Assembly: GCA_025352235.1 (NCBI GenBank)
Contig: JANXTU010000170.1
Location: 1-42,403, forward strand
Source: Fimbriiglobus sp.
GTDB lineage: Bacteria > Planctomycetota > Planctomycetia > Gemmatales > Gemmataceae
DNA: 42,403 nucleotides
Direction: 5' to 3'
Below the pieces are notes generated by a model, which saw nothing but the letters and a program-made list of their open reading frames with translations, had not been told where the DNA came from and made no database searches. Shown here in pieces: positions 1 through 42,403 of the stretch; positions within the stretch are counted from its first letter, which is position 1; each line of letters opens with the position of its first letter. The translations under genes were made by a program, and so were the position numbers.

Positions 1-6
1 GCCCCC

Positions 7-12
7 TATACT
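7..12 (+). promoter_or_regulatory. possible -10 element upstream of the RNA helicase
   Basis: TATACT matches the sigma-70 type -10 hexamer closely. Any -35 box would lie outside the window, so it cannot be checked. If it is used, the helicase mRNA has a leader of about 105 nt containing the hairpin at 91-109. Confidence 0.3.
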
Positions 13-90
13 GCTAGTTCTCGATGACGCATCGGGGTTACTCCCGCACTTCTGCGGCACTTTCCCCGGCCTGCTATTCTCCTCAATCGT

Positions 91-115
91 TCCCGGATTT
101 CCTCCGGGAGGAAGG
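91..115 (+). promoter_or_regulatory. leader hairpin overlapping the helicase Shine-Dalgarno
   Basis: TCCCGG (91-96) pairs with CCGGGA (104-109) across a 7-nt loop. The strong ribosome binding site GGGAGG (106-111, extended to GGAAGG) starts inside the right arm, 12-17 nt before the TTG start at 124. Pairing would hide part of the site, so translation could depend on temperature or on helicase activity. The pairing is visible; the regulatory role is inference. Confidence 0.4.
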
Positions 116-123
116 TACGTTTC

Positions 124-1899
124 TTGACCGACTCGAACACGCCCCCGACTGCGCCGAAGGCGACCGAAGGTAAAACATTTGCGGATCTCGGCCTCGATAT
201 CAAACTCGTCGAAGCCCTCACGGCCAACGGTTACGCCGAACCGACCCCCATCCAGCGCGAGAGCATCCCGGTGCTGCTGGAAGGCAAAGATCTCATCGGC
301 CTCGCTTCCACGGGTACCGGCAAAACCGCGGCGTTCGCATTGCCGATCATCCACAAATTGAATCTGAACCCCAACCGCGAGCGCCCTTCGGCCCTCGTGC
401 TGGTGCCGACGCGCGAACTCGCCATCCAAGTGGCCAATGCCATCACCGAGTACGGCGCGCCCCTGAAAATCAAAGTCGTCGCCGTGTACGGCGGCTCCGG
501 CTTCGCGGAACAAACGCGGGCCATCCGGGCTAAGGCCGACATCGTCGTCGCCACGCCCGGTCGCGCGCTCGACCACATCCGCCGCGGCACCGTGAACTTC
601 GGCAACATCCAGACGGTCGTGCTCGACGAAGCCGACGAGATGCTCGACATGGGCTTCGCCGAAGACCTCGACGCGATCCTCACCGAGACGCCGAAGGAGC
701 GCCAGACGGCGCTGTTCTCGGCGACGATGCCGCCGCGCATCGCCCAGATGGCCGCGAAGCACCAGAACAAACCGGTGCGGATCGAAGTGCTGAAGGCCAA
801 GCTCGCCGCCGGGGAAGCCCCGAAGGTGCGCGAAGTCGTGTACGTCGTCCAGCGCGATTACAAAGCCGCTGCGCTGGCCCGCGTCCTCGATTTCGAAGCT
901 CCGACGGCGGCGCTCGTCTTCTGCCGGACGCGTGCCGATGCAGACGGCGTCGCCGACACCCTCAACGGTCGCGGCTACCGCCCCGAGTCGATCCACGGCG
1001 GCCTGACGCAAGATCAGCGCGACCGCGTGATGCGGAAGTTCCGCGAAGGGACGATCAAAGTCCTCGTCGCCACCGACGTGGCGGCGCGCGGCCTCGACAT
1101 CGACCACCTGTCGCACGTCATCAACTTCAACGTGCCCGAATCGGCGGAAACGTACGTCCACCGCATCGGCCGCACCGGCCGCGCCGGCCGCGAAGGCGTG
1201 GCGATCACGCTCGCCGAACCGCGCGAACGCTTCTTGCTGCAATCGATCGAACGCCTCACGGGTCGCCGTTTCAACACCCCGGCCGTGCCGACGAAAACCG
1301 ACCTCGTCACCCGGCGGCTCGAACGGACCCGCGACGAGATCCGCGAAGCCCTGACAACCGGCGGGATCGAAAAGGCCCAGGCCTTGATCGAACCGCTGCT
1401 GAAAGATTTCAAACCGAACGAAGTCGCCCTCGCCACGGCGGCGCTCCTCGTGAAGCTGACGCACCCGACCGACGACGGCCCAGACATCCCGTCGCCGAAC
1501 ATGCCGCAAAACCGCCCGGCCCCCAGCGGCTACAACAACAGTGGTCCGGCGCGTCCGCCCTTCGGCCGCAACCGGCCGATGGACAGCCGGCCCGGCCCCG
1601 GTCGCCCGCGCCCGGGTGGTTACAGCGGCGGCCCGACCAACCAAGCGGCGAGCATGACGAAGGTCTTCATCGGCGCCGGCCGCGAGACCGGCGTGGGCCG
1701 CCGCGACCTGATGACCACCCTGGAAAACGAACTCGGTCTGTCGTCGAAGGACATCGGCAACATCGACGTGGCCGACCGGTTCTCGTTGGTCGAAGTCCCC
1801 GGCGAACTCGCCGAACACGTCATCACCTCGCTACAGGGCGTCCGCTTCCGCGGCCGCTCCGTGGTGGTCCGCTTGGACAAAGCCGGCAACGCCGTCTGA
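124..1899 (+). CDS. DEAD-box ATP-dependent RNA helicase with DbpA-type RNA-binding tail
   Basis: ATP-dependent RNA remodelling enzyme, 591 aa, cytoplasmic. All core motifs are visible in order: Q motif (PTPIQ), ASTGTGKT (I), PTRELA (Ia), TPGR (Ib), DEAD (II), SAT (III), VFCRT (IV), TDVAARGLD (V) and HRIGRTGR (VI). A Pro/Gly/Arg/Asn-rich linker at about residues 455-515 joins the helicase core to a C-terminal domain of about 75 residues resembling the DbpA RNA-binding domain, which in DbpA/CsdA-type helicases directs the enzyme to structured RNA such as rRNA. The layout fits the CsdA/DeaD group of ribosome-assembly and cold-shock helicases, but the paralogue cannot be fixed from sequence alone. 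The start is TTG at 124, chosen because a strong GGGAGG site lies just upstream. It is followed by a bidirectional terminator. Confidence 0.95.
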   Translation: MTDSNTPPTAPKATEGKTFADLGLDIKLVEALTANGYAEPTPIQRESIPVLLEGKDLIGLASTGTGKTAAFALPIIHKLNLNPNRERPSALVLVPTRELAIQVANAITEYGAPLKIKVVAVYGGSGFAEQTRAIRAKADIVVATPGRALDHIRRGTVNFGNIQTVVLDEADEMLDMGFAEDLDAILTETPKERQTALFSATMPPRIAQMAAKHQNKPVRIEVLKAKLAAGEAPKVREVVYVVQRDYKAAALARVLDFEAPTAALVFCRTRADADGVADTLNGRGYRPESIHGGLTQDQRDRVMRKFREGTIKVLVATDVAARGLDIDHLSHVINFNVPESAETYVHRIGRTGRAGREGVAITLAEPRERFLLQSIERLTGRRFNTPAVPTKTDLVTRRLERTRDEIREALTTGGIEKAQALIEPLLKDFKPNEVALATAALLVKLTHPTDDGPDIPSPNMPQNRPAPSGYNNSGPARPPFGRNRPMDSRPGPGRPRPGGYSGGPTNQAASMTKVFIGAGRETGVGRRDLMTTLENELGLSSKDIGNIDVADRFSLVEVPGELAEHVITSLQGVRFRGRSVVVRLDKAGNAV

Positions 1900-1920
1900 G
1901 CCAATTCCGACAGAACACAA

Positions 1921-1955
1921 AACGCACCGGCTTGGGAGCCGGTGCGTTTTTGTTT
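1921..1955. terminator. bidirectional intrinsic terminator
   Basis: A 12-bp perfect stem (AACGCACCGGCT / AGCCGGTGCGTT) closes a 4-nt TGGG loop. It is followed by TTTGTTT on the + strand, and on the - strand by a T-rich run (TTTTGTGTT). It lies between the converging helicase and VOC genes, so it can end both transcripts. Confidence 0.9.
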
Positions 1956-1996
1956 GCATCCGCACGGTGGCAGGAGCCGGAGAGGAAAAAGCGATG

Positions 1997-2371
1997 TCAC
2001 CCACTGACGATCGCGTGGATATTCCCGTCCGGATCCTTGAACCACGCGGCTTCCATATCCCCGCCGCTGTGCACATCGCCCTTCCGTTTCATGCCCGGCA
2101 AGTCGTAGTGTTCGAAAACTACTCCTTTGGCTTTCAACGCTTTCGCGATTTTCCCGACGTTTTCGACCATCCATGTCACGGCGGTGGCTGTGTTCGTCCC
2201 GGCGAATTCCGAAACGTAAACGAAGAGCTTGCTCCCCCCGGTCTCGTAGGAGAGAACCTCCTCTCGATCCGACTCGTTCGGATCGAGACCGAGCGTGTCT
2301 TCGTAGAAGCTGCGAGCGACTTTTAAGTCTCGGACGGCCACGGTCGCCACCGCTTCGAATTTGCCGAACAT
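1997..2371 (-). CDS. VOC-fold (glyoxalase/bleomycin-resistance-like) protein
   Basis: 124-aa small cytoplasmic protein of the vicinal-oxygen-chelate superfamily. The typical landmarks are the opening strand followed by VRDLKVARSFYEDTLGL and the closing AAWFKDPDGNIHAI strand. The usual first metal ligand (a His in the opening strand) appears to be replaced by Val or Ala, so it may not bind metal in the standard way. The substrate is unknown. An IS element abuts the start: the T at 2371 is both the last base of the CAT (start codon complement) and the first base of the TA target duplication. Joining the flanks as they were before insertion gives ATG GGG TCT ATG TTC on the - strand, so the native start may have been three codons further upstream. 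The gene has probably lost its native promoter and now depends on the IS end or on read-through from the transposase. Confidence 0.8.
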   Translation of the reverse strand: MFGKFEAVATVAVRDLKVARSFYEDTLGLDPNESDREEVLSYETGGSKLFVYVSEFAGTNTATAVTWMVENVGKIAKALKAKGVVFEHYDLPGMKRKGDVHSGGDMEAAWFKDPDGNIHAIVSG

Positions 2372-2372
2372 A

Positions 2373-2388
2373 GGCCGTGTTGAGTGAA
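2373..2388. repeat. left terminal inverted repeat of the IS
   Basis: GGCCGTGTTGAGTGAA, matching the right end at 3212-3227 in inverted orientation with two mismatches. Confidence 0.8.
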
Positions 2389-2407
2389 GTCCAGCCACCA
2401 ATCGTTC

Positions 2408-3157
2408 TTATTTCAGCCAGAGCGTGATTGCGGCGAACAACACCATCCCCAAGAAGTTCCGCGATGTCTTCTCGTACCGCGTTGCCACCCGCCGGAACTG
2501 CTTCAGCCGGTTGATGCACCGCTCGACCTTGTTCCGCTCCTTGTACACCACCTCGTCGTACTCTCGCGGCGCCTTCCGGTTCGATCGCGGCGGGATCACC
2601 ACCTCGGCCCCGCGGGCCTCGACCCCCTTCGCGAACGCATCGCTGTCGTACCCTTTGTCCCCCAACACCGCTTCGGGCTCGTGATCCCCGAGCAACGTTT
2701 CGGCGTGCGTGATGTCCGCGTCCTGGCCCGGACTCAGGTGGATTTCCAGCGGCAAACCCAGCGATTCCACACTCAGATGGAGCTTCGTCCCGAACCCGCC
2801 CCGGCTCCGGCCCAAGTCTTGATCGTCGTCCCCGCCGTTCATCCCGGCGGCGTGGTGGTGCGCCCGGATCACCGTCGAATCGATCATCAACCATTCGAGA
2901 TCGGGTTCGCGCACGGCCTCGAACACCCGCTGCCAAACCCCCTTCTGGCACCACTCGTTGAAACGGTGATACACCGTGTCCCACTTGCCAAACCGCTCCG
3001 GCAAATCCCGCCACGGCACCCCGGTTTTGGCGATATACCAGATGGCATTGATGAACCCGCGATTGTCCTTGGCCACCCCGCCGTGGCCCCCGCGACGACC
3101 CGGAAGCAAACCTTCGATCCGATCCCATTGGCCCTGCGGTATCTCGTGGCGACGCAT
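2408..3157 (-). CDS. IS5-family DDE transposase
   Basis: 249-aa transposase that moves the surrounding IS. The N-terminus has the insertion-element helix-turn-helix region (MRRHEIPQGQWDRIEGLLPG, then the WRDLPERFGKW motif typical of IS5 transposases). The catalytic triad is visible as D93 (MIDST), D167 (LGDKGYDSDAF) and E212 in the E..R.IN.LK..RR..TRY.K signature. Many relatives in the IS427 group split this protein over two frames with programmed frameshifting; here it is one continuous frame. ATG at 3157 is chosen because it begins the conserved N-terminus; an upstream in-frame start at 3220 would add residues encoded by the terminal repeat region. The frame appears intact. Confidence 0.93.
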   Translation of the reverse strand: MRRHEIPQGQWDRIEGLLPGRRGGHGGVAKDNRGFINAIWYIAKTGVPWRDLPERFGKWDTVYHRFNEWCQKGVWQRVFEAVREPDLEWLMIDSTVIRAHHHAAGMNGGDDDQDLGRSRGGFGTKLHLSVESLGLPLEIHLSPGQDADITHAETLLGDHEPEAVLGDKGYDSDAFAKGVEARGAEVVIPPRSNRKAPREYDEVVYKERNKVERCINRLKQFRRVATRYEKTSRNFLGMVLFAAITLWLK

Positions 3158-3211
3158 CCTGCTCCCCCGGTTTGCCCAGTATCCGGCCGGGGCTTTACCA
3201 GAGTTCGCAAG

Positions 3212-3227
3212 TTCAATCAACGCGGCC
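3212..3227. repeat. right terminal inverted repeat of the IS
   Basis: The reverse complement reads GGCCGCGTTGATTGAA, which pairs with the left end at 2373-2388. The TA at 3228-3229 completes the apparent target duplication. Confidence 0.8.
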
Positions 3228-3301
3228 TAGACCCCATGAAAGAGATGATCTTAGATTCGTTTCCGTTTTGTGTAGACTGTAACCGACACTCTGGAGTTTA
3301 C

Positions 3302-3847
3302 ATGGCAAATATCGAAACGGGCGACATCTTGCACTGGTCAAGCGGCCCCGGCCACATCGGCATGGCCTTCGACGGCAGGAGCATCATACACGCCCAGATG
3401 AAGGGCAACTTTCATATCGACGCCGACCAGATGGAAAAGGACGGGGTAATAACTTACCTGTCCAACTCCTCCAAGTTGAGCATCTTCCGCCCGCCGTGGG
3501 ACAAGCTCGGGGCCGGGGCCGCCGCCAAGAAGGCCGAGCTGCGGCGGGTGGCCGAACTCCTCAGCAGGCGGGCCGAGTACGGTGCGTGGCGGGCGGTTCG
3601 CCTGTTATTGGGAGACTCAAAATATGGACCCAATACAGCGAGTCGGCTCGCAAAGTACCGGCAGCGGATGAACGGCGGCGTGCAGCCGATCATCGCGACC
3701 GTCTCTTGCTCGGAGGCCGTGATCGTCACCTACCAACTGGCCTTCCCGCTGGGCGAGCTCCCGTTCTTCATCCGCCTCGACGGCGCCCACGCCATGCCCA
3801 GCACCCTCGCCACGTGGCTGGGGCTCAACGGGTGGTCCGAGGTCTGA
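3302..3847 (+). CDS. permuted papain-like (YiiX/NlpC-P60-type) amidase or protease
   Basis: 181-aa protein with the signature of circularly permuted papain-fold enzymes. GDILHWSSGPGHIGM lies near the N-terminus with the candidate catalytic His, and SCSEAVIVTYQ near the C-terminus holds the candidate nucleophilic Cys. In YiiX/LRAT-type relatives the order is likewise His then Cys, the reverse of standard NlpC/P60. Such enzymes act on amide or ester bonds in peptidoglycan, lipids or proteins; the substrate here is unknown. There is no signal peptide, so it is predicted cytoplasmic. The start at 3302 is supported by CTGGAG at 3291-3296. Before the IS arrived, this gene and the VOC gene were divergent, with starts about 75 bp apart. 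Its codon use (for example AGG, ATA) looks less biased than that of neighbours, a weak hint of transfer. Confidence 0.7.
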   Translation: MANIETGDILHWSSGPGHIGMAFDGRSIIHAQMKGNFHIDADQMEKDGVITYLSNSSKLSIFRPPWDKLGAGAAAKKAELRRVAELLSRRAEYGAWRAVRLLLGDSKYGPNTASRLAKYRQRMNGGVQPIIATVSCSEAVIVTYQLAFPLGELPFFIRLDGAHAMPSTLATWLGLNGWSEV

Positions 3848-3900
3848 GAGGATCGATCGCGACGTAAGTCCATGCGGTGCATGGTCTGTTCAGAATTTGG

Positions 3901-3964
3901 AAATGGTTCCAGCTTTTTGCAATGGTTCCACGGATGGGTGTGTGGTATCGCGCTGGAACCATTT
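3901..3964. repeat. 13-bp inverted repeat with a third partial copy
   Basis: AAATGGTTCCAGC (3901-3913) is perfectly inverted at 3952-3964. AATGGTTCCA recurs in direct orientation at 3921-3930. The cluster lies between converging genes (ending at 3847 and 4001). It has no T-tract, so it does not look like an ordinary terminator. Confidence 0.6.
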
Positions 3965-4000
3965 TCCCCGGACAACTGCGTCCGTTTGACGCGCGGCCCC

Positions 4001-6817
4001 TCACTCCCATTCCGCCCGCACCCGGAGGGTTTCGTTCGCGCTGAACTCGAGTGGGATTTCCCCCGCGCGGGGTTCGAGCGTCATCCCGGGGTTCCCTTCG
4101 TTGTCGAAGACCGTCGCATCCGCCGGATCGCGGGCGAATTGGATCGCGGCGGCCCCGGCGAACCCGGCCGTCTCGGTCAACCGCATCGCCACGGCCCGGT
4201 TTTTCCCCTCGCTCGGCGGCACCGGCCGTAGCGAGGTCATCAGCAAGCTCGGCAGATCGACGTGCCCCAACCAGCCCGAGGCGCCCCCCGGTGGCGGGCC
4301 TTTCTCCGTCCGTACTACCGGCGTCGGCGCGACCCACCCGGCGGCGGTTTGCATCGGCAATTCGCGGTCGAGCGCCAGCAGCAAATCGAAACTGCGACTC
4401 GTTTCGCCTTCGGGGATCAGGACCACGTCGGCCATCCGCTTGCTCTGCTTTTGGATGAACGGCAATCCGCCGGTGAAGACGAAACTCCGTTCGCCGCCGA
4501 TGCGCAGTTCGAGGTAGTCCGGCGAGCAGGGCCGTGTGTAGGTCGATGGGAAGTTCTGGCCGTTGACGCCCCGGTAGACCGCCGCGCGTTCGTCCCGCCA
4601 GGCGAAGCGCGCCCCGTAGTACGAGTGCCACGGGTAACCCGTCGGCGCGTGCACCGGGTCGATTTCGATCCGCAGTTCCAGCGCCGGCCGGCCGACCCAG
4701 GCCCGCAAGCGTTGGCGGAACGTGGCCAACACGACATCGTGTTCGTCGAGGATGTCCCCTTCGCAGGTCACTTCGCCCAGGGCCGTACCGGCGTGCGTCA
4801 CGGAGATGTGCCGCGCCCGCGTCTTGCTGCCGGGGTTGAAGACCAGCTGCATCCCGAGGCGGTTGATGCACGTGCGCCCATCGCGCACGGCCCGTAAGGC
4901 GCCCGTCTGCGGGTCGAAGTCGGCTTCGAGGAACTCGTTCCGCACGGCCGTGCCCTCGGCCAGTTTGATGCGCGCCTTCGGCGCCGGGGTTCCGGCGGGG
5001 GCCTTACGGGGCACCCACGCGAAGCCGAGGCTCGGCACTTCGACGACGAGCTTCGCCGTGGTGCCGCTGAACTCCGCGGCCTTCACGGGATCGATGACGG
5101 GGATCGGCCCCGGGAAATTGTCGAGTTCCAACACGACGCGCCGGGTGAAGTTGCACGGGTTGAGCACGAGCAGACCGGGTTGCCCATCTGCGGAGCGGGC
5201 CAGGATGCGCTCCGCGAGCCGCGCGGCGATGGCGTCTTCGATTTCCCGCGTCGGCTCCGGATGATTCGCGACATCCGCACCGCGCGTTTCGATCTCGTCT
5301 TCGAGTGCGTCCAACCGCGCCACCAGTTCCAGATCGTGTTCGCTCGGCGCGCTCAACATGCGGTGCAAACCGGCCAGGGCGAAGGCCGAGTCGAGCCGGC
5401 GGCGCAGGCGGTGGTGGACGGCGAACCCGCTCACCGGATCGGGGCGGTGGAGGTTCGTAACGCGGTCGTCGAGGTAGTCGGCGAAGTAATCGTCGGCGCC
5501 GGTGCTGCCGAGGTAGTCGCCGTACTTTTGATTGCTCAGCAGTTTTGCGAGGCCGGTCCACTGGCCGACGACATCGCCGAGTTCGGCGAGGCCCAAGAGT
5601 TGGGCGTAGCCGGGGGCCGGGGCGTCGCCGGTGTGTTTGAAGGCGAGCGTCGGCGTCGAATCTTGCGTGAACGCTTGATGCAGGTGGTAGACGAGGTTGA
5701 AGAACGTCAGCGGATCGGACGCGCTGTGCGGCTCGCGGCCGAACGACTCCATCGACTTGCCATCGGGCGAGGGCCAGTTCACGACGACCGCGTTGCGCGT
5801 CGGCGTGAGCGCGCCGTCGAACGACACGACGACGGCGTTGGCGTACCCCGCCGATTGCAACCAGCCGGGGAGGTGCGGATGCAACGCCGAGCGCCGGCGC
5901 GCATAGACGGTCGTTTCGACATCGAACAGTTTCCGGACGGTCGCCCGAGCGTGCCGGAAGTTCCAGAATTGGCTCTCGACGGGCAGCAGCGCGTCTTCGC
6001 GTTCGGCGTAGGCCCCGCAGGCGATATCCACGGCGCCGGGCAGATCGGGCAGGAACTTGGCCTTCAGTTCGGCGAATCGCTCCGGATGGTTCGCCGCGAG
6101 TTCTTCGAGCAGTTGCCCGGACACGAGCAGCGTCAGCGGCAATCCGGCCGCCAGCGATGCGGGCCACGCCGCGCCGAGCGATTCTCGGCTCGGCATCGCG
6201 ATGTCGATCAACCGGAGTTCGTTCGTGTTCAACACCTGCCGGGCGGCGCTCAGTTTCTCCCCGGCGGCTTTCAAATGCTCTAAGACGGCCGTGCGGTGGT
6301 CAGGCTGCTTCGCGGCTTCGACGGCGGCTTGCACATTGGCCCAAAAACCGGGGCCGTCGAGCAAGTGTTCGTGATCCATCGCGTCGAACAGCGATTCGAT
6401 CAGCAGGTAGCCGAAGCCGAGCGATTGGAACAACAGCGCCGTCTCGGCGGGGACGGCGAGCAATTCTTCCGGCGTCCCGAGTCCCCGGCACGCCTCGAGG
6501 CAGGCCGCCGCGGTTTCGACGGGGTCGATGGTCGCGCGGAAACTGGCGGCATTCGCTTCCTTCAAGCGGTCGGCCCAATCGTCCGGTTGGTACAAGTGCG
6601 GCCCGCCCGGCACCGTATAGAGGTAGCCTTCCTTCGGTTGATCGTGGTCGTACGTGCTCGACGCTTGCGGCGGTCGGTCCAACCCCGCGAGCGCCGCCGG
6701 GTGCCAGAGCGCAATGTAGCCGTTCAGCCACGAGGTCGCCTCTTCGGCGTTCAAGCTCACCGGGTACGACGTCGGCGGCCGGTACGGGGAAAGCAAGTGG
6801 GCTTCGCGTGGTGTCAT
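4001..6817 (-). CDS. glycoside hydrolase family 38-like protein
   Basis: 938-aa protein with no obvious signal peptide. The C-terminal half (from about residue 640: NEFLEADFDPQTGALRAVRDGR, then a long beta-rich region with WVGRPALELRIEID and HSYYGARFAW) resembles the beta-sandwich C-terminal part of GH38 alpha-mannosidases. The N-terminal 500 residues would correspond to the barrel and helical-bundle region, but I cannot see the classical GH38 metal-site and nucleophile motifs with confidence. It may therefore be a divergent glycosidase or a non-catalytic relative. The position of the start (ATG at 6817) is consistent with a divergent promoter region shared with ahcY, although no strong Shine-Dalgarno is visible. 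It stands alone on the - strand and converges with the papain-like gene. Confidence 0.65.
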   Translation of the reverse strand: MTPREAHLLSPYRPPTSYPVSLNAEEATSWLNGYIALWHPAALAGLDRPPQASSTYDHDQPKEGYLYTVPGGPHLYQPDDWADRLKEANAASFRATIDPVETAAACLEACRGLGTPEELLAVPAETALLFQSLGFGYLLIESLFDAMDHEHLLDGPGFWANVQAAVEAAKQPDHRTAVLEHLKAAGEKLSAARQVLNTNELRLIDIAMPSRESLGAAWPASLAAGLPLTLLVSGQLLEELAANHPERFAELKAKFLPDLPGAVDIACGAYAEREDALLPVESQFWNFRHARATVRKLFDVETTVYARRRSALHPHLPGWLQSAGYANAVVVSFDGALTPTRNAVVVNWPSPDGKSMESFGREPHSASDPLTFFNLVYHLHQAFTQDSTPTLAFKHTGDAPAPGYAQLLGLAELGDVVGQWTGLAKLLSNQKYGDYLGSTGADDYFADYLDDRVTNLHRPDPVSGFAVHHRLRRRLDSAFALAGLHRMLSAPSEHDLELVARLDALEDEIETRGADVANHPEPTREIEDAIAARLAERILARSADGQPGLLVLNPCNFTRRVVLELDNFPGPIPVIDPVKAAEFSGTTAKLVVEVPSLGFAWVPRKAPAGTPAPKARIKLAEGTAVRNEFLEADFDPQTGALRAVRDGRTCINRLGMQLVFNPGSKTRARHISVTHAGTALGEVTCEGDILDEHDVVLATFRQRLRAWVGRPALELRIEIDPVHAPTGYPWHSYYGARFAWRDERAAVYRGVNGQNFPSTYTRPCSPDYLELRIGGERSFVFTGGLPFIQKQSKRMADVVLIPEGETSRSFDLLLALDRELPMQTAAGWVAPTPVVRTEKGPPPGGASGWLGHVDLPSLLMTSLRPVPPSEGKNRAVAMRLTETAGFAGAAAIQFARDPADATVFDNEGNPGMTLEPRAGEIPLEFSANETLRVRAEWE

Positions 6818-6959
6818 TGGTGCAAACGGGAGTGGAGGCCGGGCGGCGCGGACGGATGGCTACTATACGCGGAAGCGGCGGGTCAGTCGTTTCGATCCCG
6901 CGCCCGCTCCGAGTTTCTACGCGATCAGCGGTCGCGATGACTCGACGATCCACACCGCG

Positions 6960-6969
6960 ACTATAAATA
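6960..6969 (+). promoter_or_regulatory. candidate -10 region for ahcY
   Basis: ACTATAAATA contains TATAAA at 6962-6967 in an otherwise GC-rich intergenic region, 94 bp before the ahcY start. The identical 10-mer occurs before the M50 peptidase gene at 39457. A poor -35 (CTCGAC at 6941) is spaced 15 bp away. The assignment is tentative. Confidence 0.3.
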
Positions 6970-6970
6970 G

Positions 6971-8410
<1,440 letters not shown>

Positions 8411-8430
8411 GTGCGAATCGCTCGGACGAG

Positions 8431-8464
8431 AAGCCGCCGGCGAATGCCGGCGGCTTTTTTGTTT
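8431..8464 (+). terminator. intrinsic terminator of ahcY
   Basis: An 11-bp perfect stem AAGCCGCCGGC / GCCGGCGGCTT has a GAAT loop and is followed by TTTTGTTT. It lies 20 bp after the ahcY stop, between ahcY and the converging RND operon. Confidence 0.92.
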
Positions 8465-8506
8465 CGGTCGAGCGATGGCCGGACATCGGCGAGTACGGTT
8501 CGCCCA

Positions 8507-11500
8507 TCACACCCCGCGAATTTTGTCGCTGGCCCATTGGATGACGAAGAAGAACACCGGCGTCAGGAAGATACCGAATGCGGTGACGCCGATCATACCG
8601 GCGAACACGGCGGTCCCGAGGGTCTGCCTCATTTCGGCACCGGCGCCTTCGGCGAAGACCAGCGGCACGACGCCGAGGATGAAGGCGACGCTGGTCATCA
8701 CGATGGGGCGTAACCGGAGTTTGCAGGCGTCGAGGGTCGCTTCGCGGCGGCTCGCCCCGGCCGTGCGGCGGTTGCGGGCGAACTCGACGATGAGAATCGC
8801 GTTCTTGCAAGCCAGCCCCACGAGCACGACGAAGCCGATCTGCGTGAAGACGTTGATGTCTTGCCCCGCGATGCGGACGCCCACGGCGGCGCAGAGCAAG
8901 CACATCGGCACCACGAGGATCACGGCCAACGGCAGCGCCCAACTTTCGTACTGGGCCGCGAGCACCAAGAAGACCAACACCACCGAAAGAATGAACGCTA
9001 AGCCGGCCGTGTTGCCGCTTTCGCGTTGCAAGAAGGCCAGTTCCGTCCATTCGGCTTTCATGCCGGGGTCGAGGTTTTTGTCCGCGACTTCTTTCATCTT
9101 CGCGATCGCCGCGCCGGAGCTGACGCCTTCTTTGGCGTTGCCGGTCACGGGGTTCGCGGGGTGCAAATTGTAGCGCACCACCATCACCGGGCCGACCGCC
9201 TCGCGGTCGCGCAAGAACACCTTCAGCGGGACCATTTCGCCCTTGCTGTTCTTGACCTGCAATTGGCCGAGCGACTTCACTTTGTCCCGGAACTTGGCGT
9301 CGGCTTGCACGATCACTTGCCACGTGCGGCCGAAGCGGTTGAAGTCGTTGACGTACTCGGAGCCGAAGAATTTCTCCATCGCGTCTTGGATGTCGCGGAT
9401 GCGGACGCCGCTGCTCTCGGCTTTTTCGCGGTCGAGCGTCAACTGCACCCACGGGGAGTCGGCTTGGTAGCCCGAGAAAAGCCCGCGGAGTTCTGCGGTG
9501 GCGTTTCCCTCCTCGACGGTGCGGTCGCCGGCGCGCTGGAGCGAGTACCCGGTATTCTCCTCGGCGGCGCGGTCTTCGACCATAATGCGGAACCCCCCGG
9601 CGGCGCCGAGGCCGTCGACGGGCGGCGCACCGAGGACGGTGAGTTCGGCATCGCGGGCTTCGCCTTCCCAAGCCGAACGCACTTTCTCGGCGATGGCATC
9701 GGCCGTGCCGCCGGAGGCGAGCCGCTTCTCGAACGGTTCGAGCATGACGTAGACGGTGGCGAAGTTCGACGAACTGCCGCCGAGCAACGCGGAGTTGCCC
9801 GACACGGCGACGGTGTGGCTGACGCCGGGGATCGTCCGCGACAGCGCTTCGAACGCGGTGACCGACTTCTGCGTTTGCGTCAGCGATGAGGCGTCGGTCA
9901 TTTTCAAATTGACGATCAAGTAGCCCTTGTCTTGCTGCGGGATGAAGCCGGTGGGGGTCGTCGTCATCACGCGGTAGGTGCCGACGAGTAAGCCGCCGTA
10001 GACGACCAACACGCCGATGGAGAGTACGAGCAGCCCGCGCACGAGCAGGAGGTAAACGCCGGTCAGCAGTTCGAATGCGGCGTTGAACCCGTAGAAGATC
10101 CAACTGAGCGCCCAGTTCAAGGGCGGGGCGAGGAGGTAGCCGGCGAGGGCGAACGGCGCGCCGACCGTCGCGACTTCGAGGGCGAGCCGCGCCGATTCGA
10201 CCGGGAGGCGGAGTTGCTTGAAATCGGCGTCCGCATCCAACGCGGCGAATCGGATCCACTCGGGCGCGAGCCAGCGGACGGCGGCGTAACCGGCCAGGCC
10301 GAACGCCAACGCCCACCCCAATTTGGGCAGCGGATTCTTGCGCCGGCCGCCGTGCTCTTCTTTTTCCAGCAAGAGGGCGCACAGCGCCGGCGTCAGCGTC
10401 AGGCTGTTGAACGTCGAGATCAATGTGCTGATGGCGATGGTCACCGCGAACTGGCGGAAAAACTGCCCGACGATGCCGGTGATGAAGACGCACGGGATGA
10501 AGACCGCCGCGAGGACCAACCCCACCGCGATCACGGGCCCCGCGACGTCGGTCATCGCTTGGGCCGTGGCGTCTTTGGAATTCAACCCCCGGCTCAGGTG
10601 GTACTCCGCCGCCTCGACCACGACGATGGCGTCATCGACGACGATGCCGACGGCGAGGACTAAGCCGAAGAGGGTGAGCGTGTTCAAACTGAAACCCATG
10701 AGCGCCATCACGCCGAAGGTGCCGATGATGGCGACGGGCACGGCCGCGAGCGGGATCAGCGCCGAGCGCCAGCTTTGCAAAAAGAGCAGCATGACGGCGG
10801 CGACCAACCCGACCGCGATCAACAGGGTCATGAAGACTTCATCGATCGACTCTTGGACGAACGGCGTCGTGTCGTACACGATCTCGTATTCGACTCCCTC
10901 GGGGAAGCGTGTCTGCAGTTCCTTCATCTTGTCCTTCACCGCCTTGGCCGTGGCGAGCGCATTCGCCCCCGGCAGCGGGTAGACCGACAGGGCTACCGAG
11001 CGCTGGCCATCGAGCGTGCAGAGTTGGTCGTACGTCACGGCGCCGAGTTCGATCCCTTTGTGGATCTCGTTGCCGTTCTCGTCGACCTTCTTGACGGTCA
11101 CGTCTTTCATGCGGATGGCCCGGCCGGCCCCGTCCGTCTTGAGCACGATCTCGTTGAATTGCTCCGGGTCGGTCAGTCGGCCGAGGGTGTTGATCGTGAA
11201 TTGGAAAGCTTGGCCGGTGGGCACCGGGGGCTGACCGATTTGCCCCGCCGCGACTTGGGCGTTCTGCTGTTCGATGGCGTGCGTCACATCCTCGGGCGTC
11301 AGTCCGCGCGAGGCGAGCTTGATCGGGTCGATCCAGATCCGCATGGCGTAATCGCGTTGGCCGAGGAAGACGATGTCGCCGACGCCCTCGATCCGGGCGA
11401 GTTCGTCGCGGAGTTGGATCGTGGCGTAGTTGCTGAGGTAGAGTTCCTTGCGGGCCGGATCCTTCGACTTCAAATTCACGATCATCAGCACGTTCGCCGA

Positions 11501-11899
11501 CTTCTTTTTGACCGTGACGCCGCGCCGTTGGACTTCGGCCGGGAGGTTCTTGAAGGCCGTGTTCACCCGGCTCTGGACGTTGACTTGGGCGAAGTTCAAA
11601 TTCGAGCCGGGCTGGAAGGTGACGGTCAGCGTGTAGTTGCCGTCGTTCGTCGAAGTGCTCGTCATGTAGAGCATGTCTTCGACGCCGTTGACCTGCTGCT
11701 CGATCGGCGCGGCAACCGTGTCGGCCAGCGTCTTGGAGTGGGCGCCGGGGTAGTTCGTCGATACTTCGATCGTCGGCGGCGTGATCTCCGGGTAGAGCGC
11801 GACCGGCAGTCGCTGCAGCCCGACGGCCCCACCCAGGGTGATGAGGATCGAGAGCACCGCGGCGAAGATCGGCCGGTCGATGAAGAAGCGTGCGAACAC
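8507..11899 (-). CDS. RND (HAE1-type) efflux permease, second of a tandem pair
   Basis: 1130-aa inner-membrane proton-driven drug/solute exporter of the AcrB/MexB class. It begins with the classic MFARFFIDRPIFAAVLSI and carries VVDDAIVVVEA in TM4 (the proton-relay Asp pair, about residue 420) and LACKNAILIVEFAR with the essential Lys in TM11. It is about 80 residues longer than AcrB. The extra length lies between TM6 and TM7 (about residues 517-590), where about 72 residues include two hydrophobic stretches (LGWALAFGLAGYAA and VATVGAPFALAGYLLAP). The start is GTG at 11899 with GAGG close upstream. It lies 15 bp after the first permease and is clearly in the same operon with the adaptor. Substrate unknown. 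Confidence 0.93.
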   Translation of the reverse strand: MFARFFIDRPIFAAVLSILITLGGAVGLQRLPVALYPEITPPTIEVSTNYPGAHSKTLADTVAAPIEQQVNGVEDMLYMTSTSTNDGNYTLTVTFQPGSNLNFAQVNVQSRVNTAFKNLPAEVQRRGVTVKKKSANVLMIVNLKSKDPARKELYLSNYATIQLRDELARIEGVGDIVFLGQRDYAMRIWIDPIKLASRGLTPEDVTHAIEQQNAQVAAGQIGQPPVPTGQAFQFTINTLGRLTDPEQFNEIVLKTDGAGRAIRMKDVTVKKVDENGNEIHKGIELGAVTYDQLCTLDGQRSVALSVYPLPGANALATAKAVKDKMKELQTRFPEGVEYEIVYDTTPFVQESIDEVFMTLLIAVGLVAAVMLLFLQSWRSALIPLAAVPVAIIGTFGVMALMGFSLNTLTLFGLVLAVGIVVDDAIVVVEAAEYHLSRGLNSKDATAQAMTDVAGPVIAVGLVLAAVFIPCVFITGIVGQFFRQFAVTIAISTLISTFNSLTLTPALCALLLEKEEHGGRRKNPLPKLGWALAFGLAGYAAVRWLAPEWIRFAALDADADFKQLRLPVESARLALEVATVGAPFALAGYLLAPPLNWALSWIFYGFNAAFELLTGVYLLLVRGLLVLSIGVLVVYGGLLVGTYRVMTTTPTGFIPQQDKGYLIVNLKMTDASSLTQTQKSVTAFEALSRTIPGVSHTVAVSGNSALLGGSSSNFATVYVMLEPFEKRLASGGTADAIAEKVRSAWEGEARDAELTVLGAPPVDGLGAAGGFRIMVEDRAAEENTGYSLQRAGDRTVEEGNATAELRGLFSGYQADSPWVQLTLDREKAESSGVRIRDIQDAMEKFFGSEYVNDFNRFGRTWQVIVQADAKFRDKVKSLGQLQVKNSKGEMVPLKVFLRDREAVGPVMVVRYNLHPANPVTGNAKEGVSSGAAIAKMKEVADKNLDPGMKAEWTELAFLQRESGNTAGLAFILSVVLVFLVLAAQYESWALPLAVILVVPMCLLCAAVGVRIAGQDINVFTQIGFVVLVGLACKNAILIVEFARNRRTAGASRREATLDACKLRLRPIVMTSVAFILGVVPLVFAEGAGAEMRQTLGTAVFAGMIGVTAFGIFLTPVFFFVIQWASDKIRGV

Positions 11900-11914
11900 C
11901 GGGGGACCTCGAAT

Positions 11915-14900
11915 TTATTGCGAACCGCTCACGAACGGTCGCCGCGCCGGGAGACGCGCGACCGCCTTGGACCAGAGCCACATCGCCCAACGGCGCGGCA
12001 ACCGGAGCGCCACGACGTTCAGGAACGCCGTGCCAATGGCACGCAAATACGTCGAGCGTAGGATTCGCCCGGCGGCGATCCGGTCGACGACGACGTAAAA
12101 GACTGGCGTCAGCAACACGCCGAAGAGGGTGACACCGAGCATCCCGGAGAAGACGGCGATTCCGAGGGCTTGGCGCATCTCGGCCCCGGCCCCGCTGGCG
12201 AACGCGAGCGGCACGACCCCGAGAATGAACGCGAAGCTCGTCATGAGGATCGGCCGGAAGCGCAACCGGCAGGCGTCGAGAATCGCCGTGCGCCGGTCCG
12301 CGCCGGCGTCGCGGCGGAGCTTCGCGTATTCGACGATTAGAATCGCGTTCTTGCAAGCGAGGCCGATGAGCACGACAAAGCCGACCTGCGTGAAGAGGTT
12401 GACGTCTTGACGGTTCAGCCCGACCGAATTGGCGACGTTGACACCGTAGGTCACATCCGGTTTCAATAGGCCCAGCCAAGTCAGCGGGTTGAAATCGCGC
12501 CCGAACAGACCGATGGTGAAGTCGCTCGCCAGGACGGTGTCCCAGTTGGTAATCCAGACCCCGGCGAGCGAGCAGGCGACGCACGTCGGCACCACCAGAA
12601 TCACCGCCAGGGGGAGGGTCCAACTTTCGTAGAGCGCCGCCAGCACCAAGAAGACCACGAGCACCGCGAGGCCGAACACGGCCATGCCGGTGTCCCGCGA
12701 GCGCTGCTCGATGAACGTGAGTTCGGTCCACTCGTAGCCCATGCTGTCGGGCAGTTCGGATCTCGCGAGTTGCTCCATGACGGCGGTGGCTTCGCCGCTG
12801 CTGGCGCCCGGCGCGACGTTGGCATTGATGGACGCGGCGGGGTAGCGGTTGTACCGCGTGATGACGAGCGGCCCGCTGATGTCTTTGATTTCCGCCAGTG
12901 CACTCAAGGGCACGAGCTGGCCGGTCTTGCTGCGGACCTTCAAGGACTTCGCGTCTTCTTTGTCGTTGCGATCAAGCGGGTCCGACTGCACGTTCACCTG
13001 CCACGTGCGGCCAAACAGGTTGAAATCGTTGACGTAGCGCTGGCCGAGAGAGGCCTGCATGGTGGCGTACACGTCGAGCGGCTCGACCCCTTCGACGCTG
13101 CACTTCGCCTCGTTCACCTTCACCGACAACTGCGGCGAACTGGTTTTGTACACGGTGAACAGCCCGACCAAGCTCGGCTGCTTGTTCCCTTTATCGACGA
13201 GGTTTTTGGTTTGCTCTTCGAGGTTGCGCGGCCCGGAGTCGCCGCGGTCTTGCACCATGAATTTGATGCCGCCGGCGCGGCCGAGGCCGGGGACGGCCGG
13301 GGCGCCGAAGATGTTGACCTGCGCCTCCGGCGTAGCCGCGCCGACCTTCTTCCGCAGGGCTTGGGCGACGAGGTCACTGTAGAGCCGCGGGTCGCGGCGC
13401 TCGTCGAAGGGTTTCAAAATGATGAACATCGACCCGAAATTGGAGCCGTAAGCACTGAGGACGAACGAGTTCCCCGCGACCGCGTTGACGTGGGCCACCG
13501 GCTTCACGGGGCGGTACCAACCGGGCGGCAGTTTCGTGCCGCGGTCGATTGTGTTCAGAGCGACTTCGTCGAGGAAGACCGCGTCGTCGTCCCCTTCGTC
13601 CGCCGGGATCGCGATGGTGCATTCGAGGGCGATCTTCGCCGCGAGATCCATGGTCGCCCGGGTGCGCTCGGCGCTCGCGGCGTCGTCCAGTTGCACGCTG
13701 GCGATGAGGTAGCCTTTGTCTTGCGACGGGATGAACCCCGTCGGCAATTTGAAATAGCCGCGGTAACCGACGCCGACGAGGCCGGCATAGAGCAGCAGGG
13801 CCAAGATCGGGACGCGGATGAGTTTGCCGACGAGCGCCACGTAGCCCCGACCGACGCGGTCGAAGGCCCAGTTGAAGGCGCGGAAGAACCATCCGAAGAG
13901 GAACTGCATCGCCCGGGCGATGAGGTCGGGCTTGGCGCCTTTCGATTGCAGCAATAGCGCCGCGAGCGCCGGGCTGAGCGTGAGGCTGTTGAAGGTCGAA
14001 ATCATCGTGCTGATGGCGATGGTCAGCGCGAACTGCCTGAAAAACTGGCCGACGATGCCGGGGAAGAACATGCAGGGCACAAAGACCGCGCACAGCACGA
14101 CCCCGACGGCGATGACCGGCCCCGCGACTTCTTCCATCGCTTTGGACGTCGCCTCCTTCGGATTCAACCCGCGTTCGATGTGGTGCTGCACCGCTTCGAC
14201 GACGACGATGGCGTCGTCGACCACGATACCCACGGCGAGCACGAGGCCGAAGAGCGTGAGGTTGTTCAAGCCGAAGCCGACGAGGGCCATCACGCCGCAC
14301 GTGCCGATGATCGCGACGGGCACCGTGGCGAGCGGGATGAGGGCCGAGCGCCAACTTTGCAAGAAAACGAGTACGACGATGCCGACGAGGATGATCGAAT
14401 CGCGGAGGGCTTCGCCGACTTTCCAAATCGACGATTCGATATATGGCGTCGTGTCATAACCGAGTTCGTACTTCAGGTCGGGGGGGAAATCTTCGCTCAG
14501 TTTCGCCATCGTCTTTTTGAGTTCTGCCGAGGTCGTGATGGCGTTGGCGTCCGGCGTCAAAAAGATGGCCAGCCCCACCGTTTGCTGGCGGTCGAAGCGG
14601 TTGGTGATGTCGCTCGATTTCGCGGCGAGTTCGACGCGGGCCACGTCGCGCAGATGCACGAGTTGCCCGTCCGGACCGGTCTTGACGATGATATCTTCGA
14701 ATTGCTCGACGGTGTCGAGCCGGCCGAGGCTGGTGATGGTGAACTGGCGCGGCTCCGGGTTGACTCCGCCGAGCGCCACCTCGGCGTTTTGGGCTTTGAT
14801 GGCGGCGACCACGTCGAGTACCGCGAGCTGCTTGGCTTCGAGTTGGCCCGGTTTGACCCACACTCGCAAGCTGTAATCGCGCTGGCCGAAGATCGTGACG

Positions 14901-15424
14901 TCGCTGATACCGGGAATGCGCGAGAGCGTTTCGCGCAGGTGGAGCACCGCGTAATTGCTGAGGTAAACTTGATCGTGTTGGCCAGTCTTGGACATCAATG
15001 CGAAGGTCAGCAGCAATTCGGGGGAGCGTTTCCGGACCGTCACGCCCGTGGAGCGGACCACTTCGGGGAGTTCCGGAATGGCCAAGTTCACGCGGTTCTG
15101 CACGTCGACTTGCGCCAAGTTCAAATCGGTGCCCGGCTCGAACGTGACGGTGAGGGTATAGCTGCCGTCGTTGGTGCACTGCGACGACATGTACATCATG
15201 CGCTCCGCCCCATTCACCCGCTGTTCGAGCGGGGAGGCGATGGTCTTCGAGACCACCTCGGCGCTGGCGCCGGGGTAGTTGCAATCGACTTGCATCGTCG
15301 GCGGGGTGACGGGCGGAAATTGACTCACGGACAGGCGCGTGGCGGCGATGCCCCCGGCGAGCGCGATCAAAATCGAGATCACCGCGGCGAAGATCGGGCG
15401 GTCGATGAAGAAACGCGCGAGCAC
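11915..15424 (-). CDS. RND (HAE1-type) efflux permease, first of a tandem pair
   Basis: 1169-aa AcrB-class exporter with MLARFFIDRPIFAAV at the N-terminus, the TM4 VVDDAIVVVEA Asp pair (about residue 403) and LACKNAILIVEYAK (about residue 1025). Compared with its neighbour it has an acidic/loop insertion in the second porter half (ADEGDDDAVFLDEV and the following 30 residues). It also has about 47 extra residues between GVWIT and RQDVNLFTQVGF, that is, in the short periplasmic connection before TM11. The start is GTG at 15424, with the adaptor stop codon only 7 bp upstream, which implies translational coupling. Two non-identical permeases behind one adaptor recall MdtABC, where MdtB and MdtC form a mixed trimer. 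Whether these two assemble together is inference. Confidence 0.93.
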   Translation of the reverse strand: MLARFFIDRPIFAAVISILIALAGGIAATRLSVSQFPPVTPPTMQVDCNYPGASAEVVSKTIASPLEQRVNGAERMMYMSSQCTNDGSYTLTVTFEPGTDLNLAQVDVQNRVNLAIPELPEVVRSTGVTVRKRSPELLLTFALMSKTGQHDQVYLSNYAVLHLRETLSRIPGISDVTIFGQRDYSLRVWVKPGQLEAKQLAVLDVVAAIKAQNAEVALGGVNPEPRQFTITSLGRLDTVEQFEDIIVKTGPDGQLVHLRDVARVELAAKSSDITNRFDRQQTVGLAIFLTPDANAITTSAELKKTMAKLSEDFPPDLKYELGYDTTPYIESSIWKVGEALRDSIILVGIVVLVFLQSWRSALIPLATVPVAIIGTCGVMALVGFGLNNLTLFGLVLAVGIVVDDAIVVVEAVQHHIERGLNPKEATSKAMEEVAGPVIAVGVVLCAVFVPCMFFPGIVGQFFRQFALTIAISTMISTFNSLTLSPALAALLLQSKGAKPDLIARAMQFLFGWFFRAFNWAFDRVGRGYVALVGKLIRVPILALLLYAGLVGVGYRGYFKLPTGFIPSQDKGYLIASVQLDDAASAERTRATMDLAAKIALECTIAIPADEGDDDAVFLDEVALNTIDRGTKLPPGWYRPVKPVAHVNAVAGNSFVLSAYGSNFGSMFIILKPFDERRDPRLYSDLVAQALRKKVGAATPEAQVNIFGAPAVPGLGRAGGIKFMVQDRGDSGPRNLEEQTKNLVDKGNKQPSLVGLFTVYKTSSPQLSVKVNEAKCSVEGVEPLDVYATMQASLGQRYVNDFNLFGRTWQVNVQSDPLDRNDKEDAKSLKVRSKTGQLVPLSALAEIKDISGPLVITRYNRYPAASINANVAPGASSGEATAVMEQLARSELPDSMGYEWTELTFIEQRSRDTGMAVFGLAVLVVFLVLAALYESWTLPLAVILVVPTCVACSLAGVWITNWDTVLASDFTIGLFGRDFNPLTWLGLLKPDVTYGVNVANSVGLNRQDVNLFTQVGFVVLIGLACKNAILIVEYAKLRRDAGADRRTAILDACRLRFRPILMTSFAFILGVVPLAFASGAGAEMRQALGIAVFSGMLGVTLFGVLLTPVFYVVVDRIAAGRILRSTYLRAIGTAFLNVVALRLPRRWAMWLWSKAVARLPARRPFVSGSQ

Positions 15425-15431
15425 GGCGGCG

Positions 15432-16694
15432 TCATCCTTTCGGGGCGGTTGAAGTTGCGGTGGGTTTCGTGTCCCCGTCGGCCATCGGGGTCACTTTCGC
15501 TTTCTCGCGGACGCGCTGCAGACCTTTGACGATCACGCGGTCGGTCGTCTTCAGACCGGCGATCCCCGGCGAACCGGGTTCGATGGCCACCGGGTGCACG
15601 ACGCGGTACGTCTGCTTCGGGGTGCCGAATTCCACGGGCAGGCCGAGGTCCACCCGGCACTTCACGACCTCGTTGTCCGCGTTGACGACGTAAACGTATT
15701 TCAGGCCTTGGTCTGTGCCGATGGCGATTTCGGGGACGAGGATTTCTTTCTTGGGCACGCCGATGGGCAAGCGCACGCGGAGGAACATCCCCGGCGACAA
15801 GAGTCGCTTCGGGTTCGGCACTTCGGCGCGGACTCGGATGGTGCCGGTGCCGGGGTTCAACTGGTTGTCGATGAAGGTGATCGTACCCGCCATCGAGAAA
15901 CCGTCTTCGTCCGGCAAGCCGACGCCGATCTCGGTCTTCACCGTGCGGGCCGATTGCACCATCCCGGCCTCGATCAACCGACGGACGCGCAGCACCGTCC
16001 GGTCGTCGATGTCGAACTCGGCGTAGATGGGGTCGAGCGCGACGATGTTCGTCAGCAGGGTATCGTCGGCTTTCACCAAGTTGCCCGGATCGAACGCCCG
16101 TTTGCTGCTCAGCCCGCTGACCGGCGAGCGGATGTGCGTGTAGTCGACGTAGTTCTTCGCGGCGATCACTTGCCGCCGGGCCACGCCGAGCGCGGCCGCG
16201 GCTTCGGTCCGATCGGCCATCACGGTGTCGTATTCCTGCCGGCTGATCGACTTGAGTTTGTCGAGGTAGCGGGCCCGGACATCGCGCGCGAGGAACATCC
16301 CGAGGTCGAAGCGAATGCCGGCGCCGATCTGGCGGACGAGGTCGGTTTCGAGCCGTTCGACCTTCGCTTCGGCTTGCACTTCGACCGCGATCGCCCGTTC
16401 GTACTCGGCGGAGTACGTGGTCGGATCGATATCGAACAGCGGATCGCCCTCTTTGACGAGATCCCCGTCTTTGAAGTGCTGCTTCACCAACTGCCCGGTC
16501 ACACGCGACCGGATGTCGACCGATTTCAACGCGACCGTCCGGCCGGTGAAGTCTTCGTAATCGGTCACGTCTTTTTCGACGGGGTAGGAAAAGATTACCT
16601 GCGGCGGCGGCGTGGGAACAACCGGCGCGGGGGGGCGTGCGCAACCCAACACCGACGCCGCGCCGAACGACATGAGCAAAAAACTGCGTTTCAT
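15432..16694 (-). CDS. RND efflux periplasmic adaptor (membrane fusion) lipoprotein
   Basis: 420-aa adaptor that links an RND permease to an outer-membrane channel. The N-terminus is a lipoprotein signal with lipobox VLGC (Cys18) followed by a Pro-rich linker. The first lipoyl half-motif (DIRSRVTGQLVKQHFKDGD), a long helical hairpin (about residues 90-170), the second lipoyl half (YTHIRSPVSGLSS), a beta-barrel with GLPDEDGFSMAGTI and a C-terminal membrane-proximal domain (ending near TDRVIVKGLQRVREKAKV) follow in the usual order. It is the first gene of the three-gene efflux operon. No TolC-like gene follows, so the outer-membrane partner must be encoded elsewhere. No clear Shine-Dalgarno precedes ATG 16694. 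Confidence 0.94.
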   Translation of the reverse strand: MKRSFLLMSFGAASVLGCARPPAPVVPTPPPQVIFSYPVEKDVTDYEDFTGRTVALKSVDIRSRVTGQLVKQHFKDGDLVKEGDPLFDIDPTTYSAEYERAIAVEVQAEAKVERLETDLVRQIGAGIRFDLGMFLARDVRARYLDKLKSISRQEYDTVMADRTEAAAALGVARRQVIAAKNYVDYTHIRSPVSGLSSKRAFDPGNLVKADDTLLTNIVALDPIYAEFDIDDRTVLRVRRLIEAGMVQSARTVKTEIGVGLPDEDGFSMAGTITFIDNQLNPGTGTIRVRAEVPNPKRLLSPGMFLRVRLPIGVPKKEILVPEIAIGTDQGLKYVYVVNADNEVVKCRVDLGLPVEFGTPKQTYRVVHPVAIEPGSPGIAGLKTTDRVIVKGLQRVREKAKVTPMADGDTKPTATSTAPKG

Positions 16695-16776
16695 AGGCGC
16701 GGGGTCGCCGGTGGGAAAGTTTCGTCGATCCGCTTAATTTACCACTTCGTCGCCGCGATCTTTCGGGAATGCGCGC

Positions 16777-16810
16777 GGGAAGGGCCGGCCTACCGAGGCC
16801 GGCCCTTCCC
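16777..16810. terminator. long GC hairpin after the Cys-rich secreted gene
   Basis: A 15-bp perfect inverted repeat (16777-16791 with 16796-16810) has a 4-nt ACCG loop. It lies 24 bp past the stop of the - strand gene at 16834 and before the efflux operon. There is no T-tract on either strand, so it is a terminator-like or mRNA-stabilising hairpin rather than a textbook intrinsic terminator. Confidence 0.6.
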
Positions 16811-16833
16811 CAATGCGAGTTTCGCAACGCCGA

Positions 16834-17298
16834 CTACCGATTCAAGTAGCTCGTCACGCCGAGGCCCGGCGGACGGCGGTCGACCGGCCAGCAGCCGCTG
16901 CAACCGTGCGATCCGCATTCTTGGGTCGGGTTGTAGAACGCCCGGCACGAGCTGAACACGAACGAGCGATCCGACGCGAGGCAGCCGCACGATACGGGGT
17001 TGATCGTGCCGTGGCCGATGAGGAGCTTGCTCAAAATATTGCGGCTGCGCTCGTGCGATTTGCCCGCGACCGGGGCGGCGCATCCTTCGCCGTAGGCGAC
17101 CACGGGGCCGCGACCGGCTTGGTGGGACACCGAGCGGGCGGAGGCGGGGATGATCGGACTGATGACGGCCGGGAGCGGCGCGGGGGCCGCACTGCCGATC
17201 GGCGTCGGGTCGATCGGTTTCGGGGCGAATTGTTGGGCGGGGGCGAAGCTGAACGCGCCCAGCAGGCCGGCAACGGCCAATAGCAGACGACAACGCAT
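16834..17298 (-). CDS. small secreted cysteine-rich protein of unknown function
   Basis: 154 aa; I do not recognise a family. A clear signal peptide (MRCRLLLAVAGLLGAFSF, likely cleavage after APA) precedes a Pro/Ala-rich stretch and a Cys-rich C-terminal half with seven cysteines, in motifs such as VSCGCLA, ECGSHGCSGCW and SSCRAFYNP. The Cys spacing suggests disulfides or metal binding outside the cytoplasm. ATG 17298 is chosen because it begins the signal peptide and has AAAGGA at -11; longer in-frame starts up to 17493 would put 65 charged residues before the signal. The leader upstream contains nested inverted repeats. It is divergent from the AAA+ gene. Confidence 0.75.
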   Translation of the reverse strand: MRCRLLLAVAGLLGAFSFAPAQQFAPKPIDPTPIGSAAPAPLPAVISPIIPASARSVSHQAGRGPVVAYGEGCAAPVAGKSHERSRNILSKLLIGHGTINPVSCGCLASDRSFVFSSCRAFYNPTQECGSHGCSGCWPVDRRPPGLGVTSYLNR

Positions 17299-17319
17299 GG
17301 GATTCCTTTCGCGGTTCGG

Positions 17320-17408
17320 GTCGGACGCCGGTTCCAGAGCGGCACCCGTCCTTTCGGCACTCGCCGTCATGTCGGTGCCGTGAAACCCCGGCGGGCCCGG
17401 CGTCCGAC
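17320..17408 (-). promoter_or_regulatory. nested inverted repeats in the leader of the Cys-rich gene
   Basis: GTCGGACGCCGG (17320-17331) is perfectly repeated in inverted form at 17397-17408. Inside it, CGGCAC (17355-17360) pairs with GTGCCG (17375-17380). If transcribed on the - strand, this folds into a stem with an inner hairpin ending 22 nt before the start codon. The rest of the 304-bp gap (17299-17602) shows no other gene and no convincing promoter. Confidence 0.45.
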
Positions 17409-17602
17409 ACCGATTTCGCTCCGGTCGCCCCGGCGGCGCGGGGCGGATGGATTCCGTGGGCCCTCCCGCTTGGTGCAACGGGCGCGGTCGCAACGGCGGT
17501 GACGGCCCTTCTCTAATCGTCGGAATTCCCGGGCTGCACCCGCCGGCCCACTAGGATGAACAGATTCACACGGCGATGCGACACCCGGACCCCGAGGTTG
17601 CG

Positions 17603-19990
17603 ATGGCGAAATTCGAACCGACCCAGCACGATTATTTGGCCCTCGTCAGCGAATGGCAAGGCAGCGGCGGCGCGGTGGGCAACGCCTACCCGCTCTACTG
17701 CTTGACGGCCCAGACGGTCGTCACCGACCCCGTCGAAACCTTTCCCAATTCCGGCGCGATCTTTTTGATGTCGCGCGCCGGCCTCCGCACTTGGGATTTC
17801 GTCGTGATGCGGCCGGCGCAAAACGTCAAATACAGCGACCCGAACAAAAAGTTCGAATGCTATTACATCCCGTCGCACCGCCCCAGCGTGCTGACGCAGC
17901 CGATGCAATTGGAAAGCATCGCCACCATCCTCGACCATCCGACCTTCGACGTGGGCGGCGGGATCCGGCAGATCGTTTCGCCCAAATGCAATGTCACGCC
18001 GCTCTTTTTTGTCCGCAAGCAGCAGTTGTATTACGGCCCGCTCATCCGCGAGACGACGCACCTCTCGTCGAACGACGACTTATTGCGGATCGATTGGCGG
18101 CCCGCGCGCGACGATTCCGTCGTTTTCGAATTCACCCGCGACGAATTGGAAAAAGAAGGCGTCAAAATCGTCGTCTACCAGCATCCGGATCAGTTGAACC
18201 GCGTCGTGATGGCCCCCATCGAACTGGCCGTGGGCAAACTGCGCTTGGCGAAATCGACGCGCTCCCGCGACGGTTTGGCCGAAGAGAGTTTGATCGAGTG
18301 GTACTTGCAGCGCTGCTCGGAGAACCCCGTCTCGCGCGAGACGTTGAAGTCGATGCAAAGTTCGTTCAAAGGCCGCGTCGGCGAAGACGAGCGGATTCAA
18401 GACGCCCGCCTGAAACGCGTCGAGCGATTGATCGCCACGCACTCCGGCTTCCAGGACGAGCGCGAGCGCTTCGCCAAACAATACCTCGACTCCCCCGCCG
18501 GGGAAAAGCGAGTGCAGGACGCCCTCGAGCAATCGGTCGCCCGCCGCGCGGCCCAAATCCAAACCGTCGTCGACGACCGCGAGAAGGACCTCGCCCACCG
18601 CCGCGACGACCTCGCCCGGCAGTTGGCCCACGCCGAAGCGGAACACCAAAAACAGCTCGCGGATTTGAAAGTCGCCCGGGACGCGAAACAAGCGGAGTTC
18701 GAAACGCTCGACCTGAGCCTGGTTCAACTTCGCGAAAACATCACCGACAAGATCGAACTGATTTCCGCCGAGATGCGGGATAAAATCCCACTCCTCGCGG
18801 CGTTCGCCGCCGTCCGGTCCAACGGCTCCGGGCCCAATTCGACCGGCACCCTGGCCGTGACTTCGACGCGCGCCGCCACCGCGGCGCGGTCTTGGGAATT
18901 CCTCCCCGTCCCGGCCGAACGGGCGATGCAGACGCCCCCGAACGAAAAGCAATTGGTCAACGCCCTGCACGCCGATCTCGCCCGTCAGGGGCTTTATTTC
19001 GACCGCGACTTCATCGCCAATATTTACGTCTGTTTGAAGTCCGAACCGCTGAACCTGCTCATTGGCCCCCCCGGTTTCGGCAAGTCGAGCCTCGTCGCGG
19101 CGCTCGCCCGGTCCCTCGGCCACGGCCAAGCGCTGCTCAAGATCGCCGTGCGGCGCTCGTGGGCCGAGGATCGCCACTTGCTGGGCGCGTTCGACAGTTT
19201 CCACGGCCGTTACGACCCCGGTTCGACCGGCTTGGTCCCGCGGATGCTGCGAGCCGCCGAGGATTGGAAGACCGTCCGCAAGGGCGTGTACCTCGTCTTG
19301 ATGGACGAGTTCAACCTCGCCGCGCCCGAATACTATTTCTCGCAGTTGCTGCAGGCGCTGCCGGGGGACGAACCGGTGAAGGCGATCGCGCTGTACGACC
19401 CCGCGACGACCGGCGGCGACGGCTTCCCCGCCGACATCACGATCGCGCCGAACCTGCGTTTCTGGGGGACGATCAACTACGACGAAACGACGGAGCGCCT
19501 CAGCCCACGCGTGCTCGACCGCACCGGGATGATCTTCCTGCAAGAAACCGACGTGCGGAAAGCCCTCGACCGCGACACCCCGCCGATGGCCGCGATCTCC
19601 GCGCTCGACCTGTTCGAGAAGTTCCTGCGCGACGCCGAGCAGTGCCCGGCCGAATTGTGGGAGCTCGTGTCCCCGATCATCGATTTGCTGCGCAGCACCG
19701 AGGCGGAATACGGCCCGCGCATCGAATTGTCGCCGCGGGTCCAGCAGAGCATCCGCCGGTACTTGGCGAACTCGACCGGCGCGCTCGAGCCGCGCCTCGC
19801 CGCCGATTTCGTGGCCCAGCAGCGTATCTTGCCGGTGCTCCGCGGCCGAGGCCCCGGCTTCCTCGCCCGCATCCGGCGCCTGCAAGAATTGCTCTTCGAG
19901 AAGGGCCTGTCGCGTTCGGCGCAGCACGTCGAACGCGCGTTGGCCCAAGCCGAGCAGCAGTTCGGCGAAGTCGACTTCTTGGCGTATTGA
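17603..19990 (+). CDS. McrB-like AAA+ ATPase with long coiled coil
   Basis: 795-aa predicted cytoplasmic NTPase. The first 220 or so residues form a domain I do not recognise (hydrophobic/aromatic-rich, motifs GAIFLMSRAGLRTWDF and QIVSPKCNVTPLFFV). Residues about 300-395 are strongly heptad-like (DDREKDLAHRRDDLARQLAH and onward). The C-terminal AAA+ module has Walker A GPPGFGKSS (Lys494), Walker B VLMDEFN (Asp568, Glu569) and the GTINYDET sensor, in the style of McrB and other AAA+ proteins that probe whole genes or polymers. There is no McrC nuclease or other partner beside it, so it is not a standard McrBC system. ATG 17603 is chosen over 17576 because GAGG lies just upstream. It is a single-gene unit between unrelated neighbours. 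Confidence 0.75.
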   Translation: MAKFEPTQHDYLALVSEWQGSGGAVGNAYPLYCLTAQTVVTDPVETFPNSGAIFLMSRAGLRTWDFVVMRPAQNVKYSDPNKKFECYYIPSHRPSVLTQPMQLESIATILDHPTFDVGGGIRQIVSPKCNVTPLFFVRKQQLYYGPLIRETTHLSSNDDLLRIDWRPARDDSVVFEFTRDELEKEGVKIVVYQHPDQLNRVVMAPIELAVGKLRLAKSTRSRDGLAEESLIEWYLQRCSENPVSRETLKSMQSSFKGRVGEDERIQDARLKRVERLIATHSGFQDERERFAKQYLDSPAGEKRVQDALEQSVARRAAQIQTVVDDREKDLAHRRDDLARQLAHAEAEHQKQLADLKVARDAKQAEFETLDLSLVQLRENITDKIELISAEMRDKIPLLAAFAAVRSNGSGPNSTGTLAVTSTRAATAARSWEFLPVPAERAMQTPPNEKQLVNALHADLARQGLYFDRDFIANIYVCLKSEPLNLLIGPPGFGKSSLVAALARSLGHGQALLKIAVRRSWAEDRHLLGAFDSFHGRYDPGSTGLVPRMLRAAEDWKTVRKGVYLVLMDEFNLAAPEYYFSQLLQALPGDEPVKAIALYDPATTGGDGFPADITIAPNLRFWGTINYDETTERLSPRVLDRTGMIFLQETDVRKALDRDTPPMAAISALDLFEKFLRDAEQCPAELWELVSPIIDLLRSTEAEYGPRIELSPRVQQSIRRYLANSTGALEPRLAADFVAQQRILPVLRGRGPGFLARIRRLQELLFEKGLSRSAQHVERALAQAEQQFGEVDFLAY

Positions 19991-20116
19991 GCCACTTCCC
20001 CCGCAATAGTTCCAGGGGAGTCGTCTTCGCTTCTTTCGGGATCGGCGGGGAACGCGATGATCAGAAATACGAATAGGGCTCGCATAGCGGGCCTCGGAAT
20101 CGGGGAAACACGTCGC

Positions 20117-20800
20117 TCACCAGCGGACGGTGAGATCCTTGCCGCGGGCCGCTTCGATGGCGTCGATCCCTTTGCGGGTGGCGTTCGACTGATTCAATTT
20201 GAGCAAGCGGAGCTTTTCCAACTCTTTGAGGGCGACGACGCCGGCATCGGCGAATTTGGTCTTCGACAGGTTCAGCTCCTCGAGTTTCTTGAAGCCGACG
20301 AGTACGGTCGCCGATTTATCGGTGAGCGCAGAATCGGATATGTCGAGGACTTTGAGGTTCACCAATTTTTTGAAGTGCGCGAACGTCGTGTCGGTGAGTT
20401 TTGACTCCCCGATGTACAAGGCGTTCAATGTGCGGAGGGTTCCGAGGGCGGTCGCGCTTTTGTCGGTGAGCGGGCACTTGCCGAGGGAGAGCGTTTGCAA
20501 GTCGGGGAGTTCTTTGAGGGCGGCGAACCCGGCCTCGCCGCATTTCGTGGCGTCGAAGATTTCGAGGGAACCCACGCTCGGCATCTTGCAAAGCCGCAAT
20601 AGCGCGGCGTCGCTCGCGGCGGGAAGTTTCACGGCCACTCGGGCGATTTCGTCGAGTTTCTCGTCGACCTTCGCCGTGCCGCCGAGTGCGAGGGCCAAGG
20701 CGATCGCCCGCGCTTCGGATTCATCGGGCTCGTTGGCCGCGCGGGCGGAGGTCGCGCCGGACAACAACATTGCGAGCGTCAGTAGTGACAAGCGGGCCAT
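20117..20800 (-). CDS. secreted leucine-rich-repeat protein
   Basis: 227 aa. A signal peptide (MARLSLLTLAMLLSGATSARA) is followed by a short helical region and then about five leucine-rich repeats of about 24 residues of the ribonuclease-inhibitor type (for example LQTLSLGKCPLTDKSATALG, LNALYIGESKLTDTTF, LKVLDISDSALTDKSATVL, LEELNLSKTKFADAGVVAL). Such repeats form a curved scaffold for protein binding; secreted LRR proteins are common in planctomycetes. No catalytic domain is present. ATG 20800 starts the signal peptide, with only a weak GGGGA upstream. It converges with the AAA+ gene and is probably monocistronic. Confidence 0.85.
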   Translation of the reverse strand: MARLSLLTLAMLLSGATSARAANEPDESEARAIALALALGGTAKVDEKLDEIARVAVKLPAASDAALLRLCKMPSVGSLEIFDATKCGEAGFAALKELPDLQTLSLGKCPLTDKSATALGTLRTLNALYIGESKLTDTTFAHFKKLVNLKVLDISDSALTDKSATVLVGFKKLEELNLSKTKFADAGVVALKELEKLRLLKLNQSNATRKGIDAIEAARGKDLTVRW

Positions 20801-20887
20801 CGTCGTTCCCCAATCGGCGTCTGCGTGAGAATCTACATCCTGATAGACGCCCTTCCGGCCCGAAAGTTCCGAACCGATACCGGTCCG

Positions 20888-22084
20888 TTACGTCCCCGTG
20901 GCGAGTGCCACGGCGAGTTGGCACCCGGCTTCGAACTCGACGAGGTCGACCCACTCCTTCACGGTGTGGATGTCGTTCTGGCCAGCGCCGAAGGTCACGG
21001 TCGGGATGTTGTGCTTCACCATCCAGTTGGCATCGAGGCCGCCGTTGGCGACGCGGATGTTCGGCGTGCGCCCGATGGCCGCGACGGCGCGATTCGCTTT
21101 GGCGACCACCGCGGCTTTCTCGGAAATCTTGAAGGGGTAGTAGTCGGTGCGCGAGGTGAACTTGTACTTGCCCGGCTTCCCCTCGTGGTCGAGGACTTTC
21201 TTCAAAGCCGTGCTGAAGGCATCCTTATACGCGTTCGTGATGGCCTTGAAGAAACGCGCGTCGTGGCTGCGGCTCTCGCCTTTCACTAAGACGAAATCGG
21301 TGACGACATTCGTGGCGTCGCCGGCTGTGCCGTCGTTTTTGCCGCCCACGGGGCCGATGTTGCTCGACCCTTCTTTGCCGTCCTTTAAGATCTTGCCCCA
21401 CCAGCCATTGGCTTGGATGTCGGTCATGGCGTGCGCGAGGATCATCATCGCCGAGATGCCGCGCTCGGGGGCGACCCCGGCGTGCGACGCTTTGCCGTAC
21501 AGTTCGACTTCCCAACGATCCGCCCCGACGGCTCCGATAATCACATCGTCAGCGCTGCGGCCGTCGAAGTTGAATCCCATCGAGACGTCGTCGAACTCGG
21601 CCGGGTTGAGAAAGCGGGCGCCGAAGAGGCCCGATTCTTCCCGCACCGTGAAGAGCAGCGTGATCGGCGGATGCGATAGTTTCTGTTGGATCAACTCGGC
21701 CGCGAGGGTGACGAGAACCGCGCAGCCGGTGCGGTTGTCGCCGCCGAGGGCCGTCTCGGCTTCGTTGACGATCTTCTTGCCTTTGCGGACCGGCTTGGCG
21801 CCGGCGCAGAGCGGCACGGTGTCGAGGTGCGTCATGAACAACTGGCGCGGGGCGTTGGCCAAGGCACCGGCACCGGGAATATTGACGACGAGGTTACCGG
21901 TCTGCGTCGGCATGGGGATGCGGGTGTTGGCGTCGTCGTGGCGGATCGACTTCGGTGGGACCCCGGCCGACTTCAGCGCTTCCCCGATTTCCTTGGCGAT
22001 ATTCCCCTCTTTCCCCGTAATTCCCGGGACGACGAGAAACCGCAGCAGGCGGTCGATGGCCGCTTGGGTATCGATCTTCAACAT
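20888..22084 (-). CDS. M20-family metallopeptidase, tripeptidase (PepT)-like
   Basis: 398-aa di-zinc exopeptidase, probably cytoplasmic, that removes residues from short peptides. The metal-site motifs are FMTHLDTVPL (His-x-Asp at about residue 84), GGDNRTGCAVL (bridging Asp), REESGLFGA (catalytic and ligand Glu), FDGRSADD and the C-terminal NDIHTVKEWV (last His). An inserted dimerisation domain with KASHAGVAPERGISA separates the two halves of the catalytic domain. This order fits PepT-like M20 enzymes. ATG 22084 is chosen because MLKIDTQAAIDRLLRF is the expected N-terminus; the frame runs on to 22360, but that part is encoded by repeat-containing intergenic DNA and is not conserved-looking. 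Confidence 0.9.
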   Translation of the reverse strand: MLKIDTQAAIDRLLRFLVVPGITGKEGNIAKEIGEALKSAGVPPKSIRHDDANTRIPMPTQTGNLVVNIPGAGALANAPRQLFMTHLDTVPLCAGAKPVRKGKKIVNEAETALGGDNRTGCAVLVTLAAELIQQKLSHPPITLLFTVREESGLFGARFLNPAEFDDVSMGFNFDGRSADDVIIGAVGADRWEVELYGKASHAGVAPERGISAMMILAHAMTDIQANGWWGKILKDGKEGSSNIGPVGGKNDGTAGDATNVVTDFVLVKGESRSHDARFFKAITNAYKDAFSTALKKVLDHEGKPGKYKFTSRTDYYPFKISEKAAVVAKANRAVAAIGRTPNIRVANGGLDANWMVKHNIPTVTFGAGQNDIHTVKEWVDLVEFEAGCQLAVALATGT

Positions 22085-22269
22085 CGGGGAAACTCGCTGC
22101 GGGAATGGGCGGGCTCCCATTAAGATACGCAAATGCGAGCGAATTCCGAGAATCGGCCGATTTCGGGCGGTTTTCGGGCGATTGACAACGGGCTGTCGCG
22201 GCTCGGGGCGAAGTTTGAATCCCCGTCCCTCCGGCAAGTCGTTGGCATCCCCGATTCGCCATGGCCCTC

Positions 22270-22306
22270 CGGATTGTCGACAAGTTTCCAACTTGTCGAC
22301 AATCCG
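22270..22306. repeat. REP-like palindrome, copy 1
   Basis: A 16-bp perfect inverted repeat starts CGGATTGTCGACAAGT; its inverse ends at 22306 and the loop is TTCCA. The core CGACAAGT-TTCCA-ACTTGTCG recurs in opposite orientation at 22382. Confidence 0.75.
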
Positions 22307-22381
22307 AATCCAGCGCGATTGAATGCCGGTCAAGGCCCGGTCGTCACATACGGATGACACGGGTCACCGCTGCGTCTTTGT

Positions 22382-22402
22382 CGACAAGTTGGAAACTTGT
22401 CG
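22382..22402. repeat. REP-like palindrome, copy 2 (inverted)
   Basis: CGACAAGT and ACTTGTCG flank a TGGAA loop, the reverse complement of the loop of copy 1. The two copies are therefore oppositely oriented, about 75 bp apart, like a bacterial interspersed mosaic element. Confidence 0.75.
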
Positions 22403-22429
22403 CCACGCCAAAAGGCGATGCGGTCCGCG

Positions 22430-23662
22430 CTACACTTCCAAATTCTCCACCTCCGCGGCGAAGCGGGAGGCTTCCATCACTTCGACCGTGTCGTTCAGCG
22501 CGTTCGCCATACCCAAAAGGCTGAGCACTAAGCACAGGTAAGTCGAGAAGGTGATGATCGCGTGGGCGCCGAGGCCGAGGATCACGATGAACGCCTCGTC
22601 GGCGCGGGCCCAGTCGAAGGCGATCGCCGCGACGAGGCGGGCGACCCCGGCCAGCATCGTCACGTAGAAGATCCGGCCGATGGCCTTGTACGACCGGTAG
22701 CCGAGTTCCGTGGCTTTGCCGTCCTCGGCGTAGTTCTGCGCGATCACGCCGACGATCACGAATCGGGTGAATTCGAACACGGCCGCGAAGATGCCGAAGT
22801 ACGAGACCGGGTGACGCCAGAAGAGCCGCGTCGGCTGCTCCGAAAGCAGGGGCAGATCGGTGACCATCCCGAAGAGGTCGAAGACCGGCTGAATCTGTAC
22901 CCAGAGGGGATCGCTGGCGTTGACCTCGAACTCACGGGTGGCCAAGCCGATCATGGCTTTCGCCGCCTGCAGGATGACGAAGACGACGTGCAGCGCACAG
23001 ACGACGCAGCCGATGTAACCGAGGTAACGCGCCCGCTTGGTGCCGAGCGCCACCGAGACCATACCGTAGCCCGTGAGGGCCGTCGACAGCACCGCGAGGA
23101 TCGCGGCCAGCGGCAGTGCCGCGAACACGGTGGCGCCGAGGATCGACCCGACGCCGATGGAACCGCGACCCTGCATGGCGGACACGACTTCGAACAGCAC
23201 GCTCGTCATGAACGCGAGGAGCACGCACAGCACGATGGCCATGGCGACCATCTGGCAGCGCGCCGCCCAGGTGAACAGCACGACCGCCCGGCGCGAGTGG
23301 ACCATCAGGTCCTGCAACCGCTCAAACTTCTCGAGCTGGATCTCGTCCCGCTCCTCCATCTCTTCGACGGCGGCGGTCACGTTCCGGCGGTGCTCGGCCT
23401 TCGCCGACGCTTCCGTCTGCTCCTGCTCGGCGACTTCGTCGACCAGCACCGCTCGCTTCACCTTGGGCTTCGCGAGTGACTGGCCCGCGGTCGGTTTCGG
23501 TTTCGGCTTGGCGAAGGGCAACGGAACCGGCGCCACGTCGGAGGCGGGGATCGGTGGGCCGACGTTCAACACAGTTTTGCACTTTGGACAACGGATCGTG
23601 GAGGCTTGCTCCGGGAGCCGCAACATGGATTGGCAAGTCGGGCAAGCGACGATGTCCGACAT
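22430..23662 (-). CDS. membrane protein with N-terminal zinc ribbon
   Basis: 410 aa. The first 30 residues form a CxxC...CxxC ribbon (Cys7, Cys10, Cys25, Cys28; ACPTC and RCPKC) of the kind found at the start of many planctomycetal proteins. A Pro/Lys-rich linker and a charged helical stretch (AAVEEMEERDEIQLEKFERL) follow, then at least six hydrophobic segments, starting with AMAIVLCVLLAFMTSVLF and ending with HAIITFSTYLCLVLSLLGMAN. It is thus an inner-membrane protein with a cytoplasmic ribbon. Function unknown; I see no enzyme motif. ATG 23662 places the ribbon at the N-terminus; an in-frame start at 23719 would add 19 residues. No partner genes are adjacent. Confidence 0.8.
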   Translation of the reverse strand: MSDIVACPTCQSMLRLPEQASTIRCPKCKTVLNVGPPIPASDVAPVPLPFAKPKPKPTAGQSLAKPKVKRAVLVDEVAEQEQTEASAKAEHRRNVTAAVEEMEERDEIQLEKFERLQDLMVHSRRAVVLFTWAARCQMVAMAIVLCVLLAFMTSVLFEVVSAMQGRGSIGVGSILGATVFAALPLAAILAVLSTALTGYGMVSVALGTKRARYLGYIGCVVCALHVVFVILQAAKAMIGLATREFEVNASDPLWVQIQPVFDLFGMVTDLPLLSEQPTRLFWRHPVSYFGIFAAVFEFTRFVIVGVIAQNYAEDGKATELGYRSYKAIGRIFYVTMLAGVARLVAAIAFDWARADEAFIVILGLGAHAIITFSTYLCLVLSLLGMANALNDTVEVMEASRFAAEVENLEV

Positions 23663-23949
23663 TCCCAACCCCCGGTCGAGGCCGATGAGCAAATGAGTAA
23701 AGCGCGCTAACGCACGCATACAAACGATTCACCCGGTATCGTCCGCACTCAACTCTAGGGGTCGACGGCCCATCGGGGGAGTGCAGTTTTGAAGCCTCGC
23801 CGCAATCGGCATCCGAATCTCCGATCCGCTCCGGTAAATGGTGCCGATTCTCCGGCCCGTCCGCCAACTCTGCACTATCCTCGATCAACGGTACTGGCAC
23901 GCCTCCGACCATTCTCGACTCCGTCCCACCCCACTCGACTCCCACGGTT

Positions 23950-24627
23950 ATGGAACAACTTTCTCCGCAATTGATGAACCGGCTCGTCTTCGCCATCATC
24001 ATGCACGGGCTGAACGACGCCCAAACCAATCTCGCACTCACGGTACTCACCGATGCCCTGCTGCACCAGAATGGCCAGATCCGCGAACTCGCCGTGGTGG
24101 CGCTCGCCGATCTGCCGGTGCCGCCGGCCAAACGCGTCCCGCCGCTGACGCAAGCCCTTGCGGACGACAACAGCAAAGTCCGCCGCCGCGCGGCCCGCGC
24201 CCTCGGCGATCAAGGGCCGGTGTCGCAATCCGCGCTGCCGCAACTCACTGCCGGGCTGCGCGATCCCGACCCGAGCGTCCGCCGCGATTGCGCCGGGGCG
24301 ATCGGTCGCTTGGGCGCCGCCGCCTTCTCGGCCACCGCCGGGCTGATCGCCATGCTGGGCGAATACGAATACCGGACGCGGGCCGTCGCGGCCGTCGCGT
24401 TGAAGCGCATCGGTCGGGCCGCAGTGCCGGCGCTGCTCGAGGCCGTCCGCACCGGGGACGCCGAGAGCCGTGGCCGTTGCGCCGTGCTGCTCGCCAAGAT
24501 CGCCCCCGATGAAGCCGCCGTGAAGGATGCTCTGCTATCGGTCCTCGGCGATAGCGATCTCGCCGTCCGGGCCATGGCCGACGAAGCGATGCAGTTGGTG
24601 AACACCCCCGCCCCGGTGGCCGGGTGA
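23950..24627 (+). CDS. HEAT-repeat protein
   Basis: 225-aa all-helical solenoid without signal peptide. Repeating units of about 30-37 residues are visible with the HEAT/PBS pattern (IRELAVVALADL, VRRRAARALGDQG, VRRDCAGAIGRLG, TRAVAAVALKRIG, SRGRCAVLLAKI, VRAMADEAMQL). Such repeats act as protein-interaction scaffolds, and some relatives are phycobilisome-lyase-like; there is no reason to expect that role here. ATG at 23950 begins a plausible helix (MEQLSPQLMNRLVFAIIMHG), but no strong ribosome binding site is seen. A terminator-like hairpin follows directly. Confidence 0.85.
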   Translation: MEQLSPQLMNRLVFAIIMHGLNDAQTNLALTVLTDALLHQNGQIRELAVVALADLPVPPAKRVPPLTQALADDNSKVRRRAARALGDQGPVSQSALPQLTAGLRDPDPSVRRDCAGAIGRLGAAAFSATAGLIAMLGEYEYRTRAVAAVALKRIGRAAVPALLEAVRTGDAESRGRCAVLLAKIAPDEAAVKDALLSVLGDSDLAVRAMADEAMQLVNTPAPVAG

Positions 24628-24628
24628 T

Positions 24629-24663
24629 CCGAGCGGGGGGGCGTCATGACGTCCCCCGCTCGG
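24629..24663 (+). terminator. hairpin after the HEAT-repeat gene
   Basis: CCGAGCGGGGG (24629-24639) pairs with CCCCCGCTCGG (24653-24663) just after the stop codon. There is no T-tract, so termination strength is uncertain. Confidence 0.6.
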
Positions 24664-24733
24664 GTTGCACGTCAAATCTGGAGCGAGCGGTGGAGGGTGC
24701 CATGCTCCGTGAGGGGTTGGCCTTTTGCTGCAA

Positions 24734-24807
24734 CTGATCGCTGATCGCTAAATTCTGTTTCATTTTCAAATTTTTGAAAGCAACAGTTGTCAGCGGTCAG
24801 TATTCAG
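24734..24807. repeat. AT-rich foldback element
   Basis: A left arm with the pattern CTGAnnnCTGAnnnCT (24734-24750) is matched in inverted, imperfect form by 24789-24807. The centre is a perfect 7-bp repeat, TTTCAAA-TT-TTTGAAA (24764-24779). It is AT-rich against its surroundings and lies in the 309-bp gap 24628-24936, which otherwise holds only the hairpin above. It may be a small repetitive element and may also supply promoter-like sequence (TTGAAA at 24774) for the operon that follows. Confidence 0.5.
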
Positions 24808-24936
24808 CCTGAGAGCTGGCCTTCTACCTAAACGAGAGGTACACCCCGTCTACCGAATGCCCTTTTCTTCGTGATGCCTTTCGGCGTATCCTCTCGGCGA
24901 GTCGGCACGGTGGCCGGCGGAACCCGAGCCACGGAT

Positions 24937-26055
24937 ATGACCCCGCCCGCAATCCCCGACGATCCGCCGCGCGTCCGCAAGGGGCGCGTTCTGCTTTGGC
25001 TCCTGGCATTTCTGATCGCGTTCGACACCGCCATCTTCGCCTTGGATTCGACCTGGAAACGCTACTCCCCCGACGATTACCGATTGCGTGTGGACGAATG
25101 CGCCCGCCGCCGCCGCGAGATCGTCTTCACCGGCGGTTCGCCGATCGCGGAAGGGGTCGATCCCGAAATCTTGGGGCATTTGTCGTGGCACGCCCAGGAA
25201 ATCGGGGACTTCTACAACCTCGGCTTCTCCGGCGGCACGACCTCCGACATTTACTTCGGCCTCCGACACGCCTGCCCGCAAGCCCCGATGGTGCTCGTGT
25301 ACGGCATCACGGCCAGCGACCTGAACGATAGCCGGCACGAGCCGCACGGCGTGCAATCGTTCATGACGCGGACCGACGTGCGCGACTGGCAAGCGACCCG
25401 CCCCGACGCCGGGGACTGGGCCGCGCGGCACTACGCCAAGGGGAAGTTGGCAAAGGCGAGTTCCTTGTACCAACACCGCTTCGGCATCCGGATGTGGGCC
25501 GCGAGCCGGTGCGAAGTACTCGTGCCCGGATCGTGCCCGGAGTCGGCGACCGAGGCGAACCGACAGGTGGCCATCGATGATGCCTTGCACCGCGACACCG
25601 GTTACGCCCCGACGCTCTGGTTCGCCACGCGCCGCTACAGCGAGATGAAACAAGGCGGTTGGAAGGCCCCGCCGTTCGCCTATTTGGCCAACTATAAAAC
25701 GGGATCGCACCTCAACTATTTGCACCGGATGCTCGATTGGGCCGGGGAGCACGGCGTCGAAGTCGTGCTCATCGACATGCCCGTAACGGCCGACCTCGAA
25801 GCCCGGCACCCCGCCGAATTCGCCGAGTACCGCCGGCACCTCGCCGACGCGAGCCGAGCGCGCGGCGTGACCGTGCTGAACGGGGCCGAGGTCGGGTTGA
25901 ACGACGACCACTTCGCGGATTTGATCCACATGAACCGCGACGGCACCGTGCGATTCTGCGCGTGGCTGCGCGCTGAACTGTGGCGGATGGGCGAGCCGCA
26001 GCAACCGCTCTGGACCGTGCGCGGCCCCGCGGCGTTCGCGGAGAAGTCGCGATGA
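24937..26055 (+). CDS. SGNH-fold O-acyltransferase-like protein, partner of the MBOAT protein
   Basis: 372 aa with one N-terminal membrane anchor (LLWLLAFLIAFDTAIFAL) and an extracytoplasmic domain. EIVFTGGSPIAEGVDP holds the candidate nucleophilic Ser of an SGNH esterase or acyltransferase block I, and DDHFADLIHMN near residue 335 provides the DxxH pair. In AlgI/AlgJ/AlgX- and DltB/DltD-type systems an MBOAT protein passes acyl groups across the membrane to such a protein, which places them on a polymer. The next gene is exactly such an MBOAT, overlapping by 4 nt (ATGA at 26052). The start at 24937 keeps the anchor near the N-terminus; GTG 24871 is an alternative. The polymer is unknown. Confidence 0.75.
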   Translation: MTPPAIPDDPPRVRKGRVLLWLLAFLIAFDTAIFALDSTWKRYSPDDYRLRVDECARRRREIVFTGGSPIAEGVDPEILGHLSWHAQEIGDFYNLGFSGGTTSDIYFGLRHACPQAPMVLVYGITASDLNDSRHEPHGVQSFMTRTDVRDWQATRPDAGDWAARHYAKGKLAKASSLYQHRFGIRMWAASRCEVLVPGSCPESATEANRQVAIDDALHRDTGYAPTLWFATRRYSEMKQGGWKAPPFAYLANYKTGSHLNYLHRMLDWAGEHGVEVVLIDMPVTADLEARHPAEFAEYRRHLADASRARGVTVLNGAEVGLNDDHFADLIHMNRDGTVRFCAWLRAELWRMGEPQQPLWTVRGPAAFAEKSR

Positions 26056-27482
26056 TCTTGGCCTGCAAAGAATTCCCGATCTTCTTGATCGTCGTCCTCG
26101 CCGGGTATCACCTGCTCCGGGCCCGGCGCTGGAAATACCTCTGGCTGACCCTGGCGAGTTGGACCTTCTACGCCTGGGCCAGCCCCGGTTACCTCTGGGT
26201 GATCCTCCTGCTGACGGCGATCGATTACTTCGCGGCGCTGCGCATCGAAGCGAGCGCCGACGAGCGCGTCCGCCGACGCTGGTTGATTTTGAGCATCGTT
26301 TCAAACCTCGGTCTGCTCGGGGCATTCAAGTATGCGGCGTTCGTGTTTGACAACGCGTTGACAGTGGCCGGGTGGACCGGGTTCGCCGCCGGCGACCGGA
26401 CCTGGGAAATCCTGCTGCCGCTGGGCATCAGCTTCCACACCTTCCAAGGCATCAGCTACACGGTGGACGTCCACCGCCGGCGCATCCCGGCGGTGCGGAA
26501 CTTCGTCGATTACGCTCTCTTCGTGTCGTTCTTCCCGCAGTTGGCCGCCGGGCCGATCGTGCGCGCCGTCGAATTCTTACCGCAGATGGTCGTTCCGCCG
26601 AAGGTCGGCTGGGCCGAAATCGAACTCGGGTTACGCCTCGTCGTCGTCGGCATTCTGAAGAAGTTTTTCATCGCCGATCAACTGCACGACCTCTTCGTCG
26701 CGCCGGTGTTCCTCGACCCTGGGGCGTATCCACCGGACATCCAGCGCTGGGCGACGCTGGCGTGGGCGATCCAAATCTACTGCGATTTCAGCGGCTACAC
26801 CGACATGGCCCTCGGGTTGGCCAAGTGGTTCGGTTTCGACCTGCCGCCGAATTTCCACTTGCCTTATTTAGCCACGAACATCGGCGACTTCTGGCGGCGC
26901 TGGCATATCTCGCTCTCGTCGTGGTTGCGCGACTATCTCTACTTCCCGCTCGGCGGTAGTCGCGGGAGTGCGGCGCGGACGTACCTCAACTTGATGCTGC
27001 TCTTCGTCCTGTGCGGGTTGTGGCACGGGGCCGCGTGGCACTGGCTGGCCTACGGCGCTTACAATGGCCTGCTGATGGGGCTGCACCGGGCATTCGATCG
27101 GACGTTCCCGAATGCGGCGTGGCGGAAGCGCCCGGCGTGGATCGCCTTCGCGTGGGCCGCGACCGCCTATCAATTGCTCTTCGGGTTGGTGTTGATCCGC
27201 ATGAACAACTGGGAGACGGGCCTGCAACTGCAAGCGTCGTTGTTGGGAATCGGAACCGGAGGCGGAACCGCGCTGACGCGCGTGCCGTTGCCGGTGATCG
27301 TGCTCATGCTCGCGGGGTTGGCGGGGCACATCGGCGCGGCACGGCCGGGGATTTCGATCTGGCTGCGGCGCCCGGGCCGGATGCAAAACATCACCCTCGG
27401 CGCGGGCTACGCGGCATCGGTCGCACTGCTCGTCGCGTTCGGTCCCGGTGTCACCAAGAGCTTCCTCTACATCGCATTTTGA
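26052..27482 (+). CDS. AlgI-like MBOAT O-acyltransferase
   Basis: 476-aa polytopic inner-membrane protein of the membrane-bound O-acyltransferase family, expected to move acetyl groups from cytoplasmic acetyl-CoA to the outside. Hallmarks are YWLxLA-like opening helices (LWLTLASWTFYAW), PLGISFHTFQGISYTVDV, FFPQLAAGPI, DFSGYTDMALGLAKWFGFDLPPNF, NIGDFWRRWHISLSSWLRDYLYFPLGGSR and the catalytic-His region LWHGAAWHW. It starts at ATG 26052, overlapping the SGNH stop codon, which indicates coupled translation. An in-frame ATG at 25980 lies inside the SGNH gene and would add a hydrophilic, unlikely N-terminus. The combination points to acetylation of an exopolysaccharide or wall polymer. Confidence 0.92.
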   Translation: MILACKEFPIFLIVVLAGYHLLRARRWKYLWLTLASWTFYAWASPGYLWVILLLTAIDYFAALRIEASADERVRRRWLILSIVSNLGLLGAFKYAAFVFDNALTVAGWTGFAAGDRTWEILLPLGISFHTFQGISYTVDVHRRRIPAVRNFVDYALFVSFFPQLAAGPIVRAVEFLPQMVVPPKVGWAEIELGLRLVVVGILKKFFIADQLHDLFVAPVFLDPGAYPPDIQRWATLAWAIQIYCDFSGYTDMALGLAKWFGFDLPPNFHLPYLATNIGDFWRRWHISLSSWLRDYLYFPLGGSRGSAARTYLNLMLLFVLCGLWHGAAWHWLAYGAYNGLLMGLHRAFDRTFPNAAWRKRPAWIAFAWAATAYQLLFGLVLIRMNNWETGLQLQASLLGIGTGGGTALTRVPLPVIVLMLAGLAGHIGAARPGISIWLRRPGRMQNITLGAGYAASVALLVAFGPGVTKSFLYIAF

Positions 27483-27499
27483 ACGGCGGAGGGTCCGGC

Positions 27500-29026
27500 A
27501 TGAATCGCTTTCGCTGGGTCATCCTCGTCGCGCTGATCTGCCTCCCCGTCGCCTATCTCGCGCTCGACTGGCATCTGCCGGGCTTCGGCGCGGCGCAGTC
27601 CGTGGCCCAACCGCTGCGCGTCCCCGACGGCGATCAAGAGATGGCGTGGCTGCACACGACCACGAACAGTTCGACGTGGGAGCGATTCGTCGCGGGTTGG
27701 GTGCGGGCGCAGGCGACCGTACCGGAATTGGAAGTCGACGGGTCGAACGCGTTCCTCGATTCGACGACCGCGGTGCCCGAGTTGATTGTCGGTTGGAAAG
27801 GGCGCGAACCCCGGCTCCGCATCCGTTGGTACAAACTGCAAAACGACATCACCGCCGGCGATTGGGTGAAGGCGCTCGCCGCGCGCGACCGGCCACCGCT
27901 CGCGATCATCGGTGGCGGATCGAGCGACCGGGCCGTCGATCTCGCCCGGGCCATGGACGCCCAAAAACACTGGAACGGCGACCGGCCCGCGCTCTTCATC
28001 ACCACCGCCACGGCCGACGACGTCGGCGAGAATAGCCGGGAGAAATCCCGGCTCGTCGACCTCTACGACGACCGCACGTTCCGCTTCTGTTTCACCAATC
28101 GCCAGATGGCCGACGCGGTCCTCGACTTCGTCGACCAAGCCCCCGACCTCCGGCCGGAAGTCTTCGAACTCGAAGCGCTGCGGGGAATCACCGGCGCGGG
28201 GGCGGGCCACCCGAAACCGCAGCGCCACCAACCGCACGTCTTCTCGGTGCAATGGAACGACGACCCGTATTCGAGCGATTTGCACGAGCAATTCCAACGC
28301 GCGCTGCTCGCCCAGACCGAGGCCGGGGGCGTGCGTCAAGCGGCGTTCCAACTGTCGCGGCTCGATATCCCGTTCAGCGTCGGCGGGTTCCTGAAGCCGA
28401 ATTTGAACGAGCAAGAAACCGCCAAGTTCATCGCCGGGCAGATCCGCACGCTCCCGGCGCAGCGGTCGATGTTGATCTTGCCGGCCGCGACTCAACCGGC
28501 GCGGCGCCTCCTGCAAGCCATCGTCGAGCGATCCCCGCGCTTGTCGCGGAGGCTCGTCGTCGTCACCGGCGACGGCATCCCCGTGAATGCCCTCCTCCGC
28601 GATGGCGACTTCGCCTGGCGCGCCGGGGCGCTCCCGGTGCCGCTGGTGCTCTTCACCCACAACGACCCCATCGCGTGGGACGACGGCATCCGCTGGCCGC
28701 GCGGCGCCGGCGACTCCAACAGCACCGAGGAATTGATGCACTTCGCCGAGATGGCCCGCGTCATCGTCGCCGGCTGTTTCCCGACCGCCGGCGGGTTGGT
28801 CGAACGCAGCGACGACCTCATCGCCCGGTTGCACGCCCGGCGGCCCGCGTTCTTCGACCCCAACGGCGACCGCTTGGGCGGCACCGGCGAACACGTCGTA
28901 ACCCTCCTACCCCGCGACGACGCCGATGGCGCGCGCGGCTCGGCGCAGTTGTCCGTCTGGCGTCGCGACCCGACGGGCGCGTGGAAAGGTGTCGGCCTCT
29001 TGAACCTCGGGGTGGCGAAACCGTGA
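27500..29026 (+). CDS. secreted protein with a type I periplasmic-binding-like fold
   Basis: 508 aa. A signal or anchor segment (WVILVALICLPVAYLAL) is followed by a large soluble domain. PPLAIIGGGSSDRAVDLARAM and the subsequent RPALFITTATADDV resemble the first-lobe pattern of receptor/Leu-Ile-Val type binding proteins (a G..SS..A phosphate-like loop, then an ITTATA strand). RSMLILPAATQPARRLLQAI and RLVVVTGDGIPVNALL fit the second lobe. I assign the fold, not a ligand. ATG 27500 has GGAGGG at 27487-27492 and lies 17 bp after the MBOAT gene; its stop overlaps the kinase start by 4 nt. The coupling suggests it feeds a signal to that kinase or scores a substrate for the acetylation machinery. 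Confidence 0.6.
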   Translation: MNRFRWVILVALICLPVAYLALDWHLPGFGAAQSVAQPLRVPDGDQEMAWLHTTTNSSTWERFVAGWVRAQATVPELEVDGSNAFLDSTTAVPELIVGWKGREPRLRIRWYKLQNDITAGDWVKALAARDRPPLAIIGGGSSDRAVDLARAMDAQKHWNGDRPALFITTATADDVGENSREKSRLVDLYDDRTFRFCFTNRQMADAVLDFVDQAPDLRPEVFELEALRGITGAGAGHPKPQRHQPHVFSVQWNDDPYSSDLHEQFQRALLAQTEAGGVRQAAFQLSRLDIPFSVGGFLKPNLNEQETAKFIAGQIRTLPAQRSMLILPAATQPARRLLQAIVERSPRLSRRLVVVTGDGIPVNALLRDGDFAWRAGALPVPLVLFTHNDPIAWDDGIRWPRGAGDSNSTEELMHFAEMARVIVAGCFPTAGGLVERSDDLIARLHARRPAFFDPNGDRLGGTGEHVVTLLPRDDADGARGSAQLSVWRRDPTGAWKGVGLLNLGVAKP

Positions 29027-30636
29027 CATCCGCCCGCATCCGCTGGACGTCCGTCGGCAACTACGTCGTCGGTTTGGCGCCGTTCGTCGTCGTTTGGATC
29101 GTGCTCGTCGGCTGGCTCGCGAACCTCCTGTATTCCCGCGCGGCCTGGTCGGAAGAGTCGGACGAGGCCCTCGTCCGCGAGTGGATCGACGAGACCCGCC
29201 CCTTCCGTAAGACCCTCTTGGAGTTGATCCGCGAATACTTGCACCTGCGCCAAGAGCACGCGTCCGGCCGGGCGTTGCCCTCCGATTTGACGACGAAGCG
29301 GAGCGAACTCGACGAACAACTCCAAGCGCTCACGGAACCGACGCGCTCCTACGAAAACAAGCTCCCCGGCTTCCCGATCCTGTTCCGCCTGGCCGTCGTC
29401 GTCCCCGGCGACGACGGCCCCGATCCGGAGCGGATCGCCTGGAACAACCCGCTCCCCCGGCCCCTGTCCGGGTTGGGTTCCCGCGTGCACACGCTCCGCT
29501 ATTCCCCGGCGACCCTCGGCGACCGACCCGTCTTCATCGAATGCGAATACCAGCTCCACGCATTCAACAAACTCCAGCGGCGCGAGCAGGAGCGCCGCCG
29601 CGAATCGCTCGTCGCGGGGGCGGTCCTCGTCGCCGCGATGCTCATCGCCGTCGTCTTCGTCGTCCGGTTCGTCCGGCACGAACTCGCCCGCGAAACCGAG
29701 AAATTGAAGGTGCTGGCCGCCGCCGAACACCGCGAGCGCGAACTGCTGGAAACTCGATTGCAGCAGCAGCAGACCGAGCGCGAAAACGAAATCCTCGACC
29801 GGCGGGCGGAGCGCGCCGAGACCGCCGAACTCGAGTTGAAATCGCAGATCTACGCGAGCATCGGCATCATGGCCGGCAGCTACGCCCACAACATCAAGAA
29901 CCTGCTCGTCCGCCCCAACGACCTGCTGCGGCGCTGCCTCGAAGCCGACGGCCTCACCGACCCGCAAACGGGGATGCTGCACGAAGTCCAAGCGACCCTC
30001 GGCACCGTCACCGACCGATTGCAAGAGATCCTCCGCACCGTCCGCCGCGACCCGAACGAAACGACCATGGCCCGGATCGACTTGGTCCCTTTCGTGAAAA
30101 CGTTGGTGCGGACGTGGTCCGACGTCGGCCGCGACAAATGGAAGTTGCTGATCGAAACGGAACTCCCCGCGGAGCCGGTGCGCATCGAAGGCGATTTCAG
30201 CCACCTCCAGCAAGCCCTCGAAAACCTGATCTTCAACGCCCGCGATGCGACCTTCGAGATGCGCAACCAACTCCGCGAAGAGGCCCGCCGGGCGGACGGG
30301 GTCGAGCGCAAACAAAAGCTCTTGGACGCCGCGAGTTGGAAGGGGACGCTGCGGTTGAGGCTCTCGACCGACGCCGATTCGGCGACGCTCGATGTCTCCG
30401 ACAACGGCATCGGCATGACGGACGAAGTCCGCGAGCAATGCCTGCGCACGCACTTCAGCACCAAGCGCGACAACGCCCTTTACGAAGGCCACTCCGCCGG
30501 CATGGGGCTGGGGCTGTCGTTCGTGGCCATGGTGCTCGAACACCACGCGGCCGCGTTCGCCATCGAGTCGGCCCCGGGGCGCGGCAGTACCTTCCGCATC
30601 CGCTTCCGACGGCCCGCCTCAGATGCGCACGAATAG
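29023..30636 (+). CDS. membrane sensor histidine kinase
   Basis: 537 aa. TM1 (about residues 14-37), an extracytoplasmic sensor of about 160 residues, TM2 (about 196-219) and a long charged coiled coil (about 220-275) lead to the kinase. The phospho-acceptor is probably His289 in GSYAHNIKNLL. The ATPase domain shows the N box ENLIFNARDA, the G1 box DNGIGM, a THFSTK lid segment and the G2 box GMGLGLSF. No receiver domain or response regulator gene is in the window, so the output partner is elsewhere. The GTG start at 29023 overlaps the previous stop (GTGA), so it is the fourth gene of the acetylation operon. Its 3' end overlaps the converging acyltransferase gene by 18 nt. Confidence 0.88.
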   Translation: MTSARIRWTSVGNYVVGLAPFVVVWIVLVGWLANLLYSRAAWSEESDEALVREWIDETRPFRKTLLELIREYLHLRQEHASGRALPSDLTTKRSELDEQLQALTEPTRSYENKLPGFPILFRLAVVVPGDDGPDPERIAWNNPLPRPLSGLGSRVHTLRYSPATLGDRPVFIECEYQLHAFNKLQRREQERRRESLVAGAVLVAAMLIAVVFVVRFVRHELARETEKLKVLAAAEHRERELLETRLQQQQTERENEILDRRAERAETAELELKSQIYASIGIMAGSYAHNIKNLLVRPNDLLRRCLEADGLTDPQTGMLHEVQATLGTVTDRLQEILRTVRRDPNETTMARIDLVPFVKTLVRTWSDVGRDKWKLLIETELPAEPVRIEGDFSHLQQALENLIFNARDATFEMRNQLREEARRADGVERKQKLLDAASWKGTLRLRLSTDADSATLDVSDNGIGMTDEVREQCLRTHFSTKRDNALYEGHSAGMGLGLSFVAMVLEHHAAAFAIESAPGRGSTFRIRFRRPASDAHE

Positions 30637-31806
30637 TTTCTTGGAATGGAGCCACCACAGGGCGAGCCAATACACCGCCAGCACTGTCGCACCAGCGACG
30701 ACCGGTTCTGACCGCGCGTCAAATAGCTGAAACGCATTCGCCCCGAAGTGGGTTTTGACAGTGCCTACGATGAACGCCGCGATGGGCACCTCCGCGACGC
30801 AGTAAATCAAAATTGAATTCGCCCCGATCACCCGCAGCGGGTACGACCAACCCCGGTAGCCGACGGCGTCGGTGGCCGCGTGGAACAACGCGAGCAGCAC
30901 GAAGCACCAACCGCCGCTGAACAGCACCCAACTCGGCGTCCAGATGCGCTTGACCATCGGGCAGACGCCGAGGGCGTCGATCACCCAACCCGCGCCGAGC
31001 AAGCCGGCGCCGACCGCCGCGAATAGGCCGACTTTCCGCCACGCGGTTCGTTCGCTCCGCATCCAGCCGCCGGCCAGCAGGCCGAGGAGCATCGTCGCCA
31101 GTGTCGGCCCGGCGCTGATCGTCGCGTAGCCGCCCCGGTTGCGGGTGAAGTGGGACTGGCGTCCGAATTGATTCAAAAACCAGTGGTCAAAGCCCCAACC
31201 CAAGTTCTCGTTCTTCTGCCAGTGGGCTTCGAAGCCTTCGAGCGGCAGCGGCCGGGGGCTCGGCTCGCGGGACAACTCGGCCGTCGAGGTTTCCAAATTC
31301 CAGTCGTACCCGACGTAGGCCAGCCACGTGAAGCCGAGGATCAAAACGATCGCCAGAGCATGCCGGGACGACGGCGCCGGGTACGCCCACGCCAGCAAGA
31401 ACAGCGGCAGGTACCCGAGGCCGATCTGCGTGAGAGTGTCTTCGAACGTGAAGACCGTGTGCGGTTTGCCGATGGAGCGTAGGACGATGCCGAGGGTGAC
31501 GAGGGCGAACGCGCGCCAACCGGCATGCAGCGCCGCCCGGCCAAACGATTGCCCGTCGGCCTTGCGGCGTGCAATGGAGAAGGCGAGGGCCGCGCCGACG
31601 AGGAACGAAAACGACGGCTGGATGAGGTCGTGCAGCGAACAGCCGATCCACTCGACATGGGTGGTGTGGAAACGGACCGATTTCCAAAACGGGCTACCGG
31701 GGAATTCCTTGGCAATGCGCGGGAGTTGCAACACTTCCGCGAGCATGAGGAACATTGCGAACCCGCGGTACGCATCGATCGAAGTCGCGCGGGTCGGTGC
31801 GATCAC
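30619..31806 (-). CDS. HGSNAT/DUF5009-type membrane acyltransferase
   Basis: 395-aa polytopic membrane protein. The start TSIDAYRGFAMFLMLAEVL and the following HVEWIGCSLHDLIQPSFSFLVGAAL match the heparan-alpha-glucosaminide acetyltransferase-like family (D..RG then W.G....DL..P.F.F.VG). Members are thought to carry acetyl groups across membranes to sugars. GTG 31806 is preceded by GGAG. It lies 14 bp after the DUF4340 gene and is the last gene of the five-gene - strand operon. Its end overlaps the histidine kinase tail-to-tail by 18 nt. The substrate is unknown; a sugar polymer or glycan precursor is the family-based guess. Confidence 0.8.
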   Translation of the reverse strand: MIAPTRATSIDAYRGFAMFLMLAEVLQLPRIAKEFPGSPFWKSVRFHTTHVEWIGCSLHDLIQPSFSFLVGAALAFSIARRKADGQSFGRAALHAGWRAFALVTLGIVLRSIGKPHTVFTFEDTLTQIGLGYLPLFLLAWAYPAPSSRHALAIVLILGFTWLAYVGYDWNLETSTAELSREPSPRPLPLEGFEAHWQKNENLGWGFDHWFLNQFGRQSHFTRNRGGYATISAGPTLATMLLGLLAGGWMRSERTAWRKVGLFAAVGAGLLGAGWVIDALGVCPMVKRIWTPSWVLFSGGWCFVLLALFHAATDAVGYRGWSYPLRVIGANSILIYCVAEVPIAAFIVGTVKTHFGANAFQLFDARSEPVVAGATVLAVYWLALWWLHSKKLFVRI

Positions 31807-31820
31807 GGCGGGCTCTCCGG

Positions 31821-34310
31821 TTATTTCCGCAGCGATTCGGGCTGCTCCGCGTAGTTGCGGAAGAACGACGCCTCGATCTTCGCCACCCCTTCGAAGCTGC
31901 TCCCCTCGGCGTAGACGTACTTGGGGTTCGCGTCCGGCTTGCCGATGCGCAGGAACTCCGCGCGGCCGGTCTCGGGGACGATCAAGATTTGGAAGCCGCC
32001 CAAATTCGGGTCGAGTGCCATCTCCGGATTCGACGCGGGCAGGTACTCTTGTGTCCGCGGCGCTTCGAGCACCTTCAGCAGGCCCATGACTTTATCGGTG
32101 TCCAACGGGAAGTCTTTCGGCTCGGTCGCGACCCACGTATTCCCTCGGCGTTCGAGCGTCAAGGCGATCGGCTTTTTCGTGACGCTGGCGTTCTTCCACG
32201 CGGTGATTTCGAGCCGCTTGATCTTGGCCGCATCGAAGCGGAACAAGACGCGGTCCCGCAGGTCGGCGGACGCGTAGAGGTCGAACAATTCTTTCGGAGC
32301 CGTGAAGACGAACGGTTGACCGGCGACGCGGAAGTAGACGCTCTTCTTATCGTCGGTCTCGGCGCCGAATTCGTACGTCCGGTCGGGCGCCTTGTCTTGG
32401 CTCACGGTCGCTTTCAAGCGCGGCGCGGCCAAGCCCCAGCGGGTCAACTCGTCGGCGCTCGGCGTGTCGGTGATCAACTTCGCATTCTGCTGCGCGGCCA
32501 ATCCGAAGAGCATCTGCGGCAGCATTTCGCCATCGGCGTTCGTCTTGGGGGTGCTTTCGGGCTTGGCGAACTCCCAGCGGCCCAGCGGGTTGACGTTCTT
32601 TTCCGGCGGGCCGGCCCGGACGATTTCGTAGGCGACGGCGCCGCGGTTGAAGGCCACCTTGGTGACGGTCTCGAGCTTGAACGTCCCGGCACGCGGATCG
32701 ACGTAATCCATCCGCGGTCGCAACAGCCGGTCGACGAGATCGAGCGGAATTTGGAAGTCGACCGCGGCCCCGCCCGAGCGGCGCAAGTAGGCGATGTCTT
32801 TGTCGACCTTGCCGAGCGTGAAGGTGACGGGATCGCCTTTCACGGCCGGTTCGGCCGGCACGGCGTCGCCGGTGATCGGCGTATTTGCCGGGAGTCCGCC
32901 GTACCAAACCTTCACGGTCGCCGTGGTCGCGGCGAACGCGGCCGCCGATTCCGGGCTGTTCGGGAGCAGTACCGACTTCGCGGCGCGCGGCTTCGTGAGG
33001 GCTTCGATCAATTTGCTGACGGACGCGCGCGGGTCGGCCGGGTCGCCCGAGCCGACGTAAGTCGCCCAGCGGCCGTCCGGGGTCGCCCCGTAAATGGCCC
33101 ACTGAGCCGTGGCGCCGACGGTCGTCGAGATCCGCCGGAGCTTGAAGCTCGCCGCGCCCTGCACGATGTCGATCGCGTCGATGAATTCTTTCTTGGCCTC
33201 GGGGACGAGATCCTTGTTCCGCATCTCGGACGGGTTGGCGATGGTGCTCGCGATGGCGTCGAGCCGGTCGGTGGCGACCGTGATCGCGGCGGTGTCCCCG
33301 ACCATCCGGCAGTAGACTTTCCCCGGAACCACCGGCTTGCCGTCCTTCTCCACTTTCTTGCCGATGAGCAGCACCTCCGGCGCCGCGGCCCCCTTCGGTT
33401 TGAGTTCGACGCGGATGGCCGTCGGGTCGCCGTCGGCGAGGCCCCACGCGGTGAGATCCGCAGGCGAGGCCCCTTCGATGTAATCGCCGATTCCGGCGGG
33501 CGCGAGCGTGATGAGCGCGTTCAACAGCGGTCGGACGCCGGTGAACAGGTCGGCGCGCGGCACGCTATCGCCGGCCGTGTCGGCATCGCCGAAATTGGCC
33601 GGTTCGTCGAACTTCCAGCCGTCCGCCGTTTTGGAGAGTTTGATCGCAGCGCCGCCGCGGGATACGGAGAAGGCGTCGATGCCGGTGTCGGGATTGGTGA
33701 CGTTGGCTCCGAGGAGCCGGCGGGTACGGAAGTCGGTGATCCACTTGGAGAGGGTCCAAGCGGCGCCGTCTTTCCCGGCGGCCGCCTCGCGGAACAACGG
33801 GCGGAGGTCCAGGGTCCGCAGGGCGATGGCGCGGTTCGGGTTCTCCCCGGTCGAGACGAACGTGAAGGCGTCGTTACCGCCGATGGTCGTGTCGCCGATG
33901 TTCACGGTTGCGCCGGCGGTATCCCCGCGCTTCAAGGTGATGCGGACCGTCGGTTTGCCCAAGCCGAGCGCACCGGGGTTGTCCATCGAGCCGGGGTAGC
34001 GTGTCGGTTTGGCGTTGAAGAGCATCCGCACGAGGCCGTCGATGGCGAACGAATCGACCTTGGCGACGACCGGCTGCTTGAGTTCCCACTTGCCCTCGCC
34101 GATCTTGCGAAAGACGAGTTTCTCCTCGGCCGGTTCGGTGCGGACGAGTTCCACCGTGTCGACGTCCGTTTCTTTCAGGCCGGTCGAGGTCAATGGCGCG
34201 ACCAGACCCTCGGCGCCGGCGTCGCCCTTGTCGAGGTAGGTCACGAGCGCGAGCGTACCGATGCCGAGGACGACCGCCGCGAACAGGATGGCCGTGAAGC
34301 GGAAATTCAT
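31821..34310 (-). CDS. DUF4340-domain protein of a Gld-type ABC system
   Basis: 829 aa. One N-terminal membrane anchor (FTAILFAAVVLGIGTLALVTY) is followed by a large extracytoplasmic region made of repeated beta-rich units. Typical DUF4340 phrases recur: KLVFRKIGEGKWELKQPVVAKVDSFAIDGLV, later NTWVATEPKDFPLDTDKVMGLL, and GLGKPTVRITLKRGD and WGLAAPRLKATV. In other bacteria DUF4340 genes sit directly behind gldG-like genes, as here (48 bp gap). The role is unknown; the protein probably sits in the envelope with the GldFG-like transporter. Its length of more than 800 residues suggests at least two DUF4340 copies. Confidence 0.82.
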   Translation of the reverse strand: MNFRFTAILFAAVVLGIGTLALVTYLDKGDAGAEGLVAPLTSTGLKETDVDTVELVRTEPAEEKLVFRKIGEGKWELKQPVVAKVDSFAIDGLVRMLFNAKPTRYPGSMDNPGALGLGKPTVRITLKRGDTAGATVNIGDTTIGGNDAFTFVSTGENPNRAIALRTLDLRPLFREAAAGKDGAAWTLSKWITDFRTRRLLGANVTNPDTGIDAFSVSRGGAAIKLSKTADGWKFDEPANFGDADTAGDSVPRADLFTGVRPLLNALITLAPAGIGDYIEGASPADLTAWGLADGDPTAIRVELKPKGAAAPEVLLIGKKVEKDGKPVVPGKVYCRMVGDTAAITVATDRLDAIASTIANPSEMRNKDLVPEAKKEFIDAIDIVQGAASFKLRRISTTVGATAQWAIYGATPDGRWATYVGSGDPADPRASVSKLIEALTKPRAAKSVLLPNSPESAAAFAATTATVKVWYGGLPANTPITGDAVPAEPAVKGDPVTFTLGKVDKDIAYLRRSGGAAVDFQIPLDLVDRLLRPRMDYVDPRAGTFKLETVTKVAFNRGAVAYEIVRAGPPEKNVNPLGRWEFAKPESTPKTNADGEMLPQMLFGLAAQQNAKLITDTPSADELTRWGLAAPRLKATVSQDKAPDRTYEFGAETDDKKSVYFRVAGQPFVFTAPKELFDLYASADLRDRVLFRFDAAKIKRLEITAWKNASVTKKPIALTLERRGNTWVATEPKDFPLDTDKVMGLLKVLEAPRTQEYLPASNPEMALDPNLGGFQILIVPETGRAEFLRIGKPDANPKYVYAEGSSFEGVAKIEASFFRNYAEQPESLRK

Positions 34311-34358
34311 CGAAGAAACCTCGTGTCCGTGAGACCGATGCGCGAGCGGGGCCGGGCA

Positions 34359-36530
34359 TCACCGGCGCCGGAGTACCCAGAGGCCCAACCCGACCGCCGC
34401 GATGCTCAAGATGACCAGCACGACGGGGAGGGTGAAGCCGCGCGACCAATCGAATTTCGGGTTGGGCGTATAGACGCCGTAGGGCTTGGCGCCCTCGTTC
34501 GACACGGCCGGGCGGTCCCGCAGCCAGTTGATCGACGCCGTGACGAGCTCTGCAAAAATGGCCCGACCATCGGCCGATTTCTCGCTGTCTTCGAAGCTCC
34601 CGTAGCCGAAGACGACGACGCGGTTGACGACCCGATCCGGTTCGCCGTCGCGCTTGGCGACCTTGTCCGACTCCGAGGCCACGGCCGCGAGAATCCGGTT
34701 CGTCTTGGCGAGTTCTTTGGGGGCGAGCAAATCGGCGCGACCCCCTTGCGAGAGAGCGCGGAGCACGTTGTACGAGTCCCGGGGATTGGCGAAGATCTCG
34801 GATTCCAGCCAAGTCGCGCGGTCGTCGTCGGTGAGGAACAACGCTTTCGACTTCTGCGATTGCGGGTTGTTGCCCAAGTTCAGCGGGCGGTTATTGGCGA
34901 ATACGAATCCGGTCCCGGCGAAGGTCAGGGCGATTGTGTTCTTGGCCGCGACCATCGTTTGGGGGCAACCGGCGACGAGCACGTTCGTCGGCAACCCTTC
35001 GACCGGCTGCGCGTAGAGCACCCGGTCGCGCAGTTCGATGTCGTACTCGGCCAGCAGTTTTTCGAGGCCGATGTTCAAAATGGTTTTCGGATTGGTCGGA
35101 TCGCGGTGCGCCCCGGCCAGCACGAGCAGCTTGCCCTTTTGGTTCGCCATGTAGCTGCTCAGGGCCAGCAGCGTACCGTCCGACAACTTCGCCGTCGGGT
35201 CCGCGACGATCACCGCGGTCGCGTCGTCCGGCACCTTCGGGTCGACGGCGAACGCGTCGAACTTCAACGACTTGACTTCGCAGTAGTCGCCGATGAGCGC
35301 CTGCTTGAGTTGATCGCCGGACCGGCTGTTTTTATCGTTCGGCCCGGGCGCCTCGATGGAGATTTCCCCGGAGCCCTGAGTGAAGTAGATCACCGGCTTC
35401 AGTTTGTTCTCGGTGAGGAACAACACCTCGCGGATGATCCGCGGCTCGGCTTGGAAGGTTTTCTTGGATGGCCCCTGCTGCGCGCCCCCCTCTTTGCCGA
35501 AGAGTTCCATCTGCTGGATGAACTGGTAGCGTTTCTCGTCGGGGCCGATGGCGATGACGAGCCCCAACCGCGAGATGCGGCCTTCGGCGTCGACGAAATC
35601 GGCCGAGGGGAACTTCGTTTTGAGCGCCGTGAGTTCGGTCTTGTCGAGCGTGAGCGAGAGGTTCTTCACCTTCACGCGTTTCGGGTTCGCCTCTTGGAAG
35701 GCGTTCAGCACGCGCAGCACGTCCGCACCCTCCCGACTCTCTTGGATCGTGGCGTAGATCACCACGTCTTTGTCGAGGCCGGCGAGGTAGTCGGTCGTGT
35801 TTTTGGAGAGCGTGTAGAAGCCGGTTTCACTCGTGTCGAGTTTGGACGGCAGTTTCAGCGTGGCGAGTACGTTGACGAAGATCAACCCGACGACGAGGAG
35901 GAAGGTCGTGAGGAAGAAGTTCGACCCGTAGACGATCCTGCGGAGGACGAGATCGTTCCGCTCCTCAGCCCGCAGCGGTTGCACGCCGGCGAACAGCAGG
36001 CCCGCCCCGAGTAGGAAGGCGAGCACGGCGAGCAGCGGTTTGATCGGCTCGGCTTTCTCGGCTCCGTCCAGCCACTTCGCCAGTTCGCCGAACCAGAGGT
36101 AGAAGAGCGCGAAGCCGAGGATCATCAAGGCGACGCCGAGCGCCGCGCCGGCCCCGAAGAAGAGCAGCCGGTTGACCCGCCGATCGCGGGCGGGATCCGG
36201 GTTCGGCAATTGGCCGATGAGCCAGCCGCCCGCCCCGCCGGCGGCCAACGCGCAGAAAAAGCCAATGACGGCGCCGAGGGTGTACTCGCTGTTGTACGGC
36301 CGCAGCAGTTTGGTATCGCCGCCCGCGACTTCATCGAACGAGGGCGACTTGGCCTTCTCGTCCGCCGCCGATTTTTCGGGGGCGGGGGAATCGGTGAAGG
36401 CCTTGACGGCGCAGTAGCCGCTGCCGACGAGGAAGAGCAGGGCCAGCACCGCGAAGGCGATGCCGACGGACCGGCGGTTCCGCAGCAGCGGGTCGAGGAT
36501 CGGATCGGCCGGGGTCACGGGCGAGGTCAT
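34359..36530 (-). CDS. GldG-like ABC transporter auxiliary membrane protein
   Basis: 723 aa. Several N-terminal hydrophobic segments (about residues 25-215) precede an extracytoplasmic region starting DTSETGFYTLSKNTTDYLAGL, the usual GldG/ABC-auxiliary signature. Motifs such as PVIYFTQGSGEISIEA and LLVLAGAHRDPTNP follow, and a single C-terminal helix ends in an Arg-rich tail. In gliding Bacteroidetes GldG works with GldA and GldF. In planctomycetes and others the same set occurs without gliding, and its substrate is unsettled. It lies 25 bp after the permease gene in the operon. The extra N-terminal helices (about four) before the GldG core are more than the single anchor of classic GldG. Confidence 0.85.
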   Translation of the reverse strand: MTSPVTPADPILDPLLRNRRSVGIAFAVLALLFLVGSGYCAVKAFTDSPAPEKSAADEKAKSPSFDEVAGGDTKLLRPYNSEYTLGAVIGFFCALAAGGAGGWLIGQLPNPDPARDRRVNRLLFFGAGAALGVALMILGFALFYLWFGELAKWLDGAEKAEPIKPLLAVLAFLLGAGLLFAGVQPLRAEERNDLVLRRIVYGSNFFLTTFLLVVGLIFVNVLATLKLPSKLDTSETGFYTLSKNTTDYLAGLDKDVVIYATIQESREGADVLRVLNAFQEANPKRVKVKNLSLTLDKTELTALKTKFPSADFVDAEGRISRLGLVIAIGPDEKRYQFIQQMELFGKEGGAQQGPSKKTFQAEPRIIREVLFLTENKLKPVIYFTQGSGEISIEAPGPNDKNSRSGDQLKQALIGDYCEVKSLKFDAFAVDPKVPDDATAVIVADPTAKLSDGTLLALSSYMANQKGKLLVLAGAHRDPTNPKTILNIGLEKLLAEYDIELRDRVLYAQPVEGLPTNVLVAGCPQTMVAAKNTIALTFAGTGFVFANNRPLNLGNNPQSQKSKALFLTDDDRATWLESEIFANPRDSYNVLRALSQGGRADLLAPKELAKTNRILAAVASESDKVAKRDGEPDRVVNRVVVFGYGSFEDSEKSADGRAIFAELVTASINWLRDRPAVSNEGAKPYGVYTPNPKFDWSRGFTLPVVLVILSIAAVGLGLWVLRRR

Positions 36531-36555
36531 CGCGTTGGGTTCCTTCTTTGGGCGG

Positions 36556-38394
36556 TCAGCCCCACTTGCGGATTTCCAGCACCTTGATCGTCAAGAACAG
36601 CCAAAAGACGCCGAGGGAGAGTTGCAGCACCAGGTCCGACACCGGCAGCAAGCCCCCGAGCGCTTGGCTCCAGAGCGTGTAGAAATCGAGCTTGCCCACG
36701 GCGGCACGCAGTCCCGGCGAGAAGTATTCGGATGTCGATTGCCGGACGATCACGGTCAGCAATTGGGCGAACAGGAGGGCCCCGGTCACCGCCGCGCCGA
36801 CGATCTGATTCTTCGTCAGGCTCGACAAGAAGATGCCGAGGGCCACGAACGAGACCCCGCAGGCGCCGAGGGCGACGTAGTAACTCAGTAGGGGTTTGAA
36901 GTCGAACGGTTGTCCGCCGGCGACGCGGAAGCCGATGAGGTAGATCGCCGCGGGCATCCAACTGAGCATGAAGAACGACCACGTCGCAATGAACTTGCTG
37001 AGCACGATAGTCGATTCTTGCACCGGGGCCGTCAGGAGCACTTCGAGGGTGCCGGTACGCTTTTCTTCGCTGAAGGTCCGCATCGTCAACAACGGCACCA
37101 AGAAGATCGTCTGAATCACCGCGAAGAACGTGAGCGTTTGGTAGCTGCGGACGATCGGCTCCGGGATGCTCTGGCCCGGCGGGAGGCTCGCGATGCTGTC
37201 CGTGAAGACGTAGTAGCCGAGGGCCGACGACCCCGCCATCCCCGCGAGGACGATGTACGCGATGGGCGAATAGAAATATGCGGCCAACTCGCGGCGCGTC
37301 AGCACCACGAGGTGGGAGTCGGACGTCGAGAGTACGGCGAGGGCGACGAACGCCAGACCGATCCCGAGCAGGCTGATGCCGTAGGGGACCATGTATGCTT
37401 CGGGCGCGTTCGGCAGCGCCTTGGTGAAACTGCCGACGACGAACACCGCCGCCCATGCGATCCCGAGGGTGATGATCGACGAGCGGATCCAAATCGGCCA
37501 GGCCTTCAAACGGAGCGCGAAGAGTCCGGACAACCCGAGGGCGATCATCAGCGCTCGGCCGACGACTTTCCACGTGTCGTACGATTGATTCAATTTCTTC
37601 AGCGCCGCCGGCCCCTCGTTTAACACGCCGGGGGCGACGGTACGGCCCAGCGCGATCAATACCGCCACAACACCGAGGATGCCCAGCAGTGTGGCGGCCC
37701 GGTAGCGGTCGTCGCTCGGGATGCTCGCGTCGCGCACCGAAAGCGATTCGACGTCGAACCATGGGAAAAGCAGCGGCCGAGGGCGACCGACATCGAGCGG
37801 CAGCGTGAAGTAGGCCCCGTAGAAACCGAGACCGAGCAGGCCGAGGACGACGCACGGCCCCGCGAGCGCCGGTGGGTGGATCAACCCGAGCACGATCGCG
37901 AGGGTGCAGGCGGCGAAGCCCAGAAAGTTCAGGGTCATCTCGGCGATCAGCGATAGCTTCGGGTCGGTTTCGTTGCGGGCGAAGGCCGTGAAGAAGATCA
38001 GTCCGAGCGCGGACGCCATCGCCCCCCACGGGAAGAATTTGTAGCCGACGATCGCCTCGGTCGCGCCGTCCGGCTTGCCGGGGAGAATCGACACGACGAT
38101 CGCTGCGACGAGCAACAGAGCGCCGGCGGCGCCGTAAACCCGGCGGATTTCGATGTCGGTATCGCGCAAGGCGTGGACGAGCAGCCCGACGAGGCCGAGC
38201 GCCGCGAGGACGTAGCCGCTCCCTTCGCCGATCCAGCGCGGCCCGTATTGGTTCGCGATGATCGCCGCGATGCCGAGCGTCGCGGGGAAGAGGCTGAGCA
38301 CGCCGAGCACGCGCCACGCCACCGGATTGTCGGCGTGGACTTCCGAAGGGGCTTGCTCGCGGGGTGCCGTCGCAAACGGATTCGCCTGACTCAT
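36556..38394 (-). CDS. ABC-2 type permease, GldF-like
   Basis: 612-aa multi-pass inner-membrane protein. The C-terminal 260 residues are a standard GldF-type permease: RRELAAYFYSPIAYIVLAGMAG, then LLTMRTFSEEKRTGTLEVLLTAPV (the coupling segment), and a C-terminal helix cluster with VLGIFLSSLTKNQIVGAA. The N-terminal 350 residues add about eight further hydrophobic segments that are not part of a normal GldF. This extension resembles planctomycetal versions in which the permease is fused to a membrane domain of unknown role. It is 13 bp downstream of the ATPase gene and pairs with it. Confidence 0.85.
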   Translation of the reverse strand: MSQANPFATAPREQAPSEVHADNPVAWRVLGVLSLFPATLGIAAIIANQYGPRWIGEGSGYVLAALGLVGLLVHALRDTDIEIRRVYGAAGALLLVAAIVVSILPGKPDGATEAIVGYKFFPWGAMASALGLIFFTAFARNETDPKLSLIAEMTLNFLGFAACTLAIVLGLIHPPALAGPCVVLGLLGLGFYGAYFTLPLDVGRPRPLLFPWFDVESLSVRDASIPSDDRYRAATLLGILGVVAVLIALGRTVAPGVLNEGPAALKKLNQSYDTWKVVGRALMIALGLSGLFALRLKAWPIWIRSSIITLGIAWAAVFVVGSFTKALPNAPEAYMVPYGISLLGIGLAFVALAVLSTSDSHLVVLTRRELAAYFYSPIAYIVLAGMAGSSALGYYVFTDSIASLPPGQSIPEPIVRSYQTLTFFAVIQTIFLVPLLTMRTFSEEKRTGTLEVLLTAPVQESTIVLSKFIATWSFFMLSWMPAAIYLIGFRVAGGQPFDFKPLLSYYVALGACGVSFVALGIFLSSLTKNQIVGAAVTGALLFAQLLTVIVRQSTSEYFSPGLRAAVGKLDFYTLWSQALGGLLPVSDLVLQLSLGVFWLFLTIKVLEIRKWG

Positions 38395-38407
38395 GGACGG
38401 TATTCCC

Positions 38408-39346
38408 TTAAGCCCGTTGGTAAGCGACCTTCATGAATGTATCTTCGAGCCGCTCGCGGCGGAGTTCCAACCGGCGCAGGCCCCAGCCCTTCTCGGCCAT
38501 CTTGCGGGCGACTTGCTCGCGCGGGTCTTTGTCGTGCCCGAGTTGCAATTCGAAGGTCGTCCAGCCGTCGTCGGCCGCGCCGTCACGCACGGAAGTCACG
38601 CCGTCGAGTTGCTTCAACGCCTTCTGCACGTCGCCGAGCGGGCCGCGGATTTCGACCACGAGCATCGGTTGCTTGGTGGCGAATTGGCTGAGCTTATCGT
38701 CGAATTTGATCTTGCCGCGGTCGATGATGATGACCCGATCGCAGACCTTCTCGACGTCCGTCAGTTGGTGACTGCTGAACAGCACCGTGTGCTGCCCGGC
38801 CAGCCCGCGGATCGTGGCCAGCGTTTCTTCTTGTTGAATCGGATCGAGCCCGGACAACGGTTCGTCGAGGATCAGCACCATCGGGTCGGCGATGAGCGCA
38901 TCGGCGAGGCCGACGCGCTGGCGATAGCCCTTCGACAATGTGCCGATCAAACGCCGGCGGACTTCGACGATCCGGCAACGGTCGAGGACGTAGTCGATTC
39001 GCGAGGCGCGCTTCGTCCGCTCGACCCCCTTCAATTTGGCCCGCGTGGCCAGGTATTCGTCCACCCGCATTTCCGGGTAGATCGGTACGCTCTCGGGGAG
39101 GTAGCCGAGTTTCTGGCGGACTTCCATCGACTGGTACATGACGTCGTAACCGCCGACGAACGCGTAGCCGCTGCTGGCCGGCATGAACGTCGTCAGGATG
39201 CGCATGGTCGTGGTTTTGCCGGCTCCGTTGAGCCCGAGGAAGCCGACGAGTTCCCCCGCTTCGACTCGGAAATCGATGTCGTCGACGGCCTTGACCGATC
39301 CGTAGCTCTTGGTCAGGTTCCGAACTTCAATCGCGGGCGACGTCAT
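38408..39346 (-). CDS. ABC transporter ATP-binding protein, GldA-like
   Basis: 312-aa cytoplasmic ATPase that powers the ABC-2 permease encoded next to it. Visible motifs are Walker A GLNGAGKTT (Lys44), a Q-loop near YLPESVPIYPEMRV, signature LSKGYRQRVGLADALI, Walker B MVLILDEPLSGLDP and the switch His in LFSSHQLTDVEKV. After the core, a tail of about 80 residues (KFDDKLSQFATKQPMLVVEIR and on) is typical of GldA/NodI-type exporters. It is the first gene of the five-gene operon. GAGAAGG about 4 bp upstream of ATG 39346 may serve as ribosome binding site. Confidence 0.95.
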   Translation of the reverse strand: MTSPAIEVRNLTKSYGSVKAVDDIDFRVEAGELVGFLGLNGAGKTTTMRILTTFMPASSGYAFVGGYDVMYQSMEVRQKLGYLPESVPIYPEMRVDEYLATRAKLKGVERTKRASRIDYVLDRCRIVEVRRRLIGTLSKGYRQRVGLADALIADPMVLILDEPLSGLDPIQQEETLATIRGLAGQHTVLFSSHQLTDVEKVCDRVIIIDRGKIKFDDKLSQFATKQPMLVVEIRGPLGDVQKALKQLDGVTSVRDGAADDGWTTFELQLGHDKDPREQVARKMAEKGWGLRRLELRRERLEDTFMKVAYQRA

Positions 39347-39456
39347 GGGCCTTCTCGCGCGGCCGGGCGAATCGGAGCAATGCCTATGGTAGAAACGCCG
39401 GCCGGATGGGCCATGGAGTTCCGCGGCTTCCCTTTCGACCCGGTGGCCGCGCTGCT

Positions 39457-39466
39457 ACTATAAATA
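39457..39466 (+). promoter_or_regulatory. candidate -10 region for the M50 peptidase gene
   Basis: ACTATAAATA, 34 bp before the start codon, is the same 10-mer as upstream of ahcY. A TTCGAC at 39434-39439 could be a loose -35, at 19-bp spacing. Tentative. Confidence 0.3.
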
Positions 39467-39500
39467 TGCACGAACCGCCGAACCCTGACAGGCCCCACCG

Positions 39501-40658
39501 ATGCGCGATCCGATGACTTGGGCGCTGCCGATCTTCCGAGCCTTCGGCATCCAAGTCCGCGTCCACATCCTGTTTTTCATCGTCACCCTCGGGTTGTTCC
39601 TCCGCCAGGTTTACCTCCCGGGCAACGTCGTCTGGTGGGGCGACGCGCTGATGTTCACGGTCTTTTTGCTCTTCGGAATCATCCTCCTCCACGAGTTCGG
39701 CCACTGCTTCGGCGGCCGCGCCGTCGGTGGCGAAGCCGAAGAAATCCTCATCTGGCCCCTCGGCGGATTGGCCTTCGTTTCGACGCCGCACGATTGGAAA
39801 TCGCACAGCTACACCGTCGCGGCGGGGCCGTTTGTCAACGTCGTCATCTGCTTCCTCTCGGGGGTGCTCGTCGCCGGGGCCGGGTTCATCCCCACGTTCA
39901 ACCCGATCTACGATCCGTACGTCTGCGAGATGAAACACGTCGGCTCCGATAACCGCGTGTTCACGAGCCAGTACGGCCTGCGACTCTATCAACCCGAGAC
40001 CGGCGTCGCCCCGCCGGGGCTCGACAAAACCTTCGTGGGCAAACCGGCGGAGTTGACCGAAGAAGCCGCGAAGACGACCTACGACCGGGCGCTGCTCCCC
40101 GGGTGGATCGTCTGGATGAACCGGACCTTCTGGCTGTCGTGGATTCTGCTGCTGCTCAACATGATCCCGGCGTTCCCGCTCGACGGCGGCCAGTTGCTGC
40201 AAGGGTTCGTCTGGGGGCGGCGCGACTTCCGCACCGGCGTGACGGTGGCCGCGTACACCGGGTACGTCTGCTCGGCGCTCATGCTGATCGCGTCGATCTC
40301 CGCCAACGAATCGATGTTGATGGGCCTCGGGCTGTTCATGCTCTTCAGCTGCGCCCTGAAGCTGCGCAGCCTCGACTCGGAAGAAGGGGCCTTCGGCTAC
40401 GACTTCAGCGCCGGCTACACGAGCCTCGACCCGGACGAGGAATCGCCGAAACCGAAGCCCAAGAAGTTGAACTTCGTGAAGCGCTGGCTGAAAGCCCGCA
40501 CCGCCAAACGCCTGCGTTACGAAGCCGCTCAGCGCCAGCAAGACGACGAACGCATGGACCAACTGCTCGAAAAAATCGCCCGCGGCGGCAAAAACGCCCT
40601 CACCGACGACGAACGCCGATTCATGGAGCGTGTCAGCGCCCGCTTCCGGAACAAGTGA
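39501..40658 (+). CDS. site-2-protease-like M50 metallopeptidase
   Basis: 385-aa membrane-embedded zinc protease. HEFGH at residues 64-68 supplies two zinc ligands and the catalytic Glu. NMIPAFPLDGGQLL (about residues 216-230) provides the third ligand Asp in the usual N.x.P..PLDG motif. The first catalytic helix is followed by WPLGGLAF and the second by SYTVAAGPFVNVVIC, as in the SpoIVFB/M50B group. Members cut transmembrane segments of regulators. There is no PDZ or CBS domain. The C-terminal tail is basic, then ends LLEKIARGGKNALTDDERRF, a motif also seen at the end of some rhomboid proteins. The first ATG (39501) is used; 39513 is an alternative. It stands alone, divergent from the Gld-type operon. 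Confidence 0.88.
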   Translation: MRDPMTWALPIFRAFGIQVRVHILFFIVTLGLFLRQVYLPGNVVWWGDALMFTVFLLFGIILLHEFGHCFGGRAVGGEAEEILIWPLGGLAFVSTPHDWKSHSYTVAAGPFVNVVICFLSGVLVAGAGFIPTFNPIYDPYVCEMKHVGSDNRVFTSQYGLRLYQPETGVAPPGLDKTFVGKPAELTEEAAKTTYDRALLPGWIVWMNRTFWLSWILLLLNMIPAFPLDGGQLLQGFVWGRRDFRTGVTVAAYTGYVCSALMLIASISANESMLMGLGLFMLFSCALKLRSLDSEEGAFGYDFSAGYTSLDPDEESPKPKPKKLNFVKRWLKARTAKRLRYEAAQRQQDDERMDQLLEKIARGGKNALTDDERRFMERVSARFRNK

Positions 40659-40667
40659 TCCGGGATG

Positions 40668-41150
40668 TCACGCGATCAGCGCCCACGGCTTCGCCGGCCA
40701 ACCTTTCTCGGTGTTATGCCGCTCCACGTAATCCCGGCGCGCGTCCAAGGCCGTTTCATCGAAGCAGAACCGTTTGTCGTATCCGTCGGTCCAAATCGGC
40801 CGGACCGGCCGCAAGCCCCAGCGCACCGCATCCTTCCCGCACTTGACCACCGCTTCCACAGGATGATGCGTCGCCCCGATCAGTAAGTGGACGTGCCAAA
40901 TTTGCACCGTGAGCGCGAGCACCGTCACCGCCTTCCGCTCGACCAGCGACTTCCCGATCATCGCTCCCACACTCAGCAATTCGTCCGGGGCGAACAAGAA
41001 AGGCGTGTGTGTCATCCGGGCTCGGTCGGCAACTTGCAATTCCGGAGCGGCCGGGTACGTGATGCCGTCCTCGACCCACCCGCGCGCATCGCCACGGAGC
41101 CACGTGCCGTACGTCGTCCAAGTGAACAGAATCCCGAGGGTCGAATTCAT
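40668..41150 (-). CDS. REP-associated tyrosine transposase (RAYT, IS200/HUH-like)
   Basis: 160-aa Y1-transposase relative. HVH at residues 86-88 (QIWHVHLL) is the metal-binding HUH motif, and Tyr141 in the DYVERHN helix is the candidate nucleophile. The N-terminal WTTYGTWLRGDARGWV box is characteristic of a RAYT-like subfamily. RAYTs cut single-stranded DNA at REP hairpins and are usually single-copy domesticated transposases. Here two REP-like hairpins lie directly upstream of the start (41164-41302), as expected for a RAYT and its substrate. The frame is intact. It is not in an operon with the ThuA gene, because the hairpin pair lies between them. Confidence 0.85.
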   Translation of the reverse strand: MNSTLGILFTWTTYGTWLRGDARGWVEDGITYPAAPELQVADRARMTHTPFLFAPDELLSVGAMIGKSLVERKAVTVLALTVQIWHVHLLIGATHHPVEAVVKCGKDAVRWGLRPVRPIWTDGYDKRFCFDETALDARRDYVERHNTEKGWPAKPWALIA

Positions 41151-41158
41151 GGATCACC

Positions 41159-41307
41159 ATTTAGCCCCCGGTGAAAGGTTCCCGCTCTGGGGAACCGCAC
41201 CGGGGGCGGAACCATGGGGGCGCACGAGGAGAACGGTACCGGACTATTTCTCGTCCGCCCCCGGTGCGATTCTCCCAAAGCGGAGAACCTTTCACCGGGG
41301 GCTAAAT
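41159..41307. repeat. pair of inverted REP-like hairpins (BIME-like foldback)
   Basis: Arms 41159-41210 and 41254-41307 are near-perfect inverted repeats; the outer 23 bases and inner 15 bases match exactly. Each arm is also a hairpin by itself: unit 1 (41164-41207) has GCCCCCGGTG / CACCGGGGGC outside and GGTTCCC / GGGAACC inside. Unit 2 (41257-41302) keeps the same outer stem with an inner TTCTCC / GGAGAA. The changed bases of the inner stem still pair, which suggests the fold is under selection. It lies between the ThuA and RAYT genes and ends 9 bp from the ThuA stop. Confidence 0.85.
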
Positions 41308-41315
41308 TATCGTCT

Positions 41316-42314
41316 TTACTTCTTCGCCGTCGGCGGCAGGATCATCTTGAAGGGCTGATCTTTCTTGTCGAGGTTGCGGTTCAAATCGACGGGGTCGAGG
41401 TCGACCTTCGCGCCGGCGTCCGGGACTTCGGCGTTCGCCGACCAGAGGATGGCATTCACCACCGTCCGGCGGAAATTCTCGTCGCCCCAATTGCGGTGGT
41501 TGTGCCCACCCGTGAAGCCGAAGGCCCGGCCTTTGTTTTCGCGCTCGTAGGCCCAAGCCAGCGTCTCGATACGGCCGAGGTGCTTCTTCGCATCGGCCGT
41601 GCCGCGCTTGTCGTCCGGCGGCAGCGCTTGCAAAATCGGCGTGACATTCTTGGCGTCTTTCACGTCCGCGCGATCGCCGATCCAGTGCATGTTGAAGTAC
41701 CATTCGTCGTTGATCTCGAACGGTTTGACCCCGCGCGCGATCGGGTGCTTCGGCAGCGTGCGGATGTTCGCGTCCCAATGCGGGTTGGTGCTGACGCGGG
41801 GGTCGTAATAGCCGCCCATCCACGAGACGACGGTGTCGCCGTGCTTCGGATCGTAATCGACGGCATAGTGCATGTTCACCCAGCCCGCGCCGGCGTCGAT
41901 GTGCTTTTGCAGCAGTTTCAGCCGGTCTTTCTGGACGACCGGGTGCCCGCCGCGGCCGTCCATGTAGAAGACCAGCGCCGCGGCGCCGTCGAAGACTTTT
42001 TCATCCTTCGGCCAACCGTCGCGGACCATCACGGGCCAAACGCCGGGCGTCTGTTTCAGCAGGTTCATCAAGAGGGCCGTGCCCGCGAAGAACTCGTGGT
42101 CTCCGGGGCCGTGGCTCTTGCTCCCGGCGACGAGGACGATCTTCTTGCCTTTGAAATCGGCCGGGGCTTCCACGCCGAGCGCGACTTTCGATTGATCGAA
42201 CGGATCGAAACCGAGTACTTTGAGTTGCTCCGGGGTCGCGGCATTCTTCACGGGCTCAGCGGCCGTGGCACCGACTGCGAAAATCAAGGATGCGAGAGAG
42301 GTTCGCCAGAGCAT
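41316..42314 (-). CDS. secreted ThuA-domain protein
   Basis: 332 aa. A signal peptide (MLWRTSLASLIFAVGATAA) is followed by a ThuA-like, class I amidotransferase-fold domain: KIVLVAGSKSHGPGDHEF, VFDGAAALVFYMDGRGGHP, IDAGAGWVNMHYAVDYD, EWYFNMHW and AFGFTGGHNHRNWGDENF follow in the family's order. ThuA was named for trehalose utilisation; planctomycetes carry many secreted copies, usually linked to sugar or polysaccharide breakdown, but the reaction is not settled. ATG 42314 begins the signal peptide; a longer frame to 42392 adds an Arg/Pro-rich stretch. GGAAG lies about 10 bp upstream. It is probably monocistronic. Confidence 0.85.
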   Translation of the reverse strand: MLWRTSLASLIFAVGATAAEPVKNAATPEQLKVLGFDPFDQSKVALGVEAPADFKGKKIVLVAGSKSHGPGDHEFFAGTALLMNLLKQTPGVWPVMVRDGWPKDEKVFDGAAALVFYMDGRGGHPVVQKDRLKLLQKHIDAGAGWVNMHYAVDYDPKHGDTVVSWMGGYYDPRVSTNPHWDANIRTLPKHPIARGVKPFEINDEWYFNMHWIGDRADVKDAKNVTPILQALPPDDKRGTADAKKHLGRIETLAWAYERENKGRAFGFTGGHNHRNWGDENFRRTVVNAILWSANAEVPDAGAKVDLDPVDLNRNLDKKDQPFKMILPPTAKK

Positions 42315-42403
42315 GGGAGAGCTTCCGGGTAAGGGGCGCGGACGCGGGCGGTATGACAGTAAAATAGGAACAGGCCCCACCCGTGGCCGCAAGCCGATTT
42401 TCC

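Follow-up and report, generated by a model that had tools for sequence, protein, structure and literature searches.

The window analyzed here, a stretch of 42,403 nucleotides from Fimbriiglobus sp., includes on its minus strand (positions 40668–41150) a gene for a 160-aa RAYT-like Y1/HUH protein, with the sequences WHVH (H86 and H88), IWTDGYDK and YVERHN (Y141). A gene on the plus strand (39501–40658), which we take from its HEFGH motif to encode an M50-type metalloprotease, converges on it; the two stops lie 9 bp apart, and no hairpin unit was found at the window locus on this downstream side. The upstream neighbor, on the minus strand (41316–42332; 338 aa from an internal start), is presumably ThuA-like. 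A ThuA-like gene adjoining the protease gene was found at none of the 29 relatives' loci within about 1.5 kb (the G002 locus breaks off 298 nt past the gene), and a tblastn search for carriage of the RAYT on plasmids gave no match.

Two hairpin units precede the RAYT gene. Unit A (41161–41207, plus strand) consists of a TTAG foot and a two-stem hairpin, with an outer stem CCCCCGGTG/CACCGGGGG and an inner stem GGTTCCC/GGGAACC. Unit B (41257–41305, minus strand) is an inverted copy of unit A, again with a TTAG foot and a two-stem hairpin. Together with the spacer that separates them (41208–41256), they make up a REPIN/BIME-like inverted pair of 149 nt (41159–41307). The foot of unit A points toward the RAYT gene, the start of which is 10 nt away. 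TTAG stands 5′ of each hairpin on the hairpin's own strand, and its G is the first paired base. The first-pass annotation had described two opposite hairpins of about 45 nt ahead of the RAYT gene, and this was borne out: the hairpins proper comprise 44 nt (41164–41207, plus strand) and 46 nt (41257–41302, minus strand), and the stability of each exceeds that of all of its 200 shuffles (z of -4.59 and -4.31). Jointly they form a 149-nt near-palindrome (z about -13), whose outer arms (41159–41181 and 41285–41307) are 100% complementary. That the differences between the units preserve pairing in the inner stems held for the most part: one arm of unit B carries a T, and the opposite arm an A, that unit A lacks, which amounts to one inserted pair with pairing kept, but a C-to-T change between the units makes one G-C a G-T. 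A reading of the hairpins as a terminator was rejected; there is no T run or terminator-like site in 40600–41500.

No Pfam or NCBIfam family gave the protein a name at E cut-offs of 0.001 and 1, Y1_Tnp of Pfam being a weak match (E = 0.16, 12.5 bits, cut-off 23). As Pfam leaves the protein unnamed, the RAYT call stands on fold, homologues and motifs. The AlphaFold model obtained from an alignment of 55 relatives has a mean pLDDT of 95.4. In a Foldseek comparison it matched 4er8 best (E 9.7e-5), the structure of E. coli RAYT in complex with a REP hairpin; IS200/IS605 transposases came next. VIA-align of 4er8 and the IS200/IS605 matches gave Z values of 12.0–10.5; 4er8 (Z 10.8) has the longest alignment among these matches, 121 residues. 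Across the 55 rows of the alignment, H86 and H88 do not vary and Y141 is conserved in at least 90%, in agreement with the earlier description of a RAYT gene with intact HVH and Tyr. Alignment and predicted structure thus give a Y1 HUH fold with both the HuH motif and the catalytic tyrosine. The gene is present in a single copy in the window genome.

Copies of the unit in the window genome and its relatives

The window genome, a MAG that is 90.4% complete, amounts to 5.49 Mb over 613 contigs. It was searched with a 22-nt core, for which up to three mismatches were allowed, with a 166-nt query in BLAST, with the exact pattern of the hairpin and with a covariance model of the unit, and no further clear match was found beyond the two units at the RAYT gene. 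The next covariance-model match, on contig C400, has an E value of 0.008, comparable to that of the top matches in two genomes of the same genus, G001 (E 0.027) and G002 (E 0.006), in neither of which a close RAYT homologue was found. Gaps in the assembly could hide some copies; partial units at contig ends should have appeared in the core and BLAST searches. The proposal that the pair identifies the REP family of this genome was consequently not supported, and the assembly, as far as it reaches, contains no genome-wide REP family built from this unit. In the same genome, two further Y1-like genes (L004 on contig C254 and L005 on contig C151) have their own inverted repeats on both sides, of the CCGAGCGGTGGGCGTCAGCCCTCCGAGG-type and GGCCTCAAAGAGGCCAGCCACAC-type, and these may be its active repeat families.

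A close RAYT homologue is present in 3 of 59 genomes, namely the window genome itself, G012 (58% identity) and G039 (54%), and six more (L055–L060, 57–60%) came from the genome collection. The same CCCCGG-type hairpin core flanks all eight of these closest homologues (54–60% identity), usually with a TTAG foot; at L058 the best hairpin has CATAG, and there is one TTAG unit in addition. Including the window, TTAG units are found at all nine close loci, on both sides of the gene in six and upstream only in three, and GTAG was counted zero times at hairpins near these nine genes. Most units of the close relatives are short (hairpins of 21–23 nt), whereas those of the window have an inner second stem; long two-stem hairpins also occur beside L062, L063 and L087. 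The contig of L058 is titled Vicinamibacteraceae (Acidobacteriota) and that of L112 Actinomycetota; both loci belong to the TTAG branch of the protein family described below, and their placement reflects either transfer or mis-binning.

The pattern TTAGCCCCCSG..CSGGGGG is present in eight of the nine genomes with a close RAYT: with some single palindromes counted twice, there are 28 matches in G039, 24 in G064, 13 in G059, 11 in G063, 8 in G061, 5 in G060, 3 in G012, 2 in the window genome and 0 in G062. Dispersal of REP copies between genes, a usual trait of REPtrons that is missing from the window genome, is found in the sister genome G039. Under a crude ORF caller, 4 of 21 unit centers in G039 fall inside ORFs, against 92% of random positions, and in the other genomes 11 of 26 do so, against 84% (some places being counted twice), which is a weaker contrast. 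Hairpin pairs lie dispersed away from the gene in sister genomes, and the inverted pairs of G039 span about 120–160 nt, compared with 149 nt in the window. At L209 and L223 of G039, the TAG of the unit foot appears to act as the stop codon of an adjoining long open frame.

Among the 59 genomes the pattern occurs in eight. Judged by eye, its stems are fully paired in the window genome, G012, G039, G043 and G045, and not fully paired in G007, G008 and G032. G043 has 7 pattern matches and 34 model matches up to E 1, and no close RAYT was found in its 87%-complete assembly; its units are either orphaned repeats, or the RAYT gene is missing from the assembly. TTAG units of G043 lie at L200 and L205–L208. 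Abundance of the unit in genomes lacking this RAYT, which the first-pass annotation had named as an observation that would speak against a matched pair, is thus the case in 1 of the 56 relatives without a close RAYT and not in the rest. Both the units of G043 without a close RAYT and the absence of the unit elsewhere in the window genome count against reading the window locus as a REPtron. REPtrons are reported, in the available text of PMC3733652, also from species without a REP family, so dispersed copies are not required.

The closed genome G430 has two copies of such a locus, L256 (at 5,352,687) and L281 (at 1,351,640), lying 4.0 Mb apart and 94% identical over 1506 nt. The duplicated stretch holds the gene and its upstream units, and the match stops at the stop codon of the gene, not at a hairpin. 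The two RAYT genes differ at 16 synonymous and 9 non-synonymous sites, and the resulting dN/dS of 0.17 indicates that the protein has been kept under constraint. As judged from these sequences, this pair is the sole sign here that duplication of a REPtron of this type can include its gene. One of the copies adjoins, at its left edge, a sequence that by its motif resembles a group II intron 3′ end.

TTAG units and the protein family

In the wider family, the presence of TTAG units was compared with the protein motif that starts at W. For 85 of the 87 loci the W motif was readable (2 were dropped), and a TTAG-footed hairpin lies within 300 nt at 53 of the 56 loci in which it ends in DK, against 6 of the 29 in which it does not, a comparison whose Fisher value is inflated by shared descent. 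Near the genes of the DK group, TTAG, with its register neighbor TAGC, ranks first of all 256 tetramers (130 near hits vs. 25 far hits). On a protein tree of 84 of the 87 rows (LG+C20 PMSF; the short or frame-shifted L072, L102 and L123 were left out), TTAG units occur within 300 nt at 58 of 60 genes on one side and at none of 24 on the other. The two misses on the TTAG side are L097, with a hairpin preceded by ATAG, and L111, the contig of which ends just past the gene. The TTAG label changes 3 times on the tree, compared with 22.5 times on shuffles, the label being common by descent and the rows not independent. The window protein falls in a nine-row clade with 100/100 support; L134 and L029 (G044) form one pair with zero-length branches.

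The DK label was later refined to an aromatic residue, and a set gathered afterwards is therefore the fairer test. It comprises 29 loci from 392 genomes of the phylum. Units were found at all six loci with an aromatic residue at W+4 (L253, L254, L255, L256, L260 and L281, of which L256 and L281 are the two copies of one genome) and at none of the 23 others (p 2e-6), four of which (L265, L274, L275 and L278) were already in the earlier homologue sample. A cruder held-out test of motif against unit gave 1/1 vs. 3/29. The branch signature is W-T-x-[GK]-[YF]-D-K, with the tyrosine followed by H[ND]; proteins of the TTAG branch carry WH[VIL]H or else NHVH, for the most part G[YF]DK, and a Y[VI]--H followed by N, D, E or S. 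TTAG is conserved across the branch as the tetranucleotide 5′ of the REP hairpins that flank the gene. The comparison therefore supports the proposal that gene and hairpins are a matched enzyme and substrate pair, given the eight of eight homologues and the contrasts of 58/60 with 0/24 and 6/6 with 0/23.

Three loci deserve separate mention. L033 (G045), an exception to the motif rule, is a class-3-like gene flanked by long palindromes with TTAG at both ends. L120 and L125, from Planctomycetota MAGs, are class-3-like genes with GGDK; CGTAG precedes their hairpins, so that a foot resembling GTAG occurs beside the TTAG branch.

Known systems and alternative readings

We are confident that the locus is a REPtron, in which a single-copy RAYT of the TnpA-REP type directly follows its cognate REP hairpins, arranged as a REPIN-like pair. 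The REPtron of E. coli (4er8; subclass 2.2 of Quentin, group 2 of Bertels) likewise has a Y1 HUH fold encoded by a single gene next to inverted REP pairs, a 5′ tetranucleotide foot and a bulged two-stem hairpin. It differs by its GTAG foot, Y---NP and WE, where the window has TTAG, Y---HN and WT-GYDK, and by a large REP population, where the window genome has only one pair. The latter also separates the window from REPINs in general, with which it shares two inverted REPs and a spacer. The canonical subclasses 2.2, 2.4, 2.5, 2.7 and 2.8 (GT[AG]G, Y---NP) do not accommodate a locus with TTAG in both units and YVERHN, but classes 2.6 and 3 are also without GT[AG]G (PMC6006769), so TTAG excludes the canonical subclasses and not the REPtron kind. 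Class 3 TnpA-Y1 proteins, found mainly in Planctomycetes, Acidobacteria and Proteobacteria, resemble the window protein in W[TA], in the lack of NP after the tyrosine and in atypical flanking hairpins, and the outer rows of our tree match the class 3 motifs NHVH and YV---Q. They differ in their CnGA foot and Y----Q; in the window the foot is TTAG and Y141 is followed by VERHN, W-T being shared (PMC6006769). The GTAG/CGTC REP superfamilies are, similarly, palindromic intergenic repeats tagged at one end, some of them in Planctomycetes (PMC3733652). From its sequence, the locus is thus a predicted orphan REPtron of a TTAG-guide branch lying next to the class 3 proteins.

The REP feet described in the available text of the surveys are GT[AG]G, CGTC and, for class 3, CnGA (PMC6006769, PMC3733652, PMC8266576). 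TTAG does not appear in the main text of PMC3733652 and was counted zero times in PMC6006769, and no paper on a TTAG-type REP was found by title or abstract start, most subscription papers lying beyond the reach of the search. The REPtron kind is already known; what is new, relative to the compared text of these surveys, is its TTAG-footed form.

By analogy with known RAYTs, the protein most likely binds single-stranded REP DNA at the hairpin, and the four nucleotides 5′ of the stem, TTAG and not GTAG, would most likely serve as recognition and guide sequence. Y141 would cut beside the hairpin and rejoin the DNA, REP pairs being moved or copied, probably on single-stranded DNA exposed at replication. 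In the published model, cutting at CT follows from A3G4 of the guide (PMC8266576); TTAG keeps A3G4, so cutting at CT would be predicted. According to the same source, REP recognition has been dissected for RAYTs of Escherichia, Stenotrophomonas and Marinomonas, all with GTAG. In E. coli, W94, Q95, E100, H101 and R104 are among those residues that either read GTAG or are conserved (PMC6006769), and the W-T-x-G-Y-D-K of the branch appears to start at the equivalent tryptophan, matched by motif and not by structure. It is a tentative proposal, at slightly less than even chances, that a guide switch took place, such that planctomycete RAYTs whose segment equivalent to the GTAG-reading one of E. 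coli contains W-T-x-[GK]-[YF]-D-K recognize TTAG, and that motif and tag together are a usable recognition code.

Of the other readings, the one that fares best has the hairpin pair work chiefly at the RNA level, where it would slow translation or transcription of the RAYT gene and would be kept for this reason without copies having spread. Folded as a transcript, the region gives a single long hairpin (z -9.4) that ends about 10 nt before the start codon, and of the 57 upstream units in the wider family, 53 have the foot toward the gene, the nearest unit being 5–92 nt from the match start. However, a terminator-like site is missing and the dispersed and downstream copies of relatives need another explanation; we consider this reading rather unlikely as the main function, and it is compatible with that of a REPtron. 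That the locus represents a conventional insertion sequence of the IS200 type, with the hairpins as left and right ends that move with the gene as one unit, is improbable. The fold is common to IS200/IS605 transposases, hairpins stand on both sides of the gene in relatives (6 of 9 close loci, 36 of 53 in the wider family), and the 1.5-kb duplication of gene and upstream units in G430 indicates that such loci can be copied. Against this, the window genome has one copy, both hairpins lie on one side with 9 bp between the stops on the other, pairs are dispersed without the gene in sister genomes, and the G430 stretch ends at a stop codon. Neither class 1.1 of IS200/IS605 (Y---Q, multicopy, subterminal hairpins at both ends) agrees with a single-copy gene with YVERHN and no downstream hairpin, nor TIRYT, with terminal inverted repeats on both sides of the gene, with two arms upstream. 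That hairpins and gene adjoin by chance, as the lack of further units in the window genome might suggest, has a negligible probability and appears refuted as far as comparison can do so by the shared hairpin core of the eight nearest homologues, the split on the tree and the later set.

As the whole population of units in the window genome is the one pair beside the gene, its REPtron would be a newcomer, a relic, or kept for an effect on its own gene. For the family, a naturally occurring branch whose tag differs, together with a matching change in the guide-reading segment and a clean sister group that has other repeats, would offer protein and substrate pairs for swap experiments; this planctomycete type would escape REP searches restricted to GT[AG]G.
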